Assembly (NCBI RefSeq): GCF_000023225.1 | Contig: NC_013173.1 | Coordinates: 3,660,501 to 3,724,500, forward strand | Reading direction: 5' to 3' | Length of the DNA: 64,000 bases | Source: Desulfomicrobium baculatum DSM 4028 | Lineage (GTDB): Bacteria; Desulfobacterota; Desulfovibrionia; Desulfovibrionales; Desulfomicrobiaceae | Shown here: piece by piece, positions 1-64,000 of the stretch | Numbering within the stretch: the stretch's first letter is position 1 | Layout: the number at the start of each line of letters is the position of its first letter | The notes under the pieces: generated by a model | The model's input: only the letters and a program-made list of their open reading frames with translations | Databases searched by the model: none | Told to the model about the DNA's origin: nothing | Position numbers and translations under genes: made by a program

Positions 1-90
1 TCGAAGGAGATCGCACGGCAAGAACAAACTTGAATCTCCCCCTCCTTGGCAGGAGGGGAGTTGGAACGGGCGATGCCGGTCGATGGGCGT

Positions 91-125
91 GAAAAAAGGC
101 CGCCTCCCTTGCGGAAAGCGGCCTT
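91..125 (-). terminator. Intrinsic terminator ending the minus-strand operon
   Basis: A perfect 8-bp stem (aaggccgc pairing with gcggcctt) is followed, on the minus strand, by a run of six T residues. It lies just past the stop codon of the flagellar rod-like gene, so it probably ends the long minus-strand operon that begins with the BMP-family binding protein. Confidence 0.8.
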
Positions 126-150
126 GTAGCCTTTCATCTTCAAAAAAAAA

Positions 151-522
151 TCAGACCATCATGTTGATGATTACCCCGGTCATGTCCAGGCTGGTGTGCA
201 GGGCGGCGGCGTTGGCGGCGAAGGCGTGCTCGCTTTCGATCATCTGCACCATTTCCGTAGCCAGGTCGGTGTTCGAGCCTTCGACCAGCATTTCTTCGTA
301 GCGCAGTCCCTCGTCGGTTTCGACGTACTCACCGCTTGGCACCAGTGGCCCGGAGGCGGTGTTTTCGTAGACATCCTGCACCTGCACGCCCTGACCATTC
401 AGGCCGGTCTCAAATTCCACCCGGCTGGAATGAAAGCCGTTCGTGTTCATATTGGCCACGTTGTTGGCCGCGACCTGTTGGGAAAAACTGATACCCTGCA
501 TGGCCTGAACATTTTCCATCAT
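151..522 (-). CDS. Short flagellar basal-body rod-type protein
   Basis: About 123 residues. The N-terminal segment has the rod/hook signature with ANNVANMNTNGF near residues 19-30. The C-terminal helix (EMVQMIESEHAFAANAAALHTS) resembles the Flg_bbr_C domain that closes FlgC and related proteins. The region between is short, so the protein is close to a bare rod protein like FlgC or FlgB but smaller than most. Two adjacent ATG codons follow a GGAGG at 529-533; the second has the better spacing. The open frame extends further upstream into folE2, but that part is not rod-like. It would be exported by the flagellar type III apparatus (family knowledge). It is the last gene of an otherwise metabolic operon, 22 bases after folE2, which is odd. 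Its exact place in the basal body is not decided by the sequence. Confidence 0.75.
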   Translation of the reverse strand: MMENVQAMQGISFSQQVAANNVANMNTNGFHSSRVEFETGLNGQGVQVQDVYENTASGPLVPSGEYVETDEGLRYEEMLVEGSNTDLATEMVQMIESEHAFAANAAALHTSLDMTGVIINMMV

Positions 523-544
523 GGAGCACCTCCGCTCAATCTTT

Positions 545-1369
545 TTATCTACCGCAGGCAGGACTTCCGTCAAGGGCTGTGTGGGCGGTGTCCGCGCCTT
601 CGTCCATCTGATCGATGCAGGCATAGGCGCTGTGGTTGTGAATGGATTCAAACGATTCCACCTCGACCCTAAAACCATTCACCTTGGGATGCGCGGCCAG
701 GCGCGACGCCGCGCCCCGTACCACATCCTCCACAAAGGTCGGGGCGGCAAAGGCCGCTTCGGTCACATACTTCTCATCCTCTCTTTTCAAGAGCGCATAA
801 ACCGGGGAAGAACCGGATTCCTGCGCGATGGCGATGAGGTCTTCCAGCCAAAGCATGCCCAGGCACTGCGCCTCGATGCGGACCATGGCCCGCTGGCTGT
901 GGGCGCCTTCCCGGGAAATCGCCTTGGAGCAGGGACACACGGTCATAACCGGCACTTCCACGCCCAGTATCAGGCTGACCTCGCCATTGCGCAGCACCCC
1001 GCGCAGAAAACAGGAATAGTCCATGAGCGCCGCGCTGCCAGTGACCGGGGCGCGTTGTTCCAGAAAATAGGTGAAAAAAAAGCACAGGTGGGAGCTTTCG
1101 GCCTGCAGACGGTCGCGCAGATCCAGCAGCAGGTTTTTGCAGCTGTCCGCGTCCAGGGTCGTGTCCATGTCGCGCAGGGCTTCAAGGAATCTGCTCATGT
1201 GCGTGCCCTTGAACCGGGCCGGCAGATCCACGCTCAAATCCACCCGCGCCACGGTATGCAGCCGTCCCTTGGCCCGGTCGCGCACCGTCAGGGGAATGGA
1301 CAGGTTCTTGACCCCTACGCGGTCGATGCGAAGGGCCACATCCGCCGGGCCGCTCTGAACGTCGCGCAT
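545..1369 (-). CDS. folE2: GTP cyclohydrolase FolE2 (type IB)
   Basis: 274 residues, the normal length for the FolE2/COG1469 family. It converts GTP to 7,8-dihydroneopterin triphosphate, the first step of folate and queuosine-type pterin synthesis, in the cytoplasm. Visible family signatures are [11 protein letters not shown] near residues 51-61 and VCPCSK with the conserved Cys at 147, followed by GAHSQRA. FolE2 does not strictly need zinc, unlike FolE, and often replaces it under metal limitation (family knowledge). Its ATG overlaps the TGA of nikR by one base, so the two are translationally coupled. That links the gene to metal regulation, although co-regulation by NikR is only an inference. 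Confidence 0.95.
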
Positions 1370-1788
1370 CAGGTCAGATCCTGCCCGGTGGTGGCTAGGT
1401 TCAGCTTGCCGTGCTTCACGCCCTTGGTGGAGATGAGCCGTTCGGCGGTGGCCTTTATGTCCTGTCCCGGACCGCGCAGAATGAGCACCTCCATGCAGTT
1501 GTGGTGGTCAAGATGGATGTGCAGGGACGTGACAATGACATCAAGGGATGAGTGCTGGATTTCGGTCATCTTTTGCGCCAGGTCCGAGTGATGGTGGTCA
1601 TAGACCAGGGTCAGGGTGCCGACCATCTCCTTGTTCAGGTCTTCCCATTCCTTCTGCACCAGAGTGCCTCGGATAAGGTCGCGGATGGCTTCAGAGCGAG
1701 TCTGATAGCAGCGTTCCTCACACAGTGCGTCGAATTTTTCCAGCAGATCGGAGTCCAGGGACACCCCAAAACGAATAGTCTGACCCAT
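1369..1788 (-). CDS. nikR: Nickel-responsive transcriptional regulator NikR
   Basis: 139 residues with the two-domain NikR layout. An N-terminal ribbon-helix-helix covers about residues 3-45 ([27 protein letters not shown]) and a C-terminal ACT-like nickel-binding domain follows. The four high-affinity nickel ligands of E. coli NikR (H76, H87, H89, C95) correspond to H79, H90, H92 and C98 here, in the run [12 protein letters not shown]. The Ni-bound tetramer represses nickel uptake genes in the family. No nickel transporter is adjacent; instead the gene sits between a SAM methyltransferase gene and folE2 with one-base overlap to the latter. No palindromic NikR operator was identified by eye. 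Confidence 0.95.
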
Positions 1789-1802
1789 TTTTTCTCCTTA
1801 CA

Positions 1803-2459
1803 TCATTGCGGGCGGAAGAGTTCCCACACGTTGACCGTCATGCGGGCCTGCTCAAAGGGGACCACTTCCTGACCCTGATTCCTGACCCGCCAGCCGCGGC
1901 GGGAAAACCTGGACCATACCGTGCTCGACACGGTCCGCTCGGGATCGCCGAACCAGACCCTGCCGCCCGGAGCCAGGCTGCGCAGCAAAAGATTTTCCAG
2001 AGGTTCGAAAAATCGCTGTTCGTAGAAAATGTCTCCGCCCCAGATGCGCTCGAAAGAGGCCGGCGCAAAACCCGGATTGTTCCAGTCCATGCGCACCCAA
2101 AGTGGCGAAGGGACGGAGTTGATGCGGGTGTTCCGGGCCGCAAAGTACAAGGCGCCGTGCTCGTAGTCCATCCCGACGACCTGCGCGCCAAGGTTTGCTG
2201 CCACCAGGGCCGACAACCCCAGCCCGCAGCCCAGATCCAGGCATCGGCGTCCGGCCAGGTCCTGCCGGGCCAGCCAGCCGCAAAGGGCCAGGGTCGCGGG
2301 CCAGAGCTCCACCCAGTAGGGGATGTGCTCTTCGGCTTCCGGGTCGTTCTCGTCCATGGACTGCCAGAGGGACTCCAGATCCGCCGGGCGCTCCAGGGTC
2401 CAGGACCGCCCGGCGGCGTTCACCGTGAGCTGCCCATGGTTTTCATGGAGTTCAGTCAT
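1803..2459 (-). CDS. SAM-dependent methyltransferase, METTL20/PrmA-like
   Basis: 218 residues. The class I SAM-binding motif is LDLGCGLG at about 74-81, and the preceding PYWVELWPA at 47-55 is characteristic of the protein-lysine methyltransferase group that includes METTL20 (ETF-beta lysine methyltransferase) and relatives of PrmA. The acidic end of strand 2 (MDYE) and the post-I region are also present. The likely role is methylation of a lysine in a cytoplasmic protein, but the substrate cannot be read from sequence. Its start overlaps the 3' end of the ABC ATPase gene by 8 bases, and nikR follows after 14 bases, so it belongs to the operon. Confidence 0.8.
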   Translation of the reverse strand: MTELHENHGQLTVNAAGRSWTLERPADLESLWQSMDENDPEAEEHIPYWVELWPATLALCGWLARQDLAGRRCLDLGCGLGLSALVAANLGAQVVGMDYEHGALYFAARNTRINSVPSPLWVRMDWNNPGFAPASFERIWGGDIFYEQRFFEPLENLLLRSLAPGGRVWFGDPERTVSSTVWSRFSRRGWRVRNQGQEVVPFEQARMTVNVWELFRPQ

Positions 2460-3954
2460 TTTCGTCGGGCTTCATCCCTGCCATCATCTGTCCGATGCGG
2501 TCGACGCGTTGCCGGTCGTCCGCAGGGAACGTGTCCACGATGGCTCCCCCGTACATGACCGCGACGCGATCGGCCAGAGCCAGAGCCTCGGACAGGTCGC
2601 CGGTGACGAGCAGTATCCCGGCCTCCTCGCGGGCCGCGAGCAGGGTGGCCCAGACTTCCTCGATGGCCGAGACGTCAAGGCCCTGGGTGGGCTGCTCGGC
2701 CACGATGAGGCGCGGTCTGCGATGGAATTCCCGGGCCAGGACCATCTTCTGCAGGTTGCCGCCGGAAAGCTGCCTGGCCTGACAGTTCACGTCCGGCGGC
2801 GAGACCTTGAACTGCCGAACCAGATCCTGGGCCACGGATTTGGCCTTGTCGCGCTGCAGCCAGACGGAAGAGCTGTATCCTTGGCGCGTGGTCAGCAGAA
2901 AATTGTCGACCAGATCCATGCCCCGGCAGACCGCCAGGCCCATGCGGTCTTCGGGGATGTAGCTGAGGCCCCCCTGCCAGGAGGGTTCGGAAAAAAAGGT
3001 CTGCCAGCTCTTGCCGAGCACGTTGACCTCGCCTTTGCGTGGTTCCTTGAGGCCGCACACGACTTCGACCAGATCCTTCTGGCCGTTGCCGGCCACGCCG
3101 ACCACGGCCAGGATTTCTCCCTGCCGAAGGCTCAAGGAGACATCCCGTAACGTTTCGTTGCTGACATTCTCCATGCGCAGCACATTCTGCCGCAGTTCCA
3201 TGGGTTCGCGATGCACTTCCAGCAGCACTTCCCGGCCAACCATGCGCCTGGCCAGATCGGACTGGGAATGCACCTCGCTCGCCGGAAGCTCATCCACCAC
3301 TTCGCCCCGGCGGAGGATGGCGATCTCGTCGGCCAATGCCATGACCTCGCCCAGCTTGTGGGAGATGTAGACGATGGCCTTGCCCTGGGCGGCCATGCTG
3401 CGCAGGGCCATGAAGAGCTGCTGCGCCTCCTGGGGAGTGAGCACGGCCGTGGGTTCGTCGAAGATGAGAATGCGGCTTTTACGCTGCAGGAGCTTCAAGA
3501 TTTCAACGCGCTGCTTTTCGCCCATGGACAGGTCCGCCACACGGGCGGCCGGGTCGATATCCAGGCCGAAACTCTGTGCCAGTGCCCGGACCTGTTCACG
3601 CATGGCCGTAGGAGAAAGGAAAAATCCCGGCTCCTGGCCCAGGAAAACGTTTTCGGCCACGGTCATGGCCTCCACCAGCATGAAGTGCTGGTAGACCATG
3701 CCGATTCCGGCCTTGATGGCGTCCTTGGTCGATCGCAGCAGGCTCTCCTGGCCGTCGATGAGGATCTGGCCGCTGTCGGGCAGGTAATGTCCGGCCAGAA
3801 TGGACATGAGCGTGCTCTTGCCTGCCCCGTTTTCGCCAAGCAGGGCTTTTATCCGGCCCGCGTGGATGTCCAGGCTGATGTCGTTGTTGGCCCGCACCGC
3901 GCCGAAGACCTTGGTGATGCCGCGCAGACTGACCACGGCCGTGGAAGCTGGCAT
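2452..3954 (-). CDS. ABC importer ATPase, nucleoside/purine (BMP) type
   Basis: 500 residues with two nucleotide-binding domains fused, as in RbsA, MglA and the YufO/NupO family. The first domain has a good Walker A (GENGAGKST, 40-48), signature LSMGEKQR and Walker B LIFDEPTAVL. The second has a degenerate Walker A (GVAGNGQKD) but a good signature (LSGGNLQKMVLARE) and EQPTQGLD, the usual pattern of this family where one site is weak. It energises the two permeases encoded upstream. The gene starts 3 bases after gpt, so transporter and salvage enzyme are co-expressed. Confidence 0.9.
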   Translation of the reverse strand: MPASTAVVSLRGITKVFGAVRANNDISLDIHAGRIKALLGENGAGKSTLMSILAGHYLPDSGQILIDGQESLLRSTKDAIKAGIGMVYQHFMLVEAMTVAENVFLGQEPGFFLSPTAMREQVRALAQSFGLDIDPAARVADLSMGEKQRVEILKLLQRKSRILIFDEPTAVLTPQEAQQLFMALRSMAAQGKAIVYISHKLGEVMALADEIAILRRGEVVDELPASEVHSQSDLARRMVGREVLLEVHREPMELRQNVLRMENVSNETLRDVSLSLRQGEILAVVGVAGNGQKDLVEVVCGLKEPRKGEVNVLGKSWQTFFSEPSWQGGLSYIPEDRMGLAVCRGMDLVDNFLLTTRQGYSSSVWLQRDKAKSVAQDLVRQFKVSPPDVNCQARQLSGGNLQKMVLAREFHRRPRLIVAEQPTQGLDVSAIEEVWATLLAAREEAGILLVTGDLSEALALADRVAVMYGGAIVDTFPADDRQRVDRIGQMMAGMKPDEND

Positions 3955-3957
3955 TCC

Positions 3958-4443
3958 TCAGCCCTGCCGCATCCCGGCGATGGGCTGCACGAACTGCGAT
4001 TCCGTGTCCCACGGAAAGAGGATCCAGGTGTCCTGGCTGACCTCGGTGACGAAGGTGTCCACCAGCGGGCGTCCTGCGGGCTTGGCGTAGACGGAGGCGA
4101 AGTGGGCCTTGGGCAGCAGTTCGCGGATGAGCTTGGCGGTGCGGCCGGTGTCGACCAGATCATCGATGATGAGCCAGCCCTCGCCGTTGCCCTCGATGCC
4201 TTTCAACAGCTTGACCTCGCCTTTCTGGTTTTTCCAGTCATAGCTGGACACGCAGATCGTATCCACCAGTCGGATGTCCAGTTCGCGGGCGATGATTGCC
4301 GCGGGCACAAGGCCGCCACGGGTCACGGCGATGATGCCGTTGAAGAAATCCTTGTCCAGAAGGCGCCAGGAAAGGGCCTTGGCATCACGGTGCAGCTGGT
4401 CCCAGGAAATGGGGTAGGTGCGCTGATATCTGTTTTCGGTCAT
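3958..4443 (-). CDS. gpt: Xanthine phosphoribosyltransferase (XGPRT)
   Basis: 161 residues, matching the E. coli Gpt subclass in length. It transfers ribose-5-phosphate from PRPP to xanthine or guanine, forming XMP or GMP. The PRPP-binding loop [12 protein letters not shown] is at 91-102 and the N-terminal [10 protein letters not shown] loop is at about 39-48. It lies between a permease and the ATPase of the BMP-type importer, with gaps of only 3 and 9 bases. This strongly suggests the importer brings in a purine base or nucleoside that Gpt then traps as a nucleotide. The cargo itself is inferred, not shown. Confidence 0.95.
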
Positions 4444-4452
4444 AAACGTATC

Positions 4453-5373
4453 CTATTCAGAAGGTTCCATGTTCACGCCCAGAGCGGCCGGGGCTTGGGT
4501 GCGGTCGCTACGCCATGACGAGAACGCCAGGGCCGCGATGGTCAACACATAGGGCAGCATGAGCAGGATGGACGAAGGCAGTGCCGTGCCCATGGCCTGC
4601 AGACGGAGCTGGAAGGCCATGACTCCGCCGAAAAGATAGGCTCCAAGCATGGCGCGACTGGGGCGCCAGAAGGCGAAGATGACCAGGGCCACCGCGATCC
4701 AGCCGCGTCCGGCGGTCAGCCCGTTGGTCCATAAATGGGTGTAGGCGAGGCTCAGATAGCTTCCGCCAAAACCGACCAGCATCCCGCCTCCCAGCAGCGC
4801 CGCCCAGCGGTAGGCCAATACGTTCAGGCCGGCGGCCCGTGTCGCGGCGGGGCTCTCGCCGGCGGCGCGGATGGCCATGCCCCAGCGGCTGTAGCGGAAG
4901 AAGGCCCACAAGAGCGGCGGGATGAGGTAGGAGAGATAGACCAGCGCGTCCTGCTGGAAAAAGATCGTGCCCAGTGCGGGCAGATCGCCGAGGCCGGGCA
5001 GGGAGAATTTGTCGAAGCCGGGGGCGGTGCGGCCGATGTAGGGCGTGCCGAAAAAACCGGCCAGGCCCGTGCCGAAGATGGTCAGGGCCAGCCCCGAGAC
5101 GACCTGGTTGCCCAGAAACCAGATGCAGACAACGCCATGCAGCGCGGCCATGCACGCGCCGCCCAATCCTCCTGCCACAAAGGCCAGCACGGGTGAGCCC
5201 GTATGCAGGGCGGTGAGGAAGGCGATCAGAGCGCCGACAAGCATCATGCCCTCGACTCCAAGGTTCAGGATGCCACCCTTTTCGGTCAGGATCTCGCCCA
5301 GCGTGGCGTAAAGAATCGGGGTTCCGGCCTGCACCGTGGCCGCAAGCAGGGCGAGCAGAATCTCGGGGGTCAT
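4453..5373 (-). CDS. ABC importer inner-membrane permease 2, BMP/nucleoside type
   Basis: 306 residues from the ATG that overlaps the previous TGA (ATGA) and follows a GGAGG. Longer in-frame starts upstream read into the first permease gene and are rejected. Multiple hydrophobic segments fit a BPD_transp_2 permease (8-10 membrane helices). The conserved motif EKGGILNLGVEGMML at 31-45 is typical of the second permease of nucleoside/BMP importers (NupQ/YufQ type). It pairs with the upstream permease and the double-domain ATPase to form the importer. Confidence 0.9.
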   Translation of the reverse strand: MTPEILLALLAATVQAGTPILYATLGEILTEKGGILNLGVEGMMLVGALIAFLTALHTGSPVLAFVAGGLGGACMAALHGVVCIWFLGNQVVSGLALTIFGTGLAGFFGTPYIGRTAPGFDKFSLPGLGDLPALGTIFFQQDALVYLSYLIPPLLWAFFRYSRWGMAIRAAGESPAATRAAGLNVLAYRWAALLGGGMLVGFGGSYLSLAYTHLWTNGLTAGRGWIAVALVIFAFWRPSRAMLGAYLFGGVMAFQLRLQAMGTALPSSILLMLPYVLTIAALAFSSWRSDRTQAPAALGVNMEPSE

Positions 5374-6434
5374 CTGATCCTCCTGAAGTGCAGGCGATAG
5401 CGCGAGAAGAATCCTCCGGCCAGAACGGCCAGGAGGATAAGGCCTTCCATGATGGCGCCGAAGGCCGCCGGGACCTGCAGGTCGAGCTGCAGGGTCTCCA
5501 TGCCTACGCGCAGGCCCGCCAGAAGAAAAGACGACACGGCGATGATAAGCGGGTTCAGGTTGGCCAGCCAGGCCACGACAATGGCCGTGTACCCGTAGCC
5601 GGACATGATGCTCGGCTGCAGCCGCCCGAGCGTGGCGGATGCCTCCAGAAATCCGGCCCATCCGGCCAGGGCCCCGCTCACGGCCATGACCAAGACCACC
5701 AGCTTGGCGTAGGGCATGCGTGCGTAACGGGCGGCGCGGACATTTTCGCCGCAGGCCCGAAGTTCATAACCCAGGCGGGTGGAGCGCAGGAAAATCGTCA
5801 TCAGTACGCCGATGGCCAGGCAGAGCAGCAGCCCCCAGTTCAGGCGGGTGTCTCCGATGCGCGCGACCACGGCGGCGGGCACGAATTCGCTGGTCATGGG
5901 AAAGCCGAAACTGCCCGGGTCCTTCCAGATTCCGTAGACAAGATACTCAAGAATCAGGATGCCCACATAATTGAGCATCAAGGTGACGATGATCTCGTTG
6001 GCTTTGAGTTTAAGACGCAGCACCGCAGGAATGATTCCCCACAGGCTACCGGTCAGCGAGGCGCAGATCAGCATGGTCGGCAGCAGGGCGTACCAGGGCC
6101 AGCCGGGAAAGGTCAGGGCGGCCCAGGTTGCGCCCACGGCGCCCAGGGCGAACTGGCCCTCTGCACCGATGTTCCAGATCTGCAAACGAAAAGTCAGGCC
6201 CACGCCCAGCGAGCACAGAAAAATGGGGATGGCCTTGATCAGGCAGTCCTCCAGCGCATAGCCGGAGCCAAAAGCGCTGTGCACCAGCAGCCACAGGGCG
6301 CTTGCCGCCGGTTTGTCCTGCACGGCCAGAAGCAGCCCGCTAACGGTGAAGGCCAGGGCCAAGGCTGTCAGAAAAACAAGACAGGAGCCCCACCCAAGGG
6401 GCTCCTGTCTTCGAACGGCACTGAATTGAAGCAT
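5370..6434 (-). CDS. ABC importer inner-membrane permease 1, BMP/nucleoside type
   Basis: 354 residues with many hydrophobic helices. The family motif IWNIGAEGQFALGA lies near residue 86-99, as in YufP/NupP-type permeases. The ATG used here is 9 bases after the binding-protein stop and has only a weak ribosome-binding site. The first codons run through a long perfect hairpin, so residues 4-18 are encoded by a terminator-like structure. A later non-ATG start near the first hydrophobic segment (about residue 20) is a real alternative. The stop overlaps the start of permease 2. Function: membrane channel of the purine/nucleoside importer. Confidence 0.85.
   Translation of the reverse strand: MLQFSAVRRQEPLGWGSCLVFLTALALAFTVSGLLLAVQDKPAASALWLLVHSAFGSGYALEDCLIKAIPIFLCSLGVGLTFRLQIWNIGAEGQFALGAVGATWAALTFPGWPWYALLPTMLICASLTGSLWGIIPAVLRLKLKANEIIVTLMLNYVGILILEYLVYGIWKDPGSFGFPMTSEFVPAAVVARIGDTRLNWGLLLCLAIGVLMTIFLRSTRLGYELRACGENVRAARYARMPYAKLVVLVMAVSGALAGWAGFLEASATLGRLQPSIMSGYGYTAIVVAWLANLNPLIIAVSSFLLAGLRVGMETLQLDLQVPAAFGAIMEGLILLAVLAGGFFSRYRLHFRRIR
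6378..6411 (-). terminator. Terminator-like hairpin after the binding-protein gene
   Basis: A perfect 14-bp stem (aagacaggagcccc with its complement) and a 6-base loop. On the minus strand it is followed by gtttttc. It begins 33 bases after the binding-protein stop and lies within the 5' coding region of permease 1. It probably attenuates read-through or protects the upstream mRNA, giving more binding protein than membrane components. Confidence 0.65.
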
Positions 6435-6443
6435 TGAGGGACC

Positions 6444-7502
6444 TTATTCCAGGGTGCCGACAACGCCCTGCACGAACCAGTTGAATCCGAGCAGATCCGC
6501 GTCGGCCATGACCGTGCCGGCCGCGACTTTCTCGGCCCCGGACTGGTCCTTGATGGGGCCGGTGAAGACCTGATAGGTGCCGGCGGCGATTTCCGCCTTC
6601 TTGTCGAGCACGGTCTTCTGCACATCGGCCGGAACCATCTCGCCGAAGGGCGCGATATCGACGATGCCCTTGTCCAGTCCGTACCAGTAGAAGTCGCTCT
6701 TCCAGGTGCCGTCTTTGATCTGCTGGACCATTTCCGTATAGAACGGGCCCCAGTTCCAGATGGCTGCGGTCAGGTGCGACTTGGGCGCAAAAGCGCTCAT
6801 GTCGGTGTTGTAACCCACGGAGTAGACGCCGCGTTCCTGCGCCGCTTCCTGCGGGCCGGGGGAATCCTGATGCTGGGCGATGACGTCGCAACCGACGTCG
6901 AGCAGGGATTTGCCGGCTTCTTTTTCGGTTGCCGGGTCGTACCAGGTCTTGGTCCAGACTACGCGGACCTGCACATCGGGATTCACGGCCTGGGCGCCAA
7001 GGGTGAAGGCGTTGATGCCGCGGATGACTTCGGGAATGGGGAAGGCCGCCACGTAGCCCAGCACGTTGGACTTGGTCATGGCGCCTGCGACCATGCCGGT
7101 CAGGTAGCGGGCCTGATAGATGCGGCCGAAATAATTGGCCATGTTTTCAGCATTTTTGTAGCCGGAACAGTGCAGGAATTTGACCTTGGGAAAATCCTTG
7201 GACACTTTCAGCATGGGGTCCATGTAGCCGTAACTTGTGGCGAAGATGACGTCATACCCCTTGCGGGCCATGTTCATGATGACGCGTTCGGAATCCTGCC
7301 CTTCGGCCACGGATTCGACAAACGAGGTGGTCACTCCGTCCATGGCTTCGACAGCCAGTCGGCCCTGGTCATGGGCATAGGAATATCCGGCGTCTCCCAC
7401 CGGGGACACATAGACAAAACCGACTTTCATGTCTTCGGCGAAGCAGGTTGATCCCAAGGCCAAAAAGGCCAGCAGGAACAAGGGCAAACATTTTCGCATC
7501 AT
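6444..7502 (-). CDS. BMP-family (PnrA-like) periplasmic nucleoside-binding protein
   Basis: About 352 residues. The N-terminus MMRKCLPLFLLAFLALG is a signal peptide with likely cleavage after CFA, before EDMKVGFVYVSP. The mature part is a BMP (basic membrane protein)/PnrA-type binding protein: GDAGYSYAHDQGR near the start, the TTSFVESV segment, and VIFATSYGYMDPM. It captures the substrate in the periplasm for the two permeases. Two adjacent ATGs follow GGAGG at 7507-7511; the second has better spacing (7 bases), so the protein may be one residue shorter. An in-frame extension upstream of the Shine-Dalgarno is rejected. First gene of the operon; with gpt downstream, a purine nucleoside or base is the likely ligand. 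Confidence 0.92.
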   Translation of the reverse strand: MMRKCLPLFLLAFLALGSTCFAEDMKVGFVYVSPVGDAGYSYAHDQGRLAVEAMDGVTTSFVESVAEGQDSERVIMNMARKGYDVIFATSYGYMDPMLKVSKDFPKVKFLHCSGYKNAENMANYFGRIYQARYLTGMVAGAMTKSNVLGYVAAFPIPEVIRGINAFTLGAQAVNPDVQVRVVWTKTWYDPATEKEAGKSLLDVGCDVIAQHQDSPGPQEAAQERGVYSVGYNTDMSAFAPKSHLTAAIWNWGPFYTEMVQQIKDGTWKSDFYWYGLDKGIVDIAPFGEMVPADVQKTVLDKKAEIAAGTYQVFTGPIKDQSGAEKVAAGTVMADADLLGFNWFVQGVVGTLE

Positions 7503-7842
7503 CCGTCCTCCGTAAAGTGTTGCTGCAAGGGGTGGCCCCGGGGCACGATGCCCATTCATGGGGAGAGTTCCAAGCACATGGCACATAGCCAATACCATGT
7601 ACGCTGGCAACAGGCAGAAGGCCATGCCGACATCCATGTAAATCGGACAAATGTCAGACAGTTGTTGACAAGAGCGCAGAAAATCCGGAAAAAACAGACA
7701 ATAAATCAGAATGATCGGGGTTCATGATTTCCATTTTTTACTACTAACATATTGAAATAAAAACGTATTGATCCATCCGGCACGGTTCTGTCATACTGTC
7801 TTACAATCATCCCGTAGAATAGCGCGGGAAAAGGGAGTAAAC
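7503..7842. other. Divergent intergenic region
   Basis: About 340 bases between the minus-strand importer operon and the plus-strand PilZ gene. The left half (to about 7640) is GC-rich with no clear signal. The right half is AT-rich and must hold both promoters. No riboswitch fold or operator palindrome was recognised by eye. Confidence 0.6.
7768..7797 (+). promoter_or_regulatory. Possible sigma-70 promoter for the PilZ gene
   Basis: TTGATC, an 18-base spacer and CATACT lie about 45 bases upstream of the PilZ start codon. The match to consensus is fair, not strong. Confidence 0.35.
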
Positions 7843-8337
7843 ATGTCCAAAGACACGATGATAAGTTTCCGGACCACGGAAGAATTCAGCAAATCGCTGA
7901 AAAAATTTGCAAAGAAGAACAAGGTCACGCTTTCCGGCTTTATCGACGCCGTTTTGCAGGATTTTTTGCAGTCCCAGGCGGGGCAGGACATCCTGCTGGA
8001 GGACCGGCGCAGGTTTCCGCGCCAGCACAAGGCCCTTCCGGCCATCATCAGCGGCCAAAACGGTTCGCAAAAATATTTCCATGCCAGCAAGATAACCAAC
8101 CTGTCCCTGGGCGGGATCAATCTCGTCGTGCCCAAGAACGGCGACGGGTGCAATCTGGTCGACCAGAAGCTGGAATCCTTTGATGTCGTCTTCGCCCTGC
8201 CGCAGGAAGAGCGCCCCATCACCATCCAGTGCCAGGGCAAGCGGGTTTTTCAGACCGCGGACTGCTATCAGGTCGGCGCCAGCTTCGACGACACCGACCT
8301 GGACAGCTATCAGGCTTTGCAGAGCTATCTCTACTGA
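7843..8337 (+). CDS. PilZ-domain c-di-GMP-binding protein
   Basis: 164 residues, starting at the ATG preceded by GGGAG. The first 45 residues (MISFRTTEEFSKSLKKFAKK, VTLSGFIDAVLQDFL) look like a ribbon-helix-helix or antitoxin-like segment. The rest is a PilZ domain with both binding elements visible: RxxxR at R56-R60 (RRFPR) and NxSLGG at N86-G91. It would bind cyclic di-GMP and relay it to motility, adhesion or transcription. The RHH-like N-terminus raises the possibility of a DNA-binding PilZ regulator, which is an inference. It stands alone, with about 100 non-coding bases after it. Confidence 0.85.
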   Translation: MSKDTMISFRTTEEFSKSLKKFAKKNKVTLSGFIDAVLQDFLQSQAGQDILLEDRRRFPRQHKALPAIISGQNGSQKYFHASKITNLSLGGINLVVPKNGDGCNLVDQKLESFDVVFALPQEERPITIQCQGKRVFQTADCYQVGASFDDTDLDSYQALQSYLY

Positions 8338-8436
8338 TCCATTCCGCCTCGCCATGCAGCTATCGCCTCGGGATACGGCGTTGTCCCCGGGCGATTCAGG
8401 GCTTTGGAGACGGTGTGGACGGTACGGAATGCCGGA

Positions 8437-8958
8437 TCAGTTTTCCAGCCATCTGCGCAGATGCGCCGTCTCCTCCTGCCATTTTGGTCCGAAGCGCAGG
8501 TCCAGAAAACGCGCGTAGACCACGTCCAGATAATCCATGCATTTTTCCAGCAGGTAGATTTTCTCCAGGATGCGACCGTCCGGGTCTTCGCCCTCCTCCA
8601 TCTTCATCTCCACCTTGGGGGTTTTGAGGCCCTGCAGGGTGAAGTTGGCGGCGTCCAGAAGCACCTGCCAGCTGATCTCGTCCCTTTCGACGCGAACCTT
8701 GGCCTTGTAGACCTTTTTGCCGTTTCGAAGCCCAAGGCGCGCCTCGCGCAGTTCGGCCATGGGGCCGCTGCATACGGCTGTTTCCTTGGCCTCTCCCTCG
8801 CCGCCCTGGACCGAGACCTTCTGCTCCACCGTGACCGAGAACGCTTCGCCTTCCTTGGTCCGGAAGAGTCCGCTGCTGGTTTCACTGGCAAACCACAGCC
8901 AGGTCAGAAATTCCTGTCCCAGGGCCAGGCTCACTGTTTCCGCGTGTTCCAGATCCAT
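8437..8958 (-). CDS. RdgC-like C-terminal half protein
   Basis: 173 residues from the ATG that overlaps the TGA of the upstream RdgC-like gene and has GGGAGG 6 bases ahead. An ATG one codon earlier is spaced too closely. The order of elements (FLTWLWFASE, then GKKVYKAKVRVERDEISWQVLLDAANFTLQGLKTPKV) resembles the C-terminal half of E. coli RdgC, where EITNHIEAGKVVTKLALDW and RIQFVM...LKRLKF occur in the same order. With its neighbour it could form an RdgC in two polypeptides. On its own it would be called hypothetical; the similarity was judged by eye and is weak. Confidence 0.6.
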   Translation of the reverse strand: MDLEHAETVSLALGQEFLTWLWFASETSSGLFRTKEGEAFSVTVEQKVSVQGGEGEAKETAVCSGPMAELREARLGLRNGKKVYKAKVRVERDEISWQVLLDAANFTLQGLKTPKVEMKMEEGEDPDGRILEKIYLLEKCMDYLDVVYARFLDLRFGPKWQEETAHLRRWLEN

Positions 8959-9578
8959 CATGCACCTCCCTGGGCGAAAACGGTTGGTTCAAAATCGTCA
9001 AGCGCCGCCTTGCGTTCGGCTCCAAGGATGTTCAGGGCCTGAAAGTAGGGCGTCAGGGGCTCCAGGTGCAGGCCGAAGGTGTGGGTGAACAGCTCCTCGA
9101 AGAGTTCGGTCAGCTTGGACTGGGTGGACGCGATCCAGACGGTCTGCCGGTTTGTGTCCCAGACCACGTCGAAGCAGGCCGGAATGGGCAGGGTCCGGGC
9201 GCGCAGGCGCAGTTCGACCTGTTCGCGGATCTCGGTCTTCTGCTCTTTGGTCAAAAATTTCTTGCCCTGGTCGCGCATGGCCCGCATGGCCTCGTTCATG
9301 GCCACGGCGAAGTGCTTTTTCATGACCGCGGGCGGCACGCGACGCGTGTCCAGACGCAGGGTGAAGGTCAGGTACGGGCCTTTTTCAGGCGGACACAACG
9401 CAAAGTCCGGATCGAGCATATTGTCGAAGGAGACCCAGCCAAAGCTGCGTTCTTCGGCGCTGGCGTCGATATCGCGAAAAGCGTTGCGTTTGAGGCGGTC
9501 GTCCACTTCGTGCCACAGGCTCGAAGGGATATCCTCCTCCACAATGCGGTAACGGGTGAGCCCCACGCTTGCTGACAT
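8958..9578 (-). CDS. rdgC: RdgC-like recombination-associated protein, N-terminal half
   Basis: 206 residues. Matches to RdgC include the SFGWVSFDNML stretch, the lysine/glutamate-rich FLTKEQKTEIREQVELRL followed by RTLPIPACFDVVWDTNRQTVWIASTQSKLTELFEELF, which parallels [21 protein letters not shown]...MMWIDTVNGLIMVDCAS in E. coli RdgC. RdgC forms a DNA-binding ring that restrains RecA (family knowledge). E. coli RdgC has 303 residues, so this product is short and ends where the downstream coupled gene takes over. The start is uncertain: the ATG chosen lies 14 bases from a GGGAGG, while a TTG at 9587 is better spaced. Confidence 0.7.
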   Translation of the reverse strand: MSASVGLTRYRIVEEDIPSSLWHEVDDRLKRNAFRDIDASAEERSFGWVSFDNMLDPDFALCPPEKGPYLTFTLRLDTRRVPPAVMKKHFAVAMNEAMRAMRDQGKKFLTKEQKTEIREQVELRLRARTLPIPACFDVVWDTNRQTVWIASTQSKLTELFEELFTHTFGLHLEPLTPYFQALNILGAERKAALDDFEPTVFAQGGA

Positions 9579-9682
9579 GAATCCCAAGGTATCCTCCCTC
9601 GCCGTCCTCATCTTTGCGCTTTGACGGCATCCTGGTTTTGTTTAAAGGTCTAGATTCATCACTCGAATTTTACGGAGTTCCC

Positions 9683-11812
9683 ATGTCCAAAGCACTCTGC
9701 ATACACGGTCATTTTTACCAGCCGCCCCGCTTCGACCCCTGGCTCGAAGACGTACTGCCGGAAGGCAGTGCCGCCCCGGAACACGATTGGAACATACGCA
9801 TCACCCGGGAATGCTACGCTCCTCTGGCCTGGGCGCGCCGGCTCGGCGGGACGGGCATGATCTGCGAGCTGGTCAATTGCTATGCATGGATGAGCTTCAA
9901 TTTCGGGCCCACCTTGCTGCGCTGGATGGAACTCCATGCCCCTGAGACCTATACGCGCATCCTGGAAGGGGACAGGCAGAGCCGTGAGCGTCTTGGCCAC
10001 GGCAATGCCCTGGCACAAGTGTACCATCACTCCATCATGCCCTTGGCGACGGAATTGGACAAGGACCTGGAGATAGCCTGGGCCGTCCAGGATTTCCGGA
10101 CCCGCTTCGGGCGTGATCCCGAAGGCATGTGGCTGGCCGAGACCGCCGTGGATCTGCCGACGCTCCAGGCCCTGGCCGATGCGGGGATCCGTTTCACCAT
10201 CCTGGCTCCCCGGCAGGCGCAGGCCATTCGCGGCGCAGGGGGAGAATTTTCTCCCGTGACCGAAGACAGCCTCGATACTACGCGGCCCTATCTGGTCAAG
10301 CTCCCTCAAGGCAAGTCAATAAGCGTGTTTTTTTACGACGGGGCCGTCTCCCGGGCCGTGGCCTTCGAGCGCCTGCTCGGTAGCGGAGAGAATTTCTGGG
10401 TCAGGCTTGTCGGTTCTTTTTCCCAGGGCCTTGGGAGCATCGCCACGGACGGAGAGTCCTACGGGCATCATTTCATGTTCGGCGAAATGGCGCTGGCGTA
10501 TGTCGTACAGCAGGCCAGGGAGGGGCGCGACAACGTCGGCCTGACCAATTACGGCGCCTATCTCGCGGCCCATCCGGCCACGGACGAGGTGCTTATCCAT
10601 GAAAACACCTCCTGGAGTTGCGTGCACGGGGTGGAGCGCTGGAAAACCCACTGCGGCTGCTCCGATGGCGGGCACCCGGACTGGATGCAGGATTGGCGCA
10701 GACCGCTCAGGCGCTGCCTCAACTATCTGAAATACTACGCGGATGAACATTTTTTCAAACGGGGAAGCGCTTTTTTCCGCGAAAGCGGCGTTGCCCTGCA
10801 GGAGTACGGGCTGGTTTTGGCCGGAAGCGAAGCCCTGGAGTCGTTTCTGGAAAGGCACTGCCTGCCCGGCCTTGAGCCGGCGCAGCGCACCGATGCCTGC
10901 CGGTTGCTGCTCATGCAGCGGCTGGCCCTGGCCAGTTTTTCGAGCTGCGCCTGGTTCTTTGACGACATTGCCCGGATTGAACCCTTGAATGGTTTGACCT
11001 CTGCCCGGCGCGCGCTGGATCTGCTGGCGGCCACGGGCGGACCGGACGTGGAGGCCGGTTTTGTGCGCGTGCTGGCCGAAGCCCAGTCGAACATGCGTGA
11101 AGATTGGGACGGGGCGGCCCTGTGGGAGGAGCTGGTCACCTCCCGGCGTCCGTCCCTGCACGAGCTTGCCGCCTATCCGCGCCGTTTTCCGGCGGCAAAG
11201 GACCGGCCGGAGATGGCTTGGCCGGGCGTTCGGCTTGCGCTTGAATCCGATGCCAAGGGCCAAAGGCTGCACTGCTTCTGGACCCGGACCCTGGAAGAGG
11301 AGACGGCCTCGCTGTCAGGGCCGGAAGAGTTCCCGCCGCATTCCAGGCACAAGGCCGAGGTGGGTTTTCGTCTGGCCAGGGAAAACGAACGGGAGCTTTT
11401 GCAGCAATCCTGCCTTTTGGCCCGGAATATGGCGCCGCTCTTGTCCGGTTTTACCGAAGGACAAAGCGAGCCGCAGCAATCCCTGGCCATGCAGATTCCC
11501 GGACTGGTCTGGAACTGGCTTTTCGAAGGCCAGGAGCTGCCTCGGGACATGCAGGACTCCCTGGCCGCATGGTTTGCGGCCAACGCGGGCATCCGCAAGC
11601 TGCTGGAACGCCTGATCGAAGAGCGCGGCACCCAGATGGCCTTGTCCCTGCCCGGGCAGGCCCACGCCCTGGTCGAGCTGATCACTCGCTCGCGCCGCCT
11701 GGGGCTGTCCATCTACTGGTGGGAAGCCCAGAACGCGGTCATGGCCGTGCCGAACAGATGCGTTCACGTGGAATTGTGCACGCTGCTGGGGCTGTCGGTT
11801 CCGGAAATGTAG
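9683..11812 (+). CDS. Glycoside hydrolase family 57 protein with DUF3536
   Basis: 709 residues from the ATG after ACGGAG; in-frame codons upstream are not conserved-looking. The N-terminal GH57 barrel shows CIHGHFYQPPR (motif 1), the likely nucleophile E153 in GMWLAETAVD and the likely acid/base D219 in FFYDG. The later part (SWSCVHGVERWKTHCGC, then a long helical region) fits DUF3536. GH57 enzymes act on alpha-1,4/1,6-glucans, such as amylase or branching enzyme. The substrate is not decided here; a role in glycogen turnover is plausible. There is no signal peptide, so it is cytoplasmic. Transcribed divergently from the RdgC-like pair. Confidence 0.88.
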   Translation: MSKALCIHGHFYQPPRFDPWLEDVLPEGSAAPEHDWNIRITRECYAPLAWARRLGGTGMICELVNCYAWMSFNFGPTLLRWMELHAPETYTRILEGDRQSRERLGHGNALAQVYHHSIMPLATELDKDLEIAWAVQDFRTRFGRDPEGMWLAETAVDLPTLQALADAGIRFTILAPRQAQAIRGAGGEFSPVTEDSLDTTRPYLVKLPQGKSISVFFYDGAVSRAVAFERLLGSGENFWVRLVGSFSQGLGSIATDGESYGHHFMFGEMALAYVVQQAREGRDNVGLTNYGAYLAAHPATDEVLIHENTSWSCVHGVERWKTHCGCSDGGHPDWMQDWRRPLRRCLNYLKYYADEHFFKRGSAFFRESGVALQEYGLVLAGSEALESFLERHCLPGLEPAQRTDACRLLLMQRLALASFSSCAWFFDDIARIEPLNGLTSARRALDLLAATGGPDVEAGFVRVLAEAQSNMREDWDGAALWEELVTSRRPSLHELAAYPRRFPAAKDRPEMAWPGVRLALESDAKGQRLHCFWTRTLEEETASLSGPEEFPPHSRHKAEVGFRLARENERELLQQSCLLARNMAPLLSGFTEGQSEPQQSLAMQIPGLVWNWLFEGQELPRDMQDSLAAWFAANAGIRKLLERLIEERGTQMALSLPGQAHALVELITRSRRLGLSIYWWEAQNAVMAVPNRCVHVELCTLLGLSVPEM

Positions 11813-11857
11813 AAGCGGGAACCCGTCTGCGCGTGGTGACCGTAAGGGCGAAAAATT

Positions 11858-11919
<62 letters not shown>

Positions 11920-11944
11920 CCGCCGGAGGCATCTTTTCCTTTTC

Positions 11945-13246
11945 CTATTCCCCTTCAATCCACCTTTTCCAGACTTCCCGCGCACGCTCTGCATAGAGCG
12001 CCTTGCGTTTCTTTTTGGGCGCTTTCATGTTCAGGGCGGGCATGAGGCCGAAGTGGACGTTGGAGGGCTGGAAATGTTTGGCCGGGGTGCGCAGGTGGGC
12101 AAGGAGCGCGCCCAGGGCCGTCTCCACCGGCGGCAGCTCGCGCTGTCCGGACAGGAAAAGTCCCAGCCACAGGCCTGTGGCCGCCGACTCCAGATATCCT
12201 TCCACGCCGCTGATCTGACCGGCCAGGTAGGTGCCCGGTCTGCCCCGCAGTTCAAGGGTCGGGGTCAGAACTTCCGGGGCCAGCACATAGGTATTGCGGT
12301 GGATGCTGCCCATGCGCAGGAATTCGGCGTGGGCGAGGCCGGGGATGGTCAAGAAGATGCGTTTCTGCTCGCCGTATTTGAGCTTGGTCTGAAAGCCGAC
12401 CATGTTCATGGCCGTCTTTTCGCGGTTTTCGGCTCGCAGTTGTACCACGGCATAGGGCTGCTTGCCGGTGCGCGGGTCGATAAGGCCCACGGGCTTCAAA
12501 GGGCCGAAAGCCAGGGTCATTTCCCCGCGTTCGGCCATGACTTCGATGGGCAGGCAACCCTCGAAGTGCATTTCCTTTTCGAATTCCCTTGGCGCGACCT
12601 TTTCCCCGGCCACCAGCGCCCGCACGAAGGCCAGGTATTCGTCCTCATTCATGGGGCAGTTCAGGTAGTCCTTGTCCTCGGGGGCGTAGCGCGAGGCCCA
12701 GAAGGCCACGCTCATGTCCACCGATTCCGTGAGCACGATGGGCGCGATGGCGTCGTAAAAGGCCAGGCTGTCCTGGCCGACGATGCGCGAGAGGTCCGAG
12801 GACAGGGCGTCACTGGCCAGGGGGCCGGCGGTGATGATGAGTGCCGCGTGCCCTGCGCCGTCCAGTTCCGCCAGGTTTGCTATTTCGCGCCGTTGCAGCG
12901 TGATGCGCGGGTGTTCTTCGATGCGTCTGGTCATTTCGCGGGCGAAAAGCTCACGGTCTACGGCCAGTGCCTTCCCGGCGGGCACTTCCACTCCTTTGGC
13001 CACGTCCATGACCAGGCTGCCAAGCTCCGTCATTTCGAGTTTCAGCAGGCCGATGCCGGTTTCAAGCTCTGCCGAGCGAAAGGAGTTGGAGCAGACCAGT
13101 TCGGCCAGGTCCTTGCTCTGATGGGCGGGGGAGAAGCGCTGCGGCTTCATTTCATAGAGAACGACGTCGCATCCGGCCTGGGCCAGCTGCCAGGCGGCTT
13201 CGCATCCGGCCAGTCCGGCCCCGACAATTGCGTAGGTTTTGCTCAT
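11945..13246 (-). CDS. trmFO: TrmFO, folate-dependent tRNA (uracil-54) methyltransferase
   Basis: 433 residues, the normal TrmFO length. It makes 5-methyluridine at position 54 of tRNA using methylenetetrahydrofolate and FADH2. The FAD-binding GAGLAG is at 9-14. The stretch LAELVCSNSFRS contains the conserved Cys at 52 (equivalent to the active-site Cys53 of the B. subtilis enzyme). Further family motifs include GFQTKLKYGEQKRIFLTIPGL and the C-terminal HFGLMP. Found in Gram-positives, deltaproteobacteria and cyanobacteria rather than gammaproteobacteria, which use TrmA. It is convergent with GH57. Confidence 0.97.
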   Translation of the reverse strand: MSKTYAIVGAGLAGCEAAWQLAQAGCDVVLYEMKPQRFSPAHQSKDLAELVCSNSFRSAELETGIGLLKLEMTELGSLVMDVAKGVEVPAGKALAVDRELFAREMTRRIEEHPRITLQRREIANLAELDGAGHAALIITAGPLASDALSSDLSRIVGQDSLAFYDAIAPIVLTESVDMSVAFWASRYAPEDKDYLNCPMNEDEYLAFVRALVAGEKVAPREFEKEMHFEGCLPIEVMAERGEMTLAFGPLKPVGLIDPRTGKQPYAVVQLRAENREKTAMNMVGFQTKLKYGEQKRIFLTIPGLAHAEFLRMGSIHRNTYVLAPEVLTPTLELRGRPGTYLAGQISGVEGYLESAATGLWLGLFLSGQRELPPVETALGALLAHLRTPAKHFQPSNVHFGLMPALNMKAPKKKRKALYAERAREVWKRWIEGE

Positions 13247-13310
13247 CTCATGTTTCCGTGATGGTGGTAAAAGGCGGACTTGTGGCCCATGGTTGCGCCG
13301 TGGTCAATCC

Positions 13311-13349
13311 TTAAAGGGGCAGCCCGCCGCATCTGGTGCGACGGGCTGC
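13311..13349 (-). terminator. Probable terminator of the P-type ATPase gene
   Basis: A 13-bp stem with one mismatch (gcagcccgccgca against tgcgacgggctgc), with a 5-base loop and followed on the minus strand by ccccttt. It starts about 30 bases after the ATPase stop codon. The T-run is short, so termination may be partial. Confidence 0.55.
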
Positions 13350-13378
13350 GGTGTTGCATGATGGCGAAGCGGGCCGGA

Positions 13379-16093
<2,715 letters not shown>

Positions 16094-16233
16094 ATGGACG
16101 CTCCTCGTGTTTGTGATGGGGAAGGCGCACTGCGTTCTCGTCGGTTTGGGGAAAACAAGTGTTTACTGAGTAGAGCACATAATGGCAAACTTCAAGGTGT
16201 GAAGGGCGCAAACAATAACACCGGGAGGTATCC

Positions 16234-16593
16234 ATGCGACTGAAAAACTGGCTGCTGCTCATGCTCACGGTTTTCGTCATTCAGGGCTGCGTCATCGCGC
16301 CCGCCGCGCCGCCGCAGCGGCATGGACCGCCGGATCACGCCCCGGCCCACGGCTACCGCAACAAATACCGCTATTCCTATTATCCGGATGCCGGGGTGTA
16401 CTTTGACCTGGACCGCAAGATCTATTTCTATCTGGACCGGGGATGGCGGAGCGCGGTGGTCCTGCCGCGGGCGCTGCGGGTCCGGTTGGGCGGTCCGGTG
16501 AGTATGGAGCTCGATCTCGACAAACCGTACTACCGCTACGACGAGCACAGGTCCACGTATCCGCCAAGCAAAAAGAAGAACAAGCGGTGGTGA
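16234..16593 (+). CDS. Small predicted lipoprotein
   Basis: 119 residues. The N-terminus MRLKNWLLLMLTVFVIQGC is a lipoprotein signal with VIQGC as lipobox, so Cys19 would be lipidated. The mature part begins with a Pro/His-rich linker, then a Tyr-rich globular part (YRYSYYPDAGVYFDLDRKIYF) and ends in a basic KKKNKR tail. Many such proteins are annotated only as hypothetical; the YYPDAGVYFD...YFYLDRGWR pattern recurs in small envelope proteins. A good GGGAGG precedes the ATG. Its stop overlaps the next gene's GTG start. Envelope location is well supported, the function unknown. Confidence 0.8.
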   Translation: MRLKNWLLLMLTVFVIQGCVIAPAAPPQRHGPPDHAPAHGYRNKYRYSYYPDAGVYFDLDRKIYFYLDRGWRSAVVLPRALRVRLGGPVSMELDLDKPYYRYDEHRSTYPPSKKKNKRW

Positions 16594-17288
16594 TCATCTC
16601 GCCGGGTTTTGAACTGATCGCGCGCGAGCCCGGATTTGTTGTCGTGCACAAGGATCCGGGCCTCGATTTTCACGACTGCGACGGTCGCATGGGGTTGTGC
16701 AGCCTGGTCCGGGATCGGCTGCAAGCCAGGGTCTTTCCGGTCCATCGCCTGGACAAGGCCACCTCGGGGCTGCTGCTTTTGGCCAGGAGCCGGGAGTGGG
16801 CCGCGGCGCTGGCCGGATTGTTCCGCGAGCGGGCTGTGCAGAAATACTACATCGCCCTGTCGGATCTCACTCCAGGCAAGAAGCAGGGGCTCGTTCAGGG
16901 CGACATGGTCCGTTCGCGGCGGGGCAGCTGGAAGCTGGCGCGGAGCATGGAGCGTCCGGCCAGGACGCGTTTTCTGAGCTGGTCCGTGCGGCCGGGTATG
17001 CGCCTTTTTGTCCTGAAGCCCATGAGCGGCCGCACCCATCAGCTGCGCGTGGCCATGAAGAGCCTGGGCGCGCCCATCCTGGGCGACAGCCTTTATCACC
17101 CCATTGTCCCGGATTGGCCCGATCGCATGTATCTGCACGCCCACACCCTGCGGTTTTCCCTGGGCGGACAAAATTTTGCCTACGCCTGTCCGCCCAGAAG
17201 CGGAGACATGTTTTTGGAAGACGCGACGCAGAGCATGCTGCAGGCTCTGGGGCCACTGGAGGGCCTTGCCTGGCCTGCGCAGCCCTAA
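16590..17288 (+). CDS. RluA-family RNA pseudouridine synthase
   Basis: About 232 residues. The catalytic motif HRLDKATSGLLL is complete with Asp at 55, and the later MSGRTHQLRVAMKSLGAPILGD box is typical of RluA/TruC enzymes, which turn uridine into pseudouridine in rRNA or tRNA. There is no S4 domain, so it is the short form. No ATG exists near the start of similarity; GTG at 16590 overlaps the lipoprotein TGA (GTGA) and GTG at 16587 is an alternative. The target RNA cannot be predicted. Translation is likely coupled to the lipoprotein gene. Confidence 0.88.
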   Translation: MIISPGFELIAREPGFVVVHKDPGLDFHDCDGRMGLCSLVRDRLQARVFPVHRLDKATSGLLLLARSREWAAALAGLFRERAVQKYYIALSDLTPGKKQGLVQGDMVRSRRGSWKLARSMERPARTRFLSWSVRPGMRLFVLKPMSGRTHQLRVAMKSLGAPILGDSLYHPIVPDWPDRMYLHAHTLRFSLGGQNFAYACPPRSGDMFLEDATQSMLQALGPLEGLAWPAQP

Positions 17289-17321
17289 GTTGTAGATAGA
17301 GAGGCGAGCGGAGGGAGGCGG

Positions 17322-17525
17322 TCAGGTATCGAGCAGGTTGTTGCCCTTGACGCGCATGCGGGAGTTCAGGGCATCGATGCGTTCCTGCAGGCGCGCGCGG
17401 CGGTGTTCGTTTTTTTCACCGTAAAAGGAGCGAAGCAGGAAATTGCGGCAATGAAACAGGGTGTGGGACTCTTGGTCGATATCGACCAGCTTTCCACAGA
17501 TGGCGCAGGTGCTGAACTTGGCCAT
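17322..17525 (-). CDS. Small protein with putative zinc-binding CxxC
   Basis: 67 residues. C7, C10, H21 or H25, and C26 (CAICG ... HTLFHC) could bind a zinc ion; the rest is basic and helical (RRARLQERIDALNSRMR). It follows the receiver-TPR gene by 3 bases, so the two form an operon. The function is not recognised. It might be a small regulator or partner of the TPR protein. Confidence 0.65.
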   Translation of the reverse strand: MAKFSTCAICGKLVDIDQESHTLFHCRNFLLRSFYGEKNEHRRARLQERIDALNSRMRVKGNNLLDT

Positions 17526-17528
17526 GGC

Positions 17529-18581
17529 TCACACCCCTCGCGGAGGTTGAAACGGGGCGTTTGAATTGTCTTCCCAGGACACTCCGGTCAGCAGGCGGTA
17601 CATTTTGAGCGCTTCGAGATGTTCCGGAGACAGGGCCAACGCGAGCTTGATGCATTCCAGGGCGTTTGCCGGCTGCGCATCGCAAAAATAGGCCTTTGCC
17701 ATGTTGTAGTGAATGTTTTCATCCTTGGGGCTAAGCTGAACGGCCTGGAAATAAGCCTGGATGGCCTGCTTGTACTGTTTTTCCTGGCGCAGCCGGATGC
17801 CCAGTGTGTTGTATGGATTGGGCGCGTTGATGTCGTATTTGACGATTTCGACGAATATTTTTTTGACCTTGGCAAAATTGTTGAGCTTTGCGTATTCATC
17901 GGCGGCTTTTTGCAGATAGTAGCGGTAGCGGTCGATGTCGTTTTTTCCCAGATAGGCTTGGGCCAGCCCTTCGTAAGCCTTGATGAAGGTCTGGTTGCGG
18001 GCCAGGGACTGGTTGAAGGCCTGGATGGCGTCGGACCATTTTTTGTCCACCAGAAACTGGCAGCCCCGGAAGAAAAGACGGCTGGCCTGCTCGTCCTCCT
18101 GGTTGACGACGAGGGTCAGGTCGCCGATGGCGTCTTCATAGCGGCCCTGAACGATCAACGTCGCGGCCTGCTCCACGGTTTCGCGGTCGCTGTCCGGTGT
18201 GTGTTCAATCTTTCCGGACTGGATCATGTGCTTTTCCAGGGCCGGCAGGGTGTAGGGGCGCAGAACCAGCCCGGAGCACCCGGCGGAGATGACGCCAAGC
18301 ACGAACTCTTCGGCCCGCTCCGACGATATGACCAGAATGTGCAGGTATTCCGCCTGTCTGACTTCGCGCAGGGCAGTGACAAACTCGGCGATGCTCAGAT
18401 CCTCGACTTCCGTGTCGACGATGATGATCCGGGCAGGATTGAACTTGATGAACTCCACCGCCGCCTTGCCCGAGGAAAAGCGCGCGCAGTTGCTGTATCC
18501 GAGCCGGGTCAGATTGTCTCTGGTTTCCTGAAAAAGGGAGTCCTGGCTCGTGGCCACGAAAACGAGATCCGTCATTCCCAT
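17529..18581 (-). CDS. Receiver-like domain plus TPR protein
   Basis: About 350 residues. Residues 4-120 form a CheY-like receiver with the phospho-acceptor Asp at 56 (IIIVD). The conserved Lys is replaced by Arg (VLRPY) and the usual N-terminal acidic pair is missing, so phosphorylation may be weak or absent. The rest is a run of TPR helices (about 150-340), including the clear unit NPYNTLGIRLRQEKQYKQAIQAYFQAVQLSPKD. It probably acts as a signalling scaffold that binds partner proteins. The start is uncertain among three in-frame ATGs; the one chosen has AGGA about 10 bases upstream. Confidence 0.8.
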   Translation of the reverse strand: MGMTDLVFVATSQDSLFQETRDNLTRLGYSNCARFSSGKAAVEFIKFNPARIIIVDTEVEDLSIAEFVTALREVRQAEYLHILVISSERAEEFVLGVISAGCSGLVLRPYTLPALEKHMIQSGKIEHTPDSDRETVEQAATLIVQGRYEDAIGDLTLVVNQEDEQASRLFFRGCQFLVDKKWSDAIQAFNQSLARNQTFIKAYEGLAQAYLGKNDIDRYRYYLQKAADEYAKLNNFAKVKKIFVEIVKYDINAPNPYNTLGIRLRQEKQYKQAIQAYFQAVQLSPKDENIHYNMAKAYFCDAQPANALECIKLALALSPEHLEALKMYRLLTGVSWEDNSNAPFQPPRGV

Positions 18582-18825
18582 GCGCTTACATGTCCTGTTT
18601 TTCTGCATGTTCTTAAGTAGTGCCTAGCAATTGTCATACGCGTTTCGTACATGGTTCACAAGGGTCCGGCCCTTCCCCCCGCGTATTGGTCCTTGACATC
18701 CCCCCAGTCCGTTACGCTACCCGGAATATGTTCGCCTGCCTTTTGATCACGCTTTCATACGCAGCAGCGCCGCCGGCCTTTCGCCTGCGGATATCAACTT
18801 TCGGCCCAGGGCCGTTGGTCTTTCC

Positions 18826-20790
18826 ATGGAAATCAAGAAAAAAATCGAAATTCTCGCTCCGGCCGGTGACATAGACAGCTTTTTGGCCGCCATCGCCGCC
18901 GGAGCCGACGCCATCTACTGCGGCCTCAAAAATTTTTCCGCGCGCATGGAGGCGGAGAATTTTTCCCTGACCGAGCTCGCGGCCCTGACCGAGCTGGCTC
19001 ATGCCAAGGGCATTCGCGTGCATGTGGCCATGAATAATCTGCTTAAAACTCCGGAACTGGATCAGGCCGGGCGCCTCATCCATCGGCTGCAGACGCAGGT
19101 CGGGCCGGACGCGCTCATTGTGCAGGATCTGGGCCTGCCCGTCCTGGCCAGGCAGGCCGGGTTCACGGGCGAGCTGCATCTCTCCACCCTGGCCAACGGC
19201 GGCACCATTGCCGGACTGCCGCAGATTCTGGCCTTGGGCGTGGATCGTCTGGTGTTGCCCCGGGAGCTGTCCATCGACGAGATCAAAGCCGTCGCCAGCC
19301 GCTGTCCGGAGGGCCTTGGGCTGGAAGTGTTCGTGCATGGCGCGCTCTGCTACGCGGTCTCCGGCCGGTGCTACTGGTCGAGCTATCTGGGGGGCAAAAG
19401 CGGTCTGCGCGGCCGTTGCGTGCAGCCTTGCCGGCGTCAGTACCAGCAGAAGAGCCAGAAGACGTCGTTCTTTTCCTGCGACGATCTGTCCCTGGACGTG
19501 TTGGTGCGTCCTTTGAGCGGCGTGGACAAGGTAGATTCCTGGAAGATCGAGGGGCGCAAAAAAGGGCCGCATTACGTCTACTATACGGTCACGGCCTATC
19601 GCATGCTGCGTGACGCGGGCGATGATCCGGCCCAGCGCAAGGCGGCTCTGGGGCTTTTGGACATGGCGCTGGGGCGGCCGTCCTCGCACTACAATTTTCT
19701 TGGGCACCGGCCCAGCAATCCCATCGCCGACCGGGAACAGACCGCCTCGGGGCACATGGTCGGCAAGGTCCAGGGCGGGTTCAAGGCCGCCTATGTTTCC
19801 CCGCGCGAACCGCTCAAAAGCGGAGACCTGCTGCGCGTCGGCTACGAGGATCAGGCCGGGCATCAGACCGTGAAAATCCGGCGCGACATCCCCAAGGGCG
19901 GGCGCCTGGAGCTGGCCAAAGGTCAGGGGCGTCCCGCACCCCAGGGCGCCCCGGTGTTTCTGGTGGACCGGCGGGAGCGGGAGCTGCAGGCCTTGATCGC
20001 GGACCTGAAAAAGGATCTGTCTTTCGACCGGCCGACCAAGGAGTCCACCTTTACCCCGACCCTGCCGCGAACCGTGCGGCGCAAGGGCAAGCCGCGCGAG
20101 ATGGACGTCTGGCGCAGCCTGCCGGCCAGACTTGGCAATCAGAGCGAGCAGGCAGTGTGGCTGACGCCGGGCGTGGAGCGGAACATTTCGCGCAATATTT
20201 TCGGGCGTATCTGGTGGTGGTTGCCGCCCGTGATCTGGCCGGCCGAAGAAAAAGCCTGGACCGAGTGCCTGGAGAACATGACCCGCCTCGGTGCCAGGCA
20301 GTTCGTGCTGAACGCGCCCTGGCAGGCAGGTCTCTTTGCCAAGCCCGAACGCCAGACCTTCTGGGCCGGGCCCATGTGCAACACGGCCAACCCCCTGGCT
20401 CTGGCCGAACTTTTCCGAATGGGCTTTGCCGGGGCCTTTGTCAGTCCGGAACTAGACCGCCAGGGTTTTCTGGAATTGCCCGCCCTTTCGCCGCTGCCGC
20501 TGGGCATTCTGGTCAAGGGCATACATCCCCTGTGCGTCTCGCGCATCCTTTCGGACAACCTGCGCGAGCGCGAGCCCTTCCAGAGTCCCAAGGGCGAGCA
20601 GTTTTGGTCAAGAACCTACGGCGGTCTGGTGTGGACTTTCCCCAACTGGGAAATCGACCTGAGCGAGAAATGGACGGAACTGGAAAAGGCCGGATACGCC
20701 CTCCTGGCGCGTCTGCATGAACCCGTGCCTGACAAGGTGTCCATCAAGGAGCGCCAGGGGCTCTGGAACTGGGACCTGAAGATGCTGTAA
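18826..20790 (+). CDS. Peptidase U32-family protein (RlhA-like)
   Basis: 654 residues, like E. coli RlhA/YdcP (about 650) rather than the shorter U32 proteins. The N-terminal barrel shows ILAPAGDIDSFLAAIAAGADAIYCGL. The hallmark block EVFVHGALCYAVSGRCYWSSYLGGKSGLRGRCVQPCRRQY has Cys at 175, 182, 198 and 202. Members once called collagenases are now known to include RNA hydroxylation enzymes (RlhA on 23S rRNA C2501, TrhP on tRNA U34). An RNA-modifying role is thus more likely than proteolysis, but which RNA is open. The C-terminal third is divergent. The gene is monocistronic. Confidence 0.85.
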   Translation: MEIKKKIEILAPAGDIDSFLAAIAAGADAIYCGLKNFSARMEAENFSLTELAALTELAHAKGIRVHVAMNNLLKTPELDQAGRLIHRLQTQVGPDALIVQDLGLPVLARQAGFTGELHLSTLANGGTIAGLPQILALGVDRLVLPRELSIDEIKAVASRCPEGLGLEVFVHGALCYAVSGRCYWSSYLGGKSGLRGRCVQPCRRQYQQKSQKTSFFSCDDLSLDVLVRPLSGVDKVDSWKIEGRKKGPHYVYYTVTAYRMLRDAGDDPAQRKAALGLLDMALGRPSSHYNFLGHRPSNPIADREQTASGHMVGKVQGGFKAAYVSPREPLKSGDLLRVGYEDQAGHQTVKIRRDIPKGGRLELAKGQGRPAPQGAPVFLVDRRERELQALIADLKKDLSFDRPTKESTFTPTLPRTVRRKGKPREMDVWRSLPARLGNQSEQAVWLTPGVERNISRNIFGRIWWWLPPVIWPAEEKAWTECLENMTRLGARQFVLNAPWQAGLFAKPERQTFWAGPMCNTANPLALAELFRMGFAGAFVSPELDRQGFLELPALSPLPLGILVKGIHPLCVSRILSDNLREREPFQSPKGEQFWSRTYGGLVWTFPNWEIDLSEKWTELEKAGYALLARLHEPVPDKVSIKERQGLWNWDLKML

Positions 20791-20802
20791 CCCGGTCGCC
20801 TG

Positions 20803-20890
20803 CCGGGCACCAAGAAATGCCCGGTCATTCCCGCGCACAGGTGCTCGGCATGGGTCGTTGTATGTCATTCCCGCGAAGGCGGGAATCCAT
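20803..20890. repeat. REP-like intergenic palindromes
   Basis: Two hairpins: ccgggca/tgcccgg (20803-20824) and attcccgc/gcgggaat with a 4-base loop (20867-20886). The second is set in the word gtcattcccgcgaaggcggg, which is typical of dispersed bacterial intergenic repeats; a partial copy of it begins near 20824. Confidence 0.6.
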
Positions 20891-21036
20891 CTTGTACATA
20901 TATTTATACGTACAAAATCTCGAATCGAAGATTTGTGATTATCGTTCGCACGTTTTTTCATGCTTAAATAAATCAATATTGAATCTTTTAGTGGACTTGT
21001 GCACTGATCCTCCGAAATTCATATGGAGGTTTAGTG

Positions 21037-21342
21037 ATGAAAAGATTGCTTCAGGTGATGCTTTGCGTGCTTCTTTTTGGCCTGTTTGCTTCCGCTCCCG
21101 CCGTTGCGCAGGATCTGATCAACATCAACACCGCGACGGCCCAGGAGTTGACGGATCTGCCCGGGATCGGGCCGGTTACTGCCGCCAAGATCGTCGAATA
21201 CCGTGAGGCCAAGCCTTTCGACACGGTCGAGGAGGTTCTTGAAGTCAAGGGCATCGGTCCGGCCAAGTTCGAGGCCATCAAGGATCGCATCACCGTGGGC
21301 GCGGCAGCCCCGGCGGCTCCCGCGGCTCCCGCGAAAGAATAG
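21037..21342 (+). CDS. ComEA-like secreted helix-hairpin-helix protein
   Basis: 101 residues. A signal peptide (cleavage after AVA, about residue 24) is followed by two helix-hairpin-helix motifs, LPGIGPVTAAKIVEYR at 41-56 and VKGIGPAKFEAIKDRI at 70-85, and an Ala/Pro tail. This is the ComEA DNA-binding domain without a membrane anchor, as in many Gram-negative periplasmic ComEA proteins that bind incoming DNA. No other competence gene is adjacent. GGAGG lies 7 bases before this ATG; a GTG one codon earlier is too close to it. A terminator follows. Confidence 0.9.
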   Translation: MKRLLQVMLCVLLFGLFASAPAVAQDLININTATAQELTDLPGIGPVTAAKIVEYREAKPFDTVEEVLEVKGIGPAKFEAIKDRITVGAAAPAAPAAPAKE

Positions 21343-21366
21343 ATCCGGCCAGTTTGCATCCTCTTG

Positions 21367-21405
21367 AAAAGCGGTTCCCGCCCTTTGGGTTGGAGCCGCT
21401 TTTTT
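21367..21405 (+). terminator. Intrinsic terminator after the ComEA-like gene
   Basis: A 12-bp stem (aaaagcggttcc with ggagccgctttt, one G-T pair) followed by TT continuing the T-run. It separates the ComEA-like gene from the glycan locus. Confidence 0.8.
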
Positions 21406-21454
21406 GCAGCCCGTTCTCTTGCATATCGTTCAAAATAGCTGTACGAAAAACACC

Positions 21455-21979
21455 ATGCTTTCGGAACTCTTCTCCTCCAAGACGCGCATTCAATTGCTGC
21501 TCAAACTTTTTCTCAACCCCGACGTGTCCTGCTATCTCAGGGAGTTGGCGACGGAGTTCGCCGTCTCGCCCAATGCCGTGAAGGAAGAGCTGGATAACCT
21601 GACCGAAGCCGGGTATCTTGAAAAGAAAAAACAGGGCCGCTCCCTTTTCTTTCGCGCCAACACCAACCACCCGATTTTTCCCGAGCTGCACTCCATCGTC
21701 AAAAAGAGTCTCGGCATCGACCGGGTGGTCGAAGACGTCCGCCGCGACCTGGGCGATGTGCACGCGGTCTACATCCTGGACGACTACGCCCTGGGCAAGG
21801 ATTCCGGGCTCATCGACCTGCTGATCGTCGGCGAGGTCAAGTCGGACAGGCTGCGGGAATACGTGCGCCTCACCGAAGAGAAAATCCGGCGCAAGCTGCG
21901 GGTCATGGTGATCGGGGTGGAGGAGTTCGAGGCTTCGAAACAGACTTTTTTGCAGCGGCCGCATTGGAAGGTGGTGTAG
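21455..21979 (+). CDS. Winged-helix regulator, first gene of the glycan locus
   Basis: 174 residues. Residues 1-70 form an ArsR/MarR-like winged helix ([55 protein letters not shown]). The C-terminal half ([25 protein letters not shown]) looks like a degenerate nucleotidyltransferase-type fold. Proteins of this layout often sit at the head of polysaccharide clusters in deltaproteobacteria, so control of the locus is likely (inference). There is no strong Shine-Dalgarno; an in-frame extension upstream would pass through the terminator and is rejected. The gmd gene follows after 44 bases. Confidence 0.75.
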
Positions 21980-22023
21980 GCCTCTGTGGGGTTAATGCTG
22001 ATAACGTAACACGGGAAGGATGC

Positions 22024-23142
22024 ATGCAGAATTATGACAGGGCGCGACCGGGCGCACCCAAGAAAGCCCTCATAACCGGCATCACGGGTCAGGATGGGGC
22101 CTATCTGGCCGAGTTTCTGCTGGCCAAGGGGTATGAGGTGCATGGCATCAAGCGCCGGGCCTCGCTCTTCAACACGGACCGCGTGGATCATCTTTACCAG
22201 GATCCGCACGAGCAGGGCCGCAGGTTTTTCCTGCACTACGGCGACCTGACCGACGCCTCCAACCTGATCCGCATCATCCAGCAGGTCCGCCCCGACGAGG
22301 TTTACAACCTTGCCGCGCAGTCCCATGTGCAGGTTTCCTTTGAAACGCCGGAATATACGGCCAACGTGGACGGGCTGGGCACGCTGCGCATGCTGGAGGC
22401 CATCCGCATCCTGGGGCTGGAGAAGACGACACGCTTTTATCAGGCTTCGACATCCGAATTGTACGGCCTGGTGCAGGAAGTTCCCCAAACGGAGAAGACG
22501 CCCTTCTACCCCCGCTCGCCCTACGCCTGCGCCAAGCTCTACGCCTACTGGATCACGGTCAACTACCGCGAAGCGTACGGCATGTACGCCTGTAACGGCA
22601 TCCTCTTCAACCACGAGTCGCCCCTGCGCGGCGAGACCTTCGTCACCCGCAAGATCACACGCGCCATGGCCCGGATTTACCTCGGGCTGCAGGACTGCAT
22701 GTTCCTGGGCAACCTGAACGCCCTGCGCGACTGGGGCCATGCCAAGGACTACGTGGAGATGCAGTGGCTCATGCTGCAACAGGACGCTCCGGACGATTAC
22801 GTCATCGCCACGGGCGAGCAGCACTCCGTGCGCGACTTCGTGCAGGCCGCGGCCAGGGAACTGGGCATGACCATCGAATTTTCCGGCGAAGGCATCGAAG
22901 AAAAGGGCGTCAATCCCGCCAACGGCAAGACCGTGGTGGCCGTGGATCCGCGCTACTTCCGCCCCACCGAGGTGGAGACCCTGCTTGGCGACCCATCCAA
23001 GGGGAAAGAGAAACTCGGCTGGAAGCCAAGGATCACCTTCCGGGAACTGGTCGCCGAAATGGTCCGGGCGGATCTGGAAGAGGCCAAGAAGGAAGAGCTG
23101 TGCGTGCGTGCGGGGTTTTGTGTGAATACGCCGCAGGAGTGA
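22024..23142 (+). CDS. gmd: GDP-mannose 4,6-dehydratase, copy 1
   Basis: 372 residues, extended SDR family. It converts GDP-mannose to GDP-4-keto-6-deoxymannose with NADP. Visible are [13 protein letters not shown] (Gly-rich loop), [15 protein letters not shown] (NADP phosphate grip), the STSELYG segment and [10 protein letters not shown] (Tyr and Lys of the catalytic set), and [16 protein letters not shown] near the end. The ATG chosen follows GGAAGG. The gene is followed after 7 bases by fcl, so GDP-L-fucose synthesis is complete. A second copy with clear similarity lies near 42.6 kb. Confidence 0.96.
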
Positions 23143-23149
23143 CGGTGGC

Positions 23150-24148
23150 ATGAACAAGACAGACAAAATCCTCGTAGCCGGAGCGGCCGGCATGGTCGGC
23201 AGCGCCCTGGTGCGCGCTCTTCTGGCCCATGGCTTCGAGAATATTCTCGGCACCATCCACCGCAAGGCACCTGATTTCGGTCCCGAGGCCGCAGGCCGCG
23301 TGCGTTTGGAACCCCTGGACCTCATGGATCAGGCGTCAGTGCATGCTTTTTTCGAGCGCGAGCGGCCAGATCACGTCTTTCTGGCCGCGGCAAGGGTAGG
23401 CGGCATTCACGCCAACAGCACCTACCCGGCGGATTTCATCCACGCCAATCTGGCCATCCAGACGGGCGCCATCCACAGCGCGTACCAGGCAGGCGCGCAA
23501 CGCCTCCTTTTTCTGGGCTCAAGCTGCATCTACCCCCGGGATTGTCCGCAGCCCATCCGCGAATCCTACCTGCTGACCGGCCCCCTGGAAGCCACGAACC
23601 GCCCCTACGCCGTGGCCAAGATCGCGGGCATCGAGATGTGCTGGGCCTACAACCGCCAATACGGCACGCGTTACGTTGCGGTCATGCCGACCAACCTCTA
23701 CGGCCCAGGCGACAACTACGATCTGCAAACCAGCCACGTCCTGCCCGCCCTGATCCGCAAGGCCCACGAAGCCAAGACGCGGGGCGACAGGAGTTTCACA
23801 GTCTGGGGAACAGGCACCCCGCGCCGCGAATTCCTCTACAGCGACGATCTGGCCAACGCCTGCGTGTATCTGATGAGCGAGGCTGGGAAGACCGAATCTT
23901 TGTTTAACGACCAGGAACCGCCTTTGGTTAATATCGGCTGCGGTGAGGATGTGACCATTGCCGAACTGGCCGGGATGGTGGCGGAGGCTGTGGGTTTTGA
24001 GGGCGAGATCGTGTTTGACGCGGGCAAGCCGGATGGAACGCCGCAGAAGCTTCTTGATGTATCGAGGCTGAACGGCATGGGGTGGCGGCAAGGTGTTGCG
24101 TTGCCGGAGGGAATTGGTTTGACGTACGGGGATTTTTTAAGGGATTGA
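23150..24148 (+). CDS. fcl: GDP-L-fucose synthase, copy 1
   Basis: 332 residues. It carries out the 3,5-epimerisation and 4-reduction of GDP-4-keto-6-deoxymannose. Key features are GAAGMVGSAL (NADP binding), the AAARVGGIHAN motif, FLGSSCIYP with the catalytic Ser and Cys, and the [11 protein letters not shown] Tyr-Lys pair. It pairs with the preceding gmd. At 24.1 kb the following MNT gene starts within a few bases, and its coding sequence is therefore co-transcribed. Confidence 0.96.
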   Translation: MNKTDKILVAGAAGMVGSALVRALLAHGFENILGTIHRKAPDFGPEAAGRVRLEPLDLMDQASVHAFFERERPDHVFLAAARVGGIHANSTYPADFIHANLAIQTGAIHSAYQAGAQRLLFLGSSCIYPRDCPQPIRESYLLTGPLEATNRPYAVAKIAGIEMCWAYNRQYGTRYVAVMPTNLYGPGDNYDLQTSHVLPALIRKAHEAKTRGDRSFTVWGTGTPRREFLYSDDLANACVYLMSEAGKTESLFNDQEPPLVNIGCGEDVTIAELAGMVAEAVGFEGEIVFDAGKPDGTPQKLLDVSRLNGMGWRQGVALPEGIGLTYGDFLRD

Positions 24149-24171
24149 GCATGGCTGCGGGAGTATTCCCA

Positions 24172-24570
24172 ATGAAAACAGAGAACATGGTGCAAACAAT
24201 CAGGCAAATCCTGACCGACCCGGATATTCGGTTGGCCATTTTGTTCGGTTCCCAGGCATCCGGGAAAACCCATGCCGGTTCGGATGCCGACGTGGCCGTA
24301 GCCCTGGACGGCGAGATGTCACCAGTTCGCCGTGGAGAACTGAGCGCTAGGTTGTCTGAGGCGTTGGGGTGCGAGGTCGATGTCGCCGATATGCGCAAGG
24401 CACAGGGCGAGTTTTTGGCGCAGATCGTCCTGGGCGGGGAGGTAGCGGTTAAGCGTGACACGTCTCTTCTGGCAGAACTGGCTATTCGTGCGCTGGGGTA
24501 CAGGGAAGACATGCGGCCGCTGGTGCTGCGGGCGCTCAAGGACAAGGTGAGGAGAAGTTTGAATGGATGA
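24172..24570 (+). CDS. mntA: MntA-like nucleotidyltransferase antitoxin, pair 1
   Basis: 132 residues, a minimal nucleotidyltransferase. The active-site signature GSx10DxD is intact (GSQASGKTHAGSDADVAV), followed by the third acidic residue in CEVDVAD. In MntA-HepT systems this enzyme adds AMP to a Tyr of HepT and neutralises it (family knowledge). Two starts are possible: the ATG chosen has GGGAG 8 bases upstream; an ATG 7 codons earlier also has a fair Shine-Dalgarno. Its stop overlaps the hepT start (ATGGATGA), the usual coupled layout. The hepT partner carries an early stop. Confidence 0.85.
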   Translation: MKTENMVQTIRQILTDPDIRLAILFGSQASGKTHAGSDADVAVALDGEMSPVRRGELSARLSEALGCEVDVADMRKAQGEFLAQIVLGGEVAVKRDTSLLAELAIRALGYREDMRPLVLRALKDKVRRSLNG

Positions 24571-25033
24571 AATGCTCATTTTTCGGAAAATGTAATTCCT
24601 TAGCAGATGCGTGGACAGAATCCGTTCCAAGCGCGGATTCACGCATGAAGAACTGCTTTGCAATTATGACTTGCAGGATATCTTGAGCGTGAATCTTCAA
24701 CGCGCGGTGCAACTGAGCGTTGATATCGCCTTGCACATGCTCTCCGATCTCTCCAGAACGCTTCCGGACACGATGGAGGAGGCCTTCATCGCGCTATGCG
24801 AACACGGAGTCATTTCAGAGCCCACGGCCAACGCCCTTCGTAGCAGCGTCGGCCTGCGCAATGTGGCCGTACACGATTATGTCTCCGTGAATTGGCAGAT
24901 TGTTAAGGATGTAGTTGCCGGGCATGTGGAAGTTTTTGTGGATTACATGCGTGAAGTTGAGGGATGGCTTGGCAGGAGTGGTGAGATGGGGAAAAGTTAT
25001 GAAAGCGACACAATTAGCATCGTCCTGATTTGA
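24563..25033 (+). pseudogene. hepT: HepT-like HEPN toxin with premature stop, pair 1
   Basis: The natural start overlaps the antitoxin stop, but codon 11 is TAA (24593-24595): MDEMLIFRKM, stop, FLSRCVDRIRSKRGF. The frame then continues for 140 codons. Family members read roughly RKLxSLxRCxxRI here, so a single substitution of a sense codon explains the stop. The rest is intact, including the HEPN motif RxxxxHxY (RNVAVHDY). A GTG at 24611 lies in the same frame and could allow restart, giving a toxin lacking the first helix start. As written the gene is probably silenced or weakly expressed. A sequencing error is possible. Confidence 0.75.
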
Positions 25034-25044
25034 AAGGTAGAATC

Positions 25045-26097
25045 ATGTTTTCATCAATCAAAGACCGAAAGATAAAAATTGCAATTGTAGGCTGTGGACG
25101 GATCTCCGGCAAGCATTTCGAGGCAATTGCCCGACATGGACAGGATTTGGAATTGGTGGCGGTTTGCGACCGGGATCGCGAAGTGCTGGCCCGGATGATC
25201 AAGGATCACGGAGTCCATGGCTTTGATCGTCTCGATACGTTGCTGGCCCAGTCCGATGCCGATCTTATCTCCATCTGTACCCCAAGTGGGCTGCATCCGT
25301 CCGAGGTCATTCGATGCGCCAAGGCTGGGAAGCATGTGATGACCGAGAAGCCCATGGCCACGCGCTGGGCCGACGGTGTAGCCATGGTCCGCGCTTGCGA
25401 CGAGGCGCGGGTCCGTTTTTTTGTAGTCAAGCAAAATCGCCGAAATACAACTTTGCAGTTAGTCAAGCGAGCCATAGATGAGAAGCGTTTTGGCCGTATC
25501 TACATGGCCCATCTGAACGTGTTCTGGGCTAGGCCACAAGCTTATTACGATCAGGCCAAATGGCGTGGTACCTGGGAATTGGACGGAGGAGCTTTCATGA
25601 ATCAGGCTAGCCATTACGTTGATTTGCTGGAATGGCTCATCGGTCCGATTGCTGACGTTCAGGCTATGACCGGCACTTTGGCGCGTGACATCGAGGTGGA
25701 AGATACCGGGGTCATGAACGTGCGCTGGCGCAACGGAGCCCTCGGGTCCATGGCAGTGACCATGCTGGCTTATCCGAAGAATTATGAAGGATCCCTGACG
25801 ATTTTGGGTGAAAAGGGTACGGTGCGAGTAGGTGGTGTAGCCGTAAATGAAATACTGACCTGGGATTTTGCCAACTCTTGCAACTACGATGATCAGGTTA
25901 GGCAGGCCAGTTATGAGACAACTTCAGTCTATGGGTTCGGCCATCCACTTTACTATAAAAATGTCATCGACACCTTGCGCGGTGTGGCCGAGCCAGAAAC
26001 CGACGGGCGCGAGGGCTTGAAGAGTCTGGAAGTCATCATTGCCGCCTATCTTTCGGCTCGAGATGGGAAGACGGTTTCGCTTCCTCTTGAATATTGA
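25045..26097 (+). CDS. wbpB: WbpB-like UDP-GlcNAcA 3-dehydrogenase (Gfo/Idh/MocA)
   Basis: 350 residues. An N-terminal Rossmann domain with VGCGRISGKH (15-24), the EKP motif at 101-103 and the long alpha/beta C-terminal domain mark the Gfo/Idh/MocA family. The similarity and the context fit WbpB, which oxidises UDP-GlcNAc uronic acid at C3. With the WbpD and WbpE homologues that follow it makes UDP-2,3-diacetamido-2,3-dideoxy-glucuronic acid. ATG preceded by AAAGGT. No wbpA (6-dehydrogenase) is in the window, so it must be supplied elsewhere. Confidence 0.85.
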   Translation: MFSSIKDRKIKIAIVGCGRISGKHFEAIARHGQDLELVAVCDRDREVLARMIKDHGVHGFDRLDTLLAQSDADLISICTPSGLHPSEVIRCAKAGKHVMTEKPMATRWADGVAMVRACDEARVRFFVVKQNRRNTTLQLVKRAIDEKRFGRIYMAHLNVFWARPQAYYDQAKWRGTWELDGGAFMNQASHYVDLLEWLIGPIADVQAMTGTLARDIEVEDTGVMNVRWRNGALGSMAVTMLAYPKNYEGSLTILGEKGTVRVGGVAVNEILTWDFANSCNYDDQVRQASYETTSVYGFGHPLYYKNVIDTLRGVAEPETDGREGLKSLEVIIAAYLSARDGKTVSLPLEY

Positions 26098-26113
26098 TTG
26101 GTTTGTGGATGTT

Positions 26114-26131
26114 AGTTTTTGGTTTTTGTCC
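26114..26131 (-). repeat. Dispersed CCAAAAAC heptamer-type repeat, minus orientation
   Basis: Between the wbpB and wbpD genes the word gtttttggtttttg is the reverse complement of the heptamer array found in wbpE. Further copies lie at 26908-26925 and 28055-28085. Confidence 0.7.
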
Positions 26132-26182
26132 AAAGACAATGGCCAGCGCCCAGACAATCGAACTTAAGATCTAGCATAACAT

Positions 26183-26893
26183 ATGGAACAACAAACAACC
26201 CAAAACTACTTCGCTCACGAGTCCTGCTACGTCGACAATGGGGCACAGATCGGGCAGGGCACCCGTATCTGGCACTTTTCTCACATTATGCCGGACGCGG
26301 TCATCGGTGAGGGCTGCAATCTGGGTCAGAATGTGGTGATCGCCTCCAAGGTGACCATTGGCAACAACGTGAAGATTCAGAACAACGTCTCTGTGTACGG
26401 TGGAACGGTCATTGAGGACGACGTTTTTCTTGGGCCTTCCTGCGTGCTGACCAATGTGACCAATCCCCGCTCGCAGGTGAACAGGCAGGCACTCTACGAA
26501 ACGACGCTGATCCGGCGCGGTGCGACCATCGGGGCCAATGCCACGGTGGTCTGCGGCATCACCATCGGCCGTTACGCCTTTATCGCTGCCGGGAGTGTCA
26601 TTGCCCGCGATGTGCCGGACTACGCTCTAATAATGGGTGTTCCAGGGAAACAGGTCGGGTGGATGAGTCGGCACGGACACAGGTTGGATAATCCCGACAG
26701 CGAAGGGATCATGGTTTGTCCGGAATCCGGGTACCGCTACCAACTTAAATCCGATTTCTCCAGTGAAGATGAAACCGCGAGTGCGGAAACAGGCTCTCGG
26801 AATAAGCTTGTTTGCCTTGATCTCGATGAGGAGTCACCGCTCCCTGCCGATAAGGCGATTGGGTCCAAAACTTACGATGAACTAAAAGCCTAA
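26183..26893 (+). CDS. wbpD: WbpD-like N-acetyltransferase, left-handed beta-helix
   Basis: 236 residues. Hexapeptide repeats run through residues 10-160 (IGQGTRIWHFSHIMP, IGEGCNLGQNVVIASKVTIGNNVKI), with the typical insertion carrying FLGPSCVLTNVTNPRSQ. It matches WbpD/WlbB enzymes, which acetylate the 3-amino group of UDP-GlcNAc(3NH2)A. The C-terminal 60 residues hold VCPESGYRYQL, also seen in family members. It is flanked on both sides by the CCAAAAAC-type repeats and has no obvious Shine-Dalgarno, so translation efficiency is uncertain. Confidence 0.88.
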   Translation: MEQQTTQNYFAHESCYVDNGAQIGQGTRIWHFSHIMPDAVIGEGCNLGQNVVIASKVTIGNNVKIQNNVSVYGGTVIEDDVFLGPSCVLTNVTNPRSQVNRQALYETTLIRRGATIGANATVVCGITIGRYAFIAAGSVIARDVPDYALIMGVPGKQVGWMSRHGHRLDNPDSEGIMVCPESGYRYQLKSDFSSEDETASAETGSRNKLVCLDLDEESPLPADKAIGSKTYDELKA

Positions 26894-26940
26894 GCTTTTA
26901 CTGACTGACCAAAAACCAAAATCCAACAACTCAAAGCCAA

Positions 26941-28092
26941 ATGAAAGTCCCTCTTCTCAATCTCAAGGTCCAGTACGAGGCCATCAAGGACGAAATCGAC
27001 CAAGCCGTGGCCGAGGTCTTCGTTTCTCAGCAGTTCATCAACGGCCCCCAGGTCGTCGAACTGGAAAAGGCCGTGGCCGAATATTCGGGTTGCGCCCACG
27101 GAGTAGGCGTGTCTTCAGGGAGCGATGCGCTGCTCATCGCGCTCATGGCGGAAGACATCGGTCCTGGGGATGAAGTCATCACCACCCCGTACACTTTTTT
27201 CGCCACAGCCGGAGCCATCGCCCGCGTCGGCGCCAAGCCCGTTTTCGTGGACATCGACCCGGACACGTTCAACATCAATCCGAACCTGATCGAGCAAGCG
27301 GTTACGGAACGCACGCGCGCCATCATCCCCGTCCATCTTTTCGGTCAGATGGCCGACATGGACCCGATTATGGACCTTGTCCACTCCCTGAACCAAAAAC
27401 CAAAAACCAAAAACCAAAAACCAACCATAGTCATAGAAGACGCAGCCCAGGCTATCGGTGCCGAATACAAGGGCCGCCGGGCCGGTTCCATTGGGGATTA
27501 CGGCACGTTTTCCTTTTTTCCGTCCAAAAACCTCGGCGGAGCGGGAGACGGCGGTTTGGTGGTTTGCCAGGACGCGGAGCGGGCTGAACGTTTGAAGATT
27601 CTGCGCAACCACGGTTCCATGCCCAAATATTTCCATAAGTTCATCGGTGGTAATTTCCGGCTCGACACACTGCAGGCGGCGGTGGTTTTGGCCAAGTTGA
27701 AATACCTTGATGCGTGGACGGTGGCCAGGCAGGAGCATGCTCGGGTCTATCGTGAGTCGGGTCTGTCGGAGAATAGGATCATGCTCCCCAAGGAGTGCAT
27801 GGACAGGCATATTTACAATCAGTTCGTCATCCGCTGTCAGGATCGCGATGGACTCAAACGGCATCTGGCCGACAAGGATATCGGCACGGAAGTCTATTAC
27901 CCTCTTCCGTTGCATCTGCAAGAATGCTTCGCCTACCTAGGATATTCTCAGGGGGCTTTCCCTCAGGCGGAACTGGCGGCCCAAGAGTCTTTGGCTTTAC
28001 CCATCGATCCGTTACTTTCTGCGGCCATGCTTGAATATGTGGTTTTCACCATCAACCAAAAACCAACAATTAAAAATCAACAACCAGAATGA
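26941..28092 (+). CDS. wbpE: WbpE-like PLP aminotransferase (DegT/DnrJ/EryC1)
   Basis: 383 residues. The DegT fold shows GVSSGSDALLIALM, VIEDAAQAIGAEY and the PLP Lys at 196 (FFPSKNLGGAGDGG). It would add the 3-amino group in the WbpB-E-D pathway using glutamate. Two parts are odd. Residues about 151-161 (NQKPKTKNQKP) are encoded by a 7-bp tandem array and lengthen the loop before VIEDAAQ. The C-terminal tail after VVFTI (NQKPTIKNQQPE) is also repeat-encoded. The stop overlaps the start of the next, truncated gene. Confidence 0.88.
   Translation: MKVPLLNLKVQYEAIKDEIDQAVAEVFVSQQFINGPQVVELEKAVAEYSGCAHGVGVSSGSDALLIALMAEDIGPGDEVITTPYTFFATAGAIARVGAKPVFVDIDPDTFNINPNLIEQAVTERTRAIIPVHLFGQMADMDPIMDLVHSLNQKPKTKNQKPTIVIEDAAQAIGAEYKGRRAGSIGDYGTFSFFPSKNLGGAGDGGLVVCQDAERAERLKILRNHGSMPKYFHKFIGGNFRLDTLQAAVVLAKLKYLDAWTVARQEHARVYRESGLSENRIMLPKECMDRHIYNQFVIRCQDRDGLKRHLADKDIGTEVYYPLPLHLQECFAYLGYSQGAFPQAELAAQESLALPIDPLLSAAMLEYVVFTINQKPTIKNQQPE
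27391..27422 (+). repeat. 7-bp tandem repeat inside wbpE
   Basis: The unit AACCAAA is repeated about 4.6 times without interruption. A gain or loss of one unit would shift the reading frame of the aminotransferase gene. Confidence 0.9.
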
Positions 28093-28334
28093 AACTCTTC
28101 ACAGTCATCGGCGCCCGTCCGCAGTTCATCAAGGACTCGGCCGTGTCCTGGGCGATCCGGGCAGAGAACGCCCGAGGCGTGGGGCTGCACGAAGTCATTA
28201 AACATACCCGCCAGCATTTCGATGTCAATATTTCGAAGTTATTTTTCGAGAAACTGTACATTCCCGAGCCTGATTACATTCTCGGTGTCGCTAGCATGGG
28301 TCACGGGAGCATGACTGGGCAAAGGCTTGTGTGA
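28089..28334 (+). pseudogene. Truncated UDP-HexNAc 2-epimerase (WbpI/WecB-like)
   Basis: Only 81 residues of a family normally about 360-380 long. The start is clear (MKLFTVIGARPQFIK, overlapping the wbpE stop as ATGA), and ISKLFFEKLYIPEPDYILGV matches the N-terminal domain. The normally invariant TGQH reads TRQH, and the frame closes just after MTGQRLV. The 240 bases downstream contain no continuous remainder of the gene. WbpI would convert the UDP-glucuronic derivative to the manno form, so that step is lost here unless another copy exists. Probably a decayed gene end at a recombination junction. Confidence 0.85.
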
Positions 28335-28593
28335 GTCCATGAGCGAGGGCCTGGCCGCGCATGGGGCTTATCTCCTGTCTGTAGCGGCTACAGGGATTTG
28401 ATCACTAATGCTTGGCAGAAGCTGATCATTACGCTCGAAGCAACCTTTGTTTATGGACATGGCACAACGTTGTAGAAAATTGTAGATAGCCTTCCGTCGG
28501 ACCTTAGCATTTCAGAAGGGGGTTCAAGTTATGGCTCAAAAGTTAAAATGTGCTTGAGTTGATAAAACAAACAGTGTGACAGATTATTTTCGT

Positions 28594-29850
28594 ATGAAAT
28601 TAAATTTATTATTTAAATCTGCATCAATATATATAGTGACAGGAGTTGCGAATAGCGCAATTCCTTTTATTCTGCTGCCGATTTTGACAAGAGTTTTGTC
28701 TCCATCAGAGTATGGGAAGATTGTAATGTTCTCTAGTGCTTTTGTTGTTATTTCTTCTATTGTATGTCTAAGTGTTCATGGTTCTGTATCTGTGAAGTAT
28801 TTTGATATAAATATCGATCACCCTCGATATCTAGCGACAAGTTTGATGGTTGTTTTTCCAAGTGCTATGTTTTGTATTTTTTTTATAATTGTTTTTAGCA
28901 ATCCCTTGTCGCGTTATGTTGGTATTTCACATTGGTGGCTGATTTTTGCTGCATTAGCTTCAGTAGCTCAGTTTATTGTTCAGCTTCGTTTATTAATGTG
29001 GCAAGTTTCTCATAATGCTTTCAAATATGGTGTTTTTGTTGTTTCGCAGACGGTCATGAATCTGGCTATTTCTTTATTTTTTGTTCTAGGATTGAGCTAC
29101 GGGTGGGAAGGTAGGGGAGTTGGAATAGTTTTATCTATGTTTTTATTTGGTATAGTTGCCTTTTTAAGTATGCAAGTGGCAGGAATGCTGCGATGGAAAT
29201 TTAGTTTCATGTATGCAAAATCGATGCTTAAATTTGGAATCCCGCTTATTCCACATTCAGTAGGTGGCTTGTTGATGTCAATGACTGATAGATTTGCAAT
29301 TTCTGCATTGATTGGTATTGAAGAGGCTGGTGTGTATGCGGCTGCGATGCAAATAGGGCTGATTGTTTTTGTTGTTTCAGATGCATGTAATAAGTCATTT
29401 GCGCCGTGGTTGTTTAGTATTTTAAGTAAAAATGACGAAAGCGAAAAAATTAAAATTGTAAAATATACATATTTTTTATTTTTTGCGATACCTGTGCTGG
29501 CATATTTTTTTGGGAAGATCGCACCATGGTTGTTGCAATTCGTGGTTGGCTCACAGTATCAGAGTGGCTCAGGCGCAGTGCTTTTTATAGCCCTTGGAGG
29601 AGGATTTGGGGCTATGTATTATCTCGTTGCAAATTACGTGTTTTATGCAGAAAAGACCGGAGCGCTGGCTTGTGTTACCTTGTTTTCTGGGGTGGTTAAC
29701 GTGGTTCTTGCCATGCTTCTGGTCAAGGCAAACGGTTCTGTCGGTGCTGCCCAGGCCTATATGGCGTCTCAAATAATATGCTTTTTTTTGACATGGATTA
29801 TTGCAGGTAATGTTTACTCTATGCCATGGAAGTTTTTTATTTGGAAATAG
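28594..29850 (+). CDS. wzx: Wzx-type flippase
   Basis: 418 residues, almost wholly hydrophobic, with about 12 membrane helices. The N-terminus IVTGVANSAIPFILLPILTRVLSPSEYGKIVMF is typical of the PST/MATE-like polysaccharide flippases that move undecaprenyl-PP-linked glycans to the periplasm. Base composition is far more AT-rich than its upstream neighbours, marking the start of an acquired segment. The ATG chosen begins the conserved part; a GTG 6 codons earlier is possible. The region before it (28335-28593) shows no gene. A second, ABC-type flippase lies at 45.8 kb. Confidence 0.88.
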   Translation: MKLNLLFKSASIYIVTGVANSAIPFILLPILTRVLSPSEYGKIVMFSSAFVVISSIVCLSVHGSVSVKYFDINIDHPRYLATSLMVVFPSAMFCIFFIIVFSNPLSRYVGISHWWLIFAALASVAQFIVQLRLLMWQVSHNAFKYGVFVVSQTVMNLAISLFFVLGLSYGWEGRGVGIVLSMFLFGIVAFLSMQVAGMLRWKFSFMYAKSMLKFGIPLIPHSVGGLLMSMTDRFAISALIGIEEAGVYAAAMQIGLIVFVVSDACNKSFAPWLFSILSKNDESEKIKIVKYTYFLFFAIPVLAYFFGKIAPWLLQFVVGSQYQSGSGAVLFIALGGGFGAMYYLVANYVFYAEKTGALACVTLFSGVVNVVLAMLLVKANGSVGAAQAYMASQIICFFLTWIIAGNVYSMPWKFFIWK

Positions 29851-30040
29851 TGTATGCGACGACAGTGAAATATATGATTAATTCTTCTTGTGTTTGTATT
29901 TTTAACGCTATTTCGGTTAGTTTGACTTCAGTACAATTTTTTTGTGTAAACTATAAATAATTCAGTCTAAAATTATATATAGTTTTTTTTGATAAATTTC
30001 TGTTGTTATAAATCTATTAATAATCACAATTTGAAATTTT

Positions 30041-31318
30041 ATGGATAAATTTATACACTTACGAAAATTATTTACACATAGAGTCCGAAGGTGTGTTAGT
30101 ATCATTCAAGGGATTGCCTGTCCTGACTCGTATTTGAATCTAAAAAAATGCGACGTATTACTCTTGTGCCACGACGTTAATAGAGGATACATTTATGAAG
30201 GGAAAGCTTACTCCCCTCTCATAGATAGTATGAGATATTATTTTGAGAGGGCTGGGCTTTCGTGTAGTTCAATTGCGTCGCCCTATTCGCTTATAACAGA
30301 ACAATTGGCATTTGGATCTCCTGTCTCAGTAAATAGATCATACTTTGTTGGTCAAGTTCGGTCTAAATTTAATCATTTCATAGGTGCTAAGCTGTCTATG
30401 AAGAATGGTGCGTTTAGCTTATGGTTGAAGATTATTAATTGCTGTCGTCCGAAATTAGTAATTGGAATTCAACCCTGTTTGCAACTTTGTCGCGTATGTA
30501 AAATGATGAATATCCCTGTATATGACTTGCAGCATGGTGTTATATGCGAAGAAGAGTCGTGGTATAGAGAAAATATTAAGGATGGAATGGATATCAAGGG
30601 GTTGCCCAGTGGGTTTCTCTGTTGGGATGCTGCAAGTGCTGGTACGTTAAAAAAATGGGCTTCTCCAAAAGGATGCAAGATATATGCTGTTGGTAATCCA
30701 TGGGTTAAGCGATTTGTTGAAAAAAACAATGATGATGTTCTTGTAAAAGAAGCAATCAATGATTTTGTTTTTGATAATTGTGGGCGTTTAAATATTTTGA
30801 TTTCGCTTCAGTGGGGATTGAAGGATCATGGATATAGTTGCTCTAAGAATCAATTTATGCCTGATTGTTTAGAAGAATTAATTAAAAAATATCAGAATTG
30901 CTTCAATTGGCTTATTCGGTTGCACCCAGTGCAGACTTGCGGTAAAGAAAAAATATTAGTAAATAAGTATCTCCAGGATAAGTTTGGCGCCTCTAATAAT
31001 GTGGAGTGGGTTCAAGCTACAAAAACTCCATTGCCTATTTTGCTTAATATTACTGATGCTCATATCACTTTTTGGAGTTCTGTTACAGTTGAAGCTGCTT
31101 GGTACGGAATTCAAACTGCTTTGCTTGATCCTGAAATTGCATATTCTGGAAAACGAGCTAATATGTTTGCTTATGAAAGATCAATAAAAGTTGCGCATGT
31201 GTTGCCATTGGAAGTTTCAAAAATTGAAAATTGGCTTTTTAATGCTGTTGGCAAGAAAGTTCGAGATAATGCGATAGATTTTAGAGATTTTGATAAATTT
31301 ATTAACTTTTATCTGTAA
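30041..31318 (+). CDS. Probable GT-B glycosyltransferase, unassigned family
   Basis: 425 residues, AT-rich, soluble. It is not recognised as a standard GT4. Visible features include VYDLQHGVICEEE near 165-178, WLIRLHPVQ with HP at 295-296, and WSSVTVEAAWYGI near 345-357. An HP motif followed by a Ser-rich S-S-V-x-x-E segment recalls sialyl/polysialyltransferases and capsule (KpsS-like) transferases, where both bind the nucleotide sugar. That assignment is by motif only. No strong Shine-Dalgarno. Its place between wzx and asnB supports a role in glycan assembly. Confidence 0.6.
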   Translation: MDKFIHLRKLFTHRVRRCVSIIQGIACPDSYLNLKKCDVLLLCHDVNRGYIYEGKAYSPLIDSMRYYFERAGLSCSSIASPYSLITEQLAFGSPVSVNRSYFVGQVRSKFNHFIGAKLSMKNGAFSLWLKIINCCRPKLVIGIQPCLQLCRVCKMMNIPVYDLQHGVICEEESWYRENIKDGMDIKGLPSGFLCWDAASAGTLKKWASPKGCKIYAVGNPWVKRFVEKNNDDVLVKEAINDFVFDNCGRLNILISLQWGLKDHGYSCSKNQFMPDCLEELIKKYQNCFNWLIRLHPVQTCGKEKILVNKYLQDKFGASNNVEWVQATKTPLPILLNITDAHITFWSSVTVEAAWYGIQTALLDPEIAYSGKRANMFAYERSIKVAHVLPLEVSKIENWLFNAVGKKVRDNAIDFRDFDKFINFYL

Positions 31319-31396
31319 GCGCTCACAGGGATTGGATAAGGTGATATGTTCAGAGAGTTTTAGTTGTGGGCTTGATTTGTGTCGATCAAATTCGAC

Positions 31397-31405
31397 GGGG
31401 GGGGG
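31397..31405 (+). repeat. G9 tract upstream of asnB
   Basis: Nine consecutive G residues lie about 66 bases before the asnB start codon, in an otherwise mixed intergenic region. Confidence 0.8.
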
Positions 31406-31471
31406 TGATGAGGGGTAAGCTTTTTTCCAAGCAAGCCTTGACCTTAGTCTGTTATTTTTCAGAGCGTTAAG

Positions 31472-33487
31472 ATGTGTGGAATTGCCGGTTTTTGTTCGAG
31501 TGGTAAACACGAAGTTCGCTACATCAAAGCCATGACTGAGGTCATTCGTCATCGCGGCCCTGATGATGAGGGCGCAGTCGTTTTCGAGGAGATGGGATCC
31601 TCTCCATTAGTTTGTAAAGGTGATGACACTCCGACCTCTGCCGAACTAAGCGTGATTCCCTATTCGCCGAAGTTTTTAATAGATAGCGTTATTCAGCGTG
31701 GTGTGAAGGTTGCTTTGGGCCACCGCCGCCTGTCTATTCTCGACCTTTCCTCGCTTGGCCATCAACCCATGTGCACGCAAGATGGTCGATATTGGATCGT
31801 TTTCAACGGCGAAGTCTACAATTACATTGAGTTAAGAGCTGAACTCGAAAAGCTGGGCCATACCTTCATTTCCCGCACGGACACCGAGGTCATTCTTGCA
31901 TCGTATGCGCAGTGGGGAGAAGAGTGTCTTTCTCGGTTCAACGGCATGTGGGCATTTTGCATCTACGACAGTCAAGCCAGAACACTGTTCTTGGCACGTG
32001 ATCGTTTCGGAGTGAAGCCTTTTTACTATTGGACATCGCCGACGGGGCTTTTCGCTTTTGCCTCGGAAATCAAGCAATTCACGGTCCTGCCTGGTTGGCG
32101 TGCAATGTTGAACAGCCAGGGGGCCTACGATTTCCTTGTTTTCGGAATCACAGATCATACCGAGGAAACCATGTTCGCCGGCGTATATCAGCTTCGCCCC
32201 GGGTATTGCGTGACCCTTTCGGTTGATAACGTGAATGGCTTGTCGCCAGGGAAATCCTTGCCTGCGCGCGCTTGGTACGACCTTCGCCCGAGGCCGTTTG
32301 CAGGGCGCTTCGACTGTGCGGTGAGGGAATTTCGCGACCTGTTCGAGCAGTCCATTGCCCTGCGCTTGCGAGCTGATGCTCCAATAGGATCATGTCTTTC
32401 CGGAGGATTGGATTCATCCTCCATCGTTTGCGTCCTGAATGACTTGCTGCGCAAACAGGGCGTGCAGGCCCTGCAGAAAACATTTTCGGCTTGTTCGGAC
32501 GTGGACCGTTTTGATGAGCGCAAATGGATTGATCTTGTTGTTGGTAAAACCAGAGTGGATGCGCACTATGTCTATCCGGCCCCAGACAGCCTGTTTGAAG
32601 AATCTCCAGCCATCACTTGGCATCAAGACGAGCCCTTCGGGTCCACAAGTATCTACGCACAGTGGAATGTCTTCAGGCTGGCCGCACAGAACGGTGTCAA
32701 GGTCATACTGGACGGGCAGGGGGCGGATGAGCAGTTGTGCGGTTATCACGGTTTTTTTGGGCCTCGACTGGTGACGCTGTTCAGGAATTCGCAATTTAAT
32801 ATTCTGCTTCAGGACCTTGTGGGGATGCACCGTTTGCACGGATATTCTATTGCTGATTCTCTTAAATTCATGCTTCCGTATGTACTTTCAGATAGTTGCA
32901 CCCAACTGTTGCGCAGAATTGGCGGATATACACATTGCCGCCCGGAATGGCTAAATTACGGACACCTGCAGGCAGAAGCGGTTGACCCGTTTCAGAAACT
33001 CGGCGCACGGGAGGGGAACATTGCGGAACACTCACGGGCTCAGTTGCTTAGCTCCAACCTGCAAATGCTGTTACACTGGGAAGACAGGGATTCAATGGCC
33101 CATTCAATCGAGTCCAGAGTGCCGTTTTTGGATTATCGGTTGGTTGAGTTTGTCTTGGGATTGCCTGATGAATTCAAGGTTGCAGGCGGAATGACCAAGC
33201 TGGTGTTGCGTGAGTCAATGCGCGAGGTGCTTCCGGAAGAAATTCGCACAAGGGTAGACAAACTGGGGTTTGTCACTCCAGAAGAGGTCTGGGTGCGTGA
33301 GATTATGCCTGATATGTTTCAGAGTAAGATCGAGCAAACTTTGGCTGTGGCTGGAAAGTGCTTTAATCACGAATCTGTCAGGTCGGAGTTTGCCAAGATC
33401 AGGTGTGGCAAAAAAAACTTCAGTTTCTGGCCGTGGAGAGTAGTCAATTTTGGGGAATGGGTACAGCGTTTTGGGGTAATCAGCTGA
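31472..33487 (+). CDS. asnB: Glutamine-hydrolysing asparagine-synthase-like amidotransferase
   Basis: 671 residues. The N-terminal Ntn domain starts MCGIAGF, so Cys2 is the glutaminase nucleophile. The synthetase domain has the PP-loop SGGLDSSS near 307-316. It is about 50 residues longer than classical AsnB, with an insertion near residues 35-70. In O-antigen loci such enzymes (for example WbpS of Pseudomonas) amidate sugar uronic acids rather than aspartate. With WbpB/D/E homologues nearby making a uronic acid, that role is favoured here, though it is an inference. Confidence 0.85.
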   Translation: MCGIAGFCSSGKHEVRYIKAMTEVIRHRGPDDEGAVVFEEMGSSPLVCKGDDTPTSAELSVIPYSPKFLIDSVIQRGVKVALGHRRLSILDLSSLGHQPMCTQDGRYWIVFNGEVYNYIELRAELEKLGHTFISRTDTEVILASYAQWGEECLSRFNGMWAFCIYDSQARTLFLARDRFGVKPFYYWTSPTGLFAFASEIKQFTVLPGWRAMLNSQGAYDFLVFGITDHTEETMFAGVYQLRPGYCVTLSVDNVNGLSPGKSLPARAWYDLRPRPFAGRFDCAVREFRDLFEQSIALRLRADAPIGSCLSGGLDSSSIVCVLNDLLRKQGVQALQKTFSACSDVDRFDERKWIDLVVGKTRVDAHYVYPAPDSLFEESPAITWHQDEPFGSTSIYAQWNVFRLAAQNGVKVILDGQGADEQLCGYHGFFGPRLVTLFRNSQFNILLQDLVGMHRLHGYSIADSLKFMLPYVLSDSCTQLLRRIGGYTHCRPEWLNYGHLQAEAVDPFQKLGAREGNIAEHSRAQLLSSNLQMLLHWEDRDSMAHSIESRVPFLDYRLVEFVLGLPDEFKVAGGMTKLVLRESMREVLPEEIRTRVDKLGFVTPEEVWVREIMPDMFQSKIEQTLAVAGKCFNHESVRSEFAKIRCGKKNFSFWPWRVVNFGEWVQRFGVIS

Positions 33488-33508
33488 AGGCAATTTTGGG
33501 AGCAATGT

Positions 33509-34810
33509 TTGAAAATCCTAATAGTCTCATCTTTCTTCCCACCTCAGAATTCAATCGCCTCTCTGCGTCCATATTCTTGGGCTAAATACTGGTCAAGGAG
33601 TGGGCATGATGTGACCGTACTGACCGTCAGCAAGCCTGCTCGTGATGAGGACTCGCCGTTACCTTTCGATGGTTTTAAGGTTGTTGAACTGCCAATTCCA
33701 TTTTTTTCGTCGCTACAAAAAAAAGTTGCTCAGGAAACTGTGCCGATTCAAAGTAAAAACTCTAATACGAATGCGAAGAATTTGAAAAGTAAGGTGTGGC
33801 ATTGGTGCGTTACGCGCTTTGCTACAATCCAGAAAAGGTACGGCTGTTTTAGTGGTTGTCGCATGCCAGATTGGCGCGATCTTTGGGTGCCGTCAGCGCT
33901 GAAATATGCGCGCAGTGAGCGTTGGGATCTAGTTGTCAGTTCTGCAGGGCCTTATTCTGTTCATTATGTAGCCTACAAACTCCGGCTTTGCGGTTTAGCT
34001 GATAAATGGATTGCAGATTGGCGCGATCTTTGGACAGACAATCACATCTACCCCGGACTCCCTTTTTTTCGCTCTGCTGAAGCTTTTCTTGAGCGTAGAT
34101 GGTGTTTATCTGCAGATGTTATTACAACGGTTTCTGAGCCTCTTGCTGATTTGCTGCGGGGTAAATATGGAAGCAAAGTACGCGTTGTTTATAATGGTTT
34201 TGACCAAGATGAATATGAAGATTTGCCTTCTGGTCGCTTTTTTCCCGATGATAATATGTTCCGAATTGTCTATACAGGATCGATATACGAGGATAAGCAG
34301 AATCCAGTGCCGTTGTTTGAGGCAATTGCAAGAATATATACTAACAATCCAAGCATCGTAAGTTCATTGCGTGTGCTGTTTGTCGGTCATAATGCGAACG
34401 CTAAAAATTTAGCAGATAGCATGGGTGTTGGCGGTTTTGTGGAGTATCAGGGATTTGTCACAAGGTCTGTTGCCTTGCAAATGCAAAGAGATGCGGATTG
34501 TCTGTTATTTCTTGATTTTGACCCTTCTCAATTTCGTGGAGTGTTAACAGGTAAAATTTTTGAATATTTAGTTGCGGGCCCTCCGATAATTTCGATAGGA
34601 TTTGGATCCGACCCTGTCGTAAATGATGTGATTCTGGATGAGCAGAGAGGTTTTGTTCTGGGGAACGATGTGGCAAAGATCCAAGACTGTCTTTTGAGCA
34701 TGATTGAAGGACGCAGCAAAAACTATACAAAAAATAATTGCATTTTTAATGTTCAAAGATACTCTCGGTTCAGTATGGCGGAGAGAATGCTCAAGTTTGT
34801 TAGTGAATGA
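33509..34810 (+). CDS. GT4-type glycosyltransferase
   Basis: 433 residues beginning at TTG, which is 6 bases after GGGAG; the first residues KILIVSSFFPPQNSIASLRP are a typical GT-B N-terminus. The C-terminal domain has IVYTGSIYEDKQNP and the acceptor-binding GKIFEYLVAGPPIISIG with the conserved Glu. It transfers a sugar from a nucleotide donor to the growing lipid-linked glycan on the cytoplasmic face. The sugar is unknown. A mid-protein A8 run (33717-33724) is present but in frame. Confidence 0.85.
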   Translation: MKILIVSSFFPPQNSIASLRPYSWAKYWSRSGHDVTVLTVSKPARDEDSPLPFDGFKVVELPIPFFSSLQKKVAQETVPIQSKNSNTNAKNLKSKVWHWCVTRFATIQKRYGCFSGCRMPDWRDLWVPSALKYARSERWDLVVSSAGPYSVHYVAYKLRLCGLADKWIADWRDLWTDNHIYPGLPFFRSAEAFLERRWCLSADVITTVSEPLADLLRGKYGSKVRVVYNGFDQDEYEDLPSGRFFPDDNMFRIVYTGSIYEDKQNPVPLFEAIARIYTNNPSIVSSLRVLFVGHNANAKNLADSMGVGGFVEYQGFVTRSVALQMQRDADCLLFLDFDPSQFRGVLTGKIFEYLVAGPPIISIGFGSDPVVNDVILDEQRGFVLGNDVAKIQDCLLSMIEGRSKNYTKNNCIFNVQRYSRFSMAERMLKFVSE

Positions 34811-34830
34811 GGGGTGATGGTTTTAATGCT

Positions 34831-35535
34831 ATGATTTCTGTGTGCATGGCAACATATAATGGTGAGAAGTACATTCATTGTCAGATTGCTTCAATATTGA
34901 AGCAGCTTGCTTCTGATGATGAGCTGATTATCTCTGATGATGGCTCCTCCGATGGGACGCTCAGTATCATTGAAGGGTTTTGTGATAGTCGCATCTCTTC
35001 AATATGCAATGTTGGAGCTCCAGGCCTTCTCTTCAATATTGAGAATGCTTTGCGCCTTGCACAGGGAAAGTATGTATTTTTAGCTGATCAAGATGATGTG
35101 TGGCTTCCTGGTCGGATAGCAGAAATGACGTCAGCATTGCATGAGTTTGATGTCGTTGTTTCTGATGCGATAGTTACAGACCAGTATTTAACGGTTACTC
35201 ATCCGTCCTTGTTTCAGTTGTTGGGTTCTGGGTCTGGAATAATTAAAAATTTGATAAAGAATACGTATGTCGGATGTTGCATGGCGTTCAGGAAAACAGT
35301 GCTGGAAGCGGCACTCCCTTTTCCGCAAGATACTCCGATGCATGATTGGTGGATAGGGATGATAGGAGAATTGAATTTTTCGATATGCTTCTTGCGCCGA
35401 CCATTGTTATATTATCGACGCCACGATGCAAACTTGTCATGTACTGTTTTTGGATCGAAATACGCAATTAAACAAAAGTTTGTGTGGCGATATGTTATGA
35501 GTAAAAATTTGATTCGAAGACAACTGGAATTTTGA
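34831..35535 (+). CDS. GT2-family glycosyltransferase
   Basis: 234 residues. Starts MISVCMATYNGEKYI, with ISDDGSSDGT near 35-44 and the metal-binding DQDDVW at 86-91, plus a C-terminal DWW box (PMHDWWIGMIG). These mark a GT-A family 2 enzyme of the RfaB/WbbD-like group, close to rhamnosyltransferases. The chosen ATG begins the conserved core; an ATG 8 codons earlier overlaps the previous stop and could be used instead. Next gene follows after 4 bases. Confidence 0.85.
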   Translation: MISVCMATYNGEKYIHCQIASILKQLASDDELIISDDGSSDGTLSIIEGFCDSRISSICNVGAPGLLFNIENALRLAQGKYVFLADQDDVWLPGRIAEMTSALHEFDVVVSDAIVTDQYLTVTHPSLFQLLGSGSGIIKNLIKNTYVGCCMAFRKTVLEAALPFPQDTPMHDWWIGMIGELNFSICFLRRPLLYYRRHDANLSCTVFGSKYAIKQKFVWRYVMSKNLIRRQLEF

Positions 35536-35539
35536 TGAT

Positions 35540-36286
35540 ATGAATTGTGCGTGTACAGTTTCTATTATCAGTCACAATCAGGCTGCACTTGTCGTGAATC
35601 TGGTTGATGATCTACAAGCATTCTGTGGGCCGTATGTTGATGAGGTAATTGTTACAATCAATATTGCCGAGGAAGTTCGTCTTGATGTCTCCCAATACGA
35701 TTTCCCGATTCGCGTTCTGCGCAATCTTGCACCAAAAGGATTCGGAGCGAATCACAATGCGGCATTTCTGGTTTCTTCGTCCGATTTTTTTTGCATTCTC
35801 AACCCTGACATCCGCCTGACTCAAAATCCCTTTCCGACTCTGCTCGAGTTTGCCAGTCTATCAGAGGTCGGGGTTGTAGCGCCACGGGTGGTCAACAATT
35901 CCGGCCAACGGGAAGACAGCGAGCGCAGATTTCCCACTCCTTGGGAGCTCATGAAGAAGATTGCTGGTGGAAAGTCCGCCGTCTGGTCCGACGCGTATCC
36001 TGTTTCAAGCCCCGACTGGATTGCCGGCATGTTCATGCTTTTTCCGCGATCGGTATTTGAAAAACTTCACGGCTTTGATGAGCGTTATTTTCTCTACTAC
36101 GAAGATGTCGACCTCTGCGCCCGTCTCGCCCTGGCCGGGTATAAACGGCTTGTCTGTTCGGACGTTACTGTCGTACATGATGCCCGCCGCAGCAGCCATG
36201 GGAATCTCCGCTATGCGGCCATGCATCTTAAAAGCATATTCCGTTTCTTTTTTTCCGACGTGTATCGTCGGGTCCGAAAACTATGA
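35540..36286 (+). CDS. GT2-family glycosyltransferase, WbbL-like
   Basis: 248 residues. The motifs VSIISHN at the start, GFGANHNAAF, ILNPDIRL with NPD at 88-90, and FDERYFLYYEDVDLCARL are the pattern of WbbL-type rhamnosyltransferases. The family usually moves dTDP-rhamnose, but no rml genes are in the window, so the donor is open. A T8 run at 35785-35792 is in frame. The next gene starts 65 bases later. Confidence 0.87.
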   Translation: MNCACTVSIISHNQAALVVNLVDDLQAFCGPYVDEVIVTINIAEEVRLDVSQYDFPIRVLRNLAPKGFGANHNAAFLVSSSDFFCILNPDIRLTQNPFPTLLEFASLSEVGVVAPRVVNNSGQREDSERRFPTPWELMKKIAGGKSAVWSDAYPVSSPDWIAGMFMLFPRSVFEKLHGFDERYFLYYEDVDLCARLALAGYKRLVCSDVTVVHDARRSSHGNLRYAAMHLKSIFRFFFSDVYRRVRKL

Positions 36287-36351
36287 CCGTACTGTTATAT
36301 TGAGATAATATTGTCGTATTCGCAACCATCACGTTCCTTCAAGGCGACATC

Positions 36352-38466
36352 ATGACCTCTTCATCCCGTTTTTCTCTTTCCTTGACCGGTGAATTCTGGC
36401 TGGCTTGTTTGCTGGTTGTGTTTACTACCGTCTCAATCCGTCTCACCGAGTTGTCGCTTTGGCTCAATGAGGCTTTTTTGGTGGATGGCGAGCACCTCAT
36501 GGCCACGCATGACGCATACGTGTGGCTGTCCGGGGTGAAAGGCATTGGCAATTTCATACATGATCCGTTCACTCGAATTTTGAGCCTTCTTCATAATGTT
36601 TCCGGCATCTCCTTGGCCACCATCGGCTTCTGGTCGCCGATCATTTTCATTCCACTCCTTGCGATCCCTGTTTGTCTGTTAGCCCGGTTTTTGCGATTGC
36701 CTGAAGGCGGGCTGGTTTTTGGCATTCTGGCTACCGCCGGTTTGGGTTTTTTGGTTCGCACCCGCCTGGGGTTCTGTGATACCGACATCGTCAATCTCAT
36801 TTTTCCCGTGGCCATGGTCAGCACCTTTGCTCTTTGGCTCGATGGAATGGGGGCTGAGAATCAGACGGCGGATACGTCGCGTGCGCGCAAGCAGATGGGT
36901 TGGGCTTTGCTTGTGGGCGTGCTGGGGAAGATGTCGGTTTATGTATATCCTGGCAGTTCGAGCATTCTTCTGCCCGCGTTCGGGTTGGCGGTTCTGATTG
37001 GCTTCTGGCGGGCGCATCGCGAAGACCGCTTCTTGTTGGGCAATGGCCTCTTACTTATTTTTGCCGTGCTTTTTGCCGGCTGGCAGGGAGGTGTATTGGT
37101 CGGGGCCTGGGTGGCGTGGGTGCTGTTCAAAAAGGACGTGCCCGCAGCGGTTCAGTTTGGCGGAATGGCGGCTCTTTTCGTAGTTGTGGTATTTCTGGGG
37201 AATTTTTGGGAAATAATTCAAGCGCTCGTCTACCGCCTCTATCTGTACACCAAGGTCGGAACGCCGGACATGATTAGCAACGCGACGGGCCTCAAGCTAC
37301 CTGACATCGCCCAAAGCGTGCGCGAGGCTCAAAATCTCGACTGGAGCCAGATCGGCCCACGCCTGGGCGGAAATTGGGTCATTTTTATTCTAGGCATGCT
37401 CGGGTTTGGCTTTGTGACTTGGCGTCGTCCCGCGCTCCTCGTTTTTTTGCCATTTCTGGCTCTGGGCCTGGCCAGCGTGAAGTTCGGCAATCGCTTCGCC
37501 ATGTACGGCACCGTCGGCGTCGGCGTGGGGCTCGGTTTGGGGTTGAGCGAATTCCTGAAAATGTTCGGCCAGAGTCAGGGCCGGCGCTGGATTGCGCAGC
37601 TGGTCATGGCCTGCGTGGCCTTGTGGCCTTCCGCCGTGTTCATGCAGGAGGTGGGGCCGGTCCCGGTGCTGCCACGGACCTATGCCGAGACGTTCGTGGA
37701 GCTGCGAAATGCGACCGAGGAGGACGCTCTGCTCTGGCAATGGTGGGACTATGGCTATGCCGGTCAGTACTACGCCGAGCGGGTGACATTCGGAGACGGG
37801 TCGCGGCAGTCCGGGCCATGGCTCTACCCGTTGGCCCGCGTGCATTGCGCGTCTTCGCCTCGTGAAGCGGCTCAGCTCATGCGCTATTTCGGGCAGGCCA
37901 TGCTCGACAATGGGACCAGCATTTCAACCGATGTTCGCACAGCCATGTTCAAAGGCAACCCTGTAACTGAACTCCGCGAAATGGATCTGGATCAGGCGCA
38001 ACAGTTCTTGTCCGATCTTGCCGTGGACGGGCAGAATTGGCCCACTACCGTGCCCAATTATTTTGTAGTGTCCTGGGAAAACCTGCGTCTGGCATCCTGG
38101 ATCAGCTACTACGGAAATTGGGACATTGCCTCGGGCAGCAGTTCTCCGGGCAAGATCCAGCAGGTGCGCGGGGAGGTTCGGCTTGATTCGGCGGGGGGTA
38201 TGCTGGTGGTCAATGGCAAGTCGACTCCCGTTGACTCCATGGACGTGGTGGAGGCCGAGGGCGTTCGGAATTTCGAGTGGCCCCACGGTACGGGTACGCA
38301 TGTGGTCATCAACCAGATGTCGCGACAGGTGTTTCTGATGGACGCCAAGATGTACCGGACCATGATGGTGCAGATGCTGCTTCGCCCGGCCACGGATTTC
38401 GAGGGCGATTTTACGCTGGTCGTTGATAATTTTCCGTGGGCTCGGGCGTACAAGGTGCGGCAGTAA
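36352..38466 (+). CDS. STT3/PglB-like oligosaccharyltransferase
   Basis: 704 residues, with about 13 membrane helices then a periplasmic domain. Catalytic features of PglB are visible: D54 in ATHDAYVW (as D56 in C. jejuni), D143/D145 in GFCDTDIVN (as D154/D156), SVRE at 322-325 (as the SVSE/TIXE loop), and WWDYG at 464-468. Such enzymes move a lipid-linked oligosaccharide onto Asn in proteins in the periplasm. PglB orthologues are known in Desulfovibrio (established knowledge). Acting next to the lipid-glycan initiation genes, it likely gives N-glycosylation. Confidence 0.9.
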   Translation: MTSSSRFSLSLTGEFWLACLLVVFTTVSIRLTELSLWLNEAFLVDGEHLMATHDAYVWLSGVKGIGNFIHDPFTRILSLLHNVSGISLATIGFWSPIIFIPLLAIPVCLLARFLRLPEGGLVFGILATAGLGFLVRTRLGFCDTDIVNLIFPVAMVSTFALWLDGMGAENQTADTSRARKQMGWALLVGVLGKMSVYVYPGSSSILLPAFGLAVLIGFWRAHREDRFLLGNGLLLIFAVLFAGWQGGVLVGAWVAWVLFKKDVPAAVQFGGMAALFVVVVFLGNFWEIIQALVYRLYLYTKVGTPDMISNATGLKLPDIAQSVREAQNLDWSQIGPRLGGNWVIFILGMLGFGFVTWRRPALLVFLPFLALGLASVKFGNRFAMYGTVGVGVGLGLGLSEFLKMFGQSQGRRWIAQLVMACVALWPSAVFMQEVGPVPVLPRTYAETFVELRNATEEDALLWQWWDYGYAGQYYAERVTFGDGSRQSGPWLYPLARVHCASSPREAAQLMRYFGQAMLDNGTSISTDVRTAMFKGNPVTELREMDLDQAQQFLSDLAVDGQNWPTTVPNYFVVSWENLRLASWISYYGNWDIASGSSSPGKIQQVRGEVRLDSAGGMLVVNGKSTPVDSMDVVEAEGVRNFEWPHGTGTHVVINQMSRQVFLMDAKMYRTMMVQMLLRPATDFEGDFTLVVDNFPWARAYKVRQ

Positions 38467-38468
38467 AT

Positions 38469-39434
38469 ATGGGATTTCCGCAGAAGCGTTCTCTGGTCAC
38501 CGGCGCGTCGGGGTTTATCGGTCGCGCCTTGTGCCGGGAGCTGACGGGGAAGGGCTGGGATGTCACGGCCATGCTGCGCAGGCCGCAGGCCGGGCCGTGG
38601 CGGCATGTGCTGGAGGGTAATCTGGGCCGGGGCGAGGTTGATCCTCAAAACCTCGAAGGAGTGGACACGATCTTTCATCTGGCGGGCAAGGCGCATACAC
38701 GTGCCAGAAACGCTGCCGAAAATGCTGAATACGAAGCCGTGCATGTGCACGGCACGCGGTCACTGCTTCGCGCCGCCAAGCAGGCTGGCGTGCGCGCATG
38801 CGTGCTGCTCAGTTCGGTCAAGGCCATGGGTGAGGGTGGGGAAGAAGTTTGGGATGAGTCCACGACATGTTCTCCGCAGAATCCCTACGGCGTCACCAAG
38901 CTGGCGGCTGAAAGCATCGTGCTCGAAGAGCTCCCGTTATCCTGCCCGGTGGTCTTGCGGCCCACGCTTGTTTACGGCGTCGGGAGTAAGGGCAATCTTG
39001 ACCTGATGATTCGCGCGGTGCGCAAGGGCTTCTTTCCGGCCATTACATTTCCTCCTAACAGCCGCTCCATGATTCATGTGCAGGACGTCGTGCAGGCCTG
39101 CCTGCTGGCGGCGACGCATCCTGCGGCATGTGGGCAGGTGTTCATCCTGACCGATGGCGGGGAGTATTCAACCAATGAGGTGCTGGCCTGGATTCATGAG
39201 GCCCTGGGCAAAAAGCCCGGACTGTCTGTTCCATACGGCCTGCTGCGGGTTGGGGCGCGTCTTGGGGACGTGCTGGAACGCCTTGGGATGCACGCCCCGC
39301 TTAACACTGACAGGCTGAGCAAGCTGGCGGGTTCCGCGCGGTATTCCAACGCCAAAATCCTCCGCGAATTGGGCTTTGACCCTGCCTGGGACCTGCGGAG
39401 GGGCATTCATGAGATGGTCGAAGGCTTGAGGTGA
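38469..39434 (+). CDS. WbpV-like UDP-HexNAc 4-epimerase
   Basis: 321 residues, extended SDR. GASGFIG at 12-18 binds NAD, and Y140/K144 (YGVTK) form the catalytic pair. It starts 2 bases after the oligosaccharyltransferase stop. Sequence and order (this gene, WbpL-like, WbpM-like) mirror the wbpV-wbpL-wbpM end of Pseudomonas O-antigen loci, where WbpV/WbpK reduce or epimerise the 4-keto sugar made by WbpM. The product could be UDP-FucNAc or UDP-QuiNAc. Which of these is not decided. Confidence 0.8.
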   Translation: MGFPQKRSLVTGASGFIGRALCRELTGKGWDVTAMLRRPQAGPWRHVLEGNLGRGEVDPQNLEGVDTIFHLAGKAHTRARNAAENAEYEAVHVHGTRSLLRAAKQAGVRACVLLSSVKAMGEGGEEVWDESTTCSPQNPYGVTKLAAESIVLEELPLSCPVVLRPTLVYGVGSKGNLDLMIRAVRKGFFPAITFPPNSRSMIHVQDVVQACLLAATHPAACGQVFILTDGGEYSTNEVLAWIHEALGKKPGLSVPYGLLRVGARLGDVLERLGMHAPLNTDRLSKLAGSARYSNAKILRELGFDPAWDLRRGIHEMVEGLR

Positions 39435-39436
39435 CA

Positions 39437-40417
39437 ATGACGGGTGCGGCATTGTATTTTTTGACGGGGCTATTGTTGAGCATACCGTGCTGTATCCTGG
39501 TTCCCCGTTACTTGACCCGTGCCGGTTTTCTGGACCTGCCCGGAGAGCGCAGTTCCCACGTCCGGCCTACCCCCAAGGGTGGCGGCGTGGGACTGGTCGT
39601 GGCCTTTGTTTGGGTTGCCGTCGTCATCGGGCTGCCCCTGTTTTTCTGGCTGCCGCTTCTGGCCTTGGCGATTTTGAGTTTCGTCAATGACCTTCGCAGC
39701 CTCTCCGCCGGAGTGCGCCTTGCCGCGCAGTTCATGGCCGCGCTTCTCGTTTTGGGCGGGGCTCTATGGGCGGGGCATATTTCGTGGCCCGCATTCCTGA
39801 TCCTGCCGGCCCTTTTCTTCGTGGTAGCCACGACCAACTGCTACAACTTCATGGACGGGATCAACGGCCTGGCCGGCATCACCGCCGTGGTCGCTTTTGC
39901 CTGCCTGCTTGTTTTTGGCGGTGCGGCCGAAACCCCGTTGTTCTATCCAATCGTGGCGGTCATGGGCGCGCTGCTAGGCTTCCTGCCTTTCAATCTGCCC
40001 CGGGCCAGGCTGTTCATGGGGGACGTGGGCAGCATCTTTTTGGGCTTTCTGTTCGCCTTGTCCGTCTGCCTGTTGGCCGGATCATGGACCGAGTTCCTGG
40101 TTTTTGCCTCTTTTCTCTTCCCTTTTTATGCCGACGAGGCCGTGACAGTGGTTGAGCGCTTGTGGCGCGGGGAATCGCTGCTTGCCCCGCACCGCAGGCA
40201 CCTGTATCAATTTCTGGCCAACGAGCGCGGCGTTGCCCATTGGAAGGTCACCGCCTTGTACGCAGTAATCCAGATTTTTGTGGCGCTGCTGGTGGTTGCG
40301 GCAGGAAGGCATGGCGCTTGGCATGTGCTTGGCATCGATGCCGCCGCCTTTGGCCTGTGGGCCTGGACGCATTATTCATTGAAACGTCGATATGTTGTGG
40401 ATCAAGGTGCCCGATGA
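39437..40417 (+). CDS. wbpL: WbpL/WecA-like initiating sugar-1-phosphate transferase
   Basis: 326 residues, about 10-11 membrane helices. It belongs to the WecA/MraY family (polyprenol phosphate HexNAc-1-P transferases). Motifs: ND at 84-85 in SFVNDLRSL, NFMDGINGLAG at 137-147, FMGDVGSIFLG near 193, and the HRRHLYQ box near 250. It would start glycan synthesis by loading a HexNAc-1-P (FucNAc, QuiNAc or GlcNAc) on undecaprenyl phosphate. The chosen ATG has GAGG just upstream. It overlaps the following gene by 4 bases (ATGA). Confidence 0.92.
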   Translation: MTGAALYFLTGLLLSIPCCILVPRYLTRAGFLDLPGERSSHVRPTPKGGGVGLVVAFVWVAVVIGLPLFFWLPLLALAILSFVNDLRSLSAGVRLAAQFMAALLVLGGALWAGHISWPAFLILPALFFVVATTNCYNFMDGINGLAGITAVVAFACLLVFGGAAETPLFYPIVAVMGALLGFLPFNLPRARLFMGDVGSIFLGFLFALSVCLLAGSWTEFLVFASFLFPFYADEAVTVVERLWRGESLLAPHRRHLYQFLANERGVAHWKVTALYAVIQIFVALLVVAAGRHGAWHVLGIDAAAFGLWAWTHYSLKRRYVVDQGAR

Positions 40418-42303
40418 AAGTGCCCCGGCTGCTGGCGAATAAAAACCTCTACCTCATGCTCCTCGGCGAGAGCGGTCTCTTTGCCATGGCTCTGGTCATG
40501 GCTTTTTTGCTGCGTTTCGAGTTTGACATCCCGGCGGATTTTTTCCGGCAGATGGTAGGGCTTTTGCCGGTGGCCGTGGCTCTCAAAGTGGTCTTCTTCT
40601 GGGTCTGCGGGCTGTATCGGGGCATGTGGCGCTATACCGGCCTGGCCGATCTGTGGAAGATCGGGCGCGCGGTGTTCATGGCTGAGGTGGCGCTGATCAT
40701 CTACGTCGCGTTTACGTCGCATTTTCAGGGCTATCCGCGCTCCGTGTTTATCCTGGATCCGTTGCTGGCCTTTGTTTTTGCTTGCGGAGCCCGGGTGCTG
40801 ATCCGTTCCCTGTATGAGACTTCCGCGCAGCCGAAAGACTGGCTGTTTGCGCTGCTACCTGAAAGGTTCTGCGCTCCCGCCTCCGGGATACGGGCGCTCA
40901 TTGTCGGGGCTGACGCGGATGGCGCGCGCATCGCCAAGGAAATTTTGGATGTCCGCGATTCCGGACTGCATCTGGTGGGTTTTGTTGATGACGACCCCGC
41001 CCGCATCGGGCGCAATATCCATGGCCTGCCCGTATATGGGCCGCTGGCGGCGCTGGTGAGCGTGGCCCAGATGACCCGCGCCGAGGAAATTTTGGTCAGC
41101 GCGGGCCAAGCGGGTGGCCATCTGCGCGAGATCGTGGATGCCTGCGAGTCCGCCCAGCTCGGCATCAAGAAACTGCCCGCCCTGGCCGACATCGCCAGCG
41201 GCAAGGTCTCGGTCAAGGCCCTGCGCGACGTGCGCTACGAGGATCTGTTGGGGCGAGAGGAAGTGCACCTGGACGAGGCCGGGATCAAGGGCTACCTCGC
41301 GGACAAGGTGGTGCTGGTCACCGGGGCCGGGGGCTCCATCGGTTCGGAGCTCTGCCGCCAGATCATCCGCTTTGGTCCGCGCCTGCTCGTCCTGTTCGAT
41401 GCCGGTGAGGAGAATCTGTACTCCATCGAGATGGAACTCCTGCATCAGCACGGGTTCACGCGCTACGTCACGGTGCTGGGGCAGGTGCAGGACGCGGCCC
41501 TGGTGGACGCGGTTTTCGCGGCCCGGCAGCCGCATGTCGTGTTCCATGCCGCGGCCTACAAGCATGTGCCCATGCTCGAAGGCAACCCCTGGCAGGCCGT
41601 GACCAACAATATCGTCGGCTCGCGCACGGTCATGGAGGCTTCGGTCAGGCATGGCGCAGGGCGTTTCGTGCTTGTGTCCACGGACAAGGCTGTGCGTCCG
41701 ACGAATGTCATGGGCGCGTCCAAGCGCGTGGCGGAGCTGCTCATGCATGGCTTCCAGGGCGGGGAGACGACGTTCATGGCCGTGCGCTTCGGCAATGTGC
41801 TCGGCTCGTCGGGCTCGGTCATCCCGCTCTTTCGCAGCCAGATCGAACGAGGCGGGCCGGTCACTGTCACTCACCCCGAAGTGACCCGCTATTTCATGAC
41901 CATCCCGGAAGCGGCCCAGCTCATCGTCCAGGCCGGAGCCCTGGGACGGGGCGGGGAAATTTTCGTACTCAAAATGGGCCAGCCCGTACGCATCGCCGAC
42001 CTAGCCAGGGACCTTATCATCCTGTCAGGTAAGGATCCGGCCGAAATTGAAGTGAAGTTCACGGGCCTGCGGCCGGGGGAGAAGCTTTACGAGGAGCTAA
42101 TCACCGCAGGAGAGGGCGTGCTGGAAACCGGGCATGAGAAGATCATGGTGTTGCGCTCCGAAAAAACTCAGATAGAAAACGATGAAAAATTAGTGACCCT
42201 GCTAGAGGCTGCGCGGTTTTTTGAAGCTGAGGGGGTCAGACGGGGGCTTCAGGATTTGGTACCAGAATATACTCCCGTAAGTAATGCGGCCGAGGTGCAT
42301 TGA
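40414..42303 (+). CDS. wbpM: WbpM-like UDP-GlcNAc C6-dehydratase
   Basis: 629 residues. Four N-terminal membrane helices, a first Rossmann domain (LIVGADADGARI) and a second, catalytic one with TGAGGSIGSE near 303-312. The usual SYK triad is changed to S-M-K (M433 and K437 in NVMGASK), which is the mark of the large WbpM/PglF class. The enzyme forms a UDP-4-keto-6-deoxy-HexNAc, the first step to FucNAc, QuiNAc or bacillosamine. The ATG overlaps the wbpL-like stop. The following 260 bases are non-coding. Confidence 0.93.
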   Translation: MKVPRLLANKNLYLMLLGESGLFAMALVMAFLLRFEFDIPADFFRQMVGLLPVAVALKVVFFWVCGLYRGMWRYTGLADLWKIGRAVFMAEVALIIYVAFTSHFQGYPRSVFILDPLLAFVFACGARVLIRSLYETSAQPKDWLFALLPERFCAPASGIRALIVGADADGARIAKEILDVRDSGLHLVGFVDDDPARIGRNIHGLPVYGPLAALVSVAQMTRAEEILVSAGQAGGHLREIVDACESAQLGIKKLPALADIASGKVSVKALRDVRYEDLLGREEVHLDEAGIKGYLADKVVLVTGAGGSIGSELCRQIIRFGPRLLVLFDAGEENLYSIEMELLHQHGFTRYVTVLGQVQDAALVDAVFAARQPHVVFHAAAYKHVPMLEGNPWQAVTNNIVGSRTVMEASVRHGAGRFVLVSTDKAVRPTNVMGASKRVAELLMHGFQGGETTFMAVRFGNVLGSSGSVIPLFRSQIERGGPVTVTHPEVTRYFMTIPEAAQLIVQAGALGRGGEIFVLKMGQPVRIADLARDLIILSGKDPAEIEVKFTGLRPGEKLYEELITAGEGVLETGHEKIMVLRSEKTQIENDEKLVTLLEAARFFEAEGVRRGLQDLVPEYTPVSNAAEVH

Positions 42304-42497
42304 ACCAGGCGAAGCGCTCACGGGTATTTCATGAAATTTTGCGTAGTACATGCCAAAGCAGGGCGGTGGGGTGGCGAAGCTTGTCATACGTACCAATAAG
42401 GGTTTGACGCGAGCGAGCTCCCGTGGTTAACGGCTTTGCGCAAGGCCGAGATGGAATTGGTCGTTTCGAGACCGTTTGCGTCCTGCCAGAGCGGTTT

Positions 42498-42526
42498 TTG
42501 AACGGTCTGGGCCTCATCTTTATGAT
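42498..42526 (+). promoter_or_regulatory. Strong sigma-70-type promoter before gmd copy 2
   Basis: TTGAAC, a 17-base spacer and TATGAT, about 38 bases upstream of the gmd start. It lies in a 260-base gap with no gene and suggests that the second half of the locus is a separate transcription unit. Confidence 0.6.
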
Positions 42527-42563
42527 AAAAGATTTTTAACAACATGAATTTTCAGACGGTGTT

Positions 42564-43715
42564 ATGATGAAAAAAGCTTTAATAACGGGAATTACGGGTC
42601 AGGATGGGGCGTATCTGGCCGAATTTCTGATCAAGAAGGGATACGAAGTCCATGGCGTGAAGCGCCGGTCTTCGTTGTTCAATACCGATCGCATAGATCA
42701 TCTCTACGAAGACCCGCATGTGGATAACCGCAAGCTGGTTCTTCATTACGGCGACCTGACGGATTCCACGAATCTGATCCGGATTATTCAGGAAGTTCAG
42801 CCTGATGAGATCTACAATCTCGCCGCTCAGAGTCATGTACAAGTTTCTTTTGACTCCCCTGAGTACACCGCCAACACGGATGCCCTGGGGACGCTGCGCG
42901 TTCTGGAGGCCATCAGGATTTTGGGCCTGGACAAGAAGACCCGGTTTTACCAGGCGTCCACGTCCGAGCTGTACGGTCTGGTGCAGGAAATTCCGCAGAC
43001 CGAAAAGACGCCTTTTTACCCCAGATCTCCGTACGCCTGCGCAAAGCTGTATGCATACTGGATCACGGTCAATTATCGTGAAGCGTACGGCATTTACGGC
43101 TGTAACGGCATTCTGTTCAACCACGAATCCCCGATGCGCGGAGAAACCTTCGTTACTCGCAAGATCACGCGTGCTCTGGCCCGGATCGTACTCGGGTTGC
43201 AGGACAAGGTGTTTCTTGGGAATATGAACGCCAAGCGCGACTGGGGACATGCCAAGGATTATGTGGAGATGCAGTGGCTGATGCTGCAGCAGGATACGCC
43301 CCGGGATTATGTCATTGCCACGGGGCGTCAGTTCTCGGTGCGGGATTTCGTGACTATCGCGGCTGCGGAACTTGGAGTGCACCTTGAATGGCGGGGCGAA
43401 GGGGTGGACGAGAAGGCCGTGATTTCAGCGGTGGATGAAGCCGTTCTGCGGTCCCATCATGTCGGGAGATGCCCTTTGGACACTCTGCCTCGGGTTGGAA
43501 GCGTGATCGTCGAGGTCGACCCCCGCTACTTCCGCCCGACCGAAGTGGAAACCTTGCTGGGGGATCCGTCGCAAGCCAAGCGTGAACTGGGCTGGGAGCC
43601 TAAGATTTCATTCGAAGAGATGGTCAAGGAAATGGTTGTCGAAGACCTTTCCCTTGCTGCCAAGGATAAAGTCTGCCGAGACAATGGGTTCAAGGTTTAT
43701 GACTACAATGAATAG
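42564..43715 (+). CDS. gmd: GDP-mannose 4,6-dehydratase, copy 2
   Basis: 383 residues. The same motifs as copy 1 are present ([45 protein letters not shown]). It keeps the longer segment before VDPRYFRP that E. coli Gmd has and copy 1 lacks, so the two are diverged paralogues, not a recent copy. Adjacent ATGs at 42564 and 42567 are both possible; no strong Shine-Dalgarno. It is followed after 18 bases by fcl copy 2. Confidence 0.96.
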
Positions 43716-43733
43716 CCGGTGCTTCGGGAAATG

Positions 43734-44684
43734 ATGGAAAGAGAAAGCAAAATCTACGTCGCCGGCCATCGTGGACTGGTGGGAAGCGCCATTTGCCGAA
43801 GACTGGAAAAGGACGGGTTTGGCAATATTCTGAAGCGGACAAGTTCAGAGCTTGATTTGCGCAATCAGCAGGCCGTCGAAGATTTTTTTGCGGCAGAGAA
43901 GCCGGAGTACGTATTTCTGGCCGCGGCCAAGGTCGGAGGCATTCACGCCAACGACACCTACCCGGCGGATTTCATCCGCGACAATCTTCAGATTCAGACC
44001 AACGTGATCGACGCCGCCTACAGACACGGGGCCAGGAAGCTCCTTTTCCTGGGCTCGTCGTGCATTTATCCGAAGCTGTGCCCGCAGCCGATCAAGGAAG
44101 AGTATTTGCTGACCGGCCCCCTTGAAGCCACAAATCGCCCCTACGCCGTTGCCAAGATCGCCGGTATTGAGATGTGCTGGGCTTACAACCGCCAGTACGG
44201 CACCAGATATCTGGCCGTCATGCCCACCAACCTTTACGGCCCGGGCGATAACTACGACCTGCATGCCAGCCACGTCCTGCCCGCCCTGATCCGCAAGGCC
44301 CATGAGGCCAAAGTGCGGGGGGACAGGAGCTTCATGGTCTGGGGCACGGGCACGCCGCGTCGCGAATTCCTCTACAGCGACGACCTGGCCGACGCCTGCG
44401 TGTTCCTGATGGCCGAGGCCGGGAAGACCGACGCGATGTTCGGCGACCACGAACCGCCCCTGATCAATATCGGTTGTGGCGAGGATGTGACCATTGCCGA
44501 GCTGGCGGGCATGGTGGCAGAGGTTGTGGGTTTTGAGGGAGAGGTTGAGTTTGATTCGAGCAAGCCGGATGGAACGCCGCAGAAACTTCTTGATGTGTCG
44601 AGAATGAGGGGCATTGGTTGGCGACCGAATGTCGCATTGCCGGTGGGGATCGGGCTCGCGTACAAGGATTTTCAGGAAATTTGA
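43734..44684 (+). CDS. fcl: GDP-L-fucose synthase, copy 2
   Basis: 316 residues from the ATG that has GGGA at a workable distance; ATG one codon earlier is too close. It shows [31 protein letters not shown] and the [11 protein letters not shown] Tyr-Lys pair. Long stretches are identical to copy 1 (for example [20 protein letters not shown]), while the N-terminus differs. It completes a second GDP-fucose branch. Both gmd-fcl copies are followed by a MNT-HEPN gene pair. Confidence 0.95.
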
Positions 44685-44827
44685 GTAGAGTCGGGTGCTC
44701 GGAGACTTGGTTGCGAGACTATTTTTCGCAGGCAAGGACAATGAGAGAGAATGGTGAAGGATATTCTCGTGGCGCTTAACCGCCAGGGTTCTGCTTTTCG
44801 GCGGATGACGTGCCGCGAGGAGGGGAC

Positions 44828-45133
44828 ATGCGTATTACTGAAACAGAGCGTCGAGTGCTGCGTGACGAGGCACAAAGAGCTTTCGGGGCAGACTCCAAGG
44901 TTTTCCTTTTCGGATCACGAGTGGATGACGCCCGGCGTGGCGGGGACATCGATCTGCTGGTGGAGACTGGAAAGATGGGGCATGTCGCCATTTTCGAAGC
45001 TGAGCTCCGCTTTTTGGCCAGGGTCAAGTCGGCTCTTGGAGAACGGAAAATCGACGTGCTCGTGGACTACCCGGATCGCACGTTTCGTCCTGAAATTTTG
45101 CGTATCGCACGGGATCAGGGGATACAGTTGTGA
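44828..45133 (+). CDS. MNT-domain nucleotidyltransferase, pair 2
   Basis: 101 residues. The active-site motif is GSx9DxD (GSRVDDARRGGDIDLLV), with the third acidic residue in RKIDVLVD. It resembles HI0073-type minimal nucleotidyltransferases. The ATG is preceded by GAGGAGGGG. The stop overlaps the GTG start of the HEPN gene (GTGA), the layout of MNT-HEPN toxin-antitoxin pairs. It is not a close copy of the mntA near 24 kb, so the two pairs were gained separately. Confidence 0.85.
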   Translation: MRITETERRVLRDEAQRAFGADSKVFLFGSRVDDARRGGDIDLLVETGKMGHVAIFEAELRFLARVKSALGERKIDVLVDYPDRTFRPEILRIARDQGIQL

Positions 45134-45606
45134 TTTTTAGAGACAGTAATGTCGATGCAATGCGGTTTTCTGATGCGTGGCAGGAATGTCGTATGCATTT
45201 GTTACACGCTAGGCATGCCCTCAAATCAATGGAAGCGCATTTGCCGCTTGATGGGCAAAAACTGGCGAACCTCGATCTGGAGTCCATTCAAGACGTTGAC
45301 CAGCTTGTGTTGCGATATTCCAAGCTGCAAGATAGCATGGGTAGTAAGCTTTTTCCAGCGCTTCTTAAAGTTCTCATGGAACCGTTGGAAGACAGTCCTA
45401 TGATGGACAAGCTCAATAAGCTGGAGAAACTCGGGGTTCTCCCCAGCGTTCAGCGTTGGCAGGAACTCCGGGAAATTCGTAACAAATTTGCGCACGACTA
45501 TCCCGAAGGGGACGAAATGAAGGCCGTGGTATTGAATGCGGCATGCGCAGGAGTAGAAGAACTGGCCGAAGTTTTGGATCGCGTGGGCAAAGCGGGTGGA
45601 GTGTGA
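45130..45606 (+). CDS. HEPN-domain protein (HI0074-like), pair 2
   Basis: 158 residues, all helical. The HEPN motif RxxxxHxY appears as RNKFAHDY near residue 117-124. Members form a dimer that partners the minimal nucleotidyltransferase; in TA systems it is an RNase toxin kept in check by AMP addition. It looks intact, unlike hepT of pair 1. Start codon is GTG overlapping the partner's stop, so expression is coupled. Confidence 0.83.
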   Translation: MIFRDSNVDAMRFSDAWQECRMHLLHARHALKSMEAHLPLDGQKLANLDLESIQDVDQLVLRYSKLQDSMGSKLFPALLKVLMEPLEDSPMMDKLNKLEKLGVLPSVQRWQELREIRNKFAHDYPEGDEMKAVVLNAACAGVEELAEVLDRVGKAGGV

Positions 45607-45651
45607 GGTTTTCTAGGCGCTGAGATTTATTCGAAATGATGCGAGTAAAGA

Positions 45652-45840
45652 ATGCGTCCGGAAGAGGCTAGGGTTGATAGGTTTAGATACGAATGGGGCA
45701 AAATGTTTTTCAATGAATTGATGAAGTTGGTTTTGAAAATGGAAGAATCGTCAAAGGAAGATCTGACCTCATGTTCTTCAGTTCTGAAAGACACCTGCGA
45801 TTGGTATCTTCGGGAGCAGAGGTCCGCCGATGGCGCATGA
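45652..45840 (+). CDS. Small hypothetical protein
   Basis: 62 residues, acidic and helical (RFRYEWGKMFFNELMKLVLKMEESSKED). There is no clear Shine-Dalgarno, but the frame overlaps the ABC transporter start by 11 bases and could couple its translation. The C-terminal stretch DTCDWYLREQRS is Trp/Arg-rich. No family is recognised. It may instead be non-coding leader sequence. Confidence 0.35.
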   Translation: MRPEEARVDRFRYEWGKMFFNELMKLVLKMEESSKEDLTSCSSVLKDTCDWYLREQRSADGA

Positions 45841-47653
45841 GCTTTCGTTGATCCAATCGTTGCGTGTGTTGCTGCCCATCGTTTCGAGGCGGCAGTGGAT
45901 GGTGTTTTGGCTGTTGCTGGCACTGAGTTTGGGCATGGCTATGGTGGAGTTGGTCATTACGGCTCTAGTGACGATGTTTGCCGCCGCCGTGAGCGATCCT
46001 GCAAACGTAATGACTCTTAAACCTGTCGTCTTGCTACAAAGCTGGTTCGGGTTCTTCCCTCTGACGGACGTTCGTCAGCTGCTTTTCGTCTTGCTTTGTT
46101 GTATTCTTGCGGCAATCCTCATTAAGAATATACTTTCTTTATTCCAGATTAGGTTGACCATTGGTTTTTCGGAAGGGGTAAGCAATAAGTGCCGAGAGCG
46201 GATGTTGGAGTTCTATCTGCGTGCGCCGTATCTCTGGCTGCAGGATAAGGGAGGTGCAGAGTTGCTGTTCGGGTACAGGGTCTCAGCTAACCTCGGTCCG
46301 GCGTTGACATCTGGCCTACAGCTTTTCAGCACCACTATGATGCTCATCGTGACGTTGACAGGCCTGATTATCGCCTCGCCTTTGCCAATGTTGTTTTTCC
46401 TTGGCATCCTCGCGCCCTGTTGTGTCTTGCTGAATAAGGCGGTTGGGTGCGCGCTGGATAGCAGGTCGAAAAGTGTGTTCCGCGTGGAGCGGGAACTGCA
46501 TACGGTTCAGTTGCTCTCAGTATTTGGTCTTAAGGAGATGCGATTGTATCGGCGGGAGGCGGTGCTTGCGGCCTCCTATGCTTCTAGGCTTGCACAGTGG
46601 CTCGCCGCCAGGAAAACGCAGCAGATGCTTACACGATTGCCATTTTCCTTGGTGGAGGTGATGGGATTCGCGACCTTGTGTTTTATTTTTGCAGTCTTTT
46701 ATTTCTATAAAAATTCAAGTCTGGCATATTTATCGGGGATCATGGCTTTCCTTGCAACTGCGGCATGGCGTTGCCTTCCCATGGGTAGCCGCATGCTGGA
46801 GTATCTGGGCAGCCTGCGAGTCTCTGCGCCGTATCTTCAACAAGCTGCGCAGACATTCTCGCAAGAACGGTCACTTGCAGATGAGCTTGCGCTGCCCATA
46901 GGAACGACGCCGGAACCGGTGAACTTTGAAAAAGAAGTGCGTTTCGACTGCGTGACCTTTTTCTATCCGAAGGCGGAATCACCTGCTGTAGAAGATGTGT
47001 CCTTTTCCATTGCTCCGAAGCAGCTTGTTGGTATCGTGGGCCTTTCAGGTTCGGGGAAAAGCACTCTCGTGAACCTCCTTACCGGTATTATTCCTTCTAC
47101 TGCGGGCAATATTCTTATTGATGGCGTTCCTCTCACGAATAGGAACAGACGTTCTTGGCTGGGGAAGATTGGGTATGTTCCTCAGGATGCCTATCTACTG
47201 GATGCGACGCTGGCCGAAAATATTGCGCTGAGTCGATGGGGTGATCCTGTGGATAGAGACAAGGTTGTTCAGTGTTGCAAGATGGCGGCGCTGGATTTTT
47301 GGGATCAACTTGAAAACGGGATGGATACCGTCTTGGGAGAACGTGGGGTTCGGCTTTCGGGAGGTCAAATCCAGAGAGTGGCCATCGCTAGGGCGCTGTA
47401 TAGTGATCCCGAACTCATTGTTTTTGATGAGGCAACGAGCTCTCTCGACCTTAAAAACGAAAAAACGATATACGAGACAATACTTTCGCTGCGCGGCAAG
47501 GTCGCAATGATAATCGTCGCACACAGGCTCAGCACGGTGGAGGGGTGCGACCGAATTATTTGGATACAGAACGGTAAAAAACGGATGGAAGCCGCACCCG
47601 GAGAAGTTTTGAGCGAGTACAAGAAACTTTTGGACGGTAACCCCTCCTGTTAG
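45830..47653 (+). CDS. PglK/MsbA-like ABC flippase
   Basis: 607 residues: a six-helix exporter domain (about 20-330) fused to an ATPase. Walker A GLSGSGKST at 404-412, signature LSGGQIQR from 509, Walker B LIVFDEATSS near 530. The N-terminal pattern resembles PglK, which flips undecaprenyl-PP-linked oligosaccharides for N-glycosylation. Together with the STT3-like enzyme this supports a PglK-PglB route; a lipid flippase or peptide exporter cannot be excluded. AGAGG lies 7 bases before the ATG. Confidence 0.85.
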   Translation: MAHELSLIQSLRVLLPIVSRRQWMVFWLLLALSLGMAMVELVITALVTMFAAAVSDPANVMTLKPVVLLQSWFGFFPLTDVRQLLFVLLCCILAAILIKNILSLFQIRLTIGFSEGVSNKCRERMLEFYLRAPYLWLQDKGGAELLFGYRVSANLGPALTSGLQLFSTTMMLIVTLTGLIIASPLPMLFFLGILAPCCVLLNKAVGCALDSRSKSVFRVERELHTVQLLSVFGLKEMRLYRREAVLAASYASRLAQWLAARKTQQMLTRLPFSLVEVMGFATLCFIFAVFYFYKNSSLAYLSGIMAFLATAAWRCLPMGSRMLEYLGSLRVSAPYLQQAAQTFSQERSLADELALPIGTTPEPVNFEKEVRFDCVTFFYPKAESPAVEDVSFSIAPKQLVGIVGLSGSGKSTLVNLLTGIIPSTAGNILIDGVPLTNRNRRSWLGKIGYVPQDAYLLDATLAENIALSRWGDPVDRDKVVQCCKMAALDFWDQLENGMDTVLGERGVRLSGGQIQRVAIARALYSDPELIVFDEATSSLDLKNEKTIYETILSLRGKVAMIIVAHRLSTVEGCDRIIWIQNGKKRMEAAPGEVLSEYKKLLDGNPSC

Positions 47654-47673
47654 CAGATAAAAACGAGAAGACA

Positions 47674-48327
47674 ATGGCTTTTACATACAGTGATGTTGTT
47701 TTTGGCAGAGAAGAGTGTTTCAAACGGTTCGGAACGGTGTTCGATCTCCCCTTGTTGCAGAATGGGATGGAACAGGCCTTTTTATCCCTGAATACCCGGG
47801 CTGCCGTCATTCTGGACTTTGGCTGTGGTAGCGCAAAGCCATTCAAATGCATCGTAGAGGGGGCGCCTTATGACAATGTCTATTACTCAATGGATACCGA
47901 CAGAAGCGCTGGCGCGGACTTCGCTTCCTTCATTAATGTGCCGGGTGATTTGGCTTTCGATTTCATAATCGCGAATCAGGTGATCGAACATATGGCGCTT
48001 GATGATGCGCACTCCGTTTTGACGCAGGCCCGTTCGCGCTTAAAAACGAAAGGTGTCTTCATTGCTACGGTTCCCAATGTGCAGCACCCCGTACGCTACT
48101 GGGGTGATGTGGACCATAAGCTTCCAATATCATATGCGAATCTTTATGCGTTGTTCGCAGTCAGCGGATATGAGGTCGCCGGGTTGTGGCGATATTCCAA
48201 GGCGGTGCCCAACTCACTTCTGGATCGGTTCCTGGCGCGACGTATGCAAAAGATTTACCGCATCGACTGGGCGGACTCCATCTGCCTTGTGGCCAAAAAG
48301 CTCCACTCAGAGGATGGTGCTGGATGA
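47674..48327 (+). CDS. Class I SAM methyltransferase
   Basis: 217 residues. Motif I is LDFGCGSAK at 47-55, with ANQVIEHM (post-II) and VPNVQHPVRYW typical of sugar methyltransferases of the Methyltransf_11/23 type. It probably methylates a glycan residue, but could modify a sugar nucleotide. It overlaps the next gene (ATGA), so both are co-translated. Confidence 0.8.
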   Translation: MAFTYSDVVFGREECFKRFGTVFDLPLLQNGMEQAFLSLNTRAAVILDFGCGSAKPFKCIVEGAPYDNVYYSMDTDRSAGADFASFINVPGDLAFDFIIANQVIEHMALDDAHSVLTQARSRLKTKGVFIATVPNVQHPVRYWGDVDHKLPISYANLYALFAVSGYEVAGLWRYSKAVPNSLLDRFLARRMQKIYRIDWADSICLVAKKLHSEDGAG

Positions 48328-49859
48328 AAATGTTAACGCTCTCAATAGATGGGCGTGACTATGCCATCCGTCAAACACCCCCGTTGCGGGCGGTGGAGTC
48401 GAATGTACCCGTTTTGTGTGTTGTCAGCTATCTGCCCAATTCCTCCGCAGTGGAACTTGTACGGCTCGCTGTGGAGAGTATTCGTAAGTTCACAGATTCG
48501 CCCTATTCTCTGTGGATTGTGGATAACAACTCCTCGGAAGAGCACAAGGTGTGGCTTCGTAAGCAAGTGGATATAACCTTGGTAGAGATATGCACCCCTG
48601 CCAAGGAACAGGGGAGTTACGCCAATGCGCTGGCCTTAGAAGCCTGTCTGCGGTTACTGCCTGCTGAAACACGTTTTTTCATGAGCCTGCACCAGGACAT
48701 TCTCGTCTGTAAAAGCGGCTGGTTGCGATATTTGCTTTCCAAGTTCACAGATAATGTCATGGCGGTGGGTGTACGAGAAGACCGCGCCAGGGTCCCGGCG
48801 GGCATTCTGCATGTGCTCGGTTACATTGTGAATCTGTCGACGTTTAGGGCGCTGAGGCTTTCTTATTTTCCAGACTTGCCACGCCACGACGTGGGGGATG
48901 CGGCTATTGTCGGGTTGCGGGAGGCGGGATACGCTTACCACGCATCCCGCAACACCATTCACGATGAGGTGTTAGCCGCTACGGTGCCGACACCATACGG
49001 GACTGTCGGATTCGATCGTTCTGTGAACGACGACGGAGACGTGTTTTTCATGCATCTCGGGCGGGGCTCGCTGAAAAGCGACGCTGGCTTCGCGCAGAAG
49101 GAGAAACAGTCTTTTGAGCTTTGGCGCGACTTCGCATTTCGAGAGCTTGGCCTGCCTCGTCATGCGTGCGTCCCTGTGTACCCATCCAATAAACCCGTTA
49201 TGACGACGTTCCGTCGTCTTCATGTAGACGCGTTTCAGTCCGGCGCGTACTGGACGGGAAGGGTTTTAGACGTTGGCGGAAAAAAAGAGAACAAGCGCGG
49301 CGAGTTTCGTCCGCCGAAAGCAGTTGCTTGGGAGTACCTTAATATAGACGAGGACACGAACCCTGACTATGTGGGCTCGGTCGAGTCCATACCTGTACCG
49401 GATGCGTCATTTGACATTGTTTTGCTCGCTGAAGTGTTAGAACATCTCGAAAACCCGGAATTGGCCTTGCAGGAATGCGCGAGAGTGTTGAGGCCTGGCG
49501 GTAGGATGTATATTTTAAGCCCTTTTTTGTATCCGATTCATGCCGATCCCGATGATTTTCAACGTTGGCTTCCTGATAAGTACGCGTCTGTACTCGAAAA
49601 AACCGGGATCCGCATGACGTCGATTTCCCATATGGGTAGGATGGGCGGAGTCGTGTACGACTTGTTCCGGATTTACGCCTCGAACACCAGACAAGTTGGA
49701 AGTCCCTTGGCTAAAAAATTTATCTTAAAAATTTTGTTGCCGCTGACTAATGTTTTTCTGCTGCGTAGCGAGAGGAGAGCATGCCTTGGTAGTCCGTCAG
49801 TAATTACAGGTGGTTTTTACATCGAAGGTGTTAAGCCGTGCTTTCAGGATAGGCTGTAA
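48324..49859 (+). CDS. GT2-like glycosyltransferase fused to a SAM methyltransferase
   Basis: 511 residues in two parts. Residues about 30-280 form a GT-A-like domain (VVSYLPNSSAVELVRLAVESI, LWIVDNNSSEE, FFMSLHQDILV). Residues about 305-470 form a methyltransferase domain with VLDVGGKKENKRGEF near 310, IDEDTNPDYVGSVESIP and LLAEVLEHLENPELALQECARVLRPGGR. It may add a sugar and methylate it in one pass, or methylate the chain end to stop growth. Starts overlap the preceding stop; its stop overlaps the next start (TAATG). Confidence 0.78.
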   Translation: MKMLTLSIDGRDYAIRQTPPLRAVESNVPVLCVVSYLPNSSAVELVRLAVESIRKFTDSPYSLWIVDNNSSEEHKVWLRKQVDITLVEICTPAKEQGSYANALALEACLRLLPAETRFFMSLHQDILVCKSGWLRYLLSKFTDNVMAVGVREDRARVPAGILHVLGYIVNLSTFRALRLSYFPDLPRHDVGDAAIVGLREAGYAYHASRNTIHDEVLAATVPTPYGTVGFDRSVNDDGDVFFMHLGRGSLKSDAGFAQKEKQSFELWRDFAFRELGLPRHACVPVYPSNKPVMTTFRRLHVDAFQSGAYWTGRVLDVGGKKENKRGEFRPPKAVAWEYLNIDEDTNPDYVGSVESIPVPDASFDIVLLAEVLEHLENPELALQECARVLRPGGRMYILSPFLYPIHADPDDFQRWLPDKYASVLEKTGIRMTSISHMGRMGGVVYDLFRIYASNTRQVGSPLAKKFILKILLPLTNVFLLRSERRACLGSPSVITGGFYIEGVKPCFQDRL

Positions 49860-50893
49860 TGAAGATGGCAAGGGTTTTCATATCAGGCCAGGAGAATGTT
49901 GGTTGGTCACTGGACTATGATCACGCGTACATTTCTGCTGCTTGCAAGGAGGCAGGCTACGCGTTGGAAAGCGCGATGTATCGATCCGATATTGTACATA
50001 ATATTTCGTGGAGTGGATTCAATAATATTTTTGCATTCTGGTTGCGAAAAAAGGTACTCCTGACATGTTCTAACTTTATCGAGCCGGATAAATCCAACTA
50101 TAGCCTGTTGGACAAGTGGAACAAGCTAAAGGACAGGCCCATCACATGGCTCTGTCCGAGTTCCAAGCAAAAAAAATTGCTGGACAGATATGGTCTGAAA
50201 ACAGCGCTGTTGCCATTTTTCATTGATTACGGTCTGTTTGCAGGCAACATTGAAGAAACTGTTACCAGAGAAGAATTGCTGCAGGAGTTTGCGATTCCCG
50301 AAGATGTGGTGCAGGCTCGGATGCTCATAGGATCTTTTCAGCGGGACAGCCTCGGAAAGGACTTGAACGTACAAAAATGGCAGAAGAATCCGGAAATGCT
50401 CGTTCGCATGCTTTCGTTTCTGCCAAGAGAGCGTTTCCTGCTGTTGTTGGCAGGCCCAAGGCGGCACTATATTCGCAAGCGGTGCAGGGATCTCGGCATT
50501 CCCCACTGGTTTGTTGGCAAGGAAACTGCTGGCGATGACTTGGCTATAAACACGCTTCCGGTCGAGGCTATAGCCCGATTGTACAGGTTAGTGGATGTAT
50601 ATGCTGTCACATCGGCGAGCGAAGGTGGTCCTAAGGCTATTCTGGAATGCGCAGCGTCCCGTACACTGTGTTTGAGTACTGACGTGGGTTTGGCTTTGGA
50701 TTATCTTGATCCCTCATTCGTCTTTAGCGATGAGAACGCATACGGACGATATCTTTATGGACTTGTCACAGGGGAAGTTGCTTGCCCTGCTGCCTACGTG
50801 GAAAAGGCATTTCTTGGGTGCCGGCAGAAGCATGCTCCCCCTGCCCAGGCGCATGCCCTAGGCAAGGTGTATGCGGATAGTTTGGCCCTTTGA
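49859..50893 (+). CDS. GT-B (GT4-like) glycosyltransferase
   Basis: 344 residues. The C-terminal half has VDVYAVTSASEGGPKAILECAASRTL near 243-268, the donor-binding E-x7-E type region of family 4 enzymes, and an internal AGPRRHY. The N-terminal half is divergent. It is coupled by overlap to the GT-methyltransferase fusion gene, so the two probably act in sequence. The sugar is unknown. Confidence 0.75.
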   Translation: MKMARVFISGQENVGWSLDYDHAYISAACKEAGYALESAMYRSDIVHNISWSGFNNIFAFWLRKKVLLTCSNFIEPDKSNYSLLDKWNKLKDRPITWLCPSSKQKKLLDRYGLKTALLPFFIDYGLFAGNIEETVTREELLQEFAIPEDVVQARMLIGSFQRDSLGKDLNVQKWQKNPEMLVRMLSFLPRERFLLLLAGPRRHYIRKRCRDLGIPHWFVGKETAGDDLAINTLPVEAIARLYRLVDVYAVTSASEGGPKAILECAASRTLCLSTDVGLALDYLDPSFVFSDENAYGRYLYGLVTGEVACPAAYVEKAFLGCRQKHAPPAQAHALGKVYADSLAL

Positions 50894-50974
50894 ACAGTTT
50901 TCGTTTCGCTTTGCGCGAGGTGAATTTTGGACTCGATTAAGTATCGTGCGTAGTGCACAGTCAGGAGAGCTTGA

Positions 50975-51757
50975 ATGATTAATGACTCTATCCGCAAGTA
51001 CTATACTGATTATTATAGAAATGCACTTGGGCTTCCTGGGTACGAATGCAACGTTCAGAATAGGTTGTATGAAGACGATAACAGCAAGCAGCTTATTGTG
51101 AGTAAATTATCTTTTATTTGTGGCCAGATACCTTCGGGAGGTAAGGTTCTCATTGTGGGGGGGGGGACAGGAGCTGAGCTCGTGGCCTTTCATTCGCTTG
51201 GATTTGAAGCATGGATGATTGAACCTGATAAAGAAGCCGTTAAGGTTGCGCGGCAGAAGTCTGTCGTGAATAATATAGCAGATAAATATGTTATCGATGG
51301 CGTGGCGGAATTAATTCCTTTTAAAAATTCATATTTTGATTTGATATGGTCTTTTACGGTGCTTGAGCATGTTCAGGACTACGATTTGTCTTTACGGGAA
51401 ATTTGTCGTGTGATGCGTCCTGGAGCTTGGGGGTGTCTTTTTTTTCCTGATTATCGGTGCATTTATGAATCCCATTACAAGATGTATATGCCTCTTTTTT
51501 TACCCAAGTGGGTTGCTGGGTTGTTTTTGCGTTTAAAGGGGCGGGATCCTAAATTTTTTCTAAAAAACACTAATAAAATTAATCATCAAAAATTTATTCG
51601 TACTGCCATGGATTTGCCGATTGATACGTTCAGGCACTACCAACCAGTTGGGATTGAGTGGAAGTCTGGCAGAACGTTGATGATGTCATTGGCGTACTTT
51701 ATGAAAATGTATTTGGATATTGAGTACTCGCTTTCTTATTTTATTAAACGCAAGTAG
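50975..51757 (+). CDS. SAM methyltransferase with G10 tract in motif I
   Basis: 260 residues. Motif I VLIVGGGTGAEL lies at 58-69, where the three Gly codons plus the last base of the preceding Val codon form ten consecutive Gs. FTVLEHVQDYDLSLREICRVMRPGA follows as the usual later motifs. It is a Methyltransf_11-type enzyme, likely acting on a glycan sugar. The C-terminal part is Lys-rich and more AT-rich. Any change in the G tract other than by threes would destroy the SAM-binding site and truncate the protein. A T8 run lies at 51438-51445. Confidence 0.82.
   Translation: MINDSIRKYYTDYYRNALGLPGYECNVQNRLYEDDNSKQLIVSKLSFICGQIPSGGKVLIVGGGTGAELVAFHSLGFEAWMIEPDKEAVKVARQKSVVNNIADKYVIDGVAELIPFKNSYFDLIWSFTVLEHVQDYDLSLREICRVMRPGAWGCLFFPDYRCIYESHYKMYMPLFLPKWVAGLFLRLKGRDPKFFLKNTNKINHQKFIRTAMDLPIDTFRHYQPVGIEWKSGRTLMMSLAYFMKMYLDIEYSLSYFIKRK
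51157..51166 (+). repeat. G10 homopolymer in a methyltransferase gene
   Basis: Ten consecutive G residues within the SAM-binding motif codons. Tracts of this size are typical phase-variation sites in glycan loci of other bacteria. Confidence 0.9.
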
Positions 51758-51992
51758 GTGCTAGTTGCTGCTGGTTGTTGACTTGCAAGGAGGGATATGA
51801 AGAGACGAATAAGGCGTTGTGGTGTTGCCAATGAAGTTCTTATTAAGCGAATGGCGTGACACATCGATCTATTAAAGAGTGGGCTGCGCATCTCAGTGTG
51901 TTTTTGTGTACAGCGGCAGTGCGGCTGTGTTCAGCATATGTTTTTTCGTTAGTGCTGTTTTAGAGTCGGATAGGCAGCTTTGGAAAATTTCA

Positions 51993-52958
51993 ATGAATAA
52001 GTGTTTTGGTTTGCAGATCATCTTCGAGTTCGTCGATGGGCCGTATGGCGGTGGCAACCAGTTCCTAAAAGCCTTGGCGGCGTGTCTTGACTCTCGGGGT
52101 GCGCTGGCGCGCTCACCCAAAGATGCAACGGCATTTCTTTGTAACAGTCATCACGAGTACGCACGGATGAATAAATTGCATCACCGCTATCCTGGCATGC
52201 CGGTTGTTCAGCGGGTTGATGGGCCCATTTCATTGATCACCAACGTAGATGATCCTAGGGAAAAGCAGGTTCATCAAATAGCGAATCTTGCCGATGGGTT
52301 CATCTTTCAGTCACGCTTCAGTTTCGATGCTAACATCGAATTCGGGTTTCCTCTGCGGGGTAAGCCGTATATGATCGTGCACAACGCCCCTGATTCGGCC
52401 ATCTTCCCCACCACACCTGTCCGACTGTCGACTGAGCAAGATACAAAGTTACGGATAGTTGCTACGTCGTGGTCCGGAAATCCTCAAAAGGGATTCGATG
52501 TTTACGAGTGGCTGGACAACAATCTCGACTTCGACAAATACGAGATGTGTTTCATCGGCAACACGCCTGTGAAATTCAAGAACATTTCTTTGATTCCCCC
52601 CGTGGACAGTTCGTCTCTTTCTCGCCTTCTCAAGGAATATCACATCTATATCACCGCTTCCCTGAATGACCCGTGCTCCAATGCGTTGATTGAAGCGATA
52701 CACTGCGGCTTGGTTCCAGTAGCCCGTAACAGTGGTGGCCATCCCGAGCTTGTTGGTAATCCGCGCCTACTTTTCAATAAGCCTGAAGAAATCCCCCGCA
52801 TTCTCGCTTTGTTCGAGGGGGGCGGTGTGCAATATTCTTCCTCGTTGCCGGATATAGAGCGAGTAACCACGCAGTATGTGGATTTTATTGGTAGCGTATT
52901 GCCAAGTTATGTTCCGACCGGCTGCTTACAACGTTTACGTTCATATTTTCCTTTTTAG
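51993..52958 (+). CDS. GT4-type glycosyltransferase
   Basis: 321 residues from the ATG beginning MNKCFGLQIIFEF; longer in-frame starts read a cysteine-rich segment unlike the family. The C-terminal domain has PCSNALIEAIHCGLVPVARNSGGHPELVG, the donor-binding signature of family 4, and ATSWSGNPQKGFDVYEWLD. VQRVDGPIS marks the N-terminal domain. It shares this layout with the next gene, suggesting related acceptors. The preceding 235 bases hold no supported gene. Confidence 0.8.
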   Translation: MNKCFGLQIIFEFVDGPYGGGNQFLKALAACLDSRGALARSPKDATAFLCNSHHEYARMNKLHHRYPGMPVVQRVDGPISLITNVDDPREKQVHQIANLADGFIFQSRFSFDANIEFGFPLRGKPYMIVHNAPDSAIFPTTPVRLSTEQDTKLRIVATSWSGNPQKGFDVYEWLDNNLDFDKYEMCFIGNTPVKFKNISLIPPVDSSSLSRLLKEYHIYITASLNDPCSNALIEAIHCGLVPVARNSGGHPELVGNPRLLFNKPEEIPRILALFEGGGVQYSSSLPDIERVTTQYVDFIGSVLPSYVPTGCLQRLRSYFPF

Positions 52959-52968
52959 GCGGAGCCGC

Positions 52969-54072
52969 ATGGATCCAACTCAACGGACAGTAGCTTTCAA
53001 CGGGTTATATATCCCTTTTCCCGCCCCCGGCGAGACGATTGGTGGCCCGATATCCTTCATGCGGAACCTGCGGCGCGAAATGTCGCGACGTGGTGTTCCT
53101 TATGCTGCATCTCCGCGCGCGGCCAAGCTCATGTTTTTTCCCATTGCCGCCGAAGAGCATGTTGTTTTGTACGTCAAGATGCGTGGCGGGCGCATTGTGC
53201 AGCGCTTGGACGGGATCCATTACCCGCAGGCCCACACGGACTACGAAGAGCGCAACGCGCCCATACTGAACATTTATCGTCATTTCGCAGACCATGTCGT
53301 TTTTCAGAGCGAATATTCCCGGCGGCAATGCTTCACCATGCTTGGTGAGAAGTGTACAGCGGAGTATACGATAATTCCTAATGGCGCGGACACCGACCTG
53401 TTTTTTCCAGCGGAAATGCCACCCCCAACAACACCATTTCGGTTCGTCACAACCGGGAATTTTCGACACCGTGAGATGATTTCGAAGGTTGTAGAGGCCT
53501 TGGACATTGTGAGTGCGCACTCGTCTGTGCATTTTTATTTACATGTCGCAGGCGAGATTGCGCATCCAGATATTCCTGCGCTTTTGGAGCGCCCCTACAT
53601 CGTCTACGAGGGAAAGCAGGATCTGCATGACCTGTGCCCGCTGTTGCGGAGCTGTCACGCCGCCGTGCAGGTCATCGCGAATCCGAATTGTCAGAATTCG
53701 ATCATGGAGGCTGTTTCCAGCGGCTTGCCTGTCATCGCCTTTGATACCGGCTCAATCGGCGAGTTCTGCACTTTCAATCGTGATCTTCTTGCACCCGTCC
53801 TTGTCCCTTCGCACCCCGTTTTTCACGCCTACGCAGATTTTTTGTCGGAACATCTTGCGGAGAAAATCCTTTTGCTTGTGAACAATTACGAATATTTTAT
53901 GAATACTGCGCGTCGTTATAGCAATATTTTTAACATGAGGGACTGCTGCGAGAGATATCTTGATGTCTTTGCCTTGCAACTTGAAAAAACAACAACATCT
54001 TTGCAACTAAAAGAATACGTTATTCCCTTCTTGACGAGCACGGCTTCTCATTTTTTACGTAAAAAACGATAA
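52969..54072 (+). CDS. GT4-type glycosyltransferase
   Basis: 367 residues, starting at ATG after GGAG; further in-frame codons upstream overlap the previous gene and are rejected. Family signatures are GGPISFMRNL near 25-34, RIVQRLDGIHYP, VIPNGADTDLF-like IIPNGADTDLFFP near 135-147 and QNSIMEAVSSGLPVIAFDTGSIGE near 245-268. It belongs to GT4 and adds one sugar of the glycan. It is followed by 180 AT-rich non-coding bases, the border of a second low-GC segment. Confidence 0.85.
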   Translation: MDPTQRTVAFNGLYIPFPAPGETIGGPISFMRNLRREMSRRGVPYAASPRAAKLMFFPIAAEEHVVLYVKMRGGRIVQRLDGIHYPQAHTDYEERNAPILNIYRHFADHVVFQSEYSRRQCFTMLGEKCTAEYTIIPNGADTDLFFPAEMPPPTTPFRFVTTGNFRHREMISKVVEALDIVSAHSSVHFYLHVAGEIAHPDIPALLERPYIVYEGKQDLHDLCPLLRSCHAAVQVIANPNCQNSIMEAVSSGLPVIAFDTGSIGEFCTFNRDLLAPVLVPSHPVFHAYADFLSEHLAEKILLLVNNYEYFMNTARRYSNIFNMRDCCERYLDVFALQLEKTTTSLQLKEYVIPFLTSTASHFLRKKR

Positions 54073-54254
54073 TTGATTATATAATGAAATGCAAAAATGA
54101 GTTGACTGTTCAGTTGTTGTTTGCTGTTTTTTAGTAATAGCAGCGTGTTTGGCTTAATAGATGTGGTCTTAATGTTAAATACATTAATTCTATACAGTAT
54201 GTCGAGAATTGTAAATTCTTATGTTAATGTAGTTCTGTATTTTTTACTAATAAT

Positions 54255-55280
54255 ATGATATTAAAACCTTTTGTCTCTGTTTTGATGGCAGTTAACAATG
54301 GCGAGTCTCATTTGCAGGAGAGTATAGATTCAATTTTAGGGCAATCCTTTAAAAATTTTGAATTTGTGATTATTGATGATGGGTCAAATGATTCAACATG
54401 GAAAATTCTCTGTTCATATGCAATTAGCGATCAACGAATAAAAATATTCCAGAATCATCAGAATTTAGGACTTGCTTCTTCTCTTAATAAAGGACTTGGG
54501 ATATCAAAAGCGCCTTATGTTGCGAGAATGGATGCTGATGATTGGTCTTTTCCAGATCGACTTGAGATTCAGTATGAGTTTATGAAAAATAACCTTGAAG
54601 TTGCTGTCTGTGGCGCATGGATTCAGGAATATGAATCAGGTGAAATATGGAGATATCCCGTAAATCATGCAGATATTGTCGCGAATCTGCTCTTTAATAA
54701 CGCAATTGCCCATCCTGTGGCTATGCTAAATATGTCACGTCTGAATACTATAGTTGACGGCTATGATGAAAGTTTAATCAGTTCTCAAGATTATTCTTTA
54801 TGGGAAAGAATTGTTTCAAATAATTCAGGGTTACTGGCTAATATTCCGCAGCCTCTTCTTCGTTATAGGACGTATCCACAAAATAAAAGGTCAATTTATA
54901 AATCAAAGCAATTAGAAAATGCTAATTCTGTCAGGTTGCGATTCATTCATCGACTTGGGATTGTTCCACGCGAAGATGAGTTGTTAAGTCACATTAAATT
55001 AGCAGGTATTTTGCCTATAGAAAAATATGATGAAGTCGTTGAGATTTCAATGTGGGCAGATAAGATTATTGACGCTAATAGAAATAATCGCCTGTTTTCT
55101 GTGCAGCATTTGTCGAATTATATCAGCTATTTGTGGTATGAGCTGTTTCGTAAATATAGTTATTTGTCTGTTTTAATGTCTTTTATGTTTTTAAAGTATA
55201 GTCCTGTCGGGTTTGGTTTTAGTGAGTTATGGTGTTTTTTTAAGATTTTATTATTCTATTTTATTTTTCCTAAAAAATAA
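54255..55280 (+). CDS. GT2-family glycosyltransferase
   Basis: 341 residues, strongly AT-rich. FVSVLMAVNNGESHLQESIDSILGQSF, IDDGSNDST and DADD at 93-96 give a complete GT-A family 2 core; the end is hydrophobic (LLFYFIFPKK), probably membrane-attached. The composition differs from the preceding genes, so it was probably acquired with the next one. No strong Shine-Dalgarno. Confidence 0.87.
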   Translation: MILKPFVSVLMAVNNGESHLQESIDSILGQSFKNFEFVIIDDGSNDSTWKILCSYAISDQRIKIFQNHQNLGLASSLNKGLGISKAPYVARMDADDWSFPDRLEIQYEFMKNNLEVAVCGAWIQEYESGEIWRYPVNHADIVANLLFNNAIAHPVAMLNMSRLNTIVDGYDESLISSQDYSLWERIVSNNSGLLANIPQPLLRYRTYPQNKRSIYKSKQLENANSVRLRFIHRLGIVPREDELLSHIKLAGILPIEKYDEVVEISMWADKIIDANRNNRLFSVQHLSNYISYLWYELFRKYSYLSVLMSFMFLKYSPVGFGFSELWCFFKILLFYFIFPKK

Positions 55281-55346
55281 TTATTCTCGTCTTTGTGTTG
55301 TTTAGTTCATATTATCTGTATATGCTTTCTGTAATAAGTGGTTAAA

Positions 55347-56270
55347 ATGATCGATCTCACAATTGTTATTTGTACGTACAATCGTGCTTTTTTTCTAGAA
55401 AAATGTTTAAACTCACTTTTAGAACAGACACAGCCATCAGTAAAATTTTCTCTTATTGTGGTTAATAATAATTCGACAGATTCAACTTGTCATATCATTT
55501 CTTCTTTCGCAACAAAGTTCTCTAATTTTATGTTTCTTTTCGCTGCTACTCAGGGGTTAAGTCATGCCAGAAATGCAGCTCTGGGTATAGTAAAAACTAA
55601 GTGGGTAGCTTTTTTAGATGATGACGCAGTTGCAAAGAAAAATTGGGTCGATGTTATTTTTAGTACAATCAAGAACGATGACTTTGATGTTTTTGGTGGA
55701 GTTTACACTGCATGGCATGTTTTGAGAGAGCGTCCGCAGTGGTTTATAGAGTCTTGGGAGTCTAATATTGGTGTTGCGAAAGAGTATTCACGTTTGTTTG
55801 GTGGATATCCTTCGGGAGGGAATTGCGTTTATAAGACTGATCTTGTTCGAGAGCATGGCGGTTTTCCAGTTGGTCTTGGCATGTCCGGGAAGAAGGTTGC
55901 CTATGGTGAAGAAACCAAGCTTATCGATAAAATCAGAAGAAATGGGGGTCGCGTAGGCTTTGTGCCAGCAATGATTATTAATCATTGTGTATTAGAGCAT
56001 AAGTATTCATTGGCGTGGCGTATTAAGCGTAAGTTTGCTTTAGGTCGTGACGAGTTTTATATTTGGCCTGGATGCAAATTTAAAAAAATGTTGAAAGCTG
56101 GCTCATGTCTTGTGTTTCATGCTTTCATTACTCCTTGGAAAAGTTTTTTTAAATTTTTCTGGTTGTCTAATTATTATTGGCAAAATATGATTTTGGATAT
56201 ATTTGAGCCATTAGCTTACTGTTGTGGAAATATATTTGGCTTATGTATAAAGACTGATTGTTTTGACTAA
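55347..56270 (+). CDS. GT2-family glycosyltransferase
   Basis: 307 residues. IVICTYNRAFFLEKCLNSLL, VVNNNSTDST and DDD at 91-93, then GGNCVYKTDLVREHGGF and a GEETKL box typical of the family's catalytic Glu. A GTG 3 codons upstream is an alternative start. It is as AT-rich as its neighbour, with several T7 and A7 runs. The two GT2 genes appear to be a foreign pair between GC-richer genes. Confidence 0.86.
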   Translation: MIDLTIVICTYNRAFFLEKCLNSLLEQTQPSVKFSLIVVNNNSTDSTCHIISSFATKFSNFMFLFAATQGLSHARNAALGIVKTKWVAFLDDDAVAKKNWVDVIFSTIKNDDFDVFGGVYTAWHVLRERPQWFIESWESNIGVAKEYSRLFGGYPSGGNCVYKTDLVREHGGFPVGLGMSGKKVAYGEETKLIDKIRRNGGRVGFVPAMIINHCVLEHKYSLAWRIKRKFALGRDEFYIWPGCKFKKMLKAGSCLVFHAFITPWKSFFKFFWLSNYYWQNMILDIFEPLAYCCGNIFGLCIKTDCFD

Positions 56271-56383
56271 GTATCATTATGCGTTTATTTCTTTTTTTAA
56301 TGCGATAAAGTTGTTTGTGTATTTGTTAATATATATTTATAAAAAAAAGAATTTTCTAGTGATACAAGTTTAGTAATAATTTT

Positions 56384-57340
56384 ATGTCGTATTTATACAA
56401 CCTAGCCCCCGTGGCCCTCTTCGCCTACGCCCGTCCCGAGCACACGCGAAAGACCGTGGAAGCCCTGGCCGCCAATGAGCTGGCCGCCGAGACTGATCTT
56501 ATCATTTATTCGGACGCCGCGCGCGGGCCGATGGATGTTCCTGCAGTGCAAGCCGTGCGAAATTATCTGAAAACCATTGGCGGCTTCCGCTCTGTGACGG
56601 TCCACGAGCGAGAACGCAATTTTGGTTTGGCAGATTCCATTGTGGATGGCGTGACCGCAACGGTGAACAACTGTGGCAAGGTCATCGTAGTTGAAGACGA
56701 CTTGATCACCTCACTGTGCTTCCTGCGATACATGAACAATGCTTTGCACATTTATCAAAACGAAGAGTGCGTCATGCATGTGGCGGCACATATGTTTAAT
56801 ATAGACCCAGAAGGACTGCCAGACTGTTTCTTTTTACCTCCAGCTTCATGCTGGGGTTGGGGGACTTGGGCTCGATCATGGCGTCATTTCAGCTGTGATA
56901 GCTCGCATTACATAGAGAATTTTAAGCCAGAAGATATTCGCAGGTTTAATTTAGATGACTCGTATGACTATTGGAGTCAAGTTCTCAATAATCATTGCGG
57001 TAGGATGAAAACTTGGGCTGTATTCTGGTATGCCTCTGTTTTCGCCAATGATGGCCTCTGTCTTCATCCCCGTACCAGTCTGGTTAGGAATATTGGTTTC
57101 GATGGAAGTGGAACGAACTGCGGCACGAATGATATGTTAGATTTTCCCCTCGCTACGAGACTGGTCCTAGATTTTCCGAGCCAGCTTGAAGTTAATACCC
57201 TTGGGCTTTCGCGTTACGAAAGCTATTTACGGAAAAGGCTTAAAGGGTGCCCCTCAACAGTACCGAGTTTGCTTACAGGAAGGCTACGGAGGTGGCTTGT
57301 CTCGCTTCAGACTTGGGTCAAACGTTTGGTTGGCTGCTGA
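56384..57340 (+). CDS. Glycosyltransferase with GnT-I-like core
   Basis: 318 residues. VALFAYARPEHTRKTVEALAAN starts the fold, EDD at 104-106 in VIVVEDDLITS matches the metal-binding motif of MGAT1 (GnT-I)-type enzymes, and PPASCWGWGTWARSW is seen in bacterial homologues near polysaccharide genes. It would transfer a sugar with inversion; the donor is unknown. The gene is GC-rich at the start and AT-richer toward the end. An IS element is inserted 24 bases after its stop. Confidence 0.8.
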   Translation: MSYLYNLAPVALFAYARPEHTRKTVEALAANELAAETDLIIYSDAARGPMDVPAVQAVRNYLKTIGGFRSVTVHERERNFGLADSIVDGVTATVNNCGKVIVVEDDLITSLCFLRYMNNALHIYQNEECVMHVAAHMFNIDPEGLPDCFFLPPASCWGWGTWARSWRHFSCDSSHYIENFKPEDIRRFNLDDSYDYWSQVLNNHCGRMKTWAVFWYASVFANDGLCLHPRTSLVRNIGFDGSGTNCGTNDMLDFPLATRLVLDFPSQLEVNTLGLSRYESYLRKRLKGCPSTVPSLLTGRLRRWLVSLQTWVKRLVGC

Positions 57341-57356
57341 TTTTATGCAATATTTT

Positions 57357-57364
57357 AAATAATT
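57357..57364 (+). repeat. 8-bp target-site duplication, left copy
   Basis: AAATAATT directly before the left inverted repeat of the ISL3-like unit. The same octamer directly follows the outer right inverted repeat (59572-59579). Confidence 0.85.
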
Positions 57365-57390
57365 GGTCCTTCCGGAATTGCTGTGGGTAA
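57365..57390 (+). repeat. Left terminal inverted repeat (ISL3-like)
   Basis: GGTCCTTCCGGAA then TTGC then TGTGGGTAA. The right ends read the same on the minus strand except for three bases in the centre. Confidence 0.85.
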
Positions 57391-57426
57391 ATGACTTGGT
57401 TAGGAGTCTTCTCACGGAGGACGCCG

Positions 57427-58349
57427 ATGAGAGACACCGAACTTTACGCGCAGATTCTTGGAGTCAAAGCCCCTTGGTTTGTTGATAAGGTTGATCTGAA
57501 AGTATCCGAGAATAGTGTTGATATTTGGTTAGACCATGGCCCAGGGGAGCGTTGGCCCTGCCCAAAATGCGGCAAGCTTCTGTCCTGCCGGGACCATGCT
57601 CTCGGCGCTTGCTGAAACTCACATGGGATGAGGTTTGGGGCGTAATGGAGCGAGCTGTTCGACGAGGCCTTTCACGCAAGGAGGCCCGGCCGATTCACTA
57701 TCTCGGAGTGGACGAGAAAGAATTCCGCAAAGGGCACTCCTACATGACCATCGTCTGCGACCTTATGCGCAGCACGGTCGAGCATGTTTCCGAAGAGCGG
57801 AAGAAGAGCAGCCTGGATGAGTATTACCGCAGGCTCTCACCAGGCCAACTGGAATCCATAAGGGCCATCGCGATAGATATGTGGGGATTCATATTTCACG
57901 GCGACCATGGCGCATGTGCCGGATGCCGGAGCCAAAATCGTCCATGACAGATTTCATGTCATGAAACACCTGAATAAAGCCGTGGATAAAGTGCGCAAGC
58001 AAGAACATAAGGCCCTGATGGCTCAGGGCGACGAAATCCTCAAAGGGACCAAGTACCTTTGGCTGTTTCGCCCCGAGAACTTGCCTGCCAAGCATCAGCC
58101 GACATTTGACGTCCTCAAGGTCAGCACTCTCAAGGTGGCCAAAGCGTGGGCCATGAGAGAAAACTTGCAGTTGTTGTGGGGCTACATGTCTCCTGGATGG
58201 GGACGGAGATTCTTCAAGCGCTGGATAAAATGGATTGATCGTTCCGGCTTGGAACCAATGAAGCGTGTGGGTACAGCTACAAGGGTCATTTCAAGACGGC
58301 GATCTATTTTTTCTGCGGCGGACTCGATCTGTACCCGAGGTCAGTTTGA
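57427..58349 (+). pseudogene. ISL3-family transposase, internally deleted and frameshifted
   Basis: The start is good (GGAGG 6 bases before ATG, MRDTELYAQILGVKAPWF) with the zinc finger CPKCGK. The frame then breaks after CRDHA, resuming in another frame with LLKLTWDEVWGVMERAVRRG; about 70 residues usual in the family are missing. A single extra base near 57884 shifts the frame again between DMW and the SYFTATMAHVPDAGAKIVHDRFHVMKHLNKAVDK block. A second deletion of about 40 residues joins MKRV to GYSYKGHFKTAIYFFCGGLDLYP. The enzyme cannot be functional. It retains catalytic-region pieces, and marks an old insertion. Confidence 0.9.
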
Positions 58350-58380
58350 ACACGTTACCCACAGAGTTTCCGGAAGGACC
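58309..58380 (+). repeat. ISL3 right-end copy 1 (direct repeat)
   Basis: 72 bases, including the last transposase codons and the right inverted repeat. It matches 59500-59571 at 68 of 72 positions in the same orientation, on the other side of the acyltransferase gene. Confidence 0.9.
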
Positions 58381-58426
58381 ATAATGTTAAGCATCTTGCA
58401 GATCGATGACTAAAGGAGGGGTAGTT

Positions 58427-59393
58427 TTGAGGATAGCTTATCTCGATTCTATAAAGGGCGTCGCTATTTTGATGGTGATAGCGATACATTGCATACATCG
58501 ATTTGAGATAGGCGCTGCGGCTTCTGTAATTGATGCGCTGGCACGGCCTGCGGTTGGCGTTTTTTTGTTCATTTCAGGGTATCTTTTTTCGCTTCGCGAT
58601 GTCGACTTTAAAAAAAGAATACTCCGACTTTTTCCCGCGTACCTGTTTTTTACCGCTATTTTTTTGTATAAAAATAGCAGTTCTTTAGATTTTATTCAAA
58701 TGCTTGAAGGGTTTTTTTTTTGGATATGGTATATACTACTACATATTTGTTTTGGTTGTTATAGAAGCTTTTTTTTTCATAATACAAAAAACGCACCCAA
58801 AAATTGTCACCGATAATAAGCGTTTGTTCATTTTTATTTCTGCGCTGCTTGCTTTTTTTTCTATTATTGCGTTGCATTTTTTAAAAGATATAAGCTCGGG
58901 ACTTGGTGTTGAGTATTCGTTCTTCTACTACAGAAATGTTTTTTTATGGTCGCTATACTGGGTACTTGGATTCAGTTCGAGCGTATTTATAGACAATTTG
59001 TCTCGCGTAAATTTCGTTTTGATTTTTTTATTTTATATCGCATTAACAACGTGCATGCTCGCTATTAAGAGTTTTTTTCCTGAGTATTATTCTTCATATA
59101 ACTCATTTCCGCAGGTCTTTTACACTATTGGAACAATTCTGTTATTTTTTAAAATAAAACCGAAAATTAAGGTGTTGTGCTGGCTTGGGAAAAAGTCTTA
59201 TGGAATATATCTTTCTCACATCTTGCTTGTTCACACTTTCATTAAGCCACTAAGTAGCATATCAGAAAGTAGCCAATGGATAAAATTTTTAATACTATAT
59301 TTTTCAGTGATTATTTTCAGTTCTGTCTTTGTTTTTGTTTCTGAGAAAATTTTCAGAAAAAAATCTTTTTATATTAGCGGGACAGTGTCGTAA
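58427..59393 (+). pseudogene. Acyltransferase 3-family gene, frameshifted at or near a T10 tract
   Basis: The first part (RIAYLDSIKGVAILMVIAIHCIHRFE, PAVGVFLFISGYLFS) is the start of an integral-membrane acyltransferase 3 (OafA/WecH-like), which O-acetylates sugars. It begins at TTG, 6 bases after GGAGGGG. The frame closes at 58816, while the matching remainder (IEAFFFIIQKTHPKIVTDNKR ... WLGKKSYGIYLSHILLVH) runs in another frame to 59393. One fewer base would join them. The T10 tract at 58712-58721 is the best site, with a T9 at 58769-58777 also in the overlap. It may be a phase-variable gene in its off state, or a decayed gene. Confidence 0.8.
58712..58721 (+). repeat. T10 homopolymer in the acyltransferase gene
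   Basis: Ten consecutive T residues in the zone where the reading frame changes. With nine Ts the two parts of the gene would be in the same frame. Confidence 0.9.
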
Positions 59394-59499
59394 AAGTCAA
59401 GTGCTTGTTTTTAAATATTTTAAATGCAGGGTTGAAGTGCGAGAATTTTTGCAAAATAGTAACGCAAATATCTGGCAGGATATTTAGTTGTCTTAGAAT

Positions 59500-59571
59500 T
59501 TTTCTGCGGCGGACTCGGTCTGTACCAGAGGTCAGTTTGAACGCGTTACCCACAGAGTTTCCGGAAGAACC
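59500..59571 (+). repeat. ISL3 right-end copy 2 (direct repeat)
   Basis: Second copy of the IS right end, 4 differences in 72 bases from copy 1, ending in the outer inverted repeat that touches the target duplication. Confidence 0.9.
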
Positions 59572-59579
59572 AAATAATT
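59572..59579 (+). repeat. 8-bp target-site duplication, right copy
   Basis: AAATAATT directly after the outer right inverted repeat, identical to 57357-57364. Confidence 0.85.
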
Positions 59580-59596
59580 TAACGTTTGAAAATGCT

Positions 59597-60205
59597 ATGT
59601 TGAAAACTGTAAGGATGATAATTAGGCGATTGCGGGCCAAAGCGAAAATAATACCAGCAAAGCCCGAAGGGTCGATATTGACCATCGATGAAACGGCTTG
59701 TGTTAATCAGGGCGGAATTTGCCTTTCAAAAGATTCTATGCTCCACATCGGCGACAGATCAATCGTGGAAGGGCGTGTTATTTTCGAACGACCGGGTGGC
59801 ATTGTAAGGATAGGGAGCCGCACATTCATTGGATGTTCTACCATCATCTGCGCAACACGTATCGACATCGGGGATGATGTGCTGGTGTCGTTCGGTGTCA
59901 CCATCGTGGACCATGACTCCCATTCCATCTCTTTTGAAGAGAGAAAGGACGATGTTGTAATGTGGCTGGAAGGGAAGAAGGACTGGATGCATGTCAAATC
60001 AAATCCGGTGTGCGTAAAGGATAAGGCCTGGATAGGTATGCATGCCATTATCCTTGAAGGCGTGACTATCGGTGAAGGCGCGGTGGTGGGTGCGGGTTCG
60101 GTTGTCACAAGGGATGTGCCAGCCTACACACTTGTCGCAGGCAATCCCGCTCGCCCAATCAAATCCTTGAATTTACCAGATCGTTCTAGTCTGAGGAGCG
60201 TGTGA
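59597..60205 (+). CDS. Hexapeptide-repeat (LbH) acyltransferase
   Basis: 202 residues. Hexapeptide repeats run from about residue 50 to the end (IGDRSIVEGRVIF, IGSRTFIGCSTIICATRIDIGDDVLVSFGVTIVDHDSHS, IGEGAVVGAGSVVTRDVPAYTLVAGNPAR), with the HDSHS catalytic His. It belongs to the WbbJ/maltose-O-acetyltransferase group and probably acetylates a glycan sugar. The open frame extends left into IS sequence, which is not part of the gene. Before the IS insertion it lay only a few dozen bases downstream of the GnT-I-like gene. The start codon has no good Shine-Dalgarno. Confidence 0.85.
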   Translation: MLKTVRMIIRRLRAKAKIIPAKPEGSILTIDETACVNQGGICLSKDSMLHIGDRSIVEGRVIFERPGGIVRIGSRTFIGCSTIICATRIDIGDDVLVSFGVTIVDHDSHSISFEERKDDVVMWLEGKKDWMHVKSNPVCVKDKAWIGMHAIILEGVTIGEGAVVGAGSVVTRDVPAYTLVAGNPARPIKSLNLPDRSSLRSV

Positions 60206-61020
60206 CGTTGACCCGAGAGACAATAACTTGGGAACAGGCTGTGGGTTGGCTCCGCGCCCAGCCAAACCAAGCTGCGCTAGTCAGAGCCTGTTATTTCGAC
60301 GACCCTCTCGTCGATGCTGCCAGGCGCTTCCATGAGAGTCTCGAGTGGCGAGCCGTGCGTGACTTCCTGCCCGCATCCTGTGGGATGGCACTCGATGTTG
60401 GTGCGGGGCGAGGTATCGCATCCTTTGCCCTTGCCGCTGATGGTTGGCGCGTGACGGCTCTTGAACCGGACCCGAGTCGACTTGTTGGTGCTGGCGCTAT
60501 CCGGGAATTAGCGAGTCAGGCAGCCGTGAACATCACTGTTGTCGAGGAGTGGGGCGAAAAACTGCCGTTCGAAGATGGCAGCTTTGACCTCATCCATGCC
60601 CGTCAGGTGCTCCATCATGCCCGCGACCTTGAAGCTTTGTGCCAGGAACTGACCCGCGTGCTCAAGCCCAAGGGCATGCTTATCGCAACGCGCGAGCATG
60701 TCATTGACAAACCAGAGGACTTGCCGGTTTTTCTTGACTCCCATCCTCTACACCACCTTTATGGGGGAGAAAATGCGTACACGCGGAAGCGCTACCTCGG
60801 AGCCTTTGAAGACGCTGGCTTGCGCATGCGTCATGTACTTTCTCCATGGGAGACTCCTGTCAACTATTTTCCGATGACCGAACTGGATGTCCGCCGTGCT
60901 GTGAGTAATAAACTGCGCTTTCCTTTTCCAGCACTGCTGCCAGCAGCGTTGATTTGCTGGGTTAGCAAGCGTCTGAGATCGCCCGGCAGGTTGTATTCGT
61001 TCGTTGGGGTTAAACTGTAG
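60202..61020 (+). CDS. Class I SAM methyltransferase
   Basis: 272 residues starting at GTG, which overlaps the acyltransferase stop (GTGA) and follows GAGGAG. Motif I LDVGAGRG at 64-71, ALEPD at strand 2, and FDLIHARQVLHHARDLEALCQELTRVLKPKG place it in Methyltransf_11. The enzyme probably methylates a sugar, coupled with acylation by its neighbour. About 130 bases without a gene follow. Confidence 0.83.
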   Translation: MTLTRETITWEQAVGWLRAQPNQAALVRACYFDDPLVDAARRFHESLEWRAVRDFLPASCGMALDVGAGRGIASFALAADGWRVTALEPDPSRLVGAGAIRELASQAAVNITVVEEWGEKLPFEDGSFDLIHARQVLHHARDLEALCQELTRVLKPKGMLIATREHVIDKPEDLPVFLDSHPLHHLYGGENAYTRKRYLGAFEDAGLRMRHVLSPWETPVNYFPMTELDVRRAVSNKLRFPFPALLPAALICWVSKRLRSPGRLYSFVGVKL

Positions 61021-61154
61021 TAAATAGCTGCTGCCTGTTGCCCGCGAGTGATCAGGTTGCACTCTTGTCTCGGGCTTGAGCCAGATGTTTCTAGCGCCTG
61101 AACGCGATTATCATCTTCGATTAATTTGGGCCATTTCTAGGTAGGTAGAATTGC

Positions 61155-62087
61155 ATGACTAAACGCGTTTTTGTCACAGGGGCAGCTGGTTTCATTGGTA
61201 GCAATACTGTGCGTACACTGGCCGAATCGGGCTGGACTGTCGTGGGGATTGGCCTTGGCGGACAGGAAGAAGCAAAGCACCTACGTGAACTTGGCCTGCA
61301 CGCTTGGTTTGAAACGTCTGTTACGCTCGATGCACTTTGGCGCGTAGAGAGCGAGGCCGGAAGCCCAGATGCGATCATACATTGTGCCGGAAGCGGCTCA
61401 GTCGCCTATTCCATGACGCAGCCCAGGCAGGATTTTCTTGGAAATGTGAATACAACGCTAGATATTTTGGAGTTTGTTCGGCAATCCTCTGGGCGCATTG
61501 CCGTGGTTGTGCCTTCGAGTGCCGCTGTATACGGCGTTGTACATCAACTTCCCATATCAGAGGACGCTCCTTTACACCCAATTTCTCCTTATGGAACGCA
61601 CAAAATTGTAATGGAAATGTTGTGCAAATCCTACGCGAAACAATGGGGTATTCCTGTTTGCGTGGTTCGTCTTTTTTCCGTTTATGGGGCAGGATTACGC
61701 AAGCAGCTTCTTTGGGACGCCTGTTGCAAGGCTACGGCAGGAACATTCAGCTTTTTTGGTACAGGTGCAGAAATTCGCGATTGGCTGCACGTGCGAGATG
61801 CCGCACGGCTTTTGGCAGACGCCATTAATTTTTCTTCTCCCGATTGCCCTGTGCTCAATGGCGGCTCCGGACGAGGGATTAGCATTCGCGAAATTCTGAC
61901 AACTGTAGGTAATCTTTGGAACCCGAAGGTAACTCCCACGTTTTCTGGCGAGGCCAGAAGTGGAGATCCGGCTCATTATATCGCAGATGTGTCACGCCTC
62001 AATGCTCGAGGCTACGTGCCTTCCGTGATTCTAGATCAGGGACTTGCGGAATATGTTGAATGGTTCCGAGCAGAGGTGGGCGCATGA
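61155..62087 (+). CDS. NAD-dependent sugar epimerase/dehydratase (SDR)
   Basis: 310 residues, extended SDR. GAAGFIG at 9-15 and the catalytic Y146/K150 (YGTHK) are intact, with PSSAAVYG as the Ser/Thr site. It belongs to the nucleotide-sugar epimerase group (GalE/RmlB/Gmd-like), but the specific reaction cannot be read from sequence; a 4-epimerase or reductase is likeliest. It overlaps the next glycosyltransferase by 4 bases, so it may make that enzyme's donor. Confidence 0.85.
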   Translation: MTKRVFVTGAAGFIGSNTVRTLAESGWTVVGIGLGGQEEAKHLRELGLHAWFETSVTLDALWRVESEAGSPDAIIHCAGSGSVAYSMTQPRQDFLGNVNTTLDILEFVRQSSGRIAVVVPSSAAVYGVVHQLPISEDAPLHPISPYGTHKIVMEMLCKSYAKQWGIPVCVVRLFSVYGAGLRKQLLWDACCKATAGTFSFFGTGAEIRDWLHVRDAARLLADAINFSSPDCPVLNGGSGRGISIREILTTVGNLWNPKVTPTFSGEARSGDPAHYIADVSRLNARGYVPSVILDQGLAEYVEWFRAEVGA

Positions 62088-63265
62088 TCCGAGTTGCTTG
62101 GCAAGTGCCAAACTCACCGGAATGGGTTGGTGGCCTGAATTATTTCATAAATTTGGCCAATGCTATTTTTGCTGTTCCTGATCGCGGCATTGAGCCAGTA
62201 CTGCTCGGTGGAACAAAAGGGCTACCTGAGCCGCTGTGTTCGTGCACTGGGCTTGCGTATCCCGGAATTCCTGTGGGGCGCTGGAACCCGTGGCGCATCA
62301 TGGATGGCCTACATCGACGATGGTTCGACAGTGGCGGGGCACTTGCAAGACATTTGAAACAGCACAACATTGGCCTTCTTTCGCACGGACAAATTCTTGG
62401 ACGGCGTTCACCTGTGCCGGCCATGTGTTGGATACCAGATTTTCAGCATGTTCACCTGCCGTCGTTCTTTACCGAAAATGATATTGCCCAACGAAACAAA
62501 ACGCATGCAGACATCGCCGCGCGGGCTCAAGCCGTGGTGTTGAGCAGTGAGGATGCTCGGCAGGATTTTCTTGCCAGGTATCCCATTGCTGCCGATAAAA
62601 CTTATGTATTACGCTTTGTCGCGACAATGCCTGAATTTCAGAGCATGCCAGAACTTTCGGACGTGCTGGAGCGTTACGGCATCCATGAGCCTTACTTCCA
62701 TATCCCCAATCAGCTTTGGGCGCACAAAAACCACAACGTTGTCGTTGAGGCCCTCAAGATATTGTTATCAAGAGGGCGTTGTCCGCTAGTTGTCAGCACA
62801 GGGCAAACCAATGACTATCGAAATACTACCTTTTTCACAAAACTCAAAGAACAGGTTGACGCTTACGGGCTTGAAGACCGCTTTCGTTTTCTTGGGCTCA
62901 CACCGTTCGCGGACATGTCCATGCTGATGCGCGGTGCTCTGGCCATGATCAACCCTTCATTGTTTGAAGGCTGGAGCACCACGGTTGAAGAAGCGAAAAG
63001 CTTTGGCAAGCGCCTGCTTTTGTCAAATATTGGGGTGCACCGGGAGCAAAACCCGGAACGAGGCTTGTTCTTTGATCCGCACAGCCCTGAAGAGCTTGCC
63101 GAAGCCATGATGAGCGTTGTCGATGGTTACAACTCTGAAGATGAACGTGTTCATGCTGAAAAGGCAAGAAACCAGCTTCAAGGGCGTATTGTTGCCTTTG
63201 GAAAGGTTTATCAAGATATCGTTTTGAAGGTGACCCAGGCCCAAATTGGCAAATTAATGAAATAG
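62084..63265 (+). CDS. GT4-type glycosyltransferase, last gene of the locus
   Basis: 393 residues. VAWQVPNSPEWVGGLNYFINLANAI at the N-terminus, the linker MCWIPDFQHVHLPSFF seen in mannosyltransferase-like GT4, IPNQLWAHKNHNVVVEALKIL, and INPSLFEGWSTTVEEAKSFGKRLLLSN near 287-312 with the conserved Glu. It is coupled to the epimerase gene by ATGA. This is the last glycan gene; the following 118 bases hold no gene before an IS3-family element. Confidence 0.87.
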   Translation: MIRVAWQVPNSPEWVGGLNYFINLANAIFAVPDRGIEPVLLGGTKGLPEPLCSCTGLAYPGIPVGRWNPWRIMDGLHRRWFDSGGALARHLKQHNIGLLSHGQILGRRSPVPAMCWIPDFQHVHLPSFFTENDIAQRNKTHADIAARAQAVVLSSEDARQDFLARYPIAADKTYVLRFVATMPEFQSMPELSDVLERYGIHEPYFHIPNQLWAHKNHNVVVEALKILLSRGRCPLVVSTGQTNDYRNTTFFTKLKEQVDAYGLEDRFRFLGLTPFADMSMLMRGALAMINPSLFEGWSTTVEEAKSFGKRLLLSNIGVHREQNPERGLFFDPHSPEELAEAMMSVVDGYNSEDERVHAEKARNQLQGRIVAFGKVYQDIVLKVTQAQIGKLMK

Positions 63266-63452
63266 GACGTGGGATAATTGAGAATGATTTTCATCGGCGC
63301 ATCGTTTGAAGCTGATTCGATGTCTCAGTGTGTGAGGCCCAAGTATTGCTAAATTTGTGACTCTGGTATGGTATTCACGTCTTTGACCTGCCCGGCACTT
63401 TTCAGACCAGTCGAAACTTGAGATAGGTTCCCCCTCAACCACGAGGGAACTG

Positions 63453-63716
63453 ATGAAAAAGGGACGATTTTCCGAAGAGCAGATGGTGGGCATCCTGCGC
63501 GAAGCTGACCGCAGTCCGGTGGCCCAGGTGGCCAAGAAGCATGGAATCAGCGAGCAGACGATCTATACGTGGCGACAGCGGTTTGCCGGCATGTCCGCCG
63601 ATGACGTGAAGCGGCTGCGGTTGCTGGAACAAGAGAACACGCGACTGAAGAAGATCCTTGCGGAACGGGACCTCGAAATCGAGGTCATGAAGGAGATCGC
63701 CGCAAAAAAGTGGTAG
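63453..63716 (+). CDS. IS3-family transposase OrfA
   Basis: 87 residues. The HTH_Tnp_1 domain (FSEEQMVGILREADRSPVAQVAKKHGISEQTIYTWRQRFAG) is followed by a leucine-zipper-like coil (LRLLEQENTRLKKILAERDLEIEVMKEIA). It binds the IS ends and is needed, fused with OrfB, for transposition. Its end contains the slippery heptamer AAAAAAG (63704-63710), allowing a -1 shift into orfB. Confidence 0.93.
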   Translation: MKKGRFSEEQMVGILREADRSPVAQVAKKHGISEQTIYTWRQRFAGMSADDVKRLRLLEQENTRLKKILAERDLEIEVMKEIAAKKW

Positions 63717-64000
63717 GCGCACCCGCCCGACGCCTCCAGGTGGCATACGCCAGGAGTCGCGGACTTTCACAACGCAGGGCGTGTGCGCTGTTATCCACTT
63801 CCCGGTCGTCGCTCCACCACTACGAGTCACGGCTGGAGGCCCGGGACAAGCCACTGATGGCGGCTATGACAGATCTGGCTGCGACGTATCCGCGCTTTGG
63901 ATATCGCCGGATCAACGTGTTCATGGAGCGTCTGGGGCATGTCATGGGCGCCGACAAGGCGTTCCGCCTGTGGTCCAAGGCCGGGTTGCAGGTGCCCAGG
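63710..64000 (+). CDS. IS3-family transposase OrfB, partial at window end
   Basis: 97 codons in the -1 frame relative to OrfA: VVGAPARRLQVAYARSRG, then SLHHYESRLEARDK and ATYPRFGYRRINVFMERLG, which matches the region before the rve (DDE) domain. No stop occurs before the window ends, so nothing suggests it is broken. The DDE residues lie beyond the edge. The GTG at 63710 is a nominal start; production as an OrfAB fusion by frameshifting is the norm for the family. Confidence 0.9.
   Translation, partial: MVGAPARRLQVAYARSRGLSQRRACALLSTSRSSLHHYESRLEARDKPLMAAMTDLAATYPRFGYRRINVFMERLGHVMGADKAFRLWSKAGLQVPR

Follow-up and report, generated by a model that had tools for sequence, protein, structure and literature searches.

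Phase-variable methyltransferases with poly-G tracts are the closest described counterparts of the locus reported here. The PhasomeIt catalogue lists SAM-dependent methyltransferases of Campylobacter with tracts of G7–13, among them Cj0170 (G8–13) and C. fetus UbiE_3 (G7–10), and its authors caution that some tracts within their length cut-off may mutate at rates below 1e-5 and switch inefficiently (PMC6321876). A gene cluster of Helicobacter canadensis combines three copies of asnB with methyltransferases bearing G9–G13 tracts, the lengths of which vary in reads (HCAN_0647, HCAN_0659, HCAN_0671; PMC2823697). Poly-G and poly-C tracts are generally under-represented across 99 prokaryote genomes (Orsi et al., PMC2831843), and a 2025 review poses the open question of whether genomes with phase variation at multiple loci are really restricted to pathogens (PMC11868660).

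The window analysed here, the whole 64,000-nucleotide stretch from Desulfomicrobium baculatum DSM 4028, contains a glycan island in which a methyltransferase gene carries a run of ten Gs. The features needed to describe it are as follows (window coordinates):

31397..31405, + strand: intergenic G9 that ranks second in length among the window's G runs; the island's asparagine synthase gene (TIGR01536) lies about 67 bases downstream
36352..38466, + strand: island gene with similarity to the oligosaccharyltransferase PglB (NF050801, 4.4e-30; 104.8 bits, below the curated cut-off of 1300)
49859..50893, + strand: upstream neighbour, glycosyltransferase group 1 (Pfam Glyco_trans_1_4 / Glycos_transf_1)
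50975..51757, + strand: open reading frame of a class I SAM-dependent methyltransferase, 260 aa (Pfam Methyltransf_11, 4.5e-16; motif I VLIVGGGTG)
51157..51166, + strand: G10 homopolymer, comprising the third base of the Val61 codon and the codons of Gly62–64 (GTG GGG GGG GGG; direct reading and run census)
51990..52958, start approximate, + strand: downstream neighbour, glycosyltransferase group 1 (Pfam Glyco_trans_1_4)

The glycan-locus setting proposed by the first-pass annotation is supported by Pfam and NCBIfam matches of the island neighbours, with glycosyltransferases on both sides of the methyltransferase. Two further genes with methyltransferase domains lie at 47674–49859, and the island also carries an ABC exporter, a GDP-mannose dehydratase, an asparagine synthase, a PseC-like aminotransferase and the PglB-like protein. 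By kilobase, GC content is mostly 0.34–0.60 from 28 kb onward versus about 0.6 before 28 kb. This gene neighbourhood suggests that the methyltransferase acts on a glycan, which may be protein-linked, as the annotation had assumed in predicting protein glycans that differ by 14 Da. Assignment of the gene product to the class I SAM methyltransferases is based on a Rossmann-type domain and a glycine-rich motif I, evident from Pfam and from solved relatives; the Methyltransf_11 match begins at residue 61, so that the domain spans the tract, and among solved relatives the best, 2avn_A (1.2e-9), has the motif VLDLGGGTG. Close relatives carry Gly-Cys-Gly at the motif I position where the window gene has Gly-Gly-Gly, and the middle glycine is therefore not obligatory. 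No NCBIfam model scored above cut-off with the product, a GTDB peptide scan returned no close homologue, and none of the relatives in 61 genomes was closer than 41% over 96 aa. The best plasmid match reached 37.5% over 40% and a phage search gave none. Promoter and terminator scans at the methyltransferase locus found nothing above shuffles, and a promoter scan around the G9 at 31397–31405 found no same-strand site.

Direct reading and the frame bear out the earlier claims that the ten Gs encode the glycines of motif I and that a change of one or two bases would shift the frame near codon 62. The run is flanked by T (5') and A (3') in the codons GTT CTC ATT GTG GGG GGG GGG ACA GGA, translated VLIVGGGTGAE. 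Alleles computed from the sequence reach a stop after 66 aa (G8), 80 aa (G9), 67 aa (G11) or 81 aa (G12), while G7, G10 and G13 stay open, with a product of 260 aa at G10. The tract is thus an in-frame homopolymer of slippable length by the PhasomeIt cut-off of at least 7 G or C (PMC6321876), and gain or loss of a single base truncates the protein. Programmed slippage of the transcript was rejected as an explanation: a gene that is open with ten Gs has no need of it.

The Campylobacter precedent invoked by the first-pass annotation is confirmed by the phase-variable SAM methyltransferases of that genus (PMC6321876) and extends to H. canadensis (PMC2823697). The Campylobacter genes likewise carry, in frame, a G tract as long as that of the window gene, and a one-base change truncates the product; their tract lengths differ between genomes, however, and many are known to switch, whereas the window gene is known from a single genome. 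The window gene also differs in its genome, which is G+C-rich outside the island and has MutS and MutL; its tract falls on motif I. The H. canadensis cluster and the window island share a poly-G methyltransferase together with asnB, and the island has in addition the PglB-like gene and the second G run, the G9 upstream of asnB. This likeness is one of gene content. For H. canadensis, reads give a length range per tract; the window tract is known from assembled sequence.

No other G or C run of the window is as long as the G10, and only one other reaches 7 (the G9). Genome-wide (3.94 Mb, both strands) there are 102 G7, 23 G8, 8 G9 and 6 G10 runs and none of G11 or longer. The six runs of at least 10 compare with 1.5–3 expected from a geometric tail fitted on G7 and G8 (P 0.005–0.08), a mild excess. 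Most of the 14 runs of at least 9 are intergenic, and three of the six G10 runs lie in frame in genes, namely the methyltransferase, a PEP-CTERM surface protein and a ZacC-like defence gene. When synonymous codons of the methyltransferase gene were shuffled with the protein held fixed, the gene's own codons gave a run of at least 10 in 5.2% of draws and of at least 9 in 18%, the former frequency reflecting that GGG is the commonest glycine codon of the gene (9 of 17; 25.6% of glycine codons in the island). Island-average codon usage lowered these frequencies to 0.6% and 3.3%, and shuffling all 26 island genes gave at least one run of 10 or more in 4% of draws. Given the codon usage of its gene, the G10 is mildly unusual but not extraordinary.

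We consider it probable that the G10 is, in the main, a codon run of incidental origin. A SAM-binding loop requires glycines, and a gene rich in GGG would write Val-Gly-Gly-Gly as GTG GGG GGG GGG; such a homopolymer would presumably slip somewhat more than unique sequence and so yield truncated, inactive alleles at some rate. The tract itself would be under no selection and its slippage rate would be low. Mismatch-repair genes are present, with open, intact frames for MutS (920 aa) and MutL (611 aa). The frequencies from the within-gene shuffle, the lack of any longer run in the genome and the natural occurrence of GGGTG in 2avn_A favour this reading too. Comparable runs occur in genes of other kinds: G10 runs of sister species underlie stretches of glycine in ribosomal protein L2 (rplB; L083, G012) and fumarase (L075, G013), both confirmed by Pfam, and G9 runs of the genus occur in genes for FtsH, TrmD, aldehyde dehydrogenase and phosphoglycerate mutase. 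Scanning GTDB for a G9 at motif I gave 16 scattered matches, none of them epsilonproteobacterial, which supports chance; in at least three the run lies in the frame of a methyltransferase gene, one of these being the UbiE-like gene of a Vibrio (L253). The rplB, fumarase and UbiE-like genes resemble the window gene in that consecutive GGG codons in a glycine motif produce G9–G10, but they are housekeeping genes, whereas the window gene is an accessory gene of a glycan island, where a switch would be tolerable. The pattern that the first-pass annotation had named as refuting a switch, the same glycines in non-G codons in a relative, was found for the PEP-CTERM G10, the one in-frame G10 of the genome for which an orthologue exists: that orthologue, 91% identical and in sister species G001, reads TGG GGT GGA GGA, with the glycines but not the tract; the methyltransferase gene itself is without a close homologue. 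Against an incidental origin stand the result of the island-codon shuffle, the mild excess of long runs, the Gly-Cys-Gly of relatives and a bias towards glycan genes across the genus.

This bias emerged from a census in which coding G/C tracts were grouped by length, genes were called by codon model and Pfam (some by eye) and glycan-synthesis genes were counted; genome G015 was excluded. Glycan genes accounted for none of about 50 G7 and G8 coding tracts in the genome of D. baculatum itself (40 Pfam-checked; an exosortase was not counted), for 2 of about 22 G9 tracts in the genus (an O-antigen ligase and a polysaccharide pyruvyl transferase) and for 7 of 20 tracts of at least 10 in the genus. 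The contrast of 7/20 with 0/50 (Fisher P 6.5e-5) is post hoc, with cases from the genus and controls from the genome itself. The seven glycan-gene tracts of at least 10, two of them within eight codons of the start, are:

Window 51157–51166, + strand: methyltransferase, G10
L052:1497-2561: polysialyltransferase-family gene, G11 (G002:C61, 8013-8023) directly after the ATG
L063:1478-3010: O-antigen-ligase (Wzy_C) family gene, C12 (G014:C8, 123865-123876, − strand) at codon 8
L074 and L081: two AsnB-like genes beside glycan genes
L085: GT1 gene
L087: GT1-methyltransferase fusion, tract near the gene end

The polysialyltransferase-family gene follows a NeuB-like synthase at a distance of about 500 bases and adjoins an apparent transposase remnant. 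A second Wzy_C gene of G014 bears a G9 (L145). Relatives found for the O-antigen-ligase family gene of L063 in an orthologue search were only 28–31% identical, too distant for tract comparison. The tract in L052 looks like a better-placed contingency candidate than that of the window, and in our judgement the genus-level pattern, especially the gene-start tracts of L052 and L063, is the more interesting lead. It is doubtful, but conceivable, that the genus employs a small set of poly-G/C switches of at least 10 bases in glycan genes (methyltransferase, polysialyltransferase-family, O-antigen ligase, AsnB-like and glycosyltransferase genes) despite its MutS and MutL. If it does, the lineage would have a poly-G phasome; a literature search for Desulfovibrio with homopolymeric tracts and phase variation found no report of one, and a looser search gave no paper on that lineage.

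Length differences between species are seen at intergenic G runs of the genus, where orthologous runs measure G9, G11 and G9 (L035, L053, L113). The palindromic repeat GGGGCGAAAAATTTTTCGCCCC occurs at 11861–11882 of the window and at six other places in the genome (L272–L278), and its opening G run is 4, 9 or 16 long among the loci compared; to judge by these lengths, the elements look like slippage hot spots. Together, the intergenic and repeat-element differences indicate that G runs of the genus change in length, in both directions, on the time scale of species.

Were the methyltransferase a true contingency locus, slipped-strand mispairing at the G10 would turn it ON (G7, G10, G13) or OFF (G8, G9, G11, G12), a possibility to which we give tentative weight. 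The ON frame at G10, the truncation caused by one-base slips, the glycan island setting and the H. canadensis cluster with its asnB copies and length-variable poly-G methyltransferases (PMC2823697) are consistent with such a locus, as are the changing lengths of intergenic G runs, and the genus-level glycan bias, including the tracts near gene starts in L052 and L063, is the reason for ranking it second. By the same account, which we hold to be possible but not likely, a surface glycan would be methylated in part of the cells and so allow escape from phages, immunity or competitors. The related proposal that the methyltransferase belongs to a small group of poly-G loci among the glycan genes of the genus is likewise rather unlikely, the enrichment on which it draws being post hoc and all seven glycan-gene tracts being ON, with no OFF allele seen, though the method favours ON. 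Also opposed to a switch are the position of the tract on a conserved motif, the absence of the PEP-CTERM G10 as a tract from its sister-species orthologue, and mismatch repair. The contingency-site reading of the first-pass annotation is supported as regards the tract, its frame arithmetic, motif I, the glycan setting and the precedent, but the specialness of the tract is weakened by G10 runs in the glycine motifs of rplB and fumarase and by the G9 at motif I of the Vibrio UbiE-like gene. The G10 is a candidate on/off switch that is plausible but unproven. Should the tract switch, glycan methylation would differ between individual cells of a culture, with consequences for phage resistance and host interaction, and the locus would bear on whether multi-locus phase variation is restricted to pathogens (PMC11868660). 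If it does not, it cautions against taking a G10 by itself as a contingency signature when it lies in a conserved glycine motif of a G+C-rich genome.

Errors in homopolymer length are common, and an assembled run whose true length is 9 or 11 would mean that the gene is frameshifted or the tract shorter in most cells. Assembly G015 of the same genus lends this some colour: an 11-base G/C run matches at 106 places there, and runs of at least 14 occur (e.g. L045, L058, L067); many of its long runs lie within 100 bases of contig ends, and they are probably an assembly or sequencing artefact. In the window gene, however, the frame is full-length at G10 and the methyltransferase domain extends across the tract, and the other in-gene G10 runs of the genome, in the PEP-CTERM and ZacC-like genes, are likewise in frame. 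We regard a length error as highly improbable and as the least likely of the three readings, and retain the incidental codon run as the preferred one.

The in-frame run of the ZacC-like defence gene (L030:2-1519) is an opposite-strand G10, that is, a C10 at codons 4–7 (C1:1446234-1446243). This gene overlaps a ZacB-like gene (PADLOC 1e-160 and 1e-124), and the C10 might possibly act as an on/off switch of a phage-defence system.
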